DNA of 64,000 nt from Strigamia acuminata (Eukaryota; Arthropoda; Chilopoda; Geophilomorpha; Linotaeniidae), in assembly GCA_949358305.1 (NCBI GenBank), contig OX442315.1:20362427-20426426 (forward strand), written 5' to 3'. This document shows positions 1 to 64,000 of the stretch, in pieces. The notes under the pieces are model-generated. The model was not told the origin of the DNA and searched no databases. It saw nothing but the letters and a program-made list of their open reading frames with translations. Every line of letters starts with the position of its first letter. The stretch's first letter is position 1. Position numbers and translations under genes: made by a program.

Positions 1-425
1 ATGATATCTTTGTTTAATAATTCAAGGTCGTGATAAAAGGGTAATTAGTTGAGAGATATTTGTTGTGTGGAAATTCTTTTCAAAATAATTTACACCTTTG
101 CTTAGAAAATTTACATGAAATTCACATTTTTGCTTAGGAAATGGATATTTAATTTTTTTTTTAAATTCTTTTTCGAATTTTTTCAGGATATTTGCCGATT
201 TTTTTTTCGAATTTTTTCGGATTTTTTGGAAATTTGTTTCGTTTCTTTTTCGTATTTTTCGAATTTTTTTCGTTTTTTTTTCGAATTTCTACAAATTTTT
301 ACAATTTTTTTTTTAAAAAAAGAACATCTAGACTTTGTAGTCATTTTTCGAAAATTCTTACAAAAGTAGAAATTATTTTGAAATGCATTTTCAGTATGTA
401 AATTCGAAGGTCGTTATACACTTAC
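1..425. other. T-rich non-coding stretch at left edge
   Basis: This is probably intron of the SAM-domain gene, on the minus strand. Positions 140-320 are low-complexity sequence built from runs of T broken by CGAA/CGGA. The short open frames here are phenylalanine-rich artefacts of that composition. I see no convincing further exon of the SAM gene before the window ends. Confidence 0.5.
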
Positions 426-968
426 AAGCGTTGTTTTAACTTTAAGTCAGTCAGTAATAAAATTAGCTGCTCTTCTGAAAAATTCTGCATTAAAATTGTT
501 TGCGTCAGACATTAAGATTAAAAATTTATTTTTAAAATGAAAAAAAATAAATAAATTACCAATAAAGCTTGTCCGTCAATATTACGTTGCATAAATACTT
601 CAACACATTCTGACATGTTCATCTGGAAATAATAAGTTATCACGTGATTAGTCAAGTATTTAACGCAGCAGGAGGAATTCCAGTGAAAATAATGCAATGA
701 CGATTAAAAGTTAAAACCGCATTTTTAAATTTAGGTTGACCGATATCTGAGAATGAGAAATGCATAATCAAATCATGTGATTAGATATAGAGAAAGCGTG
801 AGAGTTAATATTCTCAGACAGGACAGTTGGGTCTTGTCCAATGGGAATCATGCGGAGAGGAAATTCATATTAAATTGTTTAATTATCGCTTACTCGATTT
901 AACCATTCGATCACGTCTTGTCCACTCCAACGACGAACTTGGTCCAACGCTGGGAGACCCTGAGCCAT
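426..968 (-). CDS. SAM-domain protein, N-terminal part (gene cut by window edge)
   Basis: Three small exons, read on the minus strand, join in phase: 894-968 (start codon at 968, MAQGLPALDQ...), 560-622 and 426-484. Donors are GTAAGC, GTAATT and GTAAGT; acceptors end in CCAG and GCAG. The joined product begins with about 12 residues and then a sterile alpha motif: WSGQDVIEWLNR at the exon 1 end, then the central VEVFMQRNIDGQALL pattern (the usual SAM 'IDG..LL'), then NFSEEQLILLL. SAM domains mediate protein or RNA binding, so the domain alone does not give a function. The last exon ends in phase 2, so the gene continues beyond the left edge. The N-terminal position of the SAM domain is clear, but the family is not identified. 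Divergent from TAPT1, with about 730 bases between start codons. Confidence 0.72.
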
Positions 969-1700
969 TGTTTCATTGTTAATTTAAGAATGGCAAGATT
1001 TTTTAAAAGATCACACCCACAGAGGAGTCATGACAGCGCCTCCCATTTCTCCATCAAAACTTGAGTCAAAACTTTTTCTTATTGATTAGCGTGTCCCCTA
1101 CTAGTGACATCTGGTGGCAAAATGTTTAACCAAGGTTTTTCGGAATTAGGATTATTTTTTAAATTTATTTTTTTTTAAATTGTATAACACCGATTTTGTC
1201 ACAAATTTGATGGGTTTTAAAACGAAGGAACTCGTTAAACTTTCTATTTTGATACCACACATTAGCATCATATGGATGTTGATTTTGAAAATTTAAATTT
1301 CATGTAGATTTGTAAAAAAAATATTTTTTAAAGAATGACAATTTTCAAAGGGTTCATGAGAAGACGAATTGTTACAAAGAATCAAATTTTCCAATAATTT
1401 TTTATTTCTTTCATAAAATGTGTTTTCTCAGATGTTTCTTGTATTAGTTAGTTCCGTATTTTGTCACTTACTGATTGCGCCACCTGTAGTACAGAAAAAC
1501 AGGACAACGCGGATAAACGTTTTTTTTTTAAAAATAATAATTAAACTTACCAACTACAACAAAAATGCAAAATTGATATTAAAATAAATAACATTAGTGT
1601 ACATATTGCTTTTTAACAACAAAAGTATTTTTTCAGTTTACTGTAAATGAAAATTTAAACCAATCAGGATTAAAGTGAGAGCGCTGTGTGATATTAGAAA
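969..1700. promoter_or_regulatory. Divergent intergenic region, SAM gene / TAPT1
   Basis: About 730 bases separate the two divergent start codons, so this should hold both promoters and 5' UTRs. It is AT-rich with several T or A runs. I see no clear TATA box, repeat or RNA gene. Confidence 0.45.
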
Positions 1701-4411
1701 ATGGCCGTCGAGCAGCCGACCGACTCGGACATTAACGAACATGATGTTTCGCGTGGATCAGCGGGATTTAACAAAATCCCATTTGTTGAGAGAGTACAGG
1801 ATATACAGAATGGAGAGAGCGATCATTTCTCCAATCCAGAATCACATGCCAAATGTAAACACCATCGCAAAAGTAATATCAAACGACTAAAAACAATTAT
1901 GTTACATACGTTATGTTATATCTCTTTGCTTTACAGATGTTACATTCATGCAATATTTATTTGCCGACTTAACGCGCGGATATTTATTAGAAAACGACGG
2001 GTCTCGCTATGCAGAAAGAAGAGAGAAAGTGTATGCTTTCATGAAAATGCCAAGAGAAGTTGAAAAGGTTTTAGAAAAAAATTAAAAATTTAAATAAATC
2101 GATTAAATTATATGAAAATATATTTTTATTTCTTTATTCCAGTTCATGGCCTATGGTTTTTTTCAGTGTGTTGACGCTTTTCTTTTCGTTTTTACATTTC
2201 TACCTCTACGTATTCTATTAGCTCTCTGGTTTTTACTTCAAAGAGTTTTTCATAATTTATTAAGGCAAGTTAATTCACAACTTTAGTGTCAATTAATAAT
2301 TAATTATTTTTTGGTTTTTATAGAAACTCATCTCAGCGGTATCAACCGATTTTACAACCTGCAGAAATATGTGACTTACTAAAAGGAATTACCATGATTA
2401 CGTGCGGCTTTTTGATATCGTATATTGACACAGCAATGATGTATCATTTAATTAAAAGCCAATCAGTTATTAAACTGTACATATTTTTTAATATGCTCGA
2501 GGTATGTGATATTGGTCTTCGTAGAATGTAAAAGTTAAATCGGTAATAATAATATTTTTTAGGTAGCTGATCGTCTTTTTTCAGCTTTCGGTCAAGATTT
2601 ATTAGATACGTTGTTTTGGACCGCCACAGAGCCACGAGGCCGAAAAAGAGAACATTTTGGAGTTATTCCGCATCTTATATTAGCAATTTTATATGTCTGT
2701 ATCCTTTTATTAGCAAAATCAAAGAACCGTTTAGCCAGGAGATGGTATATAACGTGTTTTTTTTAACACATTGATCCAGTTTTACACAGTATACTAGTTT
2801 TATTCCAAGCCACAACTTTAAATGTGGCGATAAATGCAAGCAACAAGGCTTTGCTTACCATCATGATTTCAAATAATGTATAAGATTTTTTTTTATTTTT
2901 GGAAATTTGCATTGAGTTTTCGTAATTTGTTGTTGTAGTTTGTGGAATTGAAGGGAAGCGTATTCAAGAAATTTGAAAAAAATAATTTGTTTCAAATGTT
3001 GTGCAGTGATGTTCGTGAAAGATTTCATTACGTGTTGTTATTGGTGGCCGTTACGATCCAGACTATGAAGGAATATTCTTGGAAAGAAGGTGTAAATCAT
3101 TTTATAAATCAATATTTTGTGTTTATGGTGATTTAATTTTTAATTTTTTTGGTTTTTCTAGAACGATTTTGGATTTTATTACCTGACTGTTTAATGGTTT
3201 TGTTATCAGAGTTCCTAGTTGATTGGGTGAAACACGCGTTTATTACTCGTTTCAATGAAATATCATTAGACGTCAGTTAAAATGAAAATCAATGCGAATG
3301 ACAAGCAATTTTTAATTTTTTTTTTTTTAGGTTTATAAAGATTACACTGTTAGTCTTGCTTACGATGTAGCAACGAGTAAACACAAGCATGTAATTATTT
3401 AATATTTAATTTGAAACATTTGAATTATATTTGTTTATTTAAATGCAGGCGTTTTCCGATCATTCTGATTTGGTCTCCAGAAGGATGGGTTTCATTCCTC
3501 TGCCTTTAGGAATACTAATGTTTCGAATTGTGAACCAGTCTGTTAAAATTCAAGGATATATTGGAATTTTTACTATTATCGTCGCTTTTTTTTGGTAAGA
3601 TTAGTAATCTAGAGAATAGATTGTACAGGGCGCGTTCAAAGTTCCGATGAATTAGATTTTTTCTTGAGGATGAATCTGCCATCTTTGATTTCCATTAGAC
3701 AGATGGCAATTCCCAATCCCATTTACCTGTTTAATCGTTATTAGATCGAGGAAATTTTTTTTTTATTTTATAAATAATCAATCAATTTGACATAAAAAAA
3801 AAATCCAGGGGAAAAAAATATCGATGTCATCCATTATAACAAATAACAATCCATTGTGACTGAATGCACCTCTAATGATGGCATCCTGGAAAAATAATCG
3901 ATATTATTTTTTTTTCCCAAGTCTCATCTCATTCAAAGTGGTAACGAGTATCGTGTTATTGGGAAAAGCGTGCGATTTGATCGAACAGCATCGCACAGCC
4001 AAACTGAATCACAGCGAAACGCCGTCGCCGAAACCGGTGATTCAGCGGGCGAAAAGTCACCCGCCGAGTCGCAAAGCGAGTTTTGAGCGATTATCCACTC
4101 CAGGTGGCCTCGTCCACAGCGTCTCGCTGCTTCATCCATCACACCTGTTGGGCAGTTTGGGTGACGTGACAGCTCAAATGGAGAGTCAGAGGTCTATGGG
4201 GCCCCGTCCATTATTTTCCAATAGCACTGTTAGTATCAACAGTTTAGGTTTAAACGAGACAATTCTACCGGAAGCGACCGAAGCCTCTTCGGACAATTTG
4301 GAAAATACTCCTGCCGTTGCAGATCGTTTGCGAGCAGCTGCCGTCGAATTATGTCACCAAGAAAACGCAGCTGAACTAACAGCTGCGAAGACACGCTACA
4401 CCGATCCGTAA
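1701..4411 (+). CDS. TAPT1: TAPT1 homologue, multi-pass membrane protein
   Basis: Eleven exons give 597 residues: 1701-1872, 1937-2067, 2143-2264, 2324-2501, 2563-2698, 2780-2877, 2939-3089, 3162-3271, 3331-3390, 3449-3594 and 3922-4411. It matches transmembrane anterior-posterior transformation protein 1 (Pfam TAPT1/CMV receptor family) along most of its length, with landmarks such as FADLTRGYLLEND, VADRLFSAFGQDLLD, FWTATEPRGRKR, LFQATTLNVA, KGSVFKKFEKNNLFQM, VKHAFITRFNEIS and RRMGFIPLPLG. In vertebrates the protein sits at the ciliary base/secretory pathway and is needed for cilium formation and skeletal patterning. The last exon adds a Ser/Pro-rich tail of about 150 residues that looks disordered. 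Intron 3 has a GC donor (AAG|GCAAGTT at 2265); a GT alternative three bases later breaks the frame. The start at 1701 is the first ATG of the open frame joined to exon 2. Confidence 0.95.
3627..3871. repeat. Possible degraded MITE in TAPT1 intron 10
   Basis: The intron carries AGGGCGCGTTCA at 3627-3638 and TGAATGCACCT at 3861-3871, an imperfect inverted pair. The pair resembles the ends of clearer elements at 30635-30810 and 47378-47546. The match is weak enough that chance is possible. Confidence 0.3.
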
Positions 4412-4500
4412 ATCGAACGGAACTCAATTCTAATTCTTGATTTCTTGGAAAACTTTTTTTTTGTTGATTTTGGGGGGAAATTCACTTAATTTTGTATAAA

Positions 4501-4532
4501 AATAAAATTATTTTTGATTGTGCAACAATAAA
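4501..4532 (+). terminator. Poly(A) signals of TAPT1
   Basis: Two AATAAA hexamers lie about 90 and 115 bases after the TAPT1 stop, at 4501-4506 and 4527-4532, in an AT-rich 3' UTR. Confidence 0.5.
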
Positions 4533-5105
4533 GACTGTACAGTTGCTTTGTATATATATGGTGATAATTTTTGTGCACGTTGGAAGATTTTAATTGTTTT
4601 AATAAAACAAATTGATATATTTTTTTTATCATCTATTTGTACGGATGTCGTGATTTCTTCAGTTGTTTTTCCCACCTACTAGTCGTGACCGAACAAATAA
4701 ATTTACTTTAATTTAATTCATTTCAATTTAATACTTTTTCTCCTTCTTAGCCTAAGTAAATTCGTAGAATATATCCTCATTCTAAATATTTGGCACCCGT
4801 ATTCGTAATAAAGTGAAAATAAGGAATGGGGACGACTCGTGCTAACATGGCGACGCACTAGTGCGGTCGAATCGGACTCGTTTTTTTAATGTTTTCAAAT
4901 CTTAAAACTGGTTGAACCGTGTAGTACGGCGATCAGATTAGCACATACAATCGTTTAGTTGCGTTTATATAGTCAAATTTCACATAATAAGACTAGAATT
5001 TGTTGGTAAAAGGCAAAACCAAAGCAAGTGGCTCTAGATCGCGCATGCGTAAGAGCCTATAGTCGTCGCGTTTCGAGAGGCTTCAAGCAGGAAGATCAGG
5101 CCAAA
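4533..5105. promoter_or_regulatory. TAPT1-PWWP2 intergenic region and PWWP2 5' UTR
   Basis: The region holds the TAPT1 3' end and the promoter/5' UTR of PWWP2. An in-frame ATG exists upstream at 5028, but the ATG at 5106 (GCCAAAATGG) has the better context and fits the family. Confidence 0.4.
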
Positions 5106-7510
5106 ATGGCGGAACCGGGAGGCGCGGGGACTAAAATTTTAAAGAACACCAAAATTATTGTTTACGTAGAAGAAGCGATGGAAGATCTCATAGTCGTGTC
5201 CTTCACTTTCAGCGGAAATCTTTACCAAGGAGTTTTATTGGATGCAAGCAAAAAGTAAGTGCGAATTTTCTTATTCAAGTGAGTGACATACGGATTTGCT
5301 ATGTCGTTTCATAGGCGAGATCACCCAACATCTGTCCTCCACTTGTCGCCTCTCTCGTAAAAACTATTCAACCTACGAATACCATTTAAACGGCAAAATT
5401 TTTCAAAATTTTAGCTCTACCTGTTGGTTATCTTTTCAAATTTAAACAAACCACCGATCATTTTTTCGACTAAAATCAGATGGACACATTTCTGTTGTGA
5501 TTGAGAAAAATTTTCTTCGCACTTAAAACGAAAAATGTTTTAAAAAAATCAAGAAATTATAAAAATAAATTAGATTTTTATGAATTTTTTATTAAATCAC
5601 ATTAAATTACATTACATTAAATTAAATTATTTTATTTTCAAAGCAAAAAATCAACAGAAAATAAGCGTATAGCAGTAAATGTGATTTTTATTCGTGTTTA
5701 ATTCGGTGCATAATTGTATAAATTATAATGTTAAAAATTTTGAATTTTCAGAGGTGTTCCGTCCGGTGTGAATCCGTCATTGGTGGTGAGCGCGGATAAA
5801 AAGTCGGGACCCGACGACGGCGGGAACGGGGACCGCTTATACGCGGTTAGTCAGCGCCACACATACATGCAAGGCGTCGAAAATGAATCTCCAAACAACC
5901 AAATGTCGAACCTCAGAAGGCCATTTAAAAGTTTCAAAGACCGTAATGTGCGTACTATGAGGTTGCGGCCTCGACAAGTGCTCTGCTCGAAATGCCGGAG
6001 TATTTGCAACGAAAATTCGGAAAACGTTCAGCACTCGACAGCCACCATTACGAAGGCAAGCAGCGCACCTTCCATACAAAGGATCGCGGCGGAAAATAAA
6101 GAAAAATACCGACTCAAACCGCGATCGGAACCCATCGCTTCCATAACCGAAAACAATGCGTCATCCGCCGATGGATTGTCGAGTCCGCGCACCAACGGAG
6201 TCACAACCACCGCACCAACCATTTTAAACGTGAATACGATGAGCAGTCGAAGAGTTCTGCGCAAACGACGCGCGAACGATCTTCCAACTTGCGTAGAAGA
6301 GGACGAAGTGAGCGCTCGTCGCAAGAAGAGCGAAAAGGAGGAAATTACTGAGGAATCAAAAATGACTATTTTAAAAACGAGCCCGGTAATCAAGATTTCG
6401 TTCGGTCCTCACGGACAGGGAACGGTTGTGAAAATACCCGCTCGTTCTCACACGTGCGAGGAGCAAAAAAGCGTCTCCAAAAGTGGGGATTTGGAACCGC
6501 AATTGAGCGAAGAGGAAACCAAAGTGGAAATGATTAACGAGAGCGAATTGAAACATCAACTTCAGGGCACAAAAGATGCGAGTGCTAAAGCGGCAAAGAA
6601 AGCGTTGAAAAAGGCGAAGAAAGAGGCGCATCGGAAAGCGGGTCTGAATAGTATGTCGCCGTTACATAAAATCCACAAAAATCGACATCATAAGCACAAA
6701 TTCAAACACAAGCGACGCCATCGCGAGGACGCCGAGAAGGAAAAGGGCGACGACGGAACGGGATCGGACAACAACGCAGTGGCGTGCGGCGAGACAAGAG
6801 ATGCCATTTGCAACCAACAGTTTTCTAACGTGGACTCGTGGAACGCGAACGCGAGTATTGCGCTGGAAGACTCGAACAAAAGTGAACTTTCGTCGTCGTA
6901 TAACGAAATCAAAAAGGAATGTTTGAGACAGAAACTTTCCATCAGTCTAAAACGACTGAATGCAAAGGCGTACACGAGATGCAACCCGGATGACAACTCG
7001 GGGTCGAGTCAAGCGGCCGCTTCGGACGCGTACGGCGCTTCCGACGACGAGACGAACGAGGGCGAGGTCGAAGGGGGCGGGGGCGAAGGCGAAGGGGACG
7101 AGGAAGAAGAGCCGATGGAACGAGTGAAGCCGCTCATGATGAGAATCAGCTCGCACAACGTGGATACGTGCGCCATTGGCAACGGACGAACAATGGCGGT
7201 CGGGGATATCGTGTGGGGGAAGATTCACGGGTTCCCGTGGTGGCCGGGTAAAGTCTTGTCCATTACAGTGTCACAGAGAGACAATGGAGTTTTGATTACG
7301 CAGCAAGCGCATGTGGCTTGGTTCGGTTCGTCGACTACGTCGTACATGCCGTGTAATCAGTTGGTTCCATTTCTTGAATATTTTAAAACTAGGTATAATA
7401 AGAAAAAACGGGGTCCTTATAAAGAAGCGATTAAACAAGCTACGTTAGCGGCTCAGCAGGTGCTAAGACAAATGCATGCTAGTGTGAGTGTTGTGAGTCA
7501 ACAAGCGTGA
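5106..7510 (+). CDS. PWWP2: PWWP domain-containing protein 2 (PWWP2A/B family)
   Basis: Two exons, 5106-5254 and 5752-7510, give 635 residues. Exon 1 carries the PWWP2-type N-terminal block (IIVYVEEAMEDLIVVSF, then SGNLYQGVLLDASKK), the counterpart of the vertebrate IEDALVVSFRFGEKLF region. The long second exon is mostly charged and disordered, with a Lys/His-rich patch near residues 310-335 and a Glu/Gly-rich run before the C-terminal PWWP domain (about 530-620). That domain contains VGDIVWGKIHGFPWWPGKV and the aromatic residues expected for methyl-lysine binding. In vertebrates PWWP2A/B bind H2A.Z nucleosomes and methylated H3K36 and recruit NuRD-type complexes; a chromatin role here is inferred from homology. 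Coding GC content is much higher than in the neighbouring genes, mainly within exon 2. Confidence 0.93.
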
Positions 7511-9072
7511 ATTAAGGGGAAACAACGTTTCGTAATTTTCGTTGGTTGGTTGGTTTGTTTGTTTTGGTCAAGTACTCAAGTTGGATGTTTTGTTTATCCG
7601 AATTAATGAAATTTATATCATATATTTTTTATTTTTAATGTCTGATTTTGGGAGGGAGAATGAATGGCTATTTGTTTTTTGTTTTTTTTTAAATTCAAAA
7701 ATAATTATTTTTAGGCCAGGAGAGTAATTAAATGCAACAAACACTTTGTTTTTAGGTTTTTACTAAATTTTTTGATTGGGAGTTTGATTTGCGCTGCTTT
7801 TTAAATGAGAATATAATAATTTACTAATTGGGGATAATTTTGCGTTTTTTTTTTAAATGAGAATATAAAAAATTACTAATTTGGGATAATTTTAAGGATT
7901 AGTTTGCTACTCGCATATTTTTTTTAATAAAAATAAACAACTAAATAACAGATACACGTTATCTGTACGTGTTATTCTTCTCACGTATTTGAAGTGGATG
8001 ACCCATTTACAGTTGGCTTTTAGATTTTTTTTTTTTTTTTTTTAGATTTTTATGAAGCGAAGAAATCAAACTCCCTGTCGTTTATTAAATATAGTAAAAA
8101 TAAATGTTAAGTCTGAAAATAGTCCGAATGAATTTACATATTGACCAAAAAGAAATTATTTTGGGTAAAAAGAAAGAAAGAAAAAAATGTATTTGACAGA
8201 AATCAAATAGTTTCATTTTGTTTGATGATATGACTCAGAAATATAATTTTTCGAAAATTGTCCTTTATTTTAAAAGTATGCACTAAATCTCCGACAAATT
8301 AGACTGCGTGACCTAATTGCTGCTACACGAATAACTAATTTATCACGTTAATTTATGCTAATACTTAGACAAGGCTGGATTGAACAACGTGACCTAGGTT
8401 ACTTGAAGATTTCACTCTACTCAACTCAGGTGCGCAGCTTTCAGTCATATTTTTTGAAATTAGAATTCAATTATAAAAGCTGTGAATTTAAGTGGTGGGT
8501 GTGGAGATGACGTGTTTTGCATTACCACTGCCAAGAATTGACAACTATACTTCCTTTAGCAACCATTATTTTATTCTTGGAGATTATTTTACAGCCATGT
8601 ATACTAATTTGAAGGGTTTAAGCTATCGGGTTTTCCATGTAAAAATTAAATTTGAGCAATAACCGTAATTCCATTAACCAAAAAATAAAATTAAAAAATA
8701 AAATTTTTAACTTTAACCCTAATTGATTTGCTCAAATTTGGGTTTGTTTTTAAGAAATTGTTAATTCATTTTTTAAGTGTTGCTGTGTAGGAAGAAAATG
8801 ACCAAAGAATTTGTTTATGTAGTTTCTTAAATGTGACAAAAAAAGTGTATCGAAACAAGAATTATTTTTTAATTTTTTGTTTTATCTTTTTCTCGTGCTG
8901 TCTTTGAATAAAAAAGATTTTTTTTTATAGACAAGCTTGCAGAATGGGTGCCAAGCAGTATTAAATTACTCGTCAATGATAAAAAGCTAGTATACAAAAG
9001 AAAATGTCTTTCAAGCATTTCAATTTTTTTATTTTTTAAATAAATATTGTTATACAAAATTTTGTAATTTGC
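7511..9072. other. Intergenic / 3' UTRs between PWWP2 and TTC1
   Basis: This is AT-rich sequence between two convergent genes. It contains a tandem duplication of about 45 bases (copies near 7798-7842 and 7851-7894, sharing AAATGAGAATATAA...ACTAATT.GGGATAATTTT) and a long T run near 8028. I see no coding potential. Confidence 0.5.
7798..7894. repeat. Two-copy tandem duplication, about 45 bases each
   Basis: The two copies differ by a few bases and a T-run length. They lie in the presumed 3' UTR or intergenic sequence after PWWP2. Confidence 0.6.
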
Positions 9073-10066
9073 TCATTGATTTGGATTTTGCTGGAAATTA
9101 ACCGAATAGCCACCGGAATTCGGATCTTGCTGCATTTTAAAGTTTTCAGTGGACAATCCAAACGGACGAAGAAATAGATTTCCTAAGTCTTTTAATTTAT
9201 CTTTGAAAATAAACAAAAAAAATTATTAATTTTAATAAACAAATGATGCTAACTTATGCTACCTATCATTTCTGCCTTCATTTTTTCATTCCTTTCATTA
9301 ATTTCGGCCGGTAACATCTGAAAAATCAATGTTGATGTTTTGCTACGTACAGCATTAAAAATCGTCAATATAATTAATTACAGCGCATGCAGCCCGAGCC
9401 TCATTGTCATCTGGATTTTCCTTGTAAATTATTGTATAGTCTTGTAATGCTTCGTCTAATTTTTCCGTCTGCCTATACAATTGCGCTCTTCGTCTGCGCG
9501 CCTTCACATATGTCGTTTTGAGTTCTAGTGCTTTGCTACATTGATCAATGGCTTCATCCTTTTCATCCTGTAAAGCAAATAATTCCAGCAATAAGAGAGA
9601 AGTGTTAAAACAAAAAAAAATATTTTATGTTTATTACCAAATGCTGATGACATGCCGCTACGTTTGAATGTAAAATTGCTCTGTCATCGCTGAACATGAG
9701 AGGACAAATGACTAGCGCTTCGTTATATATTTCAATCGCTTCTTTATATTCTCCACTCTTGAAGAACTCATTTCCTTTGCTTTTTAAATCTTCTGCTTCA
9801 AGTTTTCGTTCCTAATAAAAGTATGCGTTAGTAACTGAATTAATTATAATAAATTAAAATTAAAACGAAACTGTTTTTTCCTCCTCCGTTAATTTCTCCT
9901 CCATTTCTTTCCGTAGTTCCTCTTCGGTTTGTACGGAATCGCCTGTTTCGTTCATCTCTGGAATGCTATTGCTTGTTTGTTCTTTACCATCGTCTCCTTT
10001 GGCATTTTGAGTTGGAGTTGGATTTGAGGTAGGTAAATCATTCGCGATGCTTTCAGCTTCCTCCAT
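9073..10066 (-). CDS. TTC1: Tetratricopeptide repeat protein 1
   Basis: Five exons on the minus strand (9872-10066, 9638-9811, 9382-9567, 9263-9317, 9073-9200) give 245 residues. An acidic, low-complexity N-terminus (about 1-65) is followed by three TPR-like helical repeats: [46 protein letters not shown], and [19 protein letters not shown]. The C-terminus has the TTC1-specific [20 protein letters not shown] and [16 protein letters not shown]1 is a co-chaperone-like adaptor reported to bind Hsp90 and small GTPases or G-alpha subunits. It is slightly shorter than the human protein (292), mainly in the acidic N-terminus. All junctions are phase-consistent. Confidence 0.94.
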
Positions 10067-10204
10067 TTTTGTAATATTTACCTAACTCAACACTAGAGGA
10101 CGCCACATAGCAGAAAATTCTAGACAAATTCACACTGACAAGTGAATCATGTTTTTATTTTATTTCACTCTATAAATGACAGATTTAGCGAAAATTAACT
10201 TTAT

Positions 10205-10756
10205 TCAAATTACAAGCTGCTTCCTAACATTATGATTCATAAACAACAACTGACCATTGGGCAAAAACTGATTTACAACATTTTGGATTTTGTCAGGAAA
10301 TAAAAGAGCGCTTTTGGGTTGAAATAGAAGACTATGTTCTCTCAACAAGTGGTTGCATAAAATTGCCATACAGTTCGTTGCCAAAAGTCTATTTTCGTGC
10401 GTCGAAATTACTAGAGAAAACGCGATGTGTAAACTCGCACGCCAAACAACAACCAGCGGAACTGGAGATGAACAAATTTTATGGTTTTCATCGGCTGCGA
10501 TGAAGAAAATCCCCGAATCAGCTTCTGGAATTGCACTAATTGCATCCACCTCGTCCAAAGCATCGTCAAAACTCTTGTTGCTCGATGTGCGTTCAAATTC
10601 ACACTCCGATTGTACACGTGCAGCGATAACACTAAAAAACTTCTTCCTCTCTTCTCTCGACATTTCATCGTCGCCTGCCACACTGCCAAACGTTTGCGTG
10701 TAAAGCATCTTCAGCGATTTAGGTCCTACGTTGTGTATGAGGAAAGCGAATACCAT
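10205..10756 (-). CDS. AP5S1: AP-5 complex subunit sigma-1
   Basis: This is a single uninterrupted 183-residue frame. It begins MVFAFLIHNVGPKSLKMLYT and ends with a PNGQLLFMNHNV block, both matching AP5S1 (vertebrate MVHAFLIH... and PHGQLLFLND). The middle HENRLLATN also corresponds to HENLLLAEN. AP-5 is a late endosomal adaptor-like coat that works with SPG11/SPG15 in retrieval from late endosomes; the sigma subunit forms part of the small-chain core. AP-5 is missing from several model invertebrates (known for Drosophila and C. elegans), so its presence is notable. TTC1 lies 138 bases downstream on the same strand. Lack of introns could be ancestral or mean a retrocopy, but the frame is intact. 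Confidence 0.85.
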   Translation of the reverse strand: MVFAFLIHNVGPKSLKMLYTQTFGSVAGDDEMSREERKKFFSVIAARVQSECEFERTSSNKSFDDALDEVDAISAIPEADSGIFFIAADENHKICSSPVPLVVVWRASLHIAFSLVISTHENRLLATNCMAILCNHLLREHSLLFQPKSALLFPDKIQNVVNQFLPNGQLLFMNHNVRKQLVI

Positions 10757-11316
10757 TTTGTTGTCTTTTTAACTGCAGTGAAGAAATATGTGATTAATTA
10801 ATCTTCGATCATGCACATGGCTGATATGAGGATCATATCAGCAAGCTTGTCGTCATCGTCATCACCTTTTATTTTGGTTCTGTCCAAAGGACAAACCATT
10901 AAATTACATAAACAAATAATAAAATTTGCTTTATTGGAAACGAGTTATTACGAATTAAAAATATACAGAAAGAAAAAAAAATGGAGAAGTTTTGATTTTG
11001 CTTTTGGTTGTTTCTTGACAAAAAGATAGTCAGAGACCTAACCAAGCTGTTATCAATCAGAATCCCGAAAAAAAAAATGGCTGCCATTTAAAGCCAAAAA
11101 GTTGGTTGCGAGCGCTAGGTGGTGACAGTTTATGGCGATGTTTTGGCTTGAAACTCGTCTAGAGTGGGTGGGATAGTGGCGCCACTTACTGGCACAATTC
11201 CGCCATTTTGTATCGCAAGATTTACTTTTGGGTCTCGCTCTCTCACGATAGCCTTGTTCTTGCTCACAGAGGGAGCTCGTAGACATTAGTGGAGGCGAAA
11301 CATTTCGCAAGTTACA
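10757..11316. promoter_or_regulatory. Divergent region, AP5S1 / V-ATPase e
   Basis: About 560 bases separate the divergent start codons. Open frames here are short and unsupported. I see no repeat or RNA gene. Confidence 0.4.
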
Positions 11317-11788
11317 ATGGGTGCTTCCGCAATACCTGTCGTACTCGTTACTGTATTTTGGCTTTTAATTGGGGCCCTTCTTCCATGGTTGGTCCCTAGA
11401 GGACCAAATAGAGGGTAATACTTGCTTGTATTAGTTGTTGGCGTGGATATTGATTTACTCGTGACAATTTCAGATTGATCCAAACTATGCTGGTTCTGAC
11501 TGCCGTGTGTTGCTGGTTATTGTAAGAAAAATTATTAATCACTCTGTTTTTTTACATAGGGATTTTAATATTTTATTTACAACAGTTGGTTCTGCGCCTA
11601 CTTATCTCAAATTAACCCATTATTTGGTCCAATTCTCTCAAATGAAACTATTCTTTTAATGACCAAGGAATGGACGGTACGTTGAGGGAATATTTTATCT
11701 CAAAACCATTTTGATTTTTGATTTTTGATTATTTTATGTTTATTATTATTTAAATTAGCATTGGAGTTCTCCCGCATCAACCATTTGA
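11317..11788 (+). CDS. ATP6V0E: V-type proton ATPase subunit e
   Basis: Four exons (11317-11414, 11474-11521, 11586-11676, 11759-11788) encode 88 residues, the usual size for this hydrophobic V0 subunit. Landmarks match human e1/e2: VFWLLIGALLPWLVPRGPNR in the first membrane helix and its edge, then CCWLFWFCAYLSQINPLFGP in the second helix, and NETILLMTKEW at the C-terminal end. The protein is part of the V0 membrane sector involved in assembly of the proton pump on endosomes, lysosomes and secretory membranes. The last exon codes only nine residues and a stop. Confidence 0.94.
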
Positions 11789-12149
11789 TTTAAATCCAGT
11801 AGTATGTTTTTATGATTTATTTGTTTTTGGTAAAAACAAGTGTTTATTTGAGCAATTAATTAATTTTGTTTTCGTCTCATTGCAGAAAATCAAGTAATTT
11901 ATAATCAAGAAAGGAGACTGTATCATTCCAACTCATTCCTATATTGTAAAAATAAATTTATTGTAAAGTATTTAGTCGTTGTAAATAAAGAATCTTTCGT
12001 GCGCTGTAGTACCAGCACGTGATAATGATTACGTATGAATTTGACATTTTTGCCACCAGATGGAAATAATGAGCTCGAGTAATGTCCGAAGCTGCTGAGT
12101 CATATATAGCTGCAGCTTGAAAAAGTTGTATTCCACTCAAACTCGGGCA
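11789..12149. other. Intergenic, V-ATPase e to SERAC1
   Basis: About 360 bases hold the 3' UTR of the V-ATPase gene (AATAAA-like signals near 11950 and 11985) and the SERAC1 promoter/5' UTR. Nothing else is recognised. Confidence 0.4.
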
Positions 12150-15100
12150 ATGAGGAAATCAAATGTTAAAACTTGGTTGGAACATGACGTTTTGGTTAGG
12201 CTTGGTCTTGTTAAAAAAATAAAAGCACCACAGATTAAGTTTTATGCTCAACGAAGTAAGATGATGAGCAGCTATTAATAGTTTTACCAAATGCTTATTT
12301 TTGAATGATTTTTAAATGCAATTTCAGGGTTTTGGATCGGATTGTGCACAGCATCAGGGTAAGCTATTGGAAGAATAATGGAAAACTTATCAATTTTTAC
12401 CCATTCTGCAGAACCAGTGCTTTCATGTACAATGTGTGGGGTGTTCGCCATACTTTTTCTCATTTAGTGCCTCATGGAGTGTTGGATTTGGATAAAAAGG
12501 GCCCCAGTTACATATACATCGATCACCCTGATTCAGGAGTGGAAGAAGGTGATTTTTGAGTTTTTGTTTGTTATACATTAGCTTAGTTCTAATGTTATTT
12601 TTATTTTTATTTTATGATTTTTCAGTTTCTCGTGAAGCTGTGCTCGTTTCAGATGCACCAACCAGCACAAATTGGCATAGCTTTAAAATTGAATTACCGT
12701 TTATGTTGTTTAATCGCAAACAGGCATTATCGAATTATTGGACTGTGCTACTAAAAGCAAAAACGGGAAAATCTCGTAAGGAAAGACATGACGCGGTTGC
12801 ACGTCTGGCTAATTTAACTGGGCTTACTGGTACAACAGGACTTTTTTGTTTTGTTTTTAAATTAAATGTACAAAATTGTGCATTGGGTTTCAGATTCGGA
12901 CTACCTCCATATTGCTCAAGCTAGTGATTTAAAAACAGCAGTTGGTTTAGCGCGTTCAAAAAATGCTAAATTGAATTTATTTTTGAAGCCGCCACATCTA
13001 CCTGAAAGTAAGGAACCGGTAATTTAATTTAGTTTAGTTTTGTTTTGTTCTATTTCCAGCAAAGGACCAACGGATGTTTGAATCATTTTAAATTTTTATT
13101 TGCAGGAATTGGAACGAAAATTTCGTAATATCATTGCAACATTACCGAAGCAAGGCGTAGCTCATTGTGTTGCTTATTTGACCAAACATGTGATGGATCG
13201 TGGCCATTTTTATCACACAACCGATGTAAATTTTTCTATTTAGGATTGTAATTTGGCGTGAAACGTAGTAATGATGAATGCCTCCAGTCAGGTGATTGGT
13301 ATTTTGGAAGTGAAGCAGAAATTCGAGACAGACGGTTTAAGCGAGTTGCTGCTGATACAATGAGAATGTTTTATTTAGATGCTTTGTTGAGCCATTCAAC
13401 GGGTAAATACACAAAGTACAAATTGAAAATTCTAAAGCATTTATGTATTTATTTATTTACTTTTTTAAATTTTTAAATTTTTTGTTTACCAGTTGAAACT
13501 CATCGTCGATTAATAGTGGAAAAAGGCGGTTTGCAACTTCTGATGGACGTCGTAAAAGTTTCACCAAACGTTCAAGTTTGCAGCCTTGTAGCTCAAATTG
13601 TCGGAAATTTGGCGTTGGATGACAGTTTGCATGCGCTTATTTACGAAGCAGGTTTGCAGAAATATTCGAGTTTTTAAAAATATTAATTTTTCTTTAATTT
13701 TAAACTGTTGCAGGTTGGATTAAATTACTGGCTCAATGGTTACGAAATGACAATCTCGAGATATCAGTCCCTGCTGCTCGTGCTTTGGCTAATTTAGATC
13801 GAGATTCGCTTAAGGAGTATTTTGAAGATGGGGTTTATGTGCTCCATCCGTTATTCAGACCATCGGATAAAGACAATGTAACTGCAGACGTCGTGTTTGT
13901 TCATGGCTTAACTGGTGGTGCATTTAAGACGTGGAGACAGCGAGATGAGAGTGCATTACCGGATCATGTTGAGGAAAATACAAATTTGGAAGGGAACATC
14001 GACACCGTTCCTGGTTAAACGAAAAAAATAATCAATCCGTTATTTATTTACTTATTTATTTATTCATTTATTTGTATATTTTAGTTTTGGAAAGACGAAG
14101 AGATATGCAGTTAGTGATGGAAGATATGACTATGACCTCGAAAAAACATCTTTATCCTGGCGAAGCGGGCGTTGAAAAAAAAAGTGGGAACTGGTTTAAG
14201 AACTTACGAGCGACTAGTTTCGTTCCTTCTCATACTGCGTGTTGGCCAAAAGTACCGTATTTATTAATTTTAAATTTTATTTTCATTTTTATTTTTTAAA
14301 TTTATATTTATATTTAAGGACTGGTTACCTATTGACTGTCCACACGTACGGATTATTTCTGTTGATTTTGATGCCGAAGTGTCGGAATGGTTCCGCAAAT
14401 GTCCGGGTGAAGCGGAAAAGAGCACAATCTCAATGCGAAGTTACGATCTGCTGCAAAGGCTTTTAAAGGCAGGCATCGGGCAAAGACCTATTATTTGGGT
14501 CTCCCATTCTTTGGGTGGTTAGTGCTAGTGAATAAGAGAAAAATTGGTTTTTGTCAACGAGATTAAAACAAAATCTGTTATTTTTATCTGTAGGATTACT
14601 AGTGAAGAAACTTCTCGTCACTTGTAGCGAAAGCCAGGACTCGCAGATGGCTAGAATATGGCGCCGAACAAAAGGAGTGGTGTTTTTCAGCGTGCCGCAC
14701 CGTGGTTCGGAATGGGCCAATTGGGGAAGCACCGAACGACTCATAATGCTCACCCAAGAAGTGCAAGAACTCAAATACAGTAATTTTATTTATTTTTTTG
14801 AGAATATTCGATGGATTCTTAAATAAATTGCTCGCAGATTCTAGTCAATTGATAGAACTGCATCGACAGTTTCAAAATATCGTTCAATCCGTCCATCTAC
14901 CGTGTCTTAGTTTTGGAGAAACCTTGAAAACTAAATTAGGCCTAAAAGTAGAAGCAATGTTCGTATCGGCTTACTCTGCTGGTAAGTAGCTTTGTTTGCT
15001 TTTGTATTTTTGGGACGTTTTTTTTTTAGACGTTCAGATGTTTATATCGACAGATCCTGGTTTTGGGGAGTTTATTACAGTCGCGACAGATCACGTTAAT

Positions 15101-15253
15101 GTGTGTAAACCAGTGAACAGACGCTCTAAGTTATATTTGCTCGTACTGGAATTTATTTACGAAAATATTCCCCATTCGATCATCGAGTCCATCATGGCGC
15201 CCGCCATTGGTAAATTTGACGAAGATGCTATTTTGGAACAATATATGTGGTGA
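12150..15253 (+). CDS. SERAC1: SERAC1, serine active-site containing protein
   Basis: Fourteen exons join in phase (12150-12255, 12328-12358, 12412-12548, 12626-12829, 12894-13018, 13106-13225, 13288-13402, 13493-13651, 13714-14013, 14085-14251, 14319-14517, 14594-14779, 14838-14981, 15054-15253), giving about 730 residues. The N-terminus is basic with a hydrophobic stretch (FWIGLCTASGTSAFMYNVWG), suiting a mitochondrial or MAM-associated protein. The middle has ARM-like helices (RALANLDRDSLKEYFEDGVY), followed by an alpha/beta hydrolase domain: VFVHGLTGGAFKTW, the nucleophile elbow WVSHSLGGLLVKK, VPHRGSEWA, and the final ATDHVNVCKP around the catalytic His. Vertebrate SERAC1 acts in phosphatidylglycerol/BMP remodelling and intracellular cholesterol handling. 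Exon 14 has two in-frame acceptors (15030 or 15054). The gene converges on CFAP99, with 62 bases between stop codons. Confidence 0.93.
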
Positions 15254-15315
15254 ACTTATTTCAAGATCTCATTTATTTTTTAAATAATCTCAAATTTTGA
15301 ATGTACAAAAATAAT

Positions 15316-18300
15316 TTAAAACAGCTTTAAAAATTTATTTTTTGCATTGTTCAGTTGATTGTCTCGATTTTTTTTGAAACCGTCGTTCGAACACACGGCT
15401 TGAGTCTCTAATTTAATTCGTTGCGCCTTAATTTCTTCGAGTTTCTTCTCCAGCGAGATCACTTCGACATTCTTCGGCCGCTTTATAGCCAATTCCTTTT
15501 TCTCTCGGGGATTTCTACGATGAAAATTGGTCGAATTAAATTAAAGTTGCAACCAACTTATTTATCGATCGTTTATTTACTTATCGTCGCCTTTCCTCTG
15601 CCGAAACTGCTCGATAAACTCTTTAACTTGGTTCAATTTTTCCATTCTCGACTTTTTACTCTCGCGAATTTGAGCTCTTTTTTCTTCTTCAGTTTCCTTT
15701 TTCCATTTTTTCAACAGTTCCAGATGTTCGTTCAACTAAATTCGAAACCAAATCGATTGAAATAATATTGGAAGATAAAGTTACACAGCCTCAAATTACT
15801 TGATCCGTCGACATGTTGTCCAGTCGTTGATTGCCGGACTTCCTTAATTGCATCGACTCCAATTTGAGAGCCCGAATTTCGTTCACTAACCACCTCCGTC
15901 GTCGCATTTCTTCATTAGACTTGAATTAAAGACACGTTAGACACCTAATCAATTATAATGTCACCTAAAAAATCCTAAAAACGAAATCTACCGTTTCTTT
16001 TGCTTTATTTAACACGTCGTTTAAATCGCTCTGCACTTTACTCACTGCAATTTTAATCAACATCAACACAACTTAACGATTCCTACTTCTGACGCTTACC
16101 GATGTCACGTTTCTGATTTACGATTTTTTTCACGGCTTCCTTAGCTCGTATTTCGCTTTCCATTACTTGTTGTACCAGAATCCTGCAGTAATTACTATTA
16201 GTATTAATAATAGACAACGATGGCGAGCGAGTCGTCACTTGGTTCTCTCGTCATTTTCCTGCTTCAACTGATAAAACTCCTTCGCAGCTTCTTCCATCTC
16301 AACTTTACACATTTGAACTTGTTTCTTCTTTTCTTCCACCACTGTATGTTTAGCCAATAAAGCCTCCTCTCGAGTCAGAAGTCCTTTAAGTCGGTTTTGA
16401 TCGTGCAAAGCGCTTTGCCTTTCTTCCTCTTTATTTCGAAGTTCCTCCTCACGTTTGTTCCACTGCGCACCCATTACTGTCCCTTGCTCTAACTCTTCTA
16501 ATCTGTATTAGAATCATCGTAAAATTTCTCATAGTCGTAAAAACTCGCTAACTACTTCTTCATTTGCTGTTCGATCCTCCTCTTTACTAACGCGGCTTCG
16601 CGTAATAACGTGGTGGTGTTCTGTTTGACTGGCGTGTCAATCTCGAATGACTGAAATGGACCACGATAAAACATGAGCGGGTGAAGTGGCGCACGCTGTG
16701 CTCTGCTGCGTAACATTAATTACTTGAGGTAATTCGGAGAGTTTGCGTTTATCGAATTGCAATTCTTTTTCTCTTGCTTCTAATAAAACTGCAATTTTTT
16801 CGAGTGTTTTCTCGGATTTAGCTGGTTGTAAATAACGGGCAGTTTTGTCGAAACCGATTAATTCTACATTTTTCTAAAATTCAAATTTTTTATTTTTTTA
16901 TTTTTATTTATTATTTATTATTAGAGTATTGGGATTTTACTGTTGCTTTTTTCTCGCTTTCGGTTATCTTTTTCGTTTCCGTGGCGAATTTTGCTAGTGA
17001 TTTTGTCGTTTGGGTCATCTTTAAAATAAATTTACGAATGAAAAATATAAAATTTGTTTTTAAGACACTTTTTGCGCCACTTGTGTAATGGATATCGGTG
17101 ACTCATCTATTATTGCTTTTGAAGGTCTTTCAGCCGGAGGAACGTTGAAGTTGAAGGGCTTTGGAACTTTTATTGGAAAAAAGTGTGTCAGATTATTTAG
17201 ATCTAAAAATATGCATTTATCGTCAATGCCCTAGAGTGGTCTCGTTTTAGAAACACCGTTAAGTGAGACGTTTTTCGGACATTGGGCATCTTACTTGTAT
17301 AAGCTTTTGCTTTGAGTTTGGGTTTTTTCCTATGCAATAAAATCGTCTCTGTTTTTTGTATTATTGACGCCAAATCGGGTCCAAGTCTGGAACAGATAAA
17401 GAGAGAAAAAAATAAATCTCGAGAGTTATATTATATATATTTATTTTATTAGTTATGAAATACGAAAAATCGAAGATAAGAGATAAATAATAATCAGATA
17501 GGTAATATATTAGTGACTATTTTTGTACCGAAGCAACGGCGTCACGAACACACTCTCGACAAACAATTGGTCGTAAAAGTCCAACCACAGACATTGCAAG
17601 GCGCCTGATATGTTATTCGGATTGCTGATAAATCGTAAAAACTAGAAGAAAAATGGAAAAAGACGAAAAGTTTCAATTAAAAATATTAAAATTTGAGTTG
17701 CATAAGGAGGGCAAAAGGGCGTCGCCAATTATTAAACGCTGCTACGGCCTCATTTCCACAGTAATTAAAAAGACAGTTGGATAATCGCCAGAAATAAATG
17801 CAATCTTACAATGTACGAGTTGAAAACATGGGGGATTATCAATTTGTCAACAACCGATCTGCTTTAAATGCCACGGGGAAAATACATGACCTCATTGCAT
17901 AAATTAATCGGATTGCAATAAGTGAGACAAGCGGTTGACGAAGTAAACACATGTTTTAAACGTTACATAAACACAGATTGAGAGATTCAGCATGGTCGCT
18001 GTTAAGTGGAAACAATGGCATTTGCATATAAATACTCGTAGGCACCTTTCGGTAAATATTTAAACGTCTCTCACGGCTGGATGCAACCTGCTTAGTTTAA
18101 TGTGAAAAACATTCATTTTTGTTCTTTCAACAACAAACTATTTTAAAAATATTGCGTTATTATCTTACTTCTGGTACATAAGGATTCAAAAAATATATCG
18201 CTATCGTTTCAAATTGATTCATTCCAATTTTGTTTATTTCAAACACTAGTAAGTAGAATATCGCTATAAATAAAACACGTGATTTATATTAATCAATTTC

Positions 18301-18689
18301 AATCAACACGAATGACCATGACTCAGTATTCCACTACCTTTGAGAGTATTTGTTACTCTGGTGTCCTTAAGCAATAGACTTCCTTTTTTGTCGTCAAGTG
18401 AGTTAATAAATAAGTCAATCACTTTATTGATGACGGTAAAGTGTCTCAGACATCCTTGGATGCAATCGTGCATTAAATCTTCATTGATGCCTTCCAATGA
18501 CTAATTAAAAAGAAAGAAAACCGTAATTTGTTTACATTTCTTACGTGCCTATTTTTTGTTTTTGTTTTTGTATGTTTTAGTCAAAACACTAACCGGAATG
18601 TTAAGAAATTCTTTGACATTTTTAAATTTATTTTGACTGTATTCGACCAAAAAATCCACTAAAAGTTCAGCTACTTTAAAAATTTTCAT
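15316..18689 (-). CDS. CFAP99: Cilia- and flagella-associated protein 99
   Basis: Fifteen phase-consistent exons give about 617 residues: 18594-18689, 18338-18500, 18169-18263, 17529-17641, 17295-17386, 17069-17166, 16941-17018, 16724-16873, 16556-16650, 16239-16502, 16100-16182, 15992-16044, 15800-15919, 15581-15735, 15316-15514. The helical N-terminal part includes FLRFISNPNNISG and LFVESVFVTPLLR. Then come a proline-rich linker (IPKPFNFNVPPAERPS) and a long coiled coil. Diagnostic pieces, compared with vertebrate CFAP99 from memory, are DTPVKQNTTTLLREAALVKR and LTREEALLAKHTVVEEKKK. The protein is an axonemal microtubule-associated component; in an arthropod it would be expected in sperm flagella or sensory cilia. 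The ~530-base intron at 17642-18168 holds nothing recognisable. Confidence 0.85.
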
Positions 18690-19168
18690 CTGGTTGATTT
18701 AAATTTTTATTGATATTTTGATGCGTGGCTAAGAAGTGTGAATACACCGCAGTTAAAAGAGAAAATAAAAAGATAGAATGTGCTCAAAGAGTAACTTCGC
18801 GCTATTCTTCGGCGCTCATTTGTTTACATGAAACAAGTTGTCACGAAAACCAGATTTTCAAAACAGATTATGGCGCCACTAAAACTTTTAAAAACACTCT
18901 CTTTGTCTAAGCTAAAATTTTAAATTCTACATATTATTCACACTTCTAAGAAATAATTTCATAATTATCTTAACATATTTCATTTAACTAAATGCTGCAA
19001 ACATAAATTCCGTTTTCTGCATTAAAAAAAAGCCGAATCGCCCGCTCGTGCTGCACCCTAGTAATTGATTGGACTATCGCCAACACAACAGCAGCATCAC
19101 GGCAGTAATTCGCATCGCCCTACACGTATCGTATCGCCTTGTTCGTCTACGGTCTATCTAACAAAAAC
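18690..19168. promoter_or_regulatory. Divergent region, CFAP99 / NDRG
   Basis: About 480 bases lie between the divergent start codons. A GC-richer island around 19030-19160 probably holds the upstream NDRG promoter and 5' UTR. Confidence 0.45.
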
Positions 19169-22100
19169 ATGTCAGAAGAAGACTGTAGCAATAGTGTGGA
19201 AGAAAAGGTAATTTTTTTTCACCACTAAAAAATCACTTCATATGTTCTTTCATCGGAATTTTAAATTTTTTCTTTTTTAAATTTTCCCTTCAAAAATACG
19301 TTCAATTACTTTTGTCGTTCCCTCCATTTCGTCGGTGGGTGTGGCCGCCTCTGTCCGGGTTTCAACGTGCTTGTTCGATGTTTGGATCAATTCACGTATT
19401 AATATATTCATAGCAGCAATTTATTATTTTTATTAGCTATTTGAAAAATACTCCGCGCTTTTTGGCACGTTGCATCATTCATTTATGCAGGTGGTTCGGG
19501 TCTTTTGTCGGGAATTATTTTTAGCTTTAGCTTTTAGTGAACGGAAGCTGCTTAACATACACACAAATTAAAATGCACCTCATTGGTGTTTTTGAACGAG
19601 TGTATTTATTTCGCCATCTGCACAAACGAGTTACAAAACAAATAAGAAAAAGACAACTCAAACTCAACCTGTACTCGGACCAAGTCTCAAGGTCATCGTA
19701 CAACACTTTTCTTTTTTTAAAAATATATTATTATCTATTTAACTTATCATATTTCAGTCGCTTACTTTCCACACATGACCCTCCATTTTTATTTGATTTT
19801 TATTTTTAAAAGTTTGAAAGATGAATTTTTCAAAAAGGAAATATAATTCATCATCTCTGCTGGGAATAATGTTGAACTATCGCGCATTTCCTCCGTCTAT
19901 CATTTACTTAATTGGAGCCCATTGCATTTAGCACAGGATATTAAATGAGCTTCTTTGTAAACGACACTTTTCTTAATTTTCTTTATGAGTTTACGAGCCT
20001 GCGTTATTGACTGTTGTCTTTATGATTCCAACAGCCTCGTTTTGAATTATGGAAAACTAACACAATAAATTAGCCAAGTACACTCAAAATGGCTTATCGT
20101 TTGCCATCCCTGCGTTTATCAGCGTTACACAACACAAACAAAAAAGCGATAAGAAAAGAACACATGTTTGCTAAACTTGTCATCCTCACACTCCTCGTTT
20201 AATATTCGGAGTTTTCGTCGCGTTTTCATCTTGCTGCTCAGCTCGCGCTTCCCTCCCGTTGTTTGACTTGCGTCAATGCGATCGATTGAGTGACGTAAGT
20301 CGAGTGACCTTTTTGCCTCGCTCTTTGAGTCTTTGCCACGTGAAAACGGCCCCAAGAAAAACATAGCTCCGGCAACGCCACACGACCATACTTAATTCAC
20401 ACAAATTCCTATCGATTTGATAAATAAAATGTCACTTTGTATTTTTGAATCTGAGCCAGAAATGGTAATAAAAATATTATGTTTCTTTTAATCCTTTTAT
20501 AGAAATACACTGTCACTACAGAGAAATGTGGCACCATCAATTTCTACGTTCAGGTGAGGATTTTTTGTTTTTAATATTTTATCGAGTTCTTAAGGTCATG
20601 ACATTCAGGCCTTTGAAGTTGATGATTATGATGAACATAACTTAAGATTTCCGGTTCTTGATCAGCTTTTATCATATTAAATCTGCAGCAAATACGTTTC
20701 CGGCATTCGTTTTTTATTGGTGTTAAAATTGGACGAATTATTAAAAATGAAACACTATAGCTGCATCCAAAAAGTCGTGTTTGAAGTGTTATAGGTGTTG
20801 GTGTTAAAAGATACATAAACAAACACTGAAAACACTTCAAACACGACTTTTTGAATGCAGCTACTGTAAAAATTGATCAGCATTTTGACTTCGTGCAGAT
20901 GCGCTGAGATTTTTAAAATAAACGGTTAAAACAAATTTCGTTTCTCTTCACGTTTCGTAAGTTCCATTCGCTTGAGTGAGATAAGAGAAAATGAAAATGG
21001 TTTCAGACATTGACGTCAGAGGGTCCGCAGATTTCTTTTTTGTTCTTTTCTCTCTCCTGGCTGAAAGACTTTTCTGTGCAAATCAGGACCGTGCAGAATA
21101 TTTCACGAACCTTGCCATTTAACCTAAATGTTTTTATGCGATCTACTCCAATTTTTTTCCTCCTTTTTGTGTATTCAAATATAATACCTAAGGATAGGTC
21201 ATGTGTTTTTCTTCATGTTTTTTCAATGGAAATGATATAAAAACATTTCAGGTCGTGTAATCATTAAAGGGTTATTAAATTTGTTTGGAAGCTGACGTTA
21301 AAATGTGAGTTGAATGAGCGTGACCGTTGAGATCGATAACGTAATGAAGGATGAACGTGATGAACCATTAATAAATAAAAAAAAGGGCGGGGTTAAGAAT
21401 AATCAATTCAAGAGCCCATTTAACGCTAAAACGATACGCTGACACGAAAACCATGCTGTTTTTTCTTTGCAATGAGTTGAGATTAATATTTGATGTATTG
21501 TTTGTTTTAGGGGGATCTTGATCAAGCACAAAAGAAGGCAGTGTTTCTCACTGTTCATGATTTAGGCTCGAATCGTAAGTGTTTGTTTTGTTCTCTTTTT
21601 TTATTAAAAATCTCGTATTACCGGTAGTAAAAAAAAACTATTGTTAGACACGGTTTTTCATCACTTCATTGATCATCCTTCCATGGCGGAAATGAAACCT
21701 AGGTCGGTTTTCATACATGTGGATGTCCCAGGACAAGGAGATAACGCGCCTAATTTTCCGGAAGAGTGGGTTCATTTCTCCTCGATGCAAACAGATGCTC
21801 GGAATATGTACATCTATTTATAGGCGTTAGACACTTAGGTTTTTATGGGGAACCCCCCAAAATGCAAAATTTTATCACGATGCCAAAAGCAATTTGAAAT
21901 TTTTTTTTTTAAATTAAATTTGGAATGAAATTTTTAAAATTTTAGATGTAATTTCGGGCGTCTGTAAATGTAATGAAGTTTTTTAGCATGTATTATAATT
22001 GTATTTAATTTCAGTTACGAGTTTCCAACCATGCAGACCATCGCAGAGGAACTGGTCGAAGTTTTGGATCATTTAAAGTGAGTTATTCAGATTGAAGTTG

Positions 22101-25100
22101 GCTAAAAGGTTTTTTTTTTATATATGAGATGGTTTTTATTTGCATTAGGGTGTCTTTGGTCGTAGGATTAGGCGACGGCGCTGGAGCGAATATCTTGGCC
22201 CGATTCGGAGTGAGAAATTGATAAAATGATTTGAATTTTGCGAGGAGAAAAGGAAAGCACATTTACGGTTGGCTTTAGATGGCGCACCCGACGCGGTGCT
22301 TGGGTCTGGTTCTCGTTCACGTCACGGCCACTACAGCTGGCGTAATGGAGCATTTCAAAGATAAAGTAAATTAAACGCTTCGTTAATCGTCGTAATTTAA
22401 TCAGAAGTCCGATATTTTTTATTTGACAATTTTTTTCTATTTCTTTCTCCAGATTGTCAGTTGGAAGTTGGGAAACATCGGAATGAACCCGACGGCTGAG
22501 CAGTACTTGGTCTTTCACAAATTCGGTGGCGTGAGTTGTCGCAATTTCTTTTATACGTTCGAATTAATGTCGTTTTGATTTTCTACCGATTATTTTGATC
22601 AAACGGAGAGTTATTTATCTATTTAATTGTAATTTAACGAATCTGCAGCAGGGTAAGCATATGGATAAATGTTCTGGAACTTTACAAATCAACTCCTTGT
22701 GTATTTGCTCAAACATTTTGAATTTTTCAAATGGAATGTGATATTGTGCATGTGCATGAGTGATGTTTACGCCTAAATGCGATTTGTGCATGTTTATATA
22801 TTGTCGATTGATCTAATGATGTAAATATATTTGTGCGTTTTTGTCTCTTTTCCATGCCTATAAATTGTGGCCCTTTTTCGCCGTTGTAAAACTAGCATCT
22901 GGAAGAGGTACGATGTCAAAATCTAAAGGAACTATTATTAATTAGTTTGTGCATGTTAATTTTATATTATATTGTAATTTTAACTGTTGCATGGTAATCG
23001 CGCTCTGTCTAATGGGTCTAGTTATACTAATATGGTGTTATTTGCTCATTTATTATTATTTTATTTATTTATTTTTATTATTTTATTATTTTATTATTTT
23101 TTTATTTTTTTTTATTTTTTTTATTTTTGTTTTAATTTTTATTTTGTTTTGTAGTTGTGTATACACTTTTTTTTCAGTTAATTTTTATTTTCAACTTTTT
23201 TTGCAGACCATGCAGTAGTGATTAGTGGTTGGTCATAGTATAGTATAGTATTGAGTTATTCTGCATTTGAAATGGGCGTGGAAAGTTAAATTTCCTGTAG
23301 TTTAGCTTTTAGTTTATTTTCTTGTAGTTTTTTTAAACAAATTTATTTCACATAATTTAGGATTTCTTCTAGTTTTATGATTTTAGTAATTAAATTAATT
23401 GTTTAATTTAATTTTAAAAATTTTTAGTCAAAACAAAAGTTAATAGTGTTTTTAAGTTAAGTCAATTTACCGCTGGCTAATGCATTTAATTTGACAGCAA
23501 TTGGAAAGTGCTGAAAATAAAGAGAAGCTCATCCAAGAGTATACCAATAAACTGAAAACGAATATAAACCCTCGCAATTTGCGCTGCTACGTTCACGCAT
23601 TTCAGAAGTAAGTACAGTATCGTAAAATAAATAGAAAATGGCGTCGTCTAACCGGAGCTTAATTGCAGTCGCACCGATATTTCTGGGCTTTTGGAGAAAA
23701 AATTAAAGTACTTTATGTCAAATCGATTTAAAGACTAACGATACTATTAATTTACACTTCGTTTATTAGGGTCGAGACTTTGTTGGTGACTGGATCAAAT
23801 GCATCCCACCAGTCCACAGTTCACGCCATGATTGGAAAAATGGATAAGGGGCACAGCTCCTTGCTCAAGATCGACGGTGTGGGCGATGTGGTCACTGAAG
23901 CTGTAAGTATTAAGGAAATTATCATTTAATTTAAAAAAAAAAATATTTATCAATTTTAAAAACAAAGCCAATTGAGGGGATTTTGATAAGTGGCTTATTT
24001 GGGTCACGGTCATTTTGTTATTGTAGTAAGATTAGTCATCAATTAACTAAATGATTGGCATTTGTTGGGAGCTGCGCGTCATTATTTCAAGGTGCATTCA
24101 CCAAAAGCAGCAGTTGTGTTTGTACAAAAAAATAGCAATTTCAATTAGGGTTATTGCCCCGTTTGCACTAATTAGTGAGTGCGCAGGGGCAGATTAACTT
24201 GCGGGCGCGGAGGATTGCCCGGCCCGGGTCAATGGTGCGATAAATGGCTTTATACGGTATTTAAAAAGTTGGTTTCAAAAGTTCCGATGGTACTGATTAA
24301 AACCAGACTTGCCTAAGTGACTGATCGTGACCAGACAATGACTTCCCACGTGTGAGAAGCGTTTGATTGGTAACAGACACTCTGCGTAGCAATTAGACAA
24401 TTTTAAATACCTACCTTATTTTAGCGTTTAAATTTGCTGTCTTTTTAATTTAAATTATGGCTGATGTTCAACAAATCATTACATTAGTGATGAATATGGC
24501 AATTTGTAAATTAGAAATACCATTTGACGTTTTGAAGTATGTAAATAAATTGCCACTTATGGATATGGAAATTACAAATTTTGCTAGTAATTATGAAGCA
24601 AAATTAAAATTACAATAGGCAAATAATGTTAACTTATGCTTTAAATTTCGGTGTTTCTGTGATATATTAGTACCATGAAAGAACTTCTGTTCAAACGCAA
24701 AATGTGTTGTCCAATAGAAACGTAGATCAAATTCAAATCCCCTTACTTGTAAATAATGTAAACAATATAAATAATATAAATATTATACTTAATACTTATA
24801 CTCTCCAAGTTTCAGGAAGTAAATTTCTAAAGTATATATTTTTTTTAAAAAAATAAAAAACCAAATAAACAGGAAGTGATATAACGATTGGTACAAGGCC
24901 AGTTGACTTGTGTAGGTAGTAGTTAGGCAAATTGAGAAAACGAGGAAAGGACGACGTAAATATTTTTGTTTATATTCTATAAGTCGACATAAAAATAACC
25001 TGAAAAAATTTATTTAATGACTAAATAATACCGTACACGTTCTAGTGCACACAGTAAAGCATCACTGAAGCCAACACATGTATATAACAAAATATAATTT

Positions 25101-26187
25101 TTTTTTTATTCATCTTGCAATGTTGGGCGAGGCTGCTGTGCGTTCATGCATATGTGGGCAGTGCTGCCACATTTTGCTTCGTTTTTACGTAAAAAAGAAT
25201 GATGATTTTTCACATTAAAATTTATTTTTGAATACATTCCACGTGCAGAAAACATGTTTAACTGACCGAGCCCACTTTAAAAATAAAATTTCCTTCGCAG
25301 CGCACATTCTGGGCCGCAATCCCTAGAGGCTTAGCTAGAGTTAATAGTTAATGTACTACCCGAAATAGTTCGTTTTGTTACAGATCTGCTGTAAAATTGC
25401 ATCAAAATTTTAATACAGATGCTCACTGCCGCAGATAAATAATGTTGAATCACGATGATTATGAGCAAATGTAATAGAAAAATGGGTGGCTCGTTAACTG
25501 GTTCTCGTTAAATATTGGTTGCTTAGCAACAGTTTGTAAGGGATAAAATTAATTCTTATTAAGCTAATAACGTGCCACGCCAGGATGGTGTTGTAAAATA
25601 AAATAAAAGTCAAATTATAAAGCACTATAGTAACAAAATAGAAGGCGAATTCATAAAGTCATTTAAAATTGCTTATATTTATTAAATTTAACATGAAAAA
25701 TTTTACATTTAGACTGTAAACAAGTTTTTAAATGACTTTAATAAATGCACATACGGAGTTAGCGAAACTCGGGTTAAACCCGTGTAAATATCCTGTTCTT
25801 TTATGTTGAAATGAGATAAGTCGAATTTCAAATATTTTCTAATCGTTTAAAATAATTTGTATTTATATATATTTATTTTTTTTTAAATCGCAGCCAGATA
25901 AATTTGCCCAAAGTCTCCTCTTGTTTTGCAAAGGCCTAGGACTATGTAAGAAAAGAAAATTGCACATTTGAATTTTCATTATTGATTGCTTGAATTATTG
26001 AACGGTTTCTATTTGCTGTGCAGTGACGTCACTCATGATGCCAGGGGTTGACAGACATCGAATCTCTGGCGGAGATGCGGACGCTTTGCGCTTAGGACAG
26101 CGGAGGCGCACAATTTCCATGGAGGAATACGATAAGCCTAATATTCGCAGATTGTCCATCACTGCAATGCAGTCACCACCGAAGTAG
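19169..26187 (+). CDS. NDRG: NDRG family protein (N-myc downstream-regulated)
   Basis: Twelve exons give about 339 residues: 19169-19207, 20503-20553, 21511-21574, 21648-21765, 22015-22077, 22149-22209, 22279-22365, 22453-22530, 23498-23607, 23770-23902, 25894-25945 and 26024-26187. The alpha/beta-hydrolase-like fold is evident in FLTVHDLGSN, FIHVDVPGQGDNAPNFPED, TMQTIAEELVEVLDHL and VVGLGDGAGANILARFG; the nucleophile position of true hydrolases is occupied by Asp-Gly, as usual in this non-catalytic family. Later blocks are NINPRNLRCYVHAF and LLVTGSNASHQSTVHAM. The Arg/Ser-rich tail (GQRRRTISMEEY) suits phosphorylation by SGK-type kinases. Family members act in stress response, differentiation and lipid or endosomal trafficking. 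An alternative first exon lies at 20429-20464. The gene is loose, with introns of about 1-2 kb, unlike its compact neighbours. Confidence 0.92.
20429..20464 (+). CDS. NDRG: Alternative first coding exon of NDRG
   Basis: An ATG at 20429 opens a 12-codon frame (MSLCIFESEPEM) that ends in phase 0 at a GTAATA donor, 38 bases before the exon 2 acceptor. It could replace the 13-residue start at 19169 (MSEEDCSNSVEEK). Both splice to the same K-Y-T-V exon. A separate downstream promoter is inferred. The 38-base intron is unusually short, which lowers confidence. Confidence 0.5.
20554..21510. other. NDRG: NDRG intron, about 1 kb
   Basis: Apart from the hairpin at 20758-20863 I see nothing coding. A TGACGTCA-like site occurs near 21010 (TTGACGTCAGAGG). 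Confidence 0.4.
20758..20863. repeat. Near-perfect inverted repeat (hairpin MITE or pre-miRNA-like) in NDRG intron
   Basis: Arms 20758-20790 and 20831-20863 pair over 33 bases with one mismatch. The first arm begins TAGCTGCATCCAAAAAGTCG and there is a loop of 40 bases. The ends read TA|GCTGC...GCAGC|TA, compatible with a TA target-site duplication. Confidence 0.75.
22896..22907 (+). CDS. NDRG: Possible 12-base NDRG microexon
   Basis: The sequence ACTAG|CATCTGGAAGAG|GTACGA would insert His-Leu-Glu-Glu in phase 0 between exon 8 (ending KFGG) and exon 9 (starting QLESAE). Both splice sites are present, but the acceptor tract is weak and the residues are not required by homology. Confidence 0.3.
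23040..23160. repeat. TTTA/TTTTA low-complexity tract
   Basis: This is a T-rich simple sequence inside an NDRG intron. The 89-codon frame running through it is a composition artefact. Confidence 0.7.
23903..25893. other. NDRG: Large NDRG intron, about 2 kb
   Basis: No exon is recognised. The intron includes a locally GC-rich patch (24170-24235), an AAGTTCCGATG segment at 24280 also seen at 3639 in TAPT1, and a GGTGCATTCACC segment near 24092 like the ends of the short inverted-repeat elements. It is probably old transposon debris. Confidence 0.4.
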
Positions 26188-28792
26188 GCTACCAAAAATA
26201 ATCAATATTATGGAAAATCGAAGACAATGTGGTGGCTGCTCGTAAACATTTCATAACTCTTGTCCATTCATTACCCAAGTAATAGAGGAAAAAACTGGGA
26301 TTAACTTTAATCTATTACTGTTGTTAGTTGGTTTACTAGTAGAATCAGTATTTGACGTCCCAAAAAAAAAAACAATATTAGGAAGTTAATATTTTATTTT
26401 ATTTTGACCAGTTTGGAGCTGGGTGGGTTTTATTCATTCCAAATATCCCAGTTACTGGAAAAGTTATTAAATAACACAATTTACTCTTTTACATTGTTAC
26501 AAATTTTAGACTATGAGAAAATACATATTTTGTTTAATGGAATTAGCTACAATGGTTTTTCCCACGTTTAGATGCACATTAAGTAGAGAGCTATAACCCC
26601 CAAGTGCCGTAGTGAATTTTGAAAGAAAAAAAATGCAAATTTGTTTAAGTAAAATTCAATTTCCTTGGGCCATGGGCTCGCTGCCAATTTACACAGTATG
26701 CACCATCACTTAAGTGCAAATAAAATTGAAACTCAGGAGTCAATCCAAATTGAAATCAACTACAAAGAATTTAAAATGAAAATCAATGCATATTTCGTAA
26801 CGTTATTACTAATGCCAATGTAAAATTGCTTTAACTGTTCAAATTGAGTTTACAACTTATTTTTAACATATTTTACTAATTGTTTCTTATTAATACGCAA
26901 TACAAACTGTTCACTATTTAGAAGCATGGGTCGATGTTGCTCTTTTAATTAGGATGAATTAGTCGTGGGAATGTCAAATTCCAATTTTGGCTGCCTCTGC
27001 TTTTTAGCGCCGACTGTGTATTCAGAGCGTGGCTTTAATTCCATCCAAGACAATTTTATATTACTGGAAAAAAAGTTGTTAATTATGGAAATGTTAGGGT
27101 ATTTGGTGGCGGCCGAGATTCTTTCTGCAAATATTCAAAATTGTGTAGATAAAGTTAAAAAAAACTATCAAATACATAGTAATTGTATAGTTTTACTCAA
27201 ATGTTTCTTTTTTTCTATACAAGTACGGCATTTAATGATCGCAACTGTTTGAAATAAAATTGGAAGAAAAAAAAACCAAATCATTTGTTTTTATTTTAAC
27301 ACAACAAACCCAATTAGTAACATTTCTGCTCGCTGCGTGTTTCCTGGAATTGCACGGTTCATTTTCACTCGCATTTCAAATATAATTATTCTCGTGTTAA
27401 TTTAAAATTAGTTCGCCGTCTGACTATTTTAATTTTTATATTTTTAATGTACAAACACTTCATCATCTGTTTGTTTTTAAATGTTTGCATTATTTGAGTT
27501 TGAGTTTGTACTTTTCCCATTTTAGGCCAATCAATCTCAGTGTAAACACACAACCTATCAATATATTGACGTTTCTGCGCAAATACGGTTTTAAAACGAT
27601 GGCGACTGTTTGAGTAGAAAAAAAAATACTATACCATTTGCCGCGATTTAAAACAAAATTTCAGATAATTTTTTGATGTTATGTTATTTATTTGGCATTT
27701 CAATTGAGAAAAGTCTACACACAAGAATAAAAAAATAAAAACACAAAACTATCAATAAATAAAAGCAAAGAGAAAAAGAAGTTGACTAGAAGGTTATTGC
27801 GCATATCAAAATTTCCAACCCCATTGTCTGCAATAAGAAAACCTAATTGCATAATTAATACACCAAATTAAAAACTGCAGCCCTTATTAGTAGTAATCAA
27901 GTAAAACCAGCCAATAATAAACTCCCCTAAATATTAGTACAAAATTAAAACGACAATGAAACGATAAAGTGAGCATTAGAAGGGTTTCATTCCGGAAATA
28001 TTCACTTTTACTACGTACACTAATTTTCTACGCCGGGGTCTTGAGCAACGATTTATATCCTCTACTCAAGTGAATTTAAAACTACTGAAGCATGATATTC
28101 AACTTTTTCGTGTCAGCTCAAAAGGAAAACAAAGGAAAAGGATTCTACTGAAAATTTTACATATTTATACACAGTACGCTGTACATGATTGTATTTTTTT
28201 TTTAATTTTTTTTTTCATTAGCTAGGATCAACAATAAAAAAAATTGAAACCGTGAGCAATGTTTTACTCTTTGTCTTCTATGACATGAATGCTAAACAGA
28301 TAGTCATTTTTGTGACTAGATGAGAGCAGTGCCAATTTGGAATGATATGATGCCGATGCCGCGAAAGGTGACCATGTGAGTAATACTGTATTTGCTCAGC
28401 CGCACTTACAAGTAAGTAGTTTCATTTTAAGTAGATGACCATATGTCAAGTAATTAAAAAAAAAAAAGGTCTAATCAAACACAAAACTTGTCTTTGATGT
28501 GGTCCCACTTCATGACCTTAACTTGCTTAATACAAACAGCATCTGCAGACGTTTGTCAAAGCCTGCTGAGTATCATGTTTTTAGTTCAAATTCAAATCGC
28601 TTCAGACATTCCGTCGAGACGAATTCCGATTTTGTTAGATTTTATGTACGATTCCTTCCCTGAGCTATGTTGTTCAAACCTGCAGCAATTTAAATTTGAT
28701 CTGCAGGTAAAGTTTTTAGATCTCGATTCAACATTTAGTCAACGGAATCTCTGCCAAAATTGAATTTAAAAAATTAATTTAAATTAAAAGAA
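26188..28792. other. Long intergenic region, NDRG to GRK (convergent)
   Basis: About 2.6 kb of AT-rich sequence should contain both 3' UTRs. Open frames at 26965 and 28488 have no recognisable similarity. I see no tRNA, repeat array or further gene. The stretch at 28590-28740 could hold an alternative last GRK exon. Confidence 0.45.
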
Positions 28793-32322
<3,530 letters not shown>

Positions 32323-33607
32323 TAGTTCCAGTTTGAATGTGTTGAGTCACTAATGGGTTCGAATGGAACCCGTTTCATTAGCAGTATTCCTAAGCTGACG
32401 AAAGGGAACAGGTTGCACACACGGACAGTGCTGGCACTCGATGATGGCGTCCATAGGAGGCAGCGAGAGAGATTCGGAGGAATGGAGAGAACGAACGAGA
32501 GAGAGAAAGAGAGCGGGAGCGGGAGAGTGGATGCCACTCAGTGTGCAGTGACGTAATCCATTAGGAACATTAAGAAAAATATATTCGATTGCAAACCGGA
32601 GATGATTAAGGAAAATAAATAGAATAAATCAAAAATATGCGTAGAAAAATAATTGTTTTGTTTTAATTTTAATTAATGTGGCATTCGTTGACGTATAATT
32701 ATGTGGAAAAAAACTGCAGAATTTTGAATGCTGTTTCGTTTGCTAATAAATTATTCGTGGCGTTTTCATTATAACTTCAAGTTGCACATTTTAGGCCAAT
32801 GGAGATGATCATATAGTACAATAGTACCGAAAACATAATTAATTGGTGCAAAAGCGGAAATAAATAAACCACAGGTCAAAGACTCAAGTTGATTTTAATC
32901 CCCTTTCCTGGAAAATAATTATTAAATGCAGGGAACGTTTTTATTTTGCTAAATTTCGAAAACGAAAAGAAAAGGATGAGAAGAAAAAAACATTAAAAAA
33001 ATTCAACATTCCATTAAAAAAAAATTTAATTTCGTTTAAAAATTCAATTGCAAAATTATCGCGGAGCTATAAGTCTTTCGATTAACTATCTGAGTCAAAT
33101 TTCCGTTGAAAACATTATAGAATCTGCGCTAAGATTCATGCTAAAAGGATTTTTCGATTTTTATATCTTGAGTTATCACTCGGGTTTTCATCCGTATCTA
33201 TTTTTGCTGCCCTCTGTTGTGAAAATAAGTAAATCAAAATAAGCCACATCCTGTTTTGGTTAGCCTGACGTCACTCGATTGAATCACTCGGGTTCATTGG
33301 TTTGTTTCTGCTTTTCGTGACATTTTTATTTGCCGTATCGTTTGAAAAACTACTCTTAATTTACCAAAAAGGTGACACTTTTACTCGTGTTTATAGTTCG
33401 TACGTATATTTAACATGTTTGCGGGTTTCTTCCCGTTCGTTTCGATGTGTTTATTTTAGTAAAGGTGTGGCAAGTTAAATCCTCTTATCAGTTACAAATA
33501 TTTTCGCCACAATGGGGCCATTTATACATTAAAATAGAATAGTATTGCCGGCAACATAAATAAAAATGAAAGTACTCAGTTAATCGTCTTCTTTTCAGGT
33601 TTTTATT
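32323..33607. promoter_or_regulatory. Divergent region, GRK / alpha-catenin
   Basis: About 1.3 kb holds both promoters. The alpha-catenin 5' UTR is probably spliced, because a CTTTTCAG acceptor precedes the start codon at 33599. A palindromic TGACGTCA (CRE-type) site lies near 33266. Confidence 0.45.
32455..32530. promoter_or_regulatory. GA-rich (GAGA-type) promoter tract upstream of GRK
   Basis: A dense run of GAGAGA/GAGCGGGAG motifs lies 130-210 bases upstream of the GRK start. It resembles GAGA-factor/Trl sites of arthropod promoters; its function is inferred only. Confidence 0.4.
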
Positions 33608-36600
33608 ATGTTAACTTCGGAGCCTCATATGCCGCCTTCAGTGGCTTTAAAATGGGACCCAAAAAATTTGGAGATACGAACCCGTTCGGTCGAAAAAACA
33701 TTGGAACCTTTGGTTATACAGGTAAAAACAGATTAAATTTATTCAAAATAAAACCGAATTAACGAGTAATTGTTGTGTTTAGGTGACCACTTTAGTCAAT
33801 ACCAAAGGTCCGTCGAAAAAAAAGAAGGGAAGGTCGAAAAGAGCACACGTATTGGTGGCAGCCGTTGAAAAAGCAACAGAAAATTTTATCGAAAGAGGCG
33901 AACAAATTGCGTACGAAAATCCCGACATCAAACAGGAAATGTTGTCTGCTGTTGACGAAGTCCGAAAAACGGGTAAACTTGAGACAATTCGAGACAATTT
34001 TTCGTCTCTTTGTTTTTTTAAATGAATATTTTGAAAATAGGTGAAGCTATGAGTGTTGCTGCCCGTGAATTTGCTGACGACCCATGCTCGTCGTTGAAAC
34101 GTGGCAATATGGTTCGTGCGGCACGCAATTTGTTGTCGGCTGTCACTCGTCTACTCATTTTGGCCGATATGGTTGATGTTCATTTGTTACTTAAATCGTT
34201 ACAAGTGGTGCGTAAATTAAACAAATTGTGAATACATTTAATTTTTACTGACGTTTTAAATGTATTTTCTAGGTGGAGGATGATCTTGAGAAAGTAAAGA
34301 ATGCTTCAAGTCAGTCGGAACTGCTTGATTCCTTCAAACAGTTTGGCAGAAATGCTGTAGAATTGATTCAGCAAGCCGCTAAACGACAGGCTGTAAATAG
34401 ATTTTGTATTAATTTAACGATTATCAAATGCTTAATGGTTATTAAACTCGTAGGAATTGAAAGATCCTCGTCTTCGTGATGATTTGGCAGCTGCACGTGC
34501 TGTTCTGAAAAAACACAGCATGATGCTTTTGACTGCATCGAAGGTACAGCTATGAGTTATGCATAATCTACATAATGCTTTTTTTTTCTTTACAATCGCA
34601 ATTATTTATGTTTTGATTGATGAATTAATTGTGCAGGCATATGTTCGCCATCCGGAATTAGCAGCTGCAAAGGCTAATCGCGATTATGTCTACAAGCAAG
34701 TGTGTGAAGCTGTCAACACGATTTCCGATGTTGCTCAAGGCAAACCTTCCAATGGAGCACTTACTCCTGCGCCCTACGACGGACCAGGGGAACTTGCTGC
34801 AGCACTTGATGATTTTGACGTACATTAATTTCTATTTTTAAATAACTGAATTGTTAAGTTTGACCGTTTTGCAGGAACGAATTATTATGGATCCCTTGAC
34901 CTACAACGAAGTTCGAACTCGACCGTCATTAGAAGAGCGGCTCGAAAGTATAATTAGTGGAGCTGCTCTAATGGCGGATTCTTCGTGTACCCGTGACGAG
35001 CGCCGAGAACGAATTGTGGCGGAATGCAACGCCGTGAGACAAGCGTTGCAAGACTTGCTTTCGGAATACATGGCGAATGTTAGCTTCGTAGTCGTGATTT
35101 TTCATGGACGTTTTGCTTAAATTTTAATTTTTGTCACTTTAGGCTGGCAGGAAAGAACCGACCGAATCATTAGACAAGGCCATTGAACACATGTGCCGCA
35201 AAACGCGAGATCTGCGACGTCAGTTGAGGAAAGCAGTTGTTGATCACGTGTCGGACTCATTCTTGGAAACAAACGTTCCACTTCTTGTTCTGATTGAGGC
35301 TGCTAAAGCCGGCAACGAAAAGGAAGTGGAAGAATATGCCCAAGTCTTTACGGAACACGCCAATAAACTAGTGGAGGTGATTTATATTTAGAAAAAGTTG
35401 ATAATTTTTCATTCTATTTTATTTTAATTTAATTGTAGGTGGCAAATTTGGCATGTTCAATGTCAAGTAACGAAGATGGTGTTAAGATGGTGCGTTATGC
35501 GGCAGCTCAGATTGAAATTCTATGTCCACAAGTATGCCAGTTCATTTGTTTTGCCGTATTCACGTTAATTTAATTTAATTTAATTTTTTTTAGGTGATAA
35601 ATGCTGCTCGTATTTTAGCAGCACGACCTCGCTCTAAAGTCGCGCAGGAAAATATGGAAGTCTTCAAAGAGGCTTGGGAAAACCAAGTTCGTATTCTTAC
35701 TGAAGCAGTTGACGATATAACTACAATCGACGATTTTTTGGCCGTTTCTGGTAATTCGGAAGAAAATGAAATTTTTTTTTGCGATTTTTGTTGAATTTAT
35801 TTCTTGTTTAGAGTCGCACATATTAGAAGACGTGAATAAGTGCGTACTGGCGCTTCAAGAAGGAGATGCAGACACTTTGGATCGCACAGCAGGAGCGATT
35901 AGAGGTCGCTCTGCTCGTGTTTGCAACGTCGTTACTGCGGAAATGGATAATTATGAACCGGGGATTTATACAGAAAGGGTTCTGGAAGCTGTTGCAGTTC
36001 TGCGTGACCAGGGTAAACAATCGTTAATGAAAAAAATCAGTTCTGAAATACCGAGTTGCTAAAAATTGTATTTTATTTTTTTAGTTATGCCTAACTTTGC
36101 CCAACGTGTGGAAATTGCTGTCGACGCTCTGAGCACCAATCCGGCTAAAGATGTTGATGAAAACGAATTTATCGATGCATCTCGTTTGGTCTACGATGGT
36201 GTTCGTGAGATACGACGTGCTGTTTTGCTGAATAGGGTAAAGAGGAGGCTTTTGGCATGATTTTAATTATTTATTTCACTTAATTACCGTATATATATTA
36301 CGTGAATATAATATACTTTTGGGTGAATTCTCTTCAGACTGAGGATGAATTAGATCCTGAGGAAATAATGATGGTTGATGAAAACACCACGATCGAAACG
36401 CGAAGCAAATGTAAGGCAATGTAAAGGTTTGATTATTTGCCTGCTTGCTTGTTCGTAGCTTGTTTGTTTGGGATTGAAAATTGAAAACGATCAATTGATT
36501 TGTTTGTTATTGAATGAAGTATATAATTGTGTATACATTTTTTGCTTTATTGAATGATTTTTAATTTAAGCCTGTTGAATGTTTGCTTACGATCCTCGCT

Positions 36601-38051
36601 TTTTTTTGCTTTTATTTTGTTGCATGTAGACTGCAGAAGAATTGGATTCTGAAACTGAAATTGAGTATGAAGATAATACGTATGATACTCGAAGCAAATG
36701 TAAGCAGTGGTGTTCATTTCTACTGTAATTTTGTTTTGGTTTCGGTGCGCTGCTTTTTTATGACTTTATTCGCTCGTTTGTCATCATCTTGCATGCAAAC
36801 TGTCAAATTAATCGTTACTTAGATGAGTTTAAAGTTTTTAATATATGTTTTTAAATTTCAGCCAGTGTCCATACCGAGCATGATGAATATCCTGATATTA
36901 CTGGCATTAATAACATACGTGTAAGTATAGTAGATTTTTTTGAATGTCTTAGAAAAATACCCGTTAAAAATGTTTTATATTGAATAACGATAGGATGCCA
37001 TGCGGCTTATGGCCAAAGAGGATAAAGAGAAGATCGCGCAACAAGTGGAAATATTCAGATCGGAAAAAAATAAATTTGATCTTGAAGTTGCGAAATGGGA
37101 CGATACTGGAAACGACATCATTGTCCTGGCAAAACACATGTGTATGATTATGATGGAAATGACAGATTTTACACGGTATTCTTGTCATCATTTGATTTAT
37201 TAAATTAAAAAATTTATTTATAATTTTTTTTTTAAATTTAATTTTAGTGGTCGTGGTCCATTGAAGACCACCATGGACGTAATAAACGCAGCTAAAAAGA
37301 TTTCGGAAGCTGGTACGAAATTGGATAAGCTGGCAAGGCAGATTGCTGACCAGGTACGATACTTCGTAGCAATATTATGAATTAATTTTTAAGTATTGTT
37401 ATTTATTGGATTATAGTGCCCCGAATCCAGCACTAAGAAAGACCTTTTGGCTTACCTTCAAAGAATAGCTTTGTATTGCCATCAACTCAACATCACCAGT
37501 AAAGTTAAAGCGGATGTTCAAAATATTAGTGGAGAATTGGTGGTGTCTGGGGTAATGTGATTTGATTTATAATTTTTGAGCTGATGGATTGAAATTAATG
37601 ATTAAATTGCAGCTCGATAGCGCTACTTCTTTGATTCAAGCCGCTAAAAACTTGATGAATGCGGTTGTTTTAACCGTAAAAGCATCTTATGTTGCTTCAA
37701 CAAAAGTAAGTCGAGAGACTTATTTATAAAATTGATTAAAGCGTATAATTTTTAATTTTTTTTATTGCAGTATCCCAGAAGTGGACGCATTAGTGTAAGT
37801 GTAAGAATCATTCGTTCAATTTTGTCCAAATAGTGTTTTATCTTTTACCTTTATTAATTTTTTTCAAATTTTTTTTTGTTTAACAGTCGCCTATTGTCGT
37901 TTGGAAAATGAAAGCTCCTGAAAAGAAACCGCTTGTCCGACGTGAAAAACCCGAAGAGGTTCGCGCTAAAGTCCGCAAGGGTTCTCAGAAGAAACACATT
38001 ACTCCGATCAAGGCTCTAAGCGAATTCCAAAGCCCTGCGGAAAACGTGTGA
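33608..38051 (+). CDS. alpha-Cat: Alpha-catenin
   Basis: Twenty exons are used per transcript and give about 913 residues: 33608-33721, 33783-33972, 34041-34207, 34273-34392, 34454-34543, 34637-34819, 34875-35078, 35143-35376, 35439-35531, 35594-35750, 35812-36012, 36085-36236, then 36338-36410 or 36630-36699, then 36862-36920, 36994-37175, 37248-37353, 37417-37551, 37613-37705, 37771-37794 and 37887-38051. It matches alpha-catenin throughout: the N-terminal beta-catenin-binding/dimer region, the central mechanosensitive M bundles (SLEERLESIISGAALMADSS, RKAVVDHVSDSFLETNVPLL), and the actin-binding C-terminal bundle (MCMIMMEMTDFTRGRGPLK, YLQRIALYCHQLNITSKVKA). It links cadherin-beta-catenin complexes to F-actin at adherens junctions. 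Two neighbouring homologous exons appear mutually exclusive (see findings). Exon 37771-37794 is only 24 bases and has a second in-frame donor six bases downstream. Confidence 0.96.
36338..36410 (+). CDS. alpha-Cat: Alpha-catenin alternative exon version a
   Basis: This 73-base exon enters in phase 0 and leaves in phase 1. It encodes TEDELDPEEIMMVDENTTIE then TRSK, the acidic linker between the middle and C-terminal bundles (vertebrate TPEELDDSDFETEDFDVRS). It competes with 36630-36699. Confidence 0.8.
36630..36699 (+). CDS. alpha-Cat: Alpha-catenin alternative exon version b
   Basis: This 70-base exon has the same entry and exit phase as version a and encodes TAEELDSETEIEYEDNTYD then TRSK. 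Joining a to b would shift the frame, so each transcript should contain only one. The two share the TxxELD start and the TRSK end. Confidence 0.8.
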
Positions 38052-38524
38052 GATTGAGGTTCATTTTGGAGCTTGAATGTAATCGGTTGTAATGTTGTAA
38101 GAACCGTTAAAATCTAGCAGTAGATATATGTCGCAGGCTTCTTTAGGCGTAGTTGTTGAAATAAGTCCTACTGTATTCAAATTTACAATGTTACCGTCTA
38201 TAAAAATTTCATTAAACAACTTTAAAATATAAGACGTTTAATTCATACTTTTATTATTTATATATTTTATCGAATTGTATGCGTTGGGAGTTTGTATCGC
38301 TATTATTCCAGTTAATTTAAGGTTTTTACATTCCAATGGCGTTTAAATTTTTTTACTTTATTTTATACGTTGTAATTGTAGTAATAAATAGCTTGTATGT
38401 AATTTCCAGTATTAAACTTAGATAATTATACATTTTAATTCTTGTATTTTACATCTTTGTGAAAATTGTCCCGTGAACTCTTAATAATTGTCAATTTAAA
38501 TTTAAATTTATTAATTGGATATTA
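38052..38524. other. 3' UTRs of alpha-catenin and HOGA1
   Basis: This is convergent AT-rich sequence of about 470 bases. Several AATAAA-like signals are present (for example near 38386 on the plus strand). No gene was found. Confidence 0.45.
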
Positions 38525-39884
38525 TTAAAAACCATTTTTCTCAAAGTACATTTGCACTGATTTTTTTTCGTCCGAAGACGGGGGTAGTAAAGGTCTTCGA
38601 GGCTTTCCACCGTAATATCCTTTTAAATCCATGGCATATTTCAGACCAGGTATCCCATATTGCTTGGTAACCTGTTGAATTTCAGTTGAAATTAATCGTT
38701 TTTATCAAAGTAAAAAATAAATCATCTAAAATCTTACCGCTGTGTTAGGTGGTATTAAGCGGAATTGTAATTTCTGAGCGTCAACGAGTTTTCCGGCGTT
38801 ATAATTCTCATGCAAGTCGCAAATATCTTTTCCCAGCACATTTGCCAATGCACAAATCCCTCCAACAGCACCTGCAATGAGATTAGCACTCGTGAATAAA
38901 TAATAGCTAATTCTGTGAAAAACAAATACCAATAGTGTACGCAGGAAGCAGAAAACTGGCAGACCCTGCTAGAACTTGAAAATTCATCGATTTTGTCTTT
39001 GAGACGATGGATGCCATTTTTATAATCTACGGTACATCAAATAATAGATTGAAAATTCTAATTAATTTTTAAAATTCAATTCAAAACGTACATCGCCACT
39101 ACTATCTTTGAGACCAATAATGTTTGGATGATGAGCCAATTCAATAATTAATTCTGCAGGCATATCCACTCCTGTATTTGCAGGAACATTATACAAAATT
39201 ACGGGCAAAATATTTGCATCTGCAATCTGATTAAGCAAAAAAAAAAGGAAACACAAGATATACGTTTGTTACTAATTTCCTCACCTCTTTATAGAAATTG
39301 AAAAGGACATTTCTAGTCATTTGAGTCTTGTAATATCCAGGAGTTACAACTAAACTGGCATCAGCACCAAGTTTTGCAATTTGCTCGTTTAATTTCAATG
39401 TAGCCACAGTAGCTTTAATAAACGAAAAATAACTATAAGCACAGCAACAGTACATGTCATTTCAAAGTCAATAAAGGCTGTATTAGTACTAACAATCACG
39501 TCCAACACCAGCCACCAGTAATTTATCTTTGCCAACCAATTTTCTTACTCCTCTGAAAAATTCAACCTTTTCCTCAGCAGATAAATGAGCAACTTCTCCA
39601 TTCGATCCAAATACAACATACCCTAAGTTGAAAAAAAAGGTTTTAAAAATTTCATTAAACCTTCTAATATGCAAAATTGTACCTCTAAAAGGTATCGAGT
39701 TCCAAATTCGAAAATTCAATTCCAATTTGTCATAAGCTATGGACTGATCTTCATTAAAAGGAACAGTAATTGGAGGATAGACTCCACCTATCCCTTTTTT
39801 AAAACGGTGTTCGCTGTAAAAACGACACGAAGTTCTGGATAAATTAAATACTCGCCTAAATAAAGGACAACTGCAATTAGACAT
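38525..39884 (-). CDS. HOGA1: 4-hydroxy-2-oxoglutarate aldolase, mitochondrial
   Basis: Seven exons (39683-39884, 39500-39622, 39285-39412, 39092-39226, 38930-39026, 38738-38871, 38525-38671) give about 321 residues, close to the human 327. The N-terminus is rich in Arg/Ser (a likely mitochondrial presequence). It is followed by a DapA/NAL-family TIM barrel: GGVYPPITVPFNED, FGSNGEVAHLSAEE, VVTPGYYK with the conserved Tyr, ILYNVPANTGVDMP, and IIGLKDSSGDV with the Schiff-base Lys. FQVLAGSASFLLPAY and AVGGICALANVLG follow. The enzyme splits 4-hydroxy-2-oxoglutarate into pyruvate and glyoxylate in hydroxyproline breakdown. The junction between exons 2 and 3 loses a few residues relative to vertebrates (VGPTVATL versus a longer ESTQATV loop), so a microexon may have been missed there. 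Confidence 0.92.
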
Positions 39885-40299
39885 TGCTTAAAACGTTTTT
39901 ATCCGTAATCAGTATCAAAGAACAGCAGCAGACATAAAAATTACAACAGCAGACATGCTAATTACGAAGGTTTTCAGTCCTTCCGAATTGAAATTATTCA
40001 ACAAATGCATCAAACGGGACAATGAAAAGCAATTGAATTTTTTTTTCCAATTTATACTTCAGTTAAAAAAAAAAAGATAAAAAGATAAAAAGATAAAAAA
40101 AAGTTTTCTACATGATGTTTATTCCCCTTGCTCAAAGGTCAACATCGACCTTGGACATATTTAAGGTTCGCTCCCCGATGTGTAGACGGCGCGTCAGTTG
40201 AGTTCAGCTCACAGGTGTTGTCGTGGACTCGTGACAGTTAGTCTACAGTACTTTCATTTCGGTTTAAGTCGCACTAGTTTGTGCGGAAATAGGTCCATA
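39885..40299. promoter_or_regulatory. Divergent region, HOGA1 / aminopeptidase
   Basis: About 415 bases hold the two promoters. A simple repeat (GATAAAAA)n lies at about 40066-40105, and a GC-richer segment follows near 40165-40230 just before the aminopeptidase start. Confidence 0.45.
40066..40105. repeat. (GATAAAAA)n simple repeat
   Basis: AAAAAGATAAAAAGATAAAA-type units are repeated about four times, flanked by poly(A). Confidence 0.75.
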
Positions 40300-42634
40300 A
40301 TGAGTTCAATGTAAGTTTTTTAAGTACTGAAATGGTTACACCAAATTTCTATGAAAATTTAACTTTGAATAACATTTTTATAACTTTTTTAAATTACAGA
40401 GTTCAATGTCCAATAATTGAGACAACCGCTGATCCTTTCTCATCAACTTATGACGCCGTTGTTGTTGTTGCTGATGCGGAACATGTGGTTAAGCTTTTTA
40501 CCGGTCCATTTAAAACATTTTTAAAAGCACTTGATCAACAGAAACAGGTATAAACTGTCATAGATGTTTCGTTTTTTTCAACTGAATGAATGTTTTTGTT
40601 CTTTTGAATTAACTTCAGATCGATAAAAATGCTTTCAATGAACTTTCCCTTCTGTTTGTGCCTGATCTTCCGAGCCGTAGATTAATTTACTCACCAACTG
40701 GAAATTTGAAACGTCATATTGACGACGTTCGATGTGTTGGAGAAGCAGCAACAAAAGGAATTCAAAGGTCACGACTCAATCTCGCGTTATAATCGGTTAA
40801 AGATAAACAACACAATGCAATTTGATATTTTTGATTTGAACCATGCCTAAAAAGGTCAATACCAAATGATAACAATTTTTTTCCTTCATTTTAGAGCTCT
40901 TAAGGCTGGGAGCAAAAGTCCTTTGATTATTCCTATATTGGACAAATCATTCCCCAATTCCACACTGGTGGCCTTGTTGGGAGCTCTCCAAGGGCTCTAT
41001 GTGGTTTGTGATTTTTAATTGTACAATACCGGAAACTGTTGATTTATTTTCTGTATTCTACACCAGCCTCTCGAATGCAGAGAATTTTCGGACGACTTAA
41101 GCGTAAAAGTCATCAAAATAGGAATTTTCAGTGAAGTTGACATTGAAAAAACCATTTCCCTCGCAATTGGATTGGAATCTGGGCGGTAAACGTCAACCAT
41201 TGCACCGTAGAAATCATTTGTCAATTTGTACATTTTAATTTCAGATGTATTGCACGAGACATTGGCGGTTCAGACCCGGAGAGAATGGCCGCTCCCAATG
41301 TTGCTTCGTACGTGAAAAGTCTTTTTGAAGGATCAAGAGTCAAAGTTGATATTATAAGCGATCAAAGCGTGATTGCGCACGAGTTTCCACTTCTAGCAGC
41401 GGTTAATCGTGCAACTACGAGTAAACTAGTTATTATTTAAAAACTACCATCACAATAGTTAATTATTTTTTATTTAGATGTGGAACGACATAAGGCTAGA
41501 GTTATCCATTTAACCTACACTGGAGAGGGAAATATCGATACCACTCTAATGCTCGTAGGAAAAGGAGTTACTTACGACACGGGTGGTGCCGACATCAAGG
41601 CTGGCGGCATTATGGCTGGAATGCATCGGGACAAATGTGGATCCGCAGCCGTCGCTGGATTCTTTCAAGTCTGTTTCCAACATTTTATTTTTCAGTTTTT
41701 CCATGTTTCTAAATTAAAATTATTTCAGACCCTAAATATGTTGAAGCCTAAAAACATCAAAGTGATAGGAGCAATGGCAATGGTTCGCAATAGTGTCGGG
41801 TCGGGTAATATTTGTAGAAATTATGCCAATTTATAGCTTGGTTTAAAACAATCTTTCGTGTTTTTTCGTAGAATGTTATGTAAGCGATGAAATTATAACA
41901 TCGCGATCAGGAATGAGAGTACGCGTAATGAATACGGATGCTGAAGGACGAATGGCAATGGCTGATTTACTCTGCCTAATGAGAGAAAAGGTATGTCGCA
42001 CTCTTTATTTATTTATTTTATTAATTTATAAATGAATATTGTTAAATGTAGGCACAGAAGGAAGTGAATCCCCATTTGTTCACCATTGCTACGCTCACGG
42101 GACATGCTCATCTGGCAGTTGGTGAAGGCTATTCCGTAAGAACAAATTTTAACATTTAACTAAAAGTGGTGTATGAAATTTGTTTTGAAAAACAATAGAT
42201 TGTAATTGATAATGGGCCAGCTCATGTCGATAAATCCGCTGAGAAACTGCAAACTGCTGGAGATGGTCTTGCCGAGCCGGTCGAAATATCGACGTTGAGA
42301 CGCGAAGATTTTATGTTGAATAATGCGAAATCCGAATACGAGGATATAATGCAATGTAACACACTGCCATCTTCGCGCACTCCTCGTGGTCACCAGTTTC
42401 CTGCAGCGTTTCTTGTATCCGTTTCGGGTTTAGAGAAGGTAAATTTCCACATTTTTTTCGTCATTTCATAAAATGTTAATGAAAAATGTGAAATTTCAGC
42501 ACGATAAAAACTCCGAGAAACCGATCAAATATTCTCATCTCGATATTGCCGCTTCATCCGGTCCGTATCCAGGAATCCCAAGTGGGGCCCCGATATTGGC
42601 TCTGTCCGCTCGTTATTTACTCTCCAGAGTATGA
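40300..42634 (+). CDS. M17 leucyl aminopeptidase family, W07G4.4-like
   Basis: Twelve exons give about 518 residues: 40300-40310, 40400-40547, 40619-40767, 40895-41003, 41067-41185, 41245-41420, 41478-41668, 41729-41804, 41872-41990, 42052-42135, 42199-42438 and 42500-42634. The C-terminal catalytic half carries the di-metal peptidase motifs: VGKGVTYDTGGADIKAGG (metal-ligand Lys and Asp) and NTDAEGRMAMADLL (the family signature). MHRDKCGSAAVAGFF and IATLTGHAHLAVGEG lie near them. The overall architecture resembles the 'putative aminopeptidase W07G4.4' group known from nematodes and some other invertebrates better than classical LAP3. A cytosolic M17 peptidase removing N-terminal residues is the likely role; the natural substrate is unknown. 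The first exon encodes only the first residues (MSS). Confidence 0.88.
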
Positions 42635-42747
42635 ATTTGTCAATTTGATATAACTCGATAAATAAAGTCAATTATAAACAATGAGATTTTTTTTTAATGT
42701 GAAAAGTTTTGCAACAATTTTATTTTAATTTTTGGGCTTCCATCTTT

Positions 42748-45528
42748 TTAGCTGGAGGCACTTAATCTCCTGAATTCTTGACTGGCCACAGCAGCAACTA
42801 ATGCTGCTCCTCTTCCACTTCCGTCTTCCGATAGCATTAAATCAAACTGAAACGATAATATTTTAATAACCACAGTTATTAAGGTTAAGCTTTTTTTTTT
42901 TTTACTTTATGGTCGGACGAAATCAAATCATTTATTTTGTGTTCCATCAGCGACTTAAAATTGGGATGGTAACGGTACAAGGAACCGTCAACTGCCACAG
43001 TCACGAACGGTTTATCAATTTTTTTAATCAATGATGCAACAGCTGGATAAATTTAAGAAAAAAATTAGTTGATTAGGAGTTCGGAGAATACAAATCTGCA
43101 CGCGACTAACCAGCTGCAGATAAATGTGCTGCCCGTTCTGATACGAACTTTGACACCACACGGATTACTCTCAAATCTTGAGGACCAACACTTTCTGCAC
43201 CGTGTTCCATGAAAATCTGCTTTATCCGTCCTGTAGCATTACTCGGAATACTGTAACGAGCGAACGAAGCTCTTATACGTTGAAGTGGATACTTTAATGC
43301 AAAATATTGTAATTACCTATCAATTTCAGATACGTATTTCGTAGCAAACTCGTACGGTTTTGCTAATTTCGCAGGGATTTCTCCATTAAAAAGTAGTTTT
43401 TTTTTTATTAGGGCCACGAGAACAACTCGCATACACTCACCCAAATACATCCCAGAAATCATTTTTTCAAACCTGAAAAAAAAAAAAAGAATTTTAAACT
43501 TAAAATTTCTCATTAAAGTAAAAGACACTCGATTTTCTTATTTATACGTACAATTGGTATTTGGGATTCAAAGATCTGATGTCAATTTCTTCATCAAATT
43601 CAGTAGAAATAAAATCGAGCTCTCCAAATTCACCAAACCCGCCCCATTCGGTGTTGATTATAACTTGCTTTGGCTCGTCACGAGTCCCAGTCCAGCCGAG
43701 AACATTATCCAAGTTTTCAACGTAACACGAATTTGTTCCCGTTCCTGTACGCGTAATGCAAAAATGTTAAATTTAACAATTTTTTTTATATTTTTGGTCT
43801 AAACTAACCAAGAATTAAACCAACTCGACACGTGCTGCAGTGAAAAGCGCACGACATCAACGTTCCGGTCGTGTCGTTCAGAATAGCAGTCACTTCAATA
43901 TTCGAGACCTGTAATTAAATTAAATTGAATTACATTTTTCTAAAATGTCCAAATTAATTCAAAACTAACCTCTTTTCGATCTAATGCATCCGTTAACAAA
44001 CGAACAATATCTTCACCTTCAGCGCCGGTCGCTTTGAAGCCTTTCGTCCATTTAATTAGTAGCGCGCTGGTCAGTCCAAGTTGCTCGCACGGAAATGAAA
44101 AGGTAAAACCCAAAGGCAGGCGAATATGGTCGACCTTGTGCTTTGTCATAAATGTTTTCAGGCAAAGTGCTATGTAATCAAAAAGCTAAAAAAAAATAAA
44201 AATTAAATTAAATGTTGCAATTTAAAAAATATATATATTATTATATAACATCTAGCTTGAATGTTTTTTAGTGAGCAGGTAGCTATTTTTATCAAAATAA
44301 TTTATATCAAGGTTATCTTCCTAATCTTTACAGTGGATACGGAAGTAAGATGCGCCAAAGATTTTTCGATATAAATCTGCTGTAATTGAATTTTTACAAT
44401 GGGATAACCTTGGACTTGTTTTTTTTTTACATCATATAACCTAGGACGATTGAGTCCTAGTTACACCATAATACATTTCCACACACTTCCCACGCAAAAC
44501 TATATTTCCTGCCAAATGCTGTGTGTGGAACCTGAAATAAATATCTATTTATTGATGAGGACTCTAATCTAGGCATTTGAAAACTTGGCCTGATAACCAG
44601 ATTACAGAGCTTCACATATCTACTTAGCTCGTCAATTAACACCCACCCAGGAAATAAGCAACCCTGAAATGTAAGCACAATTAAAACCAGAGCAAAAACC
44701 AAAAAAAATAAGTTATAATTTATGACCGAAAAAAAAACTGCTCGTAATCCGGACCCCATGATTACATTCCACAAAATCTGAGCAACCATAACATTATACC
44801 AAAAAGAAACAAAAACAAAAAAAGAGATTTTTTAAATTTTAAAAATATATCCAAAAAAATCAACAACAAAATTAAATAAAACGTTTTTTGTTCTCTCGGA
44901 ACTTGGCCAAAAACTGAAATAATAAAGCAAACTCGTTTTATCAAATTCATTGACTGATAGTTCAGGACCACACCCCTCTACAAACAAATAAATTTGCAGT
45001 AAAGGCGCGCGTGATAAGTGTCACAAAGTCTCATGAGTGATTAATGTGTGCACATGAAGCACATTAACTTACTTCACTACTTGGGCCGAGCATTTGCTGT
45101 TTGTCAATAGCGTAGATTTCCGATTCCATTTGACAATGCTCCGCATTTCCATCTAATGTTATCATGAGTACGCGGAAATTGGTCCCTCCTAAATCCAATG
45201 CCAAAAATTTTCCTTTTTCTGAAAATATCAGTTAGTTTTTACAAATTTACAAAAACAAATCATTAAATCGTTATTTTGTTATTACCTGCACCAGTTGGCA
45301 AACTGCGAACAAATGTGGGGATCATTTTCAAACTCGACTCCTTTTTAGTGTTTGGATTCAACCCCAATTCCATAGCTTTCGTAATTCGATCCCTCACTTC
45401 AATCAGCTGCTCATCGGACAAAACCAATGGCGAAAGCACATCTTTCACCTTAAATTGAAAAAATAACCAACAAAATAAATACAATACAATAAAACTGTCA
45501 TTTCGATTCTTACTTCGTCCGAGTCCAT
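42748..45528 (-). CDS. Hex: Hexokinase
   Basis: Ten exons (45514-45528, 45286-45448, 45073-45218, 43970-44185, 43809-43908, 43552-43744, 43317-43472, 43111-43250, 42906-43042, 42748-42846) give about 454 residues, the length of a single-domain invertebrate hexokinase. Visible motifs are the phosphate-1 loop [16 protein letters not shown], the sugar-binding block [26 protein letters not shown] with the catalytic Asp, [22 protein letters not shown], the adenosine-region [14 protein letters not shown] and [14 protein letters not shown]. It phosphorylates glucose and other hexoses with ATP, the entry step of glycolysis. The first exon codes just five residues (MDSDE), and an 887-base intron (44186-45072) separates exons 3 and 4. 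The start codon fits, with no better upstream ATG in frame. Confidence 0.96.
44186..45072. other. Hex: Large hexokinase intron
   Basis: The intron contains a separated inverted repeat (CAAGGTTATC near 44310 and GATAACCTTG near 44404) and a small palindrome around CTAGGACG...GTCCTAG at 44440-44460. Open frames here have no recognised similarity. It is perhaps a decayed short transposon. Confidence 0.35.
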
Positions 45529-46539
45529 CTTAGAAAACAAGAAATATAATTAATAATGACGATCAGGCCAAGTTTTCTTCAGTTCAGTTCAGTTGGGCCG
45601 CGTAACTTGGACGAATGTTTAGCAGAGCGTGCTGTTTTTCAATAACAAATCCACCAGTTGGATTTGCCCTTCTGCCGACTTCCGGCTAAGCAACCTTGAT
45701 CTTATACTTGGAGCTCATTACTTTTATGACGCACTTGTGCGTTCCATTTTCATTCAAGGGAGAGAATTCACCTGATTTCACTATCGTGACACCTTCTCCG
45801 ACTAATATTAATCACTAATCATCATTAAAAATAGATAAACAATAGAACTGAAAGCAAATAACGATATCAATGAACATGTATATTTTAAATTACCCAAAAA
45901 TAATGGTTATTTTTCTTCTGTTTTTCGTCTGAATAAAATGGAATCTCCATGTACTGTTTACAATTCTACAAATATGACAATGACATAACCACTATCCCAT
46001 AGTGCCATGGGATGATAACGACAAGGCCGTTTTCTTTTATTATTTGTTTTGTTATTGTAATCTTTTCTATAGCTGGCAGAATACTTGGAAATTTCAAAAC
46101 GAAACAAAAACTAAACATTCCACATTGAATATACATTGTTCAGGCCTGTACCTAATCAAAATGTGATATTGCGAAATTACATTATTCAAAAAACTAAACC
46201 AGTCATCCAAAACACGCCGAGTCATGACAATTATTAAAAATTGAAAAAAAAAATAAACTATATTTATGCAAGGTTGTTGAAAATTGAGAATTTCAAAACA
46301 AAATAAACACTTCCTTTCAAAACGGAAACTTTTCTTTCTTTCTTCCATGACCTCAAACAACATAGCCGGCACAGCAGGGACTGGCGGTGATCCTTTCAAG
46401 TTGGGAAAATGAGTTTACTTTTGACAGCAGATGTCACCTCGGTCACGTAATCTCTCTGAGTCACACCCACACTCGTATCGCTCGTATCCTTCACCTTTTC
46501 CCTTCGCTTGTTTGTTCGTGTCTGACGACCTTCCTGCTA
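45529..46539. promoter_or_regulatory. Divergent region, hexokinase / Abraxas
   Basis: About 1 kb holds the two promoters. A locally GC-rich patch at 45560-45730 lies just upstream of hexokinase. No gene or clear repeat was seen; the minus-strand frame at 46094-46399 is unsupported. Confidence 0.4.
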
Positions 46540-48385
46540 ATGGCGGTCCAAATCTATATTGACGGCCCCTTGTTATCTTCCGTGTTTTACGATAATGCTT
46601 GTGGCAAAAGTGATCAGGTAAAATGACCCCGAAATGATATTTTCCTTACAACCGCAGTTCCACATGCAATGTTGTCATTTCAGGAAGGTTTTTTGATCGG
46701 CCAGTTGAAGCATGAATTTGAAGATTCAGTCAACGATGCTCAGATAAATAATCGTGTAGAAAAAGTCGTCATGGGTAGAAAAAATATATGACAATTTTAT
46801 ATCGCGTATTAATAATGTATCTTTTATGAATAAACAGTTATACAAGGTGTTTCTATTGCGGATTCGCCATGCAGTTTTTACGCGAACTCGGGCGAGATAA
46901 TTGAGGACAAATTGAAAGCCTTAGTTGGACACAGATACGGGGTAATTACCAAGTAAATGAATGCTCTTGAATGAAACATTAATTTGTTTGTTTATTTTTA
47001 TTTCTAGAAAGTTATTGGTTGGTTTCGAGCGCGAAAAAATTCATCTTTAGAGCCTACGTACCTAGAAAGACTTATTCATGCGAATTTAAGGTCAATGGCC
47101 GAAGAGGATGATTCTTTTTTATTTTTAATATTTACCACACAGTACAATAAGTTTGTCTCGACGCACACTTTTGATCATATTTGTTTACGTTCCGTCGATA
47201 GGTTAGTTGATCGATAGTTTCATTTTCGTTTACTCAAAATAATTTTTCAATGGTTTTAGATTAAAGTTTGAAAGTGTGCCACTACTTATCACAAACTTGG
47301 GAAATAGTTCGCAAGGAGACTACAAACGAAATATGATAGGTTCAGCAACAAACAAGTTGGTGATAAATACACACAGTAGGCGCATTCACAAACGCATGTT
47401 TAACTTGAAGTTAAGCATGTTTCGTTGTTTAAACATAGTGCGACTGAAACAGACCAAGTCGCCGCCATTTTTGAAGTTATGTCGAGACAAACAGTTTAAA
47501 TATATAAAAAATGCTGTTTAGTCCAAGTGACGTTATGAATGCGCCTCCAATAATTAGTTGAGCTAAAAGTAAAGTTTTGGTTTCTTCTAGGATTCTGGAA
47601 AATATCGTAAAACCCAAAGCTGAACCGTTGATTCAAGGTATTCGCTATTCCATCGAAAAGAAACTACAGGTAAATTACGTTCAGTAATTACTAATTAGCC
47701 ATTAAAAGAATCGCACATTAATACGTTACTTTTTGTAATGCTTCAGTCGTTATGCATGGAAGTGAGTGAGAGCGAAAATACTTGCTGTCAGCTCGAACAA
47801 GAAGTGGAAAACTTACGGGCAGAATATTTTAATCGATTTGGCTCGTCTGGTTAGATTCTGTTGGTATTTACATTTGCCTTGTATTGTATATCTTGAAAAC
47901 GAGTTTATAGTACAGGTCGAACCTCGCTATTGCGAATATCGTTACGACAAATTTCTGAGTTTAACTAGTTGGTTGCTTGCCCTATTTCTCCCATTATAAA
48001 TCATTTCAGTATAATGAACTCTCGTTATTACGAACTGTTTTTTACTCCCCCGACCTGTCTCTAATAGCGAGGGATCAACATGTATTATTTTAATTTTGGA
48101 TTTTTATAAATTCGTTTTTGAAGTTACTTAATAGGCAAGGAAGATTCAAAAGTTCTTCGAAATTAATTTTAGTTTTTGTTTTCACTATTTGTAGACTTTA
48201 GAGAATCTCGAGAATCTCTAAATCCGATGTCATCAAATACAAATAAACAAAATCCCAAGTTGGAATATGGCTTAGTGAAAGGATCCAGTTCAGTTGCCTC
48301 GAATACTTCAATAAGTGCATTCGGGAGTTCTTTTACTTCCAAAAGCAACAGTGACCAACGACCTAAGGGTTCACCGACCTATTAG
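46540..48385 (+). CDS. ABRAXAS: Abraxas-family scaffold of BRISC / BRCA1-A deubiquitinase complexes
   Basis: Eight exons (46540-46617, 46684-46774, 46838-46941, 47008-47201, 47260-47355, 47591-47669, 47747-47849, 48195-48385) give about 311 residues. The N-terminal MPN-minus domain is recognised by IYIDGPLLSSVFY, EGFLIGQLKHEF, HRYGKVIGWFRARKNSS and FLIFTTQYN; it lacks the JAMM zinc ligands, as in all Abraxas proteins, which scaffold the BRCC36 peptidase. A C-terminal coiled coil (EKKLQSLCMEVSESE...QEVENLRAEYF) should pair with BRCC36. The remaining tail is Ser/Asn-rich and ends KGSPTY. Vertebrate ABRAXAS1 ends with SPTF, whose phosphoserine binds BRCA1 BRCT repeats, so the ending deserves attention. 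Introns 5 and 7 carry short transposon-like elements. Confidence 0.86.
47378..47546. mobile_element. MITE-like element in Abraxas intron 5
   Basis: The left end AGGCGCATTCACAAACG and the right end (read inward from the complementary strand) AGGCGCATTCATAACG form short terminal inverted repeats round about 169 bases. The ends are related to the element at 30635-30810. Confidence 0.62.
47911..48084. mobile_element. pogo/Tigger-like MITE in Abraxas intron 7
   Basis: The left end TACAGGTCGAACCTCGCTAT and the right end read from the other strand, TACATGTTGATCCCTCGCTA, are inverted copies differing at a few positions. TA dinucleotides lie at both ends. The end sequence with ..ACCTCGCTAT.. resembles pogo/Tigger-type Tc1-mariner termini. 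The 174-base interior has no transposase. Confidence 0.68.
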
Positions 48386-48682
48386 ATCATTTTATGCATA
48401 CAAATTATATATGTGCAATTATGTGTAAATTAAAACTATCTTTGTAATAAACCTAATTTTTTGTTAAAGTTTCTTGTTCTTCTTGGTTTGCAATTTAAAA
48501 AAATTAAAAGAAAAATGTTATTATGTAACAACATTGGTTTATTTCGTACCAAAACGAATACTTGGGGGTTTGTCCAATTTCCCATTCATAAAATATGTTT
48601 GTTGTAACAATAAATGGTGACATTTGTTCTGAAATTTTAATCTTTGGTGAAATTTGATAGCTGTGGTTACATGTACTTCGTA
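48386..48682. other. 3' UTRs of Abraxas and the PGC-1-like gene
   Basis: A convergent spacer of about 300 bases. AATAAA (TAATAAACC) lies near 48446, about 60 bases after the Abraxas stop. Confidence 0.45.
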
Positions 48683-49903
48683 TCATAAGATGGGTCGGAT
48701 TTTGTGGCTGCGGCTCTGGCTGACTGATTTTTCTTCCCCTATTGCATCTGTATTAAGTAGTTAAGTGGGATGTAATTGACGAAAAAATATTTAGCAGCAA
48801 ATGTAATTACCTAAATCTGCATACTGATTCCGGCAAAAGAGTCGACGACCGCCAAAACAAAGATCGTATTTTGACAAACTAGAATCTTCGGTCCCGGCTA
48901 GGGAAAAAAAAATCAAATTTACTTTCGGAACTAACACATTTCTATTGATTAATCCACTTTTAACTTTTAGTAAATAATTCTTTAAGCTTTCATTTAAATT
49001 GCTGCAGCAATTAATTGAAATTTACGTTGTATTATAATTGCACATTTCGTTTAAATCAAACTCTTGGTTACGCAATCATAAATTGAGGTGATGAATCGAG
49101 CGCAGAGTTTAATCACTGAAATACGGTACTTAGAAATTAAATGGTATTTGTCTGCTTACATTTAAGAGCAGCAAACGCATCAGCCTCATTTACAAACGTG
49201 ACGAATCCATAACTATCACTAAATTTAAATTTAAAAAAAAATTAAAAATTATTATTAAATAAATATGACTGAATGAGAAACTGCTGATACCCAATCTCTC
49301 GAAAATGTAGTTTTACTTCTTCAATCGGTCCAAACTTTGCAAAATGCAATCGTAAATCGTTTAATGTAGTGGTTTGGCTCACATTTCCAACATAAATAAT
49401 ACGCCGTTCGTCCTAGGTTGCATTTCGATTGTGTAAATTTTTATGAGTATTATCACATCTAGATATCTAATTAATAATACCGTATGTTTTAATCCTTTTA
49501 ATTTTAATCCTGCTGATGATTTCGCCGTGTCGTCCGATTCCTCAATTCTATGGAAAAAAATTGGAACGATTAATCACAGACACAAAAACCCCTTTATATA
49601 TGTAATTACTTACGTTAAATTTTGCGGAATATTGCAGCGTATCCTATTTTCTCGCAAACCAGATAAGTAGGGAGGAATTTTATCGTAACATGATTCTGTA
49701 TCGTTAGTTATATCGTTTTCTTTCTCCTTTACATTGTCTGTTTTTGTTCCTTTCGTCGAGGAAAATGTACCGACGTAATAGTCTGGCAATTTGCTGTAAT
49801 AAAACTCATCATCTGCAGCTGATTTCATTGTGACTGGAGAAACAGCATGCTGGTTTAGACCGCCATACTTTTCTGGAGGTTTTAAAAGAGAAAAAATAAA
49901 CAT
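48683..49903 (-). CDS. srl: PGC-1 / spargel-family transcriptional coactivator, very short form
   Basis: Six exons (49614-49903, 49481-49547, 49291-49412, 49160-49218, 48811-48897, 48683-48747) give about 229 residues. The RRM has RNP2 RIIYVGNV, the loop FGPIEEVKLHFREIGDSYGF with RNP1-like GDSYGFVTF, then DAFAALK. The PGC-1-specific follow-up is YDLCFGGRRLFCRNQYADLD, matching vertebrate FELYFCGRKQFFKSNYADLD. PGC-1 proteins coactivate nuclear receptors and NRF factors to drive mitochondrial biogenesis. Vertebrate members are about 800-1000 residues and fly spargel is also long; here almost all of the activation and RS regions are missing. The N-terminus is uncertain: the start ATG at 49903 sits in a pyrimidine-rich run ending CTCCAG, which could instead be an acceptor for an unseen upstream exon, although the divergent MRPL35 start at 50282 leaves little room. 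Confidence 0.8.
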
Positions 49904-50281
49904 GTCATGACGTAATATATCCCAGATAAACTAGTGATTGTATGGTGGCTCATAAGGGCATTCTTATTCTACAGATTTTGGCTTAACTTAAGAGTGAATG
50001 AGGATGAGCTAAAGCCGTTTAGAGATTTTCTAAAAGTTATAATCTAAAGTTTTAATTTCGATAGTAGACAAATGCAGCAGACTGTTGATTTATTTTCTTT
50101 TTCTTCTGGAATGCAAAGTAGACACTTTTAAATAAAAAGAAGGTCCCTATAAACCTCCGTACCAAGTGTTATTTTGTAAAGGCTCATGTTGTGATCGAAG
50201 TTGCACCGGCTACTGTTTTTTTTAACAGTAACGAGATCGTTTTAAACTCACTTGTCTGTACGACGAAATACGAGAAAGAAC
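49904..50281. promoter_or_regulatory. Divergent region, PGC-1-like / MRPL35
   Basis: About 380 bases lie between start codons. This may hide an extra 5' exon of the PGC-1-like gene, but I found no frame joining in phase. A coactivator of mitochondrial genes and a mitochondrial ribosomal protein gene sharing this spacer is noted as a coincidence or possible coregulation. Confidence 0.4.
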
Positions 50282-51001
50282 ATGATCAGCTTTACTAGTC
50301 TTTTGGGTTTCGGTATTTCATAACATGTTTATTAAAACTTTGCATTCGACTAATTACTTTTTTGTTATCGCAGGGGTACGACGAAGCTGCAACAAATGGC
50401 TTTACACCTGCAAAATTACAAGGACATCCAGAATTGAAAATATAGGAAGTTGTGTTTTCAATAAACACATATATAAAACGGAATTAAACTTGGCTGGGTG
50501 CGCTACTCGCTGTTTTACATCGGGGACTTTGAATAATTCGCTCATTAAGAATTTCGAATCATTTTCAATCTCACAAAAACGGTATTATATCAAAAACTCG
50601 ATTTACTTTACTCCATTTCAATTACATCTTTTTGTTGCAGGTTATTCGAACCAAAACCTCTTTTAAATTTAACAATCAAAGAGGCTGAACAACGACGAAG
50701 TCTTATAAAATTCTCAAGAAAAAAATGTAAGAGGAAGACAGTGAAGGCTGTCGTTAGACGATTTTACCGTCTTCATTGGGGCGCATGGATTCGAACCAGA
50801 GCGGGGAAAAATAAGCACAAGTGGAGAAAATCAGTTAGGAGATTAAACCGAATGAGGGCGCATTTTTTTTGCAATAATACGCAAAGTCGGCTGCTTAATC
50901 ACATGACCACAAAGTTTTGGAAACGGCGTCGTTATTACGTTGACGATCCGTATGAGCCGTATCATTATAGACATGGAATATATCGAGGCAATATGTCTTA
51001 A
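50282..51001 (+). CDS. MRPL35: Mitochondrial ribosomal protein L35 (bL35m)
   Basis: Three exons (50282-50312, 50374-50581, 50641-51001) encode 199 residues. The N-terminal half is divergent and positively charged, as expected of a mitochondrial presequence plus a lineage-specific extension. The conserved part begins at [20 protein letters not shown] and continues through [34 protein letters not shown] and [11 protein letters not shown], all matching animal MRPL35. It is a structural protein of the large mitochondrial ribosomal subunit. It converges on FRA10AC1, with only 40 bases between stop codons, so the 3' UTRs must overlap. Confidence 0.94.
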
Positions 51002-51041
51002 TTTTATTTTGTTCGGGTTATTTGTACACTTAGTTAATAAA

Positions 51042-52467
51042 TCATAAAAATAAATCTTCAAAAAAGTCCTCAAATTCTTGTTCTTTAGAAACCACTTCCT
51101 CCGCGGTTGAAACGGAAGGCTTGCTACTCCAAATCTCTTGCTCAGTCTCTTTCGATACGGCTTCAGACTCTTCGCTTTGATTTTGTGTTGTTGTAGCACT
51201 CTCGCTTTCTGTCAAAGAAAGATTTGTTACAATTTTATGCGTCAATTTAAATAGAATTTAATCGATCAAACCTTTAGATTGTTGTGATGAACTCAATTTC
51301 AGACTTTTGGCATGTTTTGACGTGAGTCGTTTGGGTATAAACTCCTTTTTCCTAAATAATTAGAAAAAAATGTTAATAAATTTAAAATGAAAAATCGTAA
51401 AAAAAAGAAATTCTTACTTTTGGTGGTAATTAAGTTTCTTTGTACATTTGGGACATAATCCTGCAATATTATCAAGTATATTACTTCGGTAAACATATAT
51501 ATTTTTTAAATTAATAGACATACTTAGTTTAACCAGCGCATTCTTTTTTTGGCCTTGTTCAACGTAAGAAAAATTAACCTCCCAACTTCTAAGCCCAACT
51601 TCTTCGTTGCAATGTTTACTGGCGCAAAAAAATTGCCCTTTTCCATCGACCACTTCTTTCTCAATTCGCCATCGCATCCCAATCTTTATTGTAAAATAGA
51701 AATTTTATAATTTCAGTTTTAAAAAATAAATTAAATAAATAGTAGATTTACTTTATTTTCTTTGTATCTGCTTAAATCAGCGATGCAATATTCCTTAAAC
51801 AATTTATCATAATATTTCTTTGCTAGACGCTGTTCCCATGTTTGAGCTTTGTCATCATCTGACCAAACAAATTGGTGATTCTCTCGTAATACGTCCAAGT
51901 CCGTCTTGTCGTTAACTCTGAAAAAAATCGTGAACATCAAAAATTTCATTTTTTTCTTAATTCCAATTTTCCATTTACCTATTTCTTTCAAAATTACTAC
52001 GAGATCCAGAATAATACAAATAGTAATTATTAATCAGCTCTTTATGTCTCGAATACTGAATATCAAGTTAAAAATAACGTAAACAAGAAACATCATGAAA
52101 TAAAACATCATTCAAATTCAAAGGATACAGCATCCAAGGCGAATAGATGTAATGTTTTCGATCTGTCATTCCTAAATGATAAAAAAAACAACAAAAAAAC
52201 CAACATTAAATTAGACGTTGAAAATTTGCGCATTTAACCATTATTCATATTCATACCAATGGGAATCATAATCTGGTCGCACTTTTTGATTAGTCGGTGG
52301 ACAAACATCTTTCAACAACAAATCAGCTTTTCTGTCACTGAAATGAAGCATTTATTATTAAAACATTCAATTTAAAGATGTAAATAATCAAACCTTGAAA
52401 CCCTTTTGGCATCATCATCAAAAGCTGAATCGTAATCTTCAGCATCAATTTTTCTACCTGACGACAT
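51042..52467 (-). CDS. FRA10AC1: FRA10AC1 homologue
   Basis: Nine exons (52394-52467, 52257-52337, 52129-52171, 51979-52055, 51752-51917, 51524-51683, 51418-51460, 51272-51351, 51042-51208) give about 296 residues. The match to human FRA10AC1 is strong: NDKTDLDVLRENHQFVW, LAKKYYDKLFKEYCIADLSR, RWRIEKEVVDGKGQFFC, GLRSWEVNFSYVEQG, KNALVKLRLCPKCTKKLNYH, and an acidic tail ending EFEDFFEDLFL. Two pairs of CxxC/CxxxC-type cysteines suggest a zinc-binding core. The human protein is nuclear and found in spliceosomal complexes; a splicing role here is inferred. Confidence 0.93.
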
Positions 52468-52853
52468 TTATTCTTTTCGAATGAACTCGAATAGTCGTGT
52501 GTAAATCGTCCCCATTAGATTTATGCTAGACATGTGTAATGCATTACATGGTCGGAACTTTTACGTCATGTGCTAGTAATCGGCCGTATTAATGTTTTTT
52601 ATTTTGTTTCACAAAAATTACACAAATTGCTAAAGAAAACAGACGAAAACATATTTATTTGTTTACCAAATTATTTTTATGGTGTTGATGTATTTTCTTT
52701 TCCTGGCACATTTATGGCTCTTGGTAAAACCAGAAACAATTAACCGAATCTGTTCCGGGTTTTCCATAAACCTCGCGGAATAGGCCTTTTACATCACGTG
52801 TGTTATTGCCGTGTCTTCGTATTACACGCTGTTGTTTCAAACCACATGCAACT
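52468..52853. promoter_or_regulatory. Divergent region, FRA10AC1 / RRP12
   Basis: About 385 bases hold both promoters. Nothing else is recognised. Confidence 0.4.
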
Positions 52854-55800
52854 ATGAAGATCAGAAAAAGATCCGTGAAAAGACAACGATGGGGAAAGAG
52901 AGAAAGTTCAAGTTGTAATCCTACAACTTTTAAACACCGGAAATCTGTTGGATGCAAGTTTATATTTAAAAATTTAAAAATTTAAAAATATTTGAAGAAA
53001 TGATTTTATTACAGGTCAGCCACAGCCATTCAATGACACAAGGACAGGTTCCTACACAAACTTGTCTGTAGCATCTAAAATGAACTCGGAGAGTGATCTG
53101 TGTGATTCTGTGGACAATTTATCTATTTTAAGCGAAAGGTATACAAAATGAATTATATTGAATGCTTAAAACATTGGTACAATTGTATTACAACTGAGAT
53201 TTTCTGTTTCAGATTTATATTTGGTGGAACAAATTCGCAATTAGAGAAAGATGCCGGTGCAGTTTTTGCGGCAATTACAGAAGTCATTCGATCTCAAAAT
53301 GGGAAAGAAACTGTTACCGAATATGTAGCAGCGATGGTAATAGTTCGAGACAGCAATTATTTAATTACAATAACGTGACTTGTTGAAATTTAAGATGACG
53401 TACTTGGAAACAGTAGATGATGCAAATGAATTAGATGCTTCGATGTATTTAATATCGAAAATGATGAATAGGTATATTTTAAATAACAAATTGAAACAAC
53501 AACCGAGTAATTATAGTCTGTTTATTTCCAGAGTTCCAGTCGCCGTATTAAACGTTCAATTTTCAAAGATTTCCTCAATATTAATGAACATAATTAGTAA
53601 AAATGCGGACTCTACTAACGTACTATTACTTCAAAATGTAATATTAATTTTATTTTGTTGTATATTTTTAGTAAATTAATATGAAATTTATTCTACCTTA
53701 TAGACCATTCGAAGTTTATCGATTCTGATGAAAGCGCAAGAGTTGGCTGTTTGGAATAATTCAATTTCTGTACACATTTTCAAAACAATTCTGAATTTTT
53801 CTATCGATTCAAGGCCTAAAGTATAAACACACATTTTTAATGTTTTAAATCAAATAATTTTTGTTTATACTGTTTTATGTTCATAGATTCGTAAAGCAGC
53901 ACAGGCAGCAACTCGGGGAATAGTCAAAAGTGGCATCAATAAATTAGATAGTCTCGAAAATAAACTCAAGCAACATCCTGCTTGCGACGTTACAGCAGAA
54001 TTTTGTCTGGAACAACTAAATCAATACGGGGGTATACAATTATAACAGAAGTTTCGATTAGATGTCTAAATTTTTATTATTATTTCTTTTCACAACAGCT
54101 TCTAAAGATCAAAATAGAATATTACACACATTGGGACTCGTGCGACTAACTTTAGGATTTCTACCACCGCAACGGGTTAAATCTATTTGCGAATCGTTAC
54201 TTCAGTTGATGACAATTGGAAATACGGTAGTCTAAAAGCAGTATGTTTTGAATAACGGAATTTTAATTTTTAAAAAAATTCTTTTTTAGCTTTTGAAAAC
54301 ATGTTGCTTGCAAACTCTTCGATTTTTTCTTTCTTCGCGGCCAAGAGCTGAAAATCTGCCTGCATCGATGACGGCGAAACTTATTACTGTATAGAGCATG
54401 ATTTTAATTTTTCGTGGTACAAATTAAAATTATTGAAATTAATTCTAGGCTTTATACAATTACGTTCCCTCGGCCAACGACGTTGTTCTGTGGAAATTAT
54501 GGCTGCCGGTAATGTTGGAAGCACATTATCATTTAAATAAGTATATTCTGACTATTTTAATTTTTGAAACTTTTTTTTTTTATTATTTTGACGTTTTTTT
54601 TGCGTGTTTTCAGATTGGATGAAAATCTCACTTTTCAACATTTGCCTTTTTTATTTGAAACTGCTGTGAAAGCATTTATGAGCGATTCATTGGACATTCA
54701 CGAAGCAGTGGCAGGGTGTCTTAAGGTTAATTCTGAAATATATTTTGAAAACTGTAAACATTTAAAATAAAATATATTATTTATAGGACATTATGAACCA
54801 CGTCATTGAACCGGTCATGGCTAAATTACTCGTTGAAGGTCACGTATTAGCATCTGTAAAGAAATGTTTTGAGTTGGTTGAAGGTGCACTTAGTTTTCAA
54901 TATCAAGTATCATGGAATCAAGTTCTTTTAGTATTAAGCGTTTTTTATGAGGTAAGTTAATAATGCTTAATGCGATTGTTTGCAATGTTAAATAAATAAT
55001 CATTAATTTTGTATACAGGTTTCTGGTTTGCACGGTTATACTTTTATGTTAGATGTAAGTAAACATTGTAAACTTTATTTTGTTTATTTATTTTTATTTA
55101 CATTTTCTTTAGAGCCTGAAGAAATTGGCAGGGTTGTGTGAAAATGAAGATTACATGTGTTTCAATGAAGCTAAATATGCAATTGGTGCAGCGGTGCGAT
55201 CTATGGGTCCTCAAAGTGTCCTCAAAGCAATCCCACTCGAGTTGGAAATGTATTTATGATAATTTGTTAGGAGTTACAGTTTAACTTAAACAATTTCTGT
55301 GTGAATTTATAGATCCGGTTTTTCATTTCGTCGTGGTTGGATCATACCTGTATTGCAGCAAAATATTCGTCATGCTGATTTTTCTTATTTTATATCACAT
55401 TTGTTACCTATAATACAAAAACTTCAGCAAAGGGGTAAGTGATAATTGGTTTTGATCGGATTTTGTGTATTAATTATTTGATGATTTATTTAATAGCTGC
55501 AAACGCTTCAGAAAATAGTCAAGGAACTACTGAAAAGGCCCTAATTGATATGGAGATTCAAGTTTGGTCGTTATTACCAGGGTTTTGCACTCAAGCTACA
55601 AATGTTGTAGAGGTAATTGAATGTGGTTTTTTGTAGATTTTTTTTATTTTTATTATTAATGTGATTTTGTTTTAGAATTTTAAACAAATTGCGAAATTGT
55701 TGGGAACTTTAATCTCCACACGATCTAATGTGCGGTTGAGTATTTTGTGTGGTATTCGTACACTGATCAATCAAGACGACGGTATGTATTTAAAAGTATG

Positions 55801-58760
55801 AACAATCGAGGAAATATTTATTTATATTACAATTTTTTTTTATGTAAAGACGCCATAAATACTGAGCTTAGTCGGTTTTCGAAAAATTTTCTACCCATTT
55901 TTTTCAATTTGTACACGACACCATCGAGTGAAGAATTGACCCTAGGAGACCGATTGGCCGTGTATGAAACATTAAAAGTTTATTTAAAGATAACCGAGGC
56001 ACAGGTATTGATTATTAGGTATTTACGTTTGATCAAATTTAATTTAACTCTTTTTTTTTTTTTTAAGTTTATTGATTCGTTACACCAGAAACTTATGACA
56101 AAATTAAGTGATGAAGAATTACCAAAATCATTAAGGTAACCATACCAAACTTTAAATTAAAGAAAAGAGTATTCTTATTATTTTTATTTATGCTTACAGG
56201 CACGCGTTATTAGATTTGATATTTGTTTTGCTTCCGTATTTGAATTTGGAACAGATTAAATCTACTTACAAGAAATTGGTGGAGTACATAAAGGTGTGGT
56301 TTATTTAAAAGTGTTAATTATTTTATCTAAATTTAAGTATTTTTTTAATGTTTAGGCTGATGATTCAACGGTTAGGAAAAAGATATTCCGCTTCATAGAA
56401 GAATTGTGTTCCTGTGATTCGGAATCATGTAAAAAATTTGTGAAGCAATCGTTGTCAGATTTGCAATCAATTTTAGGGGAGACGATTGTGTCTGCAGCAC
56501 CAGCAACAAAAGCAGTAAGAGATTAATGAAATGTGATGTGTTTTTTGTTTGTTTATAAATTGCATTTTTCTTGACTTTTAGGCACGTCTTCGTTGTTTGA
56601 AAAATCTTGTTTCTCACATTTCCCGTAAAAAAAAGAATTTTGTCATTAAGCTTTTACCTGAGGTAAGCTCTCGATTTGCAATTTAAAATGGATAAATAAT
56701 TTATTTGATGTAAATATTTTAGACTGTACTTTCTATCAAAGAACCTTCAACCAAAGCTCGTTCATCAGCCTTAGCTCTGCTTAAAGAAATTGGAAATTAC
56801 TTTATCAGAATTTCTGCATCCGGTGCAGAAGGTAAATATCATCATAAATTATTTAATAACTGAAAGTCAACAATTTTTAAATATTTTGCAGATGGATTTA
56901 AAGAATTTATTCATCTGGTTGTGGCGGGATTTGCAGGTGCACCAGTAATGATTAATGCGAGTGTTTTAGCACTTGCAAATATTATTCGAGAATTTACAGG
57001 TATTTAAATAACATTTTAAAAAGTAATCAGTTTGGTGCATGTTAATTAATTTTGTTGTTACTAGAACGAGTTCAAGAAGATTTGCAACCGATAATTGACA
57101 GTGCTTGTAGCCTTATGCAATATCCGAACAGACAAGTGGTCGATTCAGCTTTATCGCTGCTCAAATCAATTTTGGCATCTTTCTCTGAAGACGATCTATT
57201 TGAATATTCAGAGAAAATGGTGACGAGTCTCGCTTCAATGCCTGACGATATTAAACGTCCTTTCAGATTTAAAACTAAAGAAGTTTTAGTTAAATTGGTT
57301 AAAAAATTTGGGTAAGAATTTGATTTTGGTGGATTCGATGTTAAAAGTGTTTAAGGAATGTTTTTATAGCTACTTAAGGGTGATTAAGTTGGCACCAGAC
57401 AGTTTACATGGGATCATAAAAAAGATCAATAAAGATTTAATTCGAGAAAAGCGGAAGAAGGAAGATAAGGATAACATCAAGTCTGAGTTAACGGAGCCAT
57501 TGATGGAGAAAAAGTAATTCCAAATTGCATTACAGCTTGGTTTGGGTTTTTTTTTTATCTAACATTTTTTTAATTAGATCGAAAGATGATTTGATGGATT
57601 CAGACGATGAGAAAGAATCAAATGGAGATGATAACGAAAATGAAAAAGCTAAATCAGAAGCAAATAAACTATGGCTTCGTGAAAAGAGTGCTGATGAAGT
57701 AATTAATTTCCTTGATCCGTCAGCTTTTCAAAATATTTCGGGTAATTATTAATTATTAATCTCAATAACGTTAATTTAGACTGACATGTTGGATTATTTA
57801 ATTTGATACAGCTACCAAACATACCGCTAATGCCAAAGCCAAAAATAGGTTTGAAGGTTTCCATTTATCGAGTGATGGTAAACTGATTATTGTTGACGAT
57901 GAAGGTAGGGAATGAATGTTGCAATCTATTTGCTGTTATTGAGATAACTCGAGACATATTTTTAGAAGCAACGAACGAAGCACAGAGCGGTAAATCTAAG
58001 CCTAATAAAAGAAAACGTGAAGAAGAAGAAGGAGGAGATGACGACGATCTTATATTAAGTGATAATGACAATGATGACGATGATGAGAATAGAGGGGCTT
58101 ATAAAGGTATGATATGATAAATTTGTCAAATTTTAAATTCCGTGCTAATTATGTGTATTTTAGCTGGAGGTTCTGGAATCCATCGCTCGATTGATTCTAA
58201 GAAAAAGATCCCGACTAAAAAAGCGAAATCTGAGTTCAAAAAACCGAAAAATGTCCAACCTTACTCGTATATGCCATTGGGGACATTAAAACACAGGTAA
58301 AATAATTATTTTTTTAAATTTAATTTTATCGTTAGTTAATTAGTTTAATTGACTTACCGGTAATTTATTAAGTACTAATTAGTCATTTAAAAGTGAACTG
58401 TGACTATCGAACGGTAGAGGGCGTTTCGGTTTTGTAAACAACACACTTGGAGTTAACTCCCTATATACTAAATAGCGGCACTTCATCACGGGCATTATAA
58501 TCCTCTTGCCACGTGTAGAGTGCACGTAATGATACTCATGCGATGGACAAAATACTGTGCAGCAACTTTGATAATGCCAACGATTATCGCGATTAATGTG
58601 TTTTCTTTTCTTTCTGAAAAACTACACAAACAAAAAAATCCATTTGTTTTTTTTTAGGAAGAAAACAAATAACTTGGACAATATCGTTCGATCTGCGAAA
58701 AAAGGATCGAAAGCGGGAAGGATTAAAAACGTGCAGCACAATAGAAAGAAAAAACGCTAA
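52854..58760 (+). CDS. RRP12: Ribosomal RNA processing protein 12
   Basis: Thirty-one exons join in phase to about 1234 residues (human 1297). Examples: 52854-52953, 53015-53138, 53213-53336, 54787-54951, 55113-55249, 55850-56004, 57065-57311, 57578-57741, 58164-58296, 58658-58760. The basic N-terminus KRQRWGKRESSSCNPTTFKH is followed by AITEVIRSQNGKETVTEYVA, then many HEAT-like helical repeats (LRFFLSSRPRAENLP, SGFSFRRGWIIPVL, SRFSKNFLPIFFNLY), then an acidic C-terminal region and a basic tail with GGSGIHRSI and KNNLDNIVRSAKKGSKAGR-type sequence. RRP12 acts in the nucleolus and in export of pre-40S and pre-60S subunits. Intron 1 uses a GC donor (GGAT|GCAAGT at 52954); this is required by reading phase. 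The last intron is the largest (58297-58657). Confidence 0.95.
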
Positions 58761-58798
58761 TTATTGTTTTCATATTATTTATATGCAAAAGTGGTATA

Positions 58799-58804
58799 AA
58801 TAAA
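58799..58804 (+). terminator. Poly(A) signal of RRP12
   Basis: AATAAA lies 39 bases after the RRP12 stop. Confidence 0.6.
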
Positions 58805-59600
58805 GATTTGTTTCATCCAAATGCCTGTGCGATCGCCATGGATTTCCCATTGATTTCAAATATTGTTTACAAACACATTATTTTGAAACTGCATATTCTG
58901 CAGAAAGTAGGAAACGAGATGCCTTTATTTGATATTGGCATATTGCACGACAGAATTAGTAATTACGTCGCCATGGTTACGATGCTTAAAACCTTTTGGG
59001 TGTGTTTAGTTCTCCTAAATTAGTTCATTATAAAATTGATTGCCGTATTAAACCTATTTTTACAAAACCTTAGATATAAAACTGAGAAATTTTATTAGAC
59101 TCGCACTGTCTGTAAAATTATTTTATTGGTCAATAACTGGTTGTGGCTGCTCCATTGGTTTGAGATGGACATGGGATGATTTAAGATGACGCCTTTGGGC
59201 GTGTGGGAAATGGCTGTGTAGTCATTCATTATCGCCTGTTATCAATGGTAAGTACTAAAAGGCAAAAAACTCTCCACATATAAAAATCAAAGTCACCAGC
59301 TCAAGGTTGCTCGCGAAACGACCAAATTAACACGCCAACATCGGGTTTATTAATATTTGCATGCGGCAAACATCAATAAAGAAAGTTGCCGATCTCTATA
59401 AAAAGGTAAAAGAAAAAATTATGTAGCTGTTTGTCACACAATCTAAAGATAGACATTTAGATAAGCGAGTATAGTAAAGCACTTTTCTTGTGTCAATTGG
59501 GTGTTTAATTGTATATATTTAAAAAGAAAAAAGAAACGAATAGTTTGACAGAATAATTTATTGAAATAAAATGTACATTGTTGCATGAAAAGTTAAAAAA
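58805..59600. other. Intergenic / 3' UTRs, RRP12 to Dop1R1
   Basis: About 800 bases lie between convergent genes. A short minus-strand poly(A) signal (TTTATT at 59560-59565, read AATAAA) suits Dop1R1. The frame at 58808-59023 is unsupported. Confidence 0.45.
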
Positions 59601-60602
59601 TCACAGAGCGCACTCTTTAAGGATGGGAGATTTGTTATACGTGATACGTAAAGTCGTTCGATGAGGGCGCCACGTTCGTTTGCCGATTAAAATGCGCCTG
59701 AAAGCGCGGCGAAACTCCTGGTTAAATGTCGAGTAGATTAAAGGATTGAGAGCTGAGTTGCAATAACCCAACCATGTGAGGCCTTGAAAAACAGTGCGAG
59801 GTATGCAGGTCTTGCAGAAAGCGTCGATAATGTTGACGCAGAAAAATGGAACCCAACAAATGAGAAACACGCCCATAATTACACCCAACGTAACGGCGGC
59901 TTTGCCATCCGACGGCGACGGAGTTTGCGGAGAGTCCGGATGCAACGGCACGGTCATGGCTTTGATGTTAGCAACGTGGCGTTGCGCGTATCTATAAAGC
60001 TGAATGTACAGGCCTATCATTACCAAGCATGGGCCGAAGAAACTGATACAGGACGATATGACCGCGTAGGGCGGCGCCAAGTCCAAGGCGCACGTGGGTA
60101 ACGACTCGAGGAGCGGCGTCAAGGTTGGAGCTTGGTGCAGGTGCAGTCCGATCGGAACGAACGACATAAGCGCCGAAACTATCCATATTGATGCGATGAG
60201 ACTGACGACGACGCGTCGTGTCATGCATCGTGAGTATTTGAGCGGGTCTTTTATGGCGATGTAACGATCCAAACTGACGGCGCACAAGTGTAGGATGGAG
60301 GCGGTGGAACACATGACATCGAAGGCGACCCACGTGTCACAAAACTCGGGTCCGAAAGCCCAGTAACCCATAACGTCATTGGCAATAGCGAAACTCATGA
60401 CCAGGCAAGCGATAAATAAATCGGCGATGGCCAAAGACATTAAAAAAAGATTGCCCAATCGACGGAGAGTGCGCTCGGTACATATGGCAACACACACGAG
60501 TACGTTGCCGACTACGGCCATGAGCACAAGAAGCGAAAGGGCGACACCGACGGCCACGTCGCTCATTTGAATCACAATGTCTGAAGAAGAGCTGGAATTC
60601 AT
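59601..60602 (-). CDS. Dop1R1: D1-like dopamine receptor Dop1R1
   Basis: A 333-residue uninterrupted reading frame encodes a class A GPCR with seven hydrophobic helices. Helix 3 has WVAFDVMCSTASILHLCAVS with the amine-binding Asp and the DRY motif (LDRYIAI). Helix 5 has YAVISSCISFFGP with the catechol-contacting serines, helix 6 has FLICWVPFFCVN, and helix 7 has LGYCNSALNPLIYSTFN with NPxxY. The best fit is the arthropod Dop1R1/DopR branch (fly WVAFDVMCSTASILNLCAIS, CALDLTPTYAVVSSCISF), which couples to Gs and raises cAMP. Loop 3 (about 30-35 residues) and the tail are short, and the N-terminus is only about 20 residues with an NSS glycosylation site. A CTCATTTTCAG acceptor just upstream points to a spliced 5' UTR. 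Confidence 0.9.
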   Translation of the reverse strand: MNSSSSSDIVIQMSDVAVGVALSLLVLMAVVGNVLVCVAICTERTLRRLGNLFLMSLAIADLFIACLVMSFAIANDVMGYWAFGPEFCDTWVAFDVMCSTASILHLCAVSLDRYIAIKDPLKYSRCMTRRVVVSLIASIWIVSALMSFVPIGLHLHQAPTLTPLLESLPTCALDLAPPYAVISSCISFFGPCLVMIGLYIQLYRYAQRHVANIKAMTVPLHPDSPQTPSPSDGKAAVTLGVIMGVFLICWVPFFCVNIIDAFCKTCIPRTVFQGLTWLGYCNSALNPLIYSTFNQEFRRAFRRILIGKRTWRPHRTTLRITYNKSPILKECAL

Positions 60603-61109
60603 CGTTCCATTTTTCCATCCCTCCTGAAAATGAGAAAAAGTGGTTACGTAATCAACAACACTGCCTCACAGCTGTTGGTTTCTTTTATTGACACACATTT
60701 CTAAACTTTCTTACAATGTCACATGGGTGTCTAGTTGGGGAGAGTTATTTGTTTACTTGCATTAATGTGCCGTGCTGTTTTTAGCATGTAGTAAAAACAC
60801 TAAACCGGTATCTGGGCTTTCCCTTCCCCTAGATTATTTTTTTATTAAAAATTAAAATAGTGGCGATAATAAAACGGTATACTTACTTTTATGTTGTTAT
60901 AATATAAGAAGTGATTGTGACGCACTGTACGTGCAAACTGAGCGGCACTTGTCTGCAAGTTCAATTGGATCGGGGGCCAACCTATCGCATCCATCGCCCA
61001 GGCGCCGCCCTAGTGTCGTATCGGAAAATTTTAATGTGTTTTTTTGAAATAAACTTTTCATTTTCTTTATTTTTTTCTTTTTTCTTGTTTATTTAAAAAA
61101 ATATTTTTT
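60603..61109. promoter_or_regulatory. Upstream of Dop1R1
   Basis: About 500 bases hold the Dop1R1 5' UTR acceptor (minus-strand TTTTCAG at about 60624), two upstream ATGs close to the start codon, and the 3' end of the secreted-protein gene. No further coding sequence was seen. Confidence 0.4.
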
Positions 61110-61743
61110 TTACACGATTCCCCAATGTTCACGATTAGAAAGTGCGTTATTTAATTGTGCTCGAGATGGTCGAAATTCATGAAAGTCTTGAAAAAAATCC
61201 GTTCGTCTGGCGTTACCCTCCGAATTTCGATGGCGGTTCCGGTAGGTGGGAATGTCATCATGATCCGCAAACACTCCCCCGCGTATTATCCCGAAATTTC
61301 CACTTCCTAAAATACTAGAAACTTTTGAATTCTTAGCTTGCAAATGCATATGTTTCCGGTTGGGAAATGAAAACACAGCTATGGGTGACTGCAGAACACG
61401 ACGATTGGTTCGAGTGTCGTGAAAAGAGTCGTCTTCCAAGTGAAAAACGTCGCTGCCTTGTTTCTATCGTTTGGAAATACAAAATAGCAACTATTCACAA
61501 AAATTCACACTTTTTCACAATTTTTTAATCTTTTTTTTTTTTTACCTGTCCGGTATGAAAATCGGGGAAAAATTCATCTTCGGACGAATCAAACATTCCT
61601 TTCATAAACAAAATGAATAAACTCAAATTGAATCAATCAATAATGGTCAATTGTCGCAAATATTTGCAATTACCTGTTTCCTGTGCTATTGTAAAGGTGG
61701 CCAGAAAAATTGCGGCCAAACAAATTGTGTCGGCAGACGCCAT
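61110..61743 (-). CDS. Small secreted protein, possible prohormone (unrecognised family)
   Basis: Three exons (61674-61743, 61546-61598, 61110-61463) join in phase to 158 residues. The start MASADTICLAAIFLATFTIA reads as a signal peptide, with likely cleavage after A-Q or nearby. The rest is hydrophilic, without further membrane segments and with no Cys after the signal. It contains dibasic sites (TNRR|V, PNRK|H, NARR|T) that would release segments such as VLQSPIAVFSFPN and a 29-residue C-terminal piece. A glycine-rich stretch, SSILGSGNFGIIRGGVFAD, looks like the most conserved-type core. No C-terminal amidation signal (Gly-basic) was seen at these cuts. The family is not recognised; a neuropeptide precursor or a cuticle/secretory factor are both possible. 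It is divergent from WDR6. Confidence 0.72.
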
Positions 61744-62037
61744 CTCTTCTTTTCGCTCGGGTGTTTGTGCAGTCAGTGGTAGCGAGTGGGTTTCAAGGAA
61801 GGCGTCGCGCTCTGCTTGTTTGTCTTCACGGACTACTTGCTTCACCAGGGCCATTGCGGGGAACCTATGGATTTTCTTCCTCTAAACATGAAGCAAACGG
61901 AAACTGAGCGAACCAAGCGAGGCGCCAATTGTGCATACAACGCCATCTGTTATCGAATCTTCCAACTATGACTTAATTTTCGTTGCATCGAAGATCGAAT
62001 ATCCATTTCCACACAGCAGCAGCTGCCGCCATAGAAA
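61744..62037. promoter_or_regulatory. Divergent promoter, secreted protein / WDR6
   Basis: A 294-base spacer between divergent start codons. An upstream ATG in frame with the secreted protein exists at 61854, but it would bury the signal peptide, so the start at 61743 is preferred. Confidence 0.45.
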
Positions 62038-64000
62038 ATGGCAGAGGAGGACGTCGTAGATGGCGAAGACGTGATCTTCTATCCAGCTGCAACGAGCGCC
62101 CATGTAACTACGCTGGAATTTTTCGGAAGTCTTTTATTAGCAGGTGGAGTTTTTTTTCTACTTTTTCGTAAAATAAAATTCTGAAATCAACTTAACAACA
62201 GCAAGTGGCTGGATTTGGTCGCCCATCAGGCGAAGGTGCCCACTTGTGCGTGTACGATACAGAATCGCGGGATCTAATCCACCAGCAGCAGGTGCTCAAG
62301 GGGAACAACGTGCATGGCATCCGGATTTGTGAGTGGCCAATCTTGTCATCGCCGGACGACGAAAACTCGACCGAAACGAGTGTTGCGGACGGATTCCATC
62401 AGTGGTTCCATGTCAGCGTGTTTGGAGGCAAATCTCTACGAGTTTTGCGTATTTGCTCGCCGACAGCGTCGTCAGTTTTGTACGAAAATTTCTCGTTTTA
62501 TTAGAAAATGTTGTTTTCGCTTTTGGATTTTCTTTTAATGTCGAATATTTTAACAGGTTGGAAGATGTTAGTCCCGTGTTCACTTTTGAAGATTGGATCT
62601 GGGAAGTTGTTTGGATCACCAAAGAAACTGTTCGTAAAAATATTGAAATAGTTTTAAAAATGTATTTATTTATTTTATTTTTAAAAATTTATTTCAGGAG
62701 CAATATTTAGCCCTTGCTTTCGGCCACAATGCCGTGACTTTATGGGATTGGGAACGTGGCGTTAGAGTTCTTAATGTGCACTGTGAAGAAACGTGCATTC
62801 TGTATCTTTAAATTTAAAAATATAAATTAAACAAATAATTAAATGTGAAATATTTCACCTTAATGTAAACTTAAGTTATTCTGCGGCTTTGATAGGATCG
62901 ACTTTGGAGAGTTTGACAGTTTTAGGTGGAACTGTGTTTCACGATGTGATTATATGGTGTCCATCCGAACAAAGTGTTTCTAAAGAAAGGAAAAGAGTGA
63001 TCCACCGCTTGCAGGGTCACGAGGTAAATTTAATTGATTTTAAAAATTATAAAAAAGTAAATTAAAAACAAATTGTCATCTTTTTTTAGGGCGTGATCTT
63101 TTCTGTTGCGTACAATGCGTGTTTACAGCTCATATGCAGCACATCCGACGATCGAAGCGTTCGTTTGTGGTCTGTTGTTATTCCGTCTAAAAGTGGTTCG
63201 GGATTGACATGTGAGGAATGGACATCGGCATCAATAAATCTAAAGGGTGTTCTTTATGGCCACACTGCGCGAGTGTGGAAAGCTATTCCGTTGGGTCATT
63301 GTTTAGTCAGTGCTGGCGAGGTAAAAAAAAATTGATTAAAATGTATAAATCAATTTTAAATTTTTTTTAAAAAAAATAGGATTCTTTTTTGTGCGTTTGG
63401 GATTATAAGGGCACAGTAATGCAAAAGATACAAGCTCACAATGGTGGTAAAATTTGGAGCGTCGCAGTAGACGATTGTGAAACTTGGGTCGTAAGTAATA
63501 TAAAAAAATTGTATTGGATATTAGAAATGATATAAAATATCATATTTAGGCGTCCGGTGGCAGTGATGCAGGGATTCAACTTTGGCCGATCTCGCAAAAT
63601 GCTTTAATTAATAGTCGTGTTCCAGTTTCGGTGCCTCTGCCGATCTTGGGCGCACCCTCCAGTCCAGTAAATATTAGTAATACCTTAAGAGAATTGTTGG
63701 AGATGTTAATTTTAATTAATTTTATAGCAAATCGATGTGGAAGATTTTCCTCGAACAATAGCTCTACTGGATACTCGGCATATTCTTGTTATGACGAACG
63801 AAGGGTTTGTTATTTATTATTACTTATTATCGCGAATTTTTTAAGGAAAAAAAAATAATGTAACCTTTTTTAAATGTTTGTTTAGAATGTTATACTGTCA
63901 CGATTCTACTACTGATCAGTGGGAAGTTCTAGTCAATGATAATCTCTACCGGTCGTATTGCTTACTGGTTCCCGATCCATTAGGTCAATATGTGGCCTTG
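62038..64000 (+). CDS. WDR6: WD repeat protein 6 (5' part, cut by right edge)
   Basis: Ten exons are seen (62038-62143, 62206-62470, 62557-62629, 62698-62801, 62876-63023, 63090-63320, 63380-63490, 63550-63666, 63728-63804, 63886-64000+), about 449 residues before the window ends; human WDR6 has 1121. Matching blocks are TFEDWIWEVVWI, YLALAFGHNAVTLWDWERG, HEGVIFSVAYN, STSDDRSVRLWSV, GHTARVWKAIPLGHCLVSAG and ASGGSDAGIQLWPI, typical of the WDR6 N-terminal beta-propeller. WDR6 partners with FTSJ1/TRM7 in 2'-O-methylation of tRNA position 34 and binds LKB1 in vertebrates; the tRNA role (yeast Trm734) is the best conserved. The exon 2 acceptor after AACAGCAAG (start 62206) was chosen by phase. Confidence 0.9.

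Follow-up and report, generated by a model that had tools for sequence, protein, structure and literature searches.

A possible arthropod splice switch between CK2-primable and non-primable linkers of alpha-catenin, dating from before the split of centipedes and insects

Background

Alpha-catenin forms a force-bearing link between cadherin junctions and actin. The control of its linker by two kinases was reportedly first described by Escobar et al. 2015. CK2 phosphorylates the linker of human alphaE-catenin at S641 and thereby primes S652, S655 and T658 for CK1 (excerpts of PMC12393524 and PMC11744050). The same excerpt of PMC12393524 ties this P-linker region to Afadin recruitment and barrier function, and its authors argue against a simple switch and call the logic of the dual-kinase linker a puzzle.

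Tandem exons of which one is taken into each mRNA are known from several arthropod genes (e.g. 14-3-3zeta, Mhc, MRP1 and Dscam, according to the partial text of PMC6071210), and the pair of alpha-catenin exons of the centipede Strigamia acuminata that is analysed here, exons A and B, resembles them in that the exons are homologous neighbours of equal phases, one of which would be used per mRNA. A second described system is that of FGFR2, in which exons 8 and 9 combine a weaker upstream with a better downstream 3' splice site, as the alpha-catenin pair does; in FGFR2 and in the 5A/5B exons of C. elegans egl-15, UGCAUG is found in the intron before an alternative exon that is repressed by Fox proteins (PMC2880598 and PMC3585155, as excerpted). 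The gene is a different one and UGCAUG in alpha-catenin is a putative site, found as a sequence match only, and in egl-15 the repressed exon, 5B, is described as the upstream one (same excerpts). Within alpha-catenin itself the closest likeness is with the insect catenin alpha isoforms X1 and X2 (of e.g. Sitodiplosis, Papilio and Calliphora), which show the same A/B exchange. These are automatic records known from proteins alone, whereas in the centipede the order A-B of the exons can be read in the DNA.

Exon structure of the centipede gene

The window, a stretch of 64,000 nt of S. acuminata DNA, contains an alpha-catenin gene, the exon chain of which is our own reconstruction from gt/ag splice sites (Table 1). 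The best match of the encoded protein was the Catenin alpha of Strigamia maritima (P0001, i.e. T1JG57, a record that carries Pfam PF01044), with 99% identity over residues 560-760. There are three substitutions between the two in the first 850 residues (I654V, L709R and S780C) and a further difference at one micro-exon.

Table 1. The alpha-catenin gene and the surroundings of its two linker exons (positions in the window)
Feature	Position	Strand	Remarks
Alpha-catenin coding region	33608..38051	+	21 exons (19 constant exons, A and B); gt/ag reconstruction
Constant exon before the pair	36085..36236	+	ends ...AVLLNR, phase 0
Intron before exon A	36237..36337	+	101 nt; GCATG at 36255
Exon A	36338..36410	+	73 nt, TEDELDPEEIMMVDENTTIETRSK; phase 0 in, phase 1 out; A-type linker
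Intron between A and B	36411..36629	+	219 nt; the other 19 of the model's 20 introns are shorter
TGCATG (Rbfox-type motif)	36621..36626	+	4-9 nt before exon B, at the 3' splice site; candidate regulator
Exon B	36630..36699	+	70 nt, TAEELDSETEIEYEDNTYDTRSK; phase 0 in, phase 1 out; B-type linker
Intron after exon B	36700..36861	+	162 nt
Second TGCATG	36790..36795	+	91 nt 3' of exon B
Constant exon after the pair	36862..36920	+	human S655 and T658 align within its SSVHT

Residue 709 (exon 36994-37175) is Leu in the window and Arg, before EVAKWD, in S. maritima and in most of the relatives listed; the Leu is a variant, a species difference or a base error. The micro-exon (37771-37800) has tandem donors (GTAAGTGTAAGA at 37795), giving 24 or 30 nt and keeping the frame either way, and the record of S. 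maritima fits the longer form with two residues differing. Elsewhere in the window we observed an intronless gene for a rhodopsin-family receptor of 333 aa (59601-60602, minus strand, PF00001), pieces of genes for a PWWP protein (5768-7510, plus strand), the AP-5 sigma subunit (10205-10756, minus strand) and an M17 aminopeptidase (41480-41836, plus strand), and a DHDPS-like match below the curated cut-off (39489-39884, minus strand; 18.7 versus 22.1 bits).

A preliminary description of this DNA had proposed that exons A and B encode alternative versions of one linker, and the coordinates, lengths and phases that it gave for them all proved right when splice sites and translation were inspected. 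Both exons have AG acceptors and ordinary donors (GTAAGG and GTAAGC), with the common end CGAAGCAAAT followed by GTAAG, and the linkers that they encode are of nearly equal length (24 aa for A and 23 aa for B). The likeness of the two peptides is far above chance: aligned with BLOSUM62 they score 43, whereas shuffles of B scored -1.2 on average (SD 7.6) and none of 5000 reached 43. The linkers are nevertheless unlike at many positions, not at one.

Translation of the spliced model showed that either exon alone yields a full-length protein in frame, of 913 aa with A and of 912 aa with B. Joining both breaks the frame, as the preliminary description had it, and leads, after 666 codons, to a premature stop that lies in exon B, 7 codons past exon A; skipping both leads to a premature stop after 705 codons. 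A productive mRNA thus has room for one of the two exons only.

Linker types in related proteins

Three protein searches returned 1888, 218 and 479 matches, and the best 120 of each were taken, which gave 279 different proteins that were fetched and could all be assigned to a linker type by regular expressions. Each of the 279 has exactly one linker type, 151 of them A and 128 of them B among the matches listed, the A type being like TDEELDPEDVEFDEHYTIETRSK and the B type like TAEELDSETEIEYEDNTYETRSK or, in insects, SSEDLDTDTEFEPVEDLTLETRSR. That no fetched relative has both types or neither agrees with the mutually exclusive use that had been suggested for the pair. Both types are annotated within one species in at least 12 insects of several orders (Halyomorpha, Cimex, Gryllus bimaculatus, Periplaneta, Sitodiplosis, two Papilio species, Pieris, Episyrphus, Eupeodes, Cochliomyia and Calliphora; protein records among the matches listed). 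Ten A/B pairs of isoforms were compared, leaving out Gryllus and Periplaneta, the A records of which are odd gene models, and all differences of all ten lie in the linker or no more than two residues past it, again as expected of mutually exclusive exons. In both Halyomorpha and Cimex the A linker is followed by Ser, whereas the B linker is followed by Pro in the former and by Thr in the latter, probably because the exons leave in phase 1 with a different last base.

Among the matches listed, only A was found in the named Hymenoptera (19 of 19) and Coleoptera (10 of 10) and only B in Drosophila (19 of 19), so many animals apparently manage without one of the versions. All 23 chelicerate and sea-spider proteins, picked by name among the matches listed, are of type B. 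Among the centipedes other than Strigamia, type B is represented by Hemiscolopendra marginata (and by P0003, which is assumed to be from a myriapod). In 11 genomic-looking proteins (P0138-P0149 without P0144) the B linker is continuous with the sequence of the upstream exon and is followed by ...RSKC.. and a stop; we read these as mite-like genes in which the linker would be fused to the preceding exon, with the same phase-1 donor behind it, and if this reading holds, exchange of exons would be impossible there.

A separate cassette of 9-10 residues follows YMAN (residue 352) in several insect isoforms (P0019/P0020, P0029/P0030 and P0243/P0245). No exon for this cassette was seen in the window, where the intron at that place is 64 nt long (35079-35142).

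The A and B isoforms are already present in public annotation, in automatic records, those inspected neither naming the pair nor saying what it means. Our literature searches found no paper describing a mutually exclusive pair in alpha-catenin, and the word 'catenin' is absent from the main text of the papers on the prediction or evolution of exon pairs that we examined. The pair had been put forward as one not familiar from alpha-catenin, which holds for the literature searched but not for the annotation; being old and widespread in insects and centipedes, the pair is not peculiar to the centipede genome.

The CK2 position of the P-linker

The segment encoded by exons A and B is the first half of the alpha-catenin P-linker, so that its earlier placement between the M region and the actin-binding domain was correct and can be sharpened to a segment in which the exons differ at the CK2 priming position. 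We located human S641, S652, S655 and T658 on chain 6upv_M. S652 corresponds to the Ser of TRSK, which is present in both window exons, and the constant exon provides the counterparts of S655 and T658. At the position of S641, to be read with a tolerance of one or two columns, B types have LDSETE or LDTDTE and A types LDPEE or LDPED, i.e. in A a Pro with only acidic and hydrophobic residues around it and in B a Ser (Thr in insects) in CK2 context. The same is seen in the window, with Pro in exon A (TEDELDPEEIMMVDENTTIETRSK) where the CK2 acceptor would be and Ser in CK2 context in exon B (TAEELDSETEIEYEDNTYDTRSK).

A Ser or Thr with an acidic residue at +3 is found among the four residues that follow (E/D)LD in 127 of 127 B segments and in none of 150 A segments (2 of the 279 proteins were not measured), counts that are not independent, the segments comprising 62 distinct A and 38 distinct B sequences with many near copies, and that are partly definitional at the first of the four positions, since the types were sorted by Pro versus non-Pro. 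No Ser or Thr at all occurs within these four residues in any of the 150 A segments. The linker tree described below reproduces the split between Pro and Ser/Thr for its rows. Further past (E/D)LD, a minimal CK2 motif is present in 3 of the 150 A segments, that of S. maritima (P0001) among them, and T636, just before (E/D)LD, fits a CK2 motif in both window exons.

As compared with the vertebrate P-linker (excerpts of PMC12393524 and PMC11744050), the centipede exons encode the same protein segment, and B fits better than A, the human linker piece scoring 40 against B and 24 against A. In vertebrates it is phosphorylation that regulates the site, whereas in the centipede splicing would decide whether the site exists.

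We consider it likely that exons A and B form a functional mutually exclusive pair derived from one ancestral P-linker exon, and propose that the choice between them would set CK2 priming. The ancestral exon for the first half of the P-linker would have been duplicated into A and B, both of which keep the last CK1 position (the Ser of TRSK), two more CK1 positions being encoded by the constant exon, and the variable part would correspond to the region of the CK2 priming site S641 of human alphaE-catenin. With B chosen, CK2 could prime the linker and CK1 could then phosphorylate it; with A chosen, it would not be primable at the S641-like site. The difference at this site may in this way matter for phosphorylation.

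A somewhat doubtful but plausible alternative is that the splicing switch is real and that the exons tune the length, the stiffness or the partner binding of the linker rather than the CK2 site. Such tuning is consistent with the roles that the excerpted PMC12393524 gives the P-linker in recruiting Afadin and in the barrier, with the argument of its authors against a simple switch, and with the dissimilarity of A and B at many positions. In AlphaFold models of P0001 (A) and P0002 (B) the A linker has short, weak helices at 642-656 and the B linker is coil, but the pLDDT of these helices is near or below 50, the pTM is 0.42 for each model and the linker mostly has a pLDDT below 50 (649-677 and 650-681); the linker is probably disordered in both. 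The nearly equal lengths of A and B and the Ser/Thr difference held in all 277 proteins measured also argue against tuning as the main effect.

Use of both exons in the centipede

We infer that both exons are spliced in the centipede. That one of them has instead dropped out of splicing in this lineage and survives as a relic is, in our view, unlikely. Such a loss would fit with the sole S. maritima record among the matches listed (P0001), which has A, with the divergence of the Strigamia A linker from the other A types (branch of 0.51 in the linker tree) and with the acceptor of exon A, the second weakest of the 20 in the gene. But frame, phase and splice sites are intact in both exons, the peptide of exon B is identical to the protein of Hemiscolopendra marginata in 23 of 23 residues, and that of exon A agrees with the S. 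maritima record in all but 1 of 24 residues.

It is more unlikely still that the second exon mainly serves to produce A+B transcripts that are destroyed, in a poison arrangement that would set the level of alpha-catenin. The stop that A+B transcripts meet in exon B, 7 codons after exon A, is what such an arrangement would look like, but both single-exon proteins are annotated within the same species in at least 12 insects, and the conservation of the exon B protein in 23 of 23 residues would be needless for a mere poison exon.

Age and origin of the pair

A tree was made from the linker only (62 rows and 25 columns, with 60 hand-chosen proteins and P0071 dropped). All 29 A rows, Strigamia included, lie on one side of a branch with support 98/100, so that the A exon of Strigamia groups with the A types of insects. 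A constraint that made the five myriapod rows of both types a clade (P0003, the assumed myriapod, among them) was rejected with a p-AU of 0.0208 on the 25 columns. A recent local duplication or an assembly artefact, as might be suspected from two exons that lie 219 nt apart and share their last 10 nt, is contradicted by both results and is very unlikely.

The simplest reading of these linker sequences is one duplication before the split of centipedes and insects. When the tree was rooted with the human linker, insect B split first and A joined chelicerate and myriapod B (98/92; the bootstrap had not settled) in place of a plain division into A and B, an order that we put down to an artefact of 25 columns and one long root branch. 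Because the human piece is closer to B and the chelicerate and sea-spider proteins picked are all B, we take the B type to be probably nearer to the ancestral linker.

Splice regulation

In a crude position weight matrix built from the 17 other introns of the gene, the acceptor of exon A scored 1.3 and that of exon B 6.2, with pyrimidine fractions of 0.55 and 0.75, respectively. The three introns around the pair are longer (Table 1) than the 17 others (55-93 nt), and each of the three contains GCATG once, versus none of the 17 others (Poisson 0.0027 at the rate of the window, for a motif chosen post hoc). Two copies of the longer TGCATG are found in the three introns (0.026 in a shuffle test, the motif again having been picked after looking). 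Since two other 5-mers, ATATA and TTTGG, show the same pattern of 3/3 versus 0/17, GCATG is a lead, not a result. As to how the exon choice is made, a weaker idea would be that B is the default, having the better 3' splice site, and that an Rbfox-type protein bound to the UGCAUG at that site represses B.

We observed no excess of docking-site/selector pairing among the three introns: in a crude comparison on a single sequence, 168, 106 and 184 of 200 shuffles were as strong. A docking-site mechanism is therefore unsupported in the alpha-catenin pair, which in this respect, the lack of extra intron complementarity, is unlike the tandem exons in the partial text of PMC6071210. Rfam gave no matches within the window. 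Among other mechanisms that could keep A and B apart, incompatibility with U12-type splice sites was ruled out, both donors being ordinary GTAAG, and steric blocking was judged unlikely with 219 nt between A and B and constant introns of 55-93 nt.

Conclusions

Taken across the arthropods, we tentatively propose that alpha-catenin is subject to a splice switch that predates the split of centipedes and insects and selects either a linker open to CK2 priming or one closed to it. The exon pair itself is real and old, belongs to a central junction protein and is apparently without a description in the literature searched. If the proposal is true, not only kinases but also the choice of exon would set junction strength, and one state may have become fixed in whole groups (beetles and wasps A, and Drosophila B, among the matches listed). 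Drosophila, with only B among the matches listed, may not be representative of the insects that use A. The natural isoforms that differ at the priming site, kept in insects and a centipede, offer a ready comparison of alpha-catenin with and without this site, tissue by tissue.
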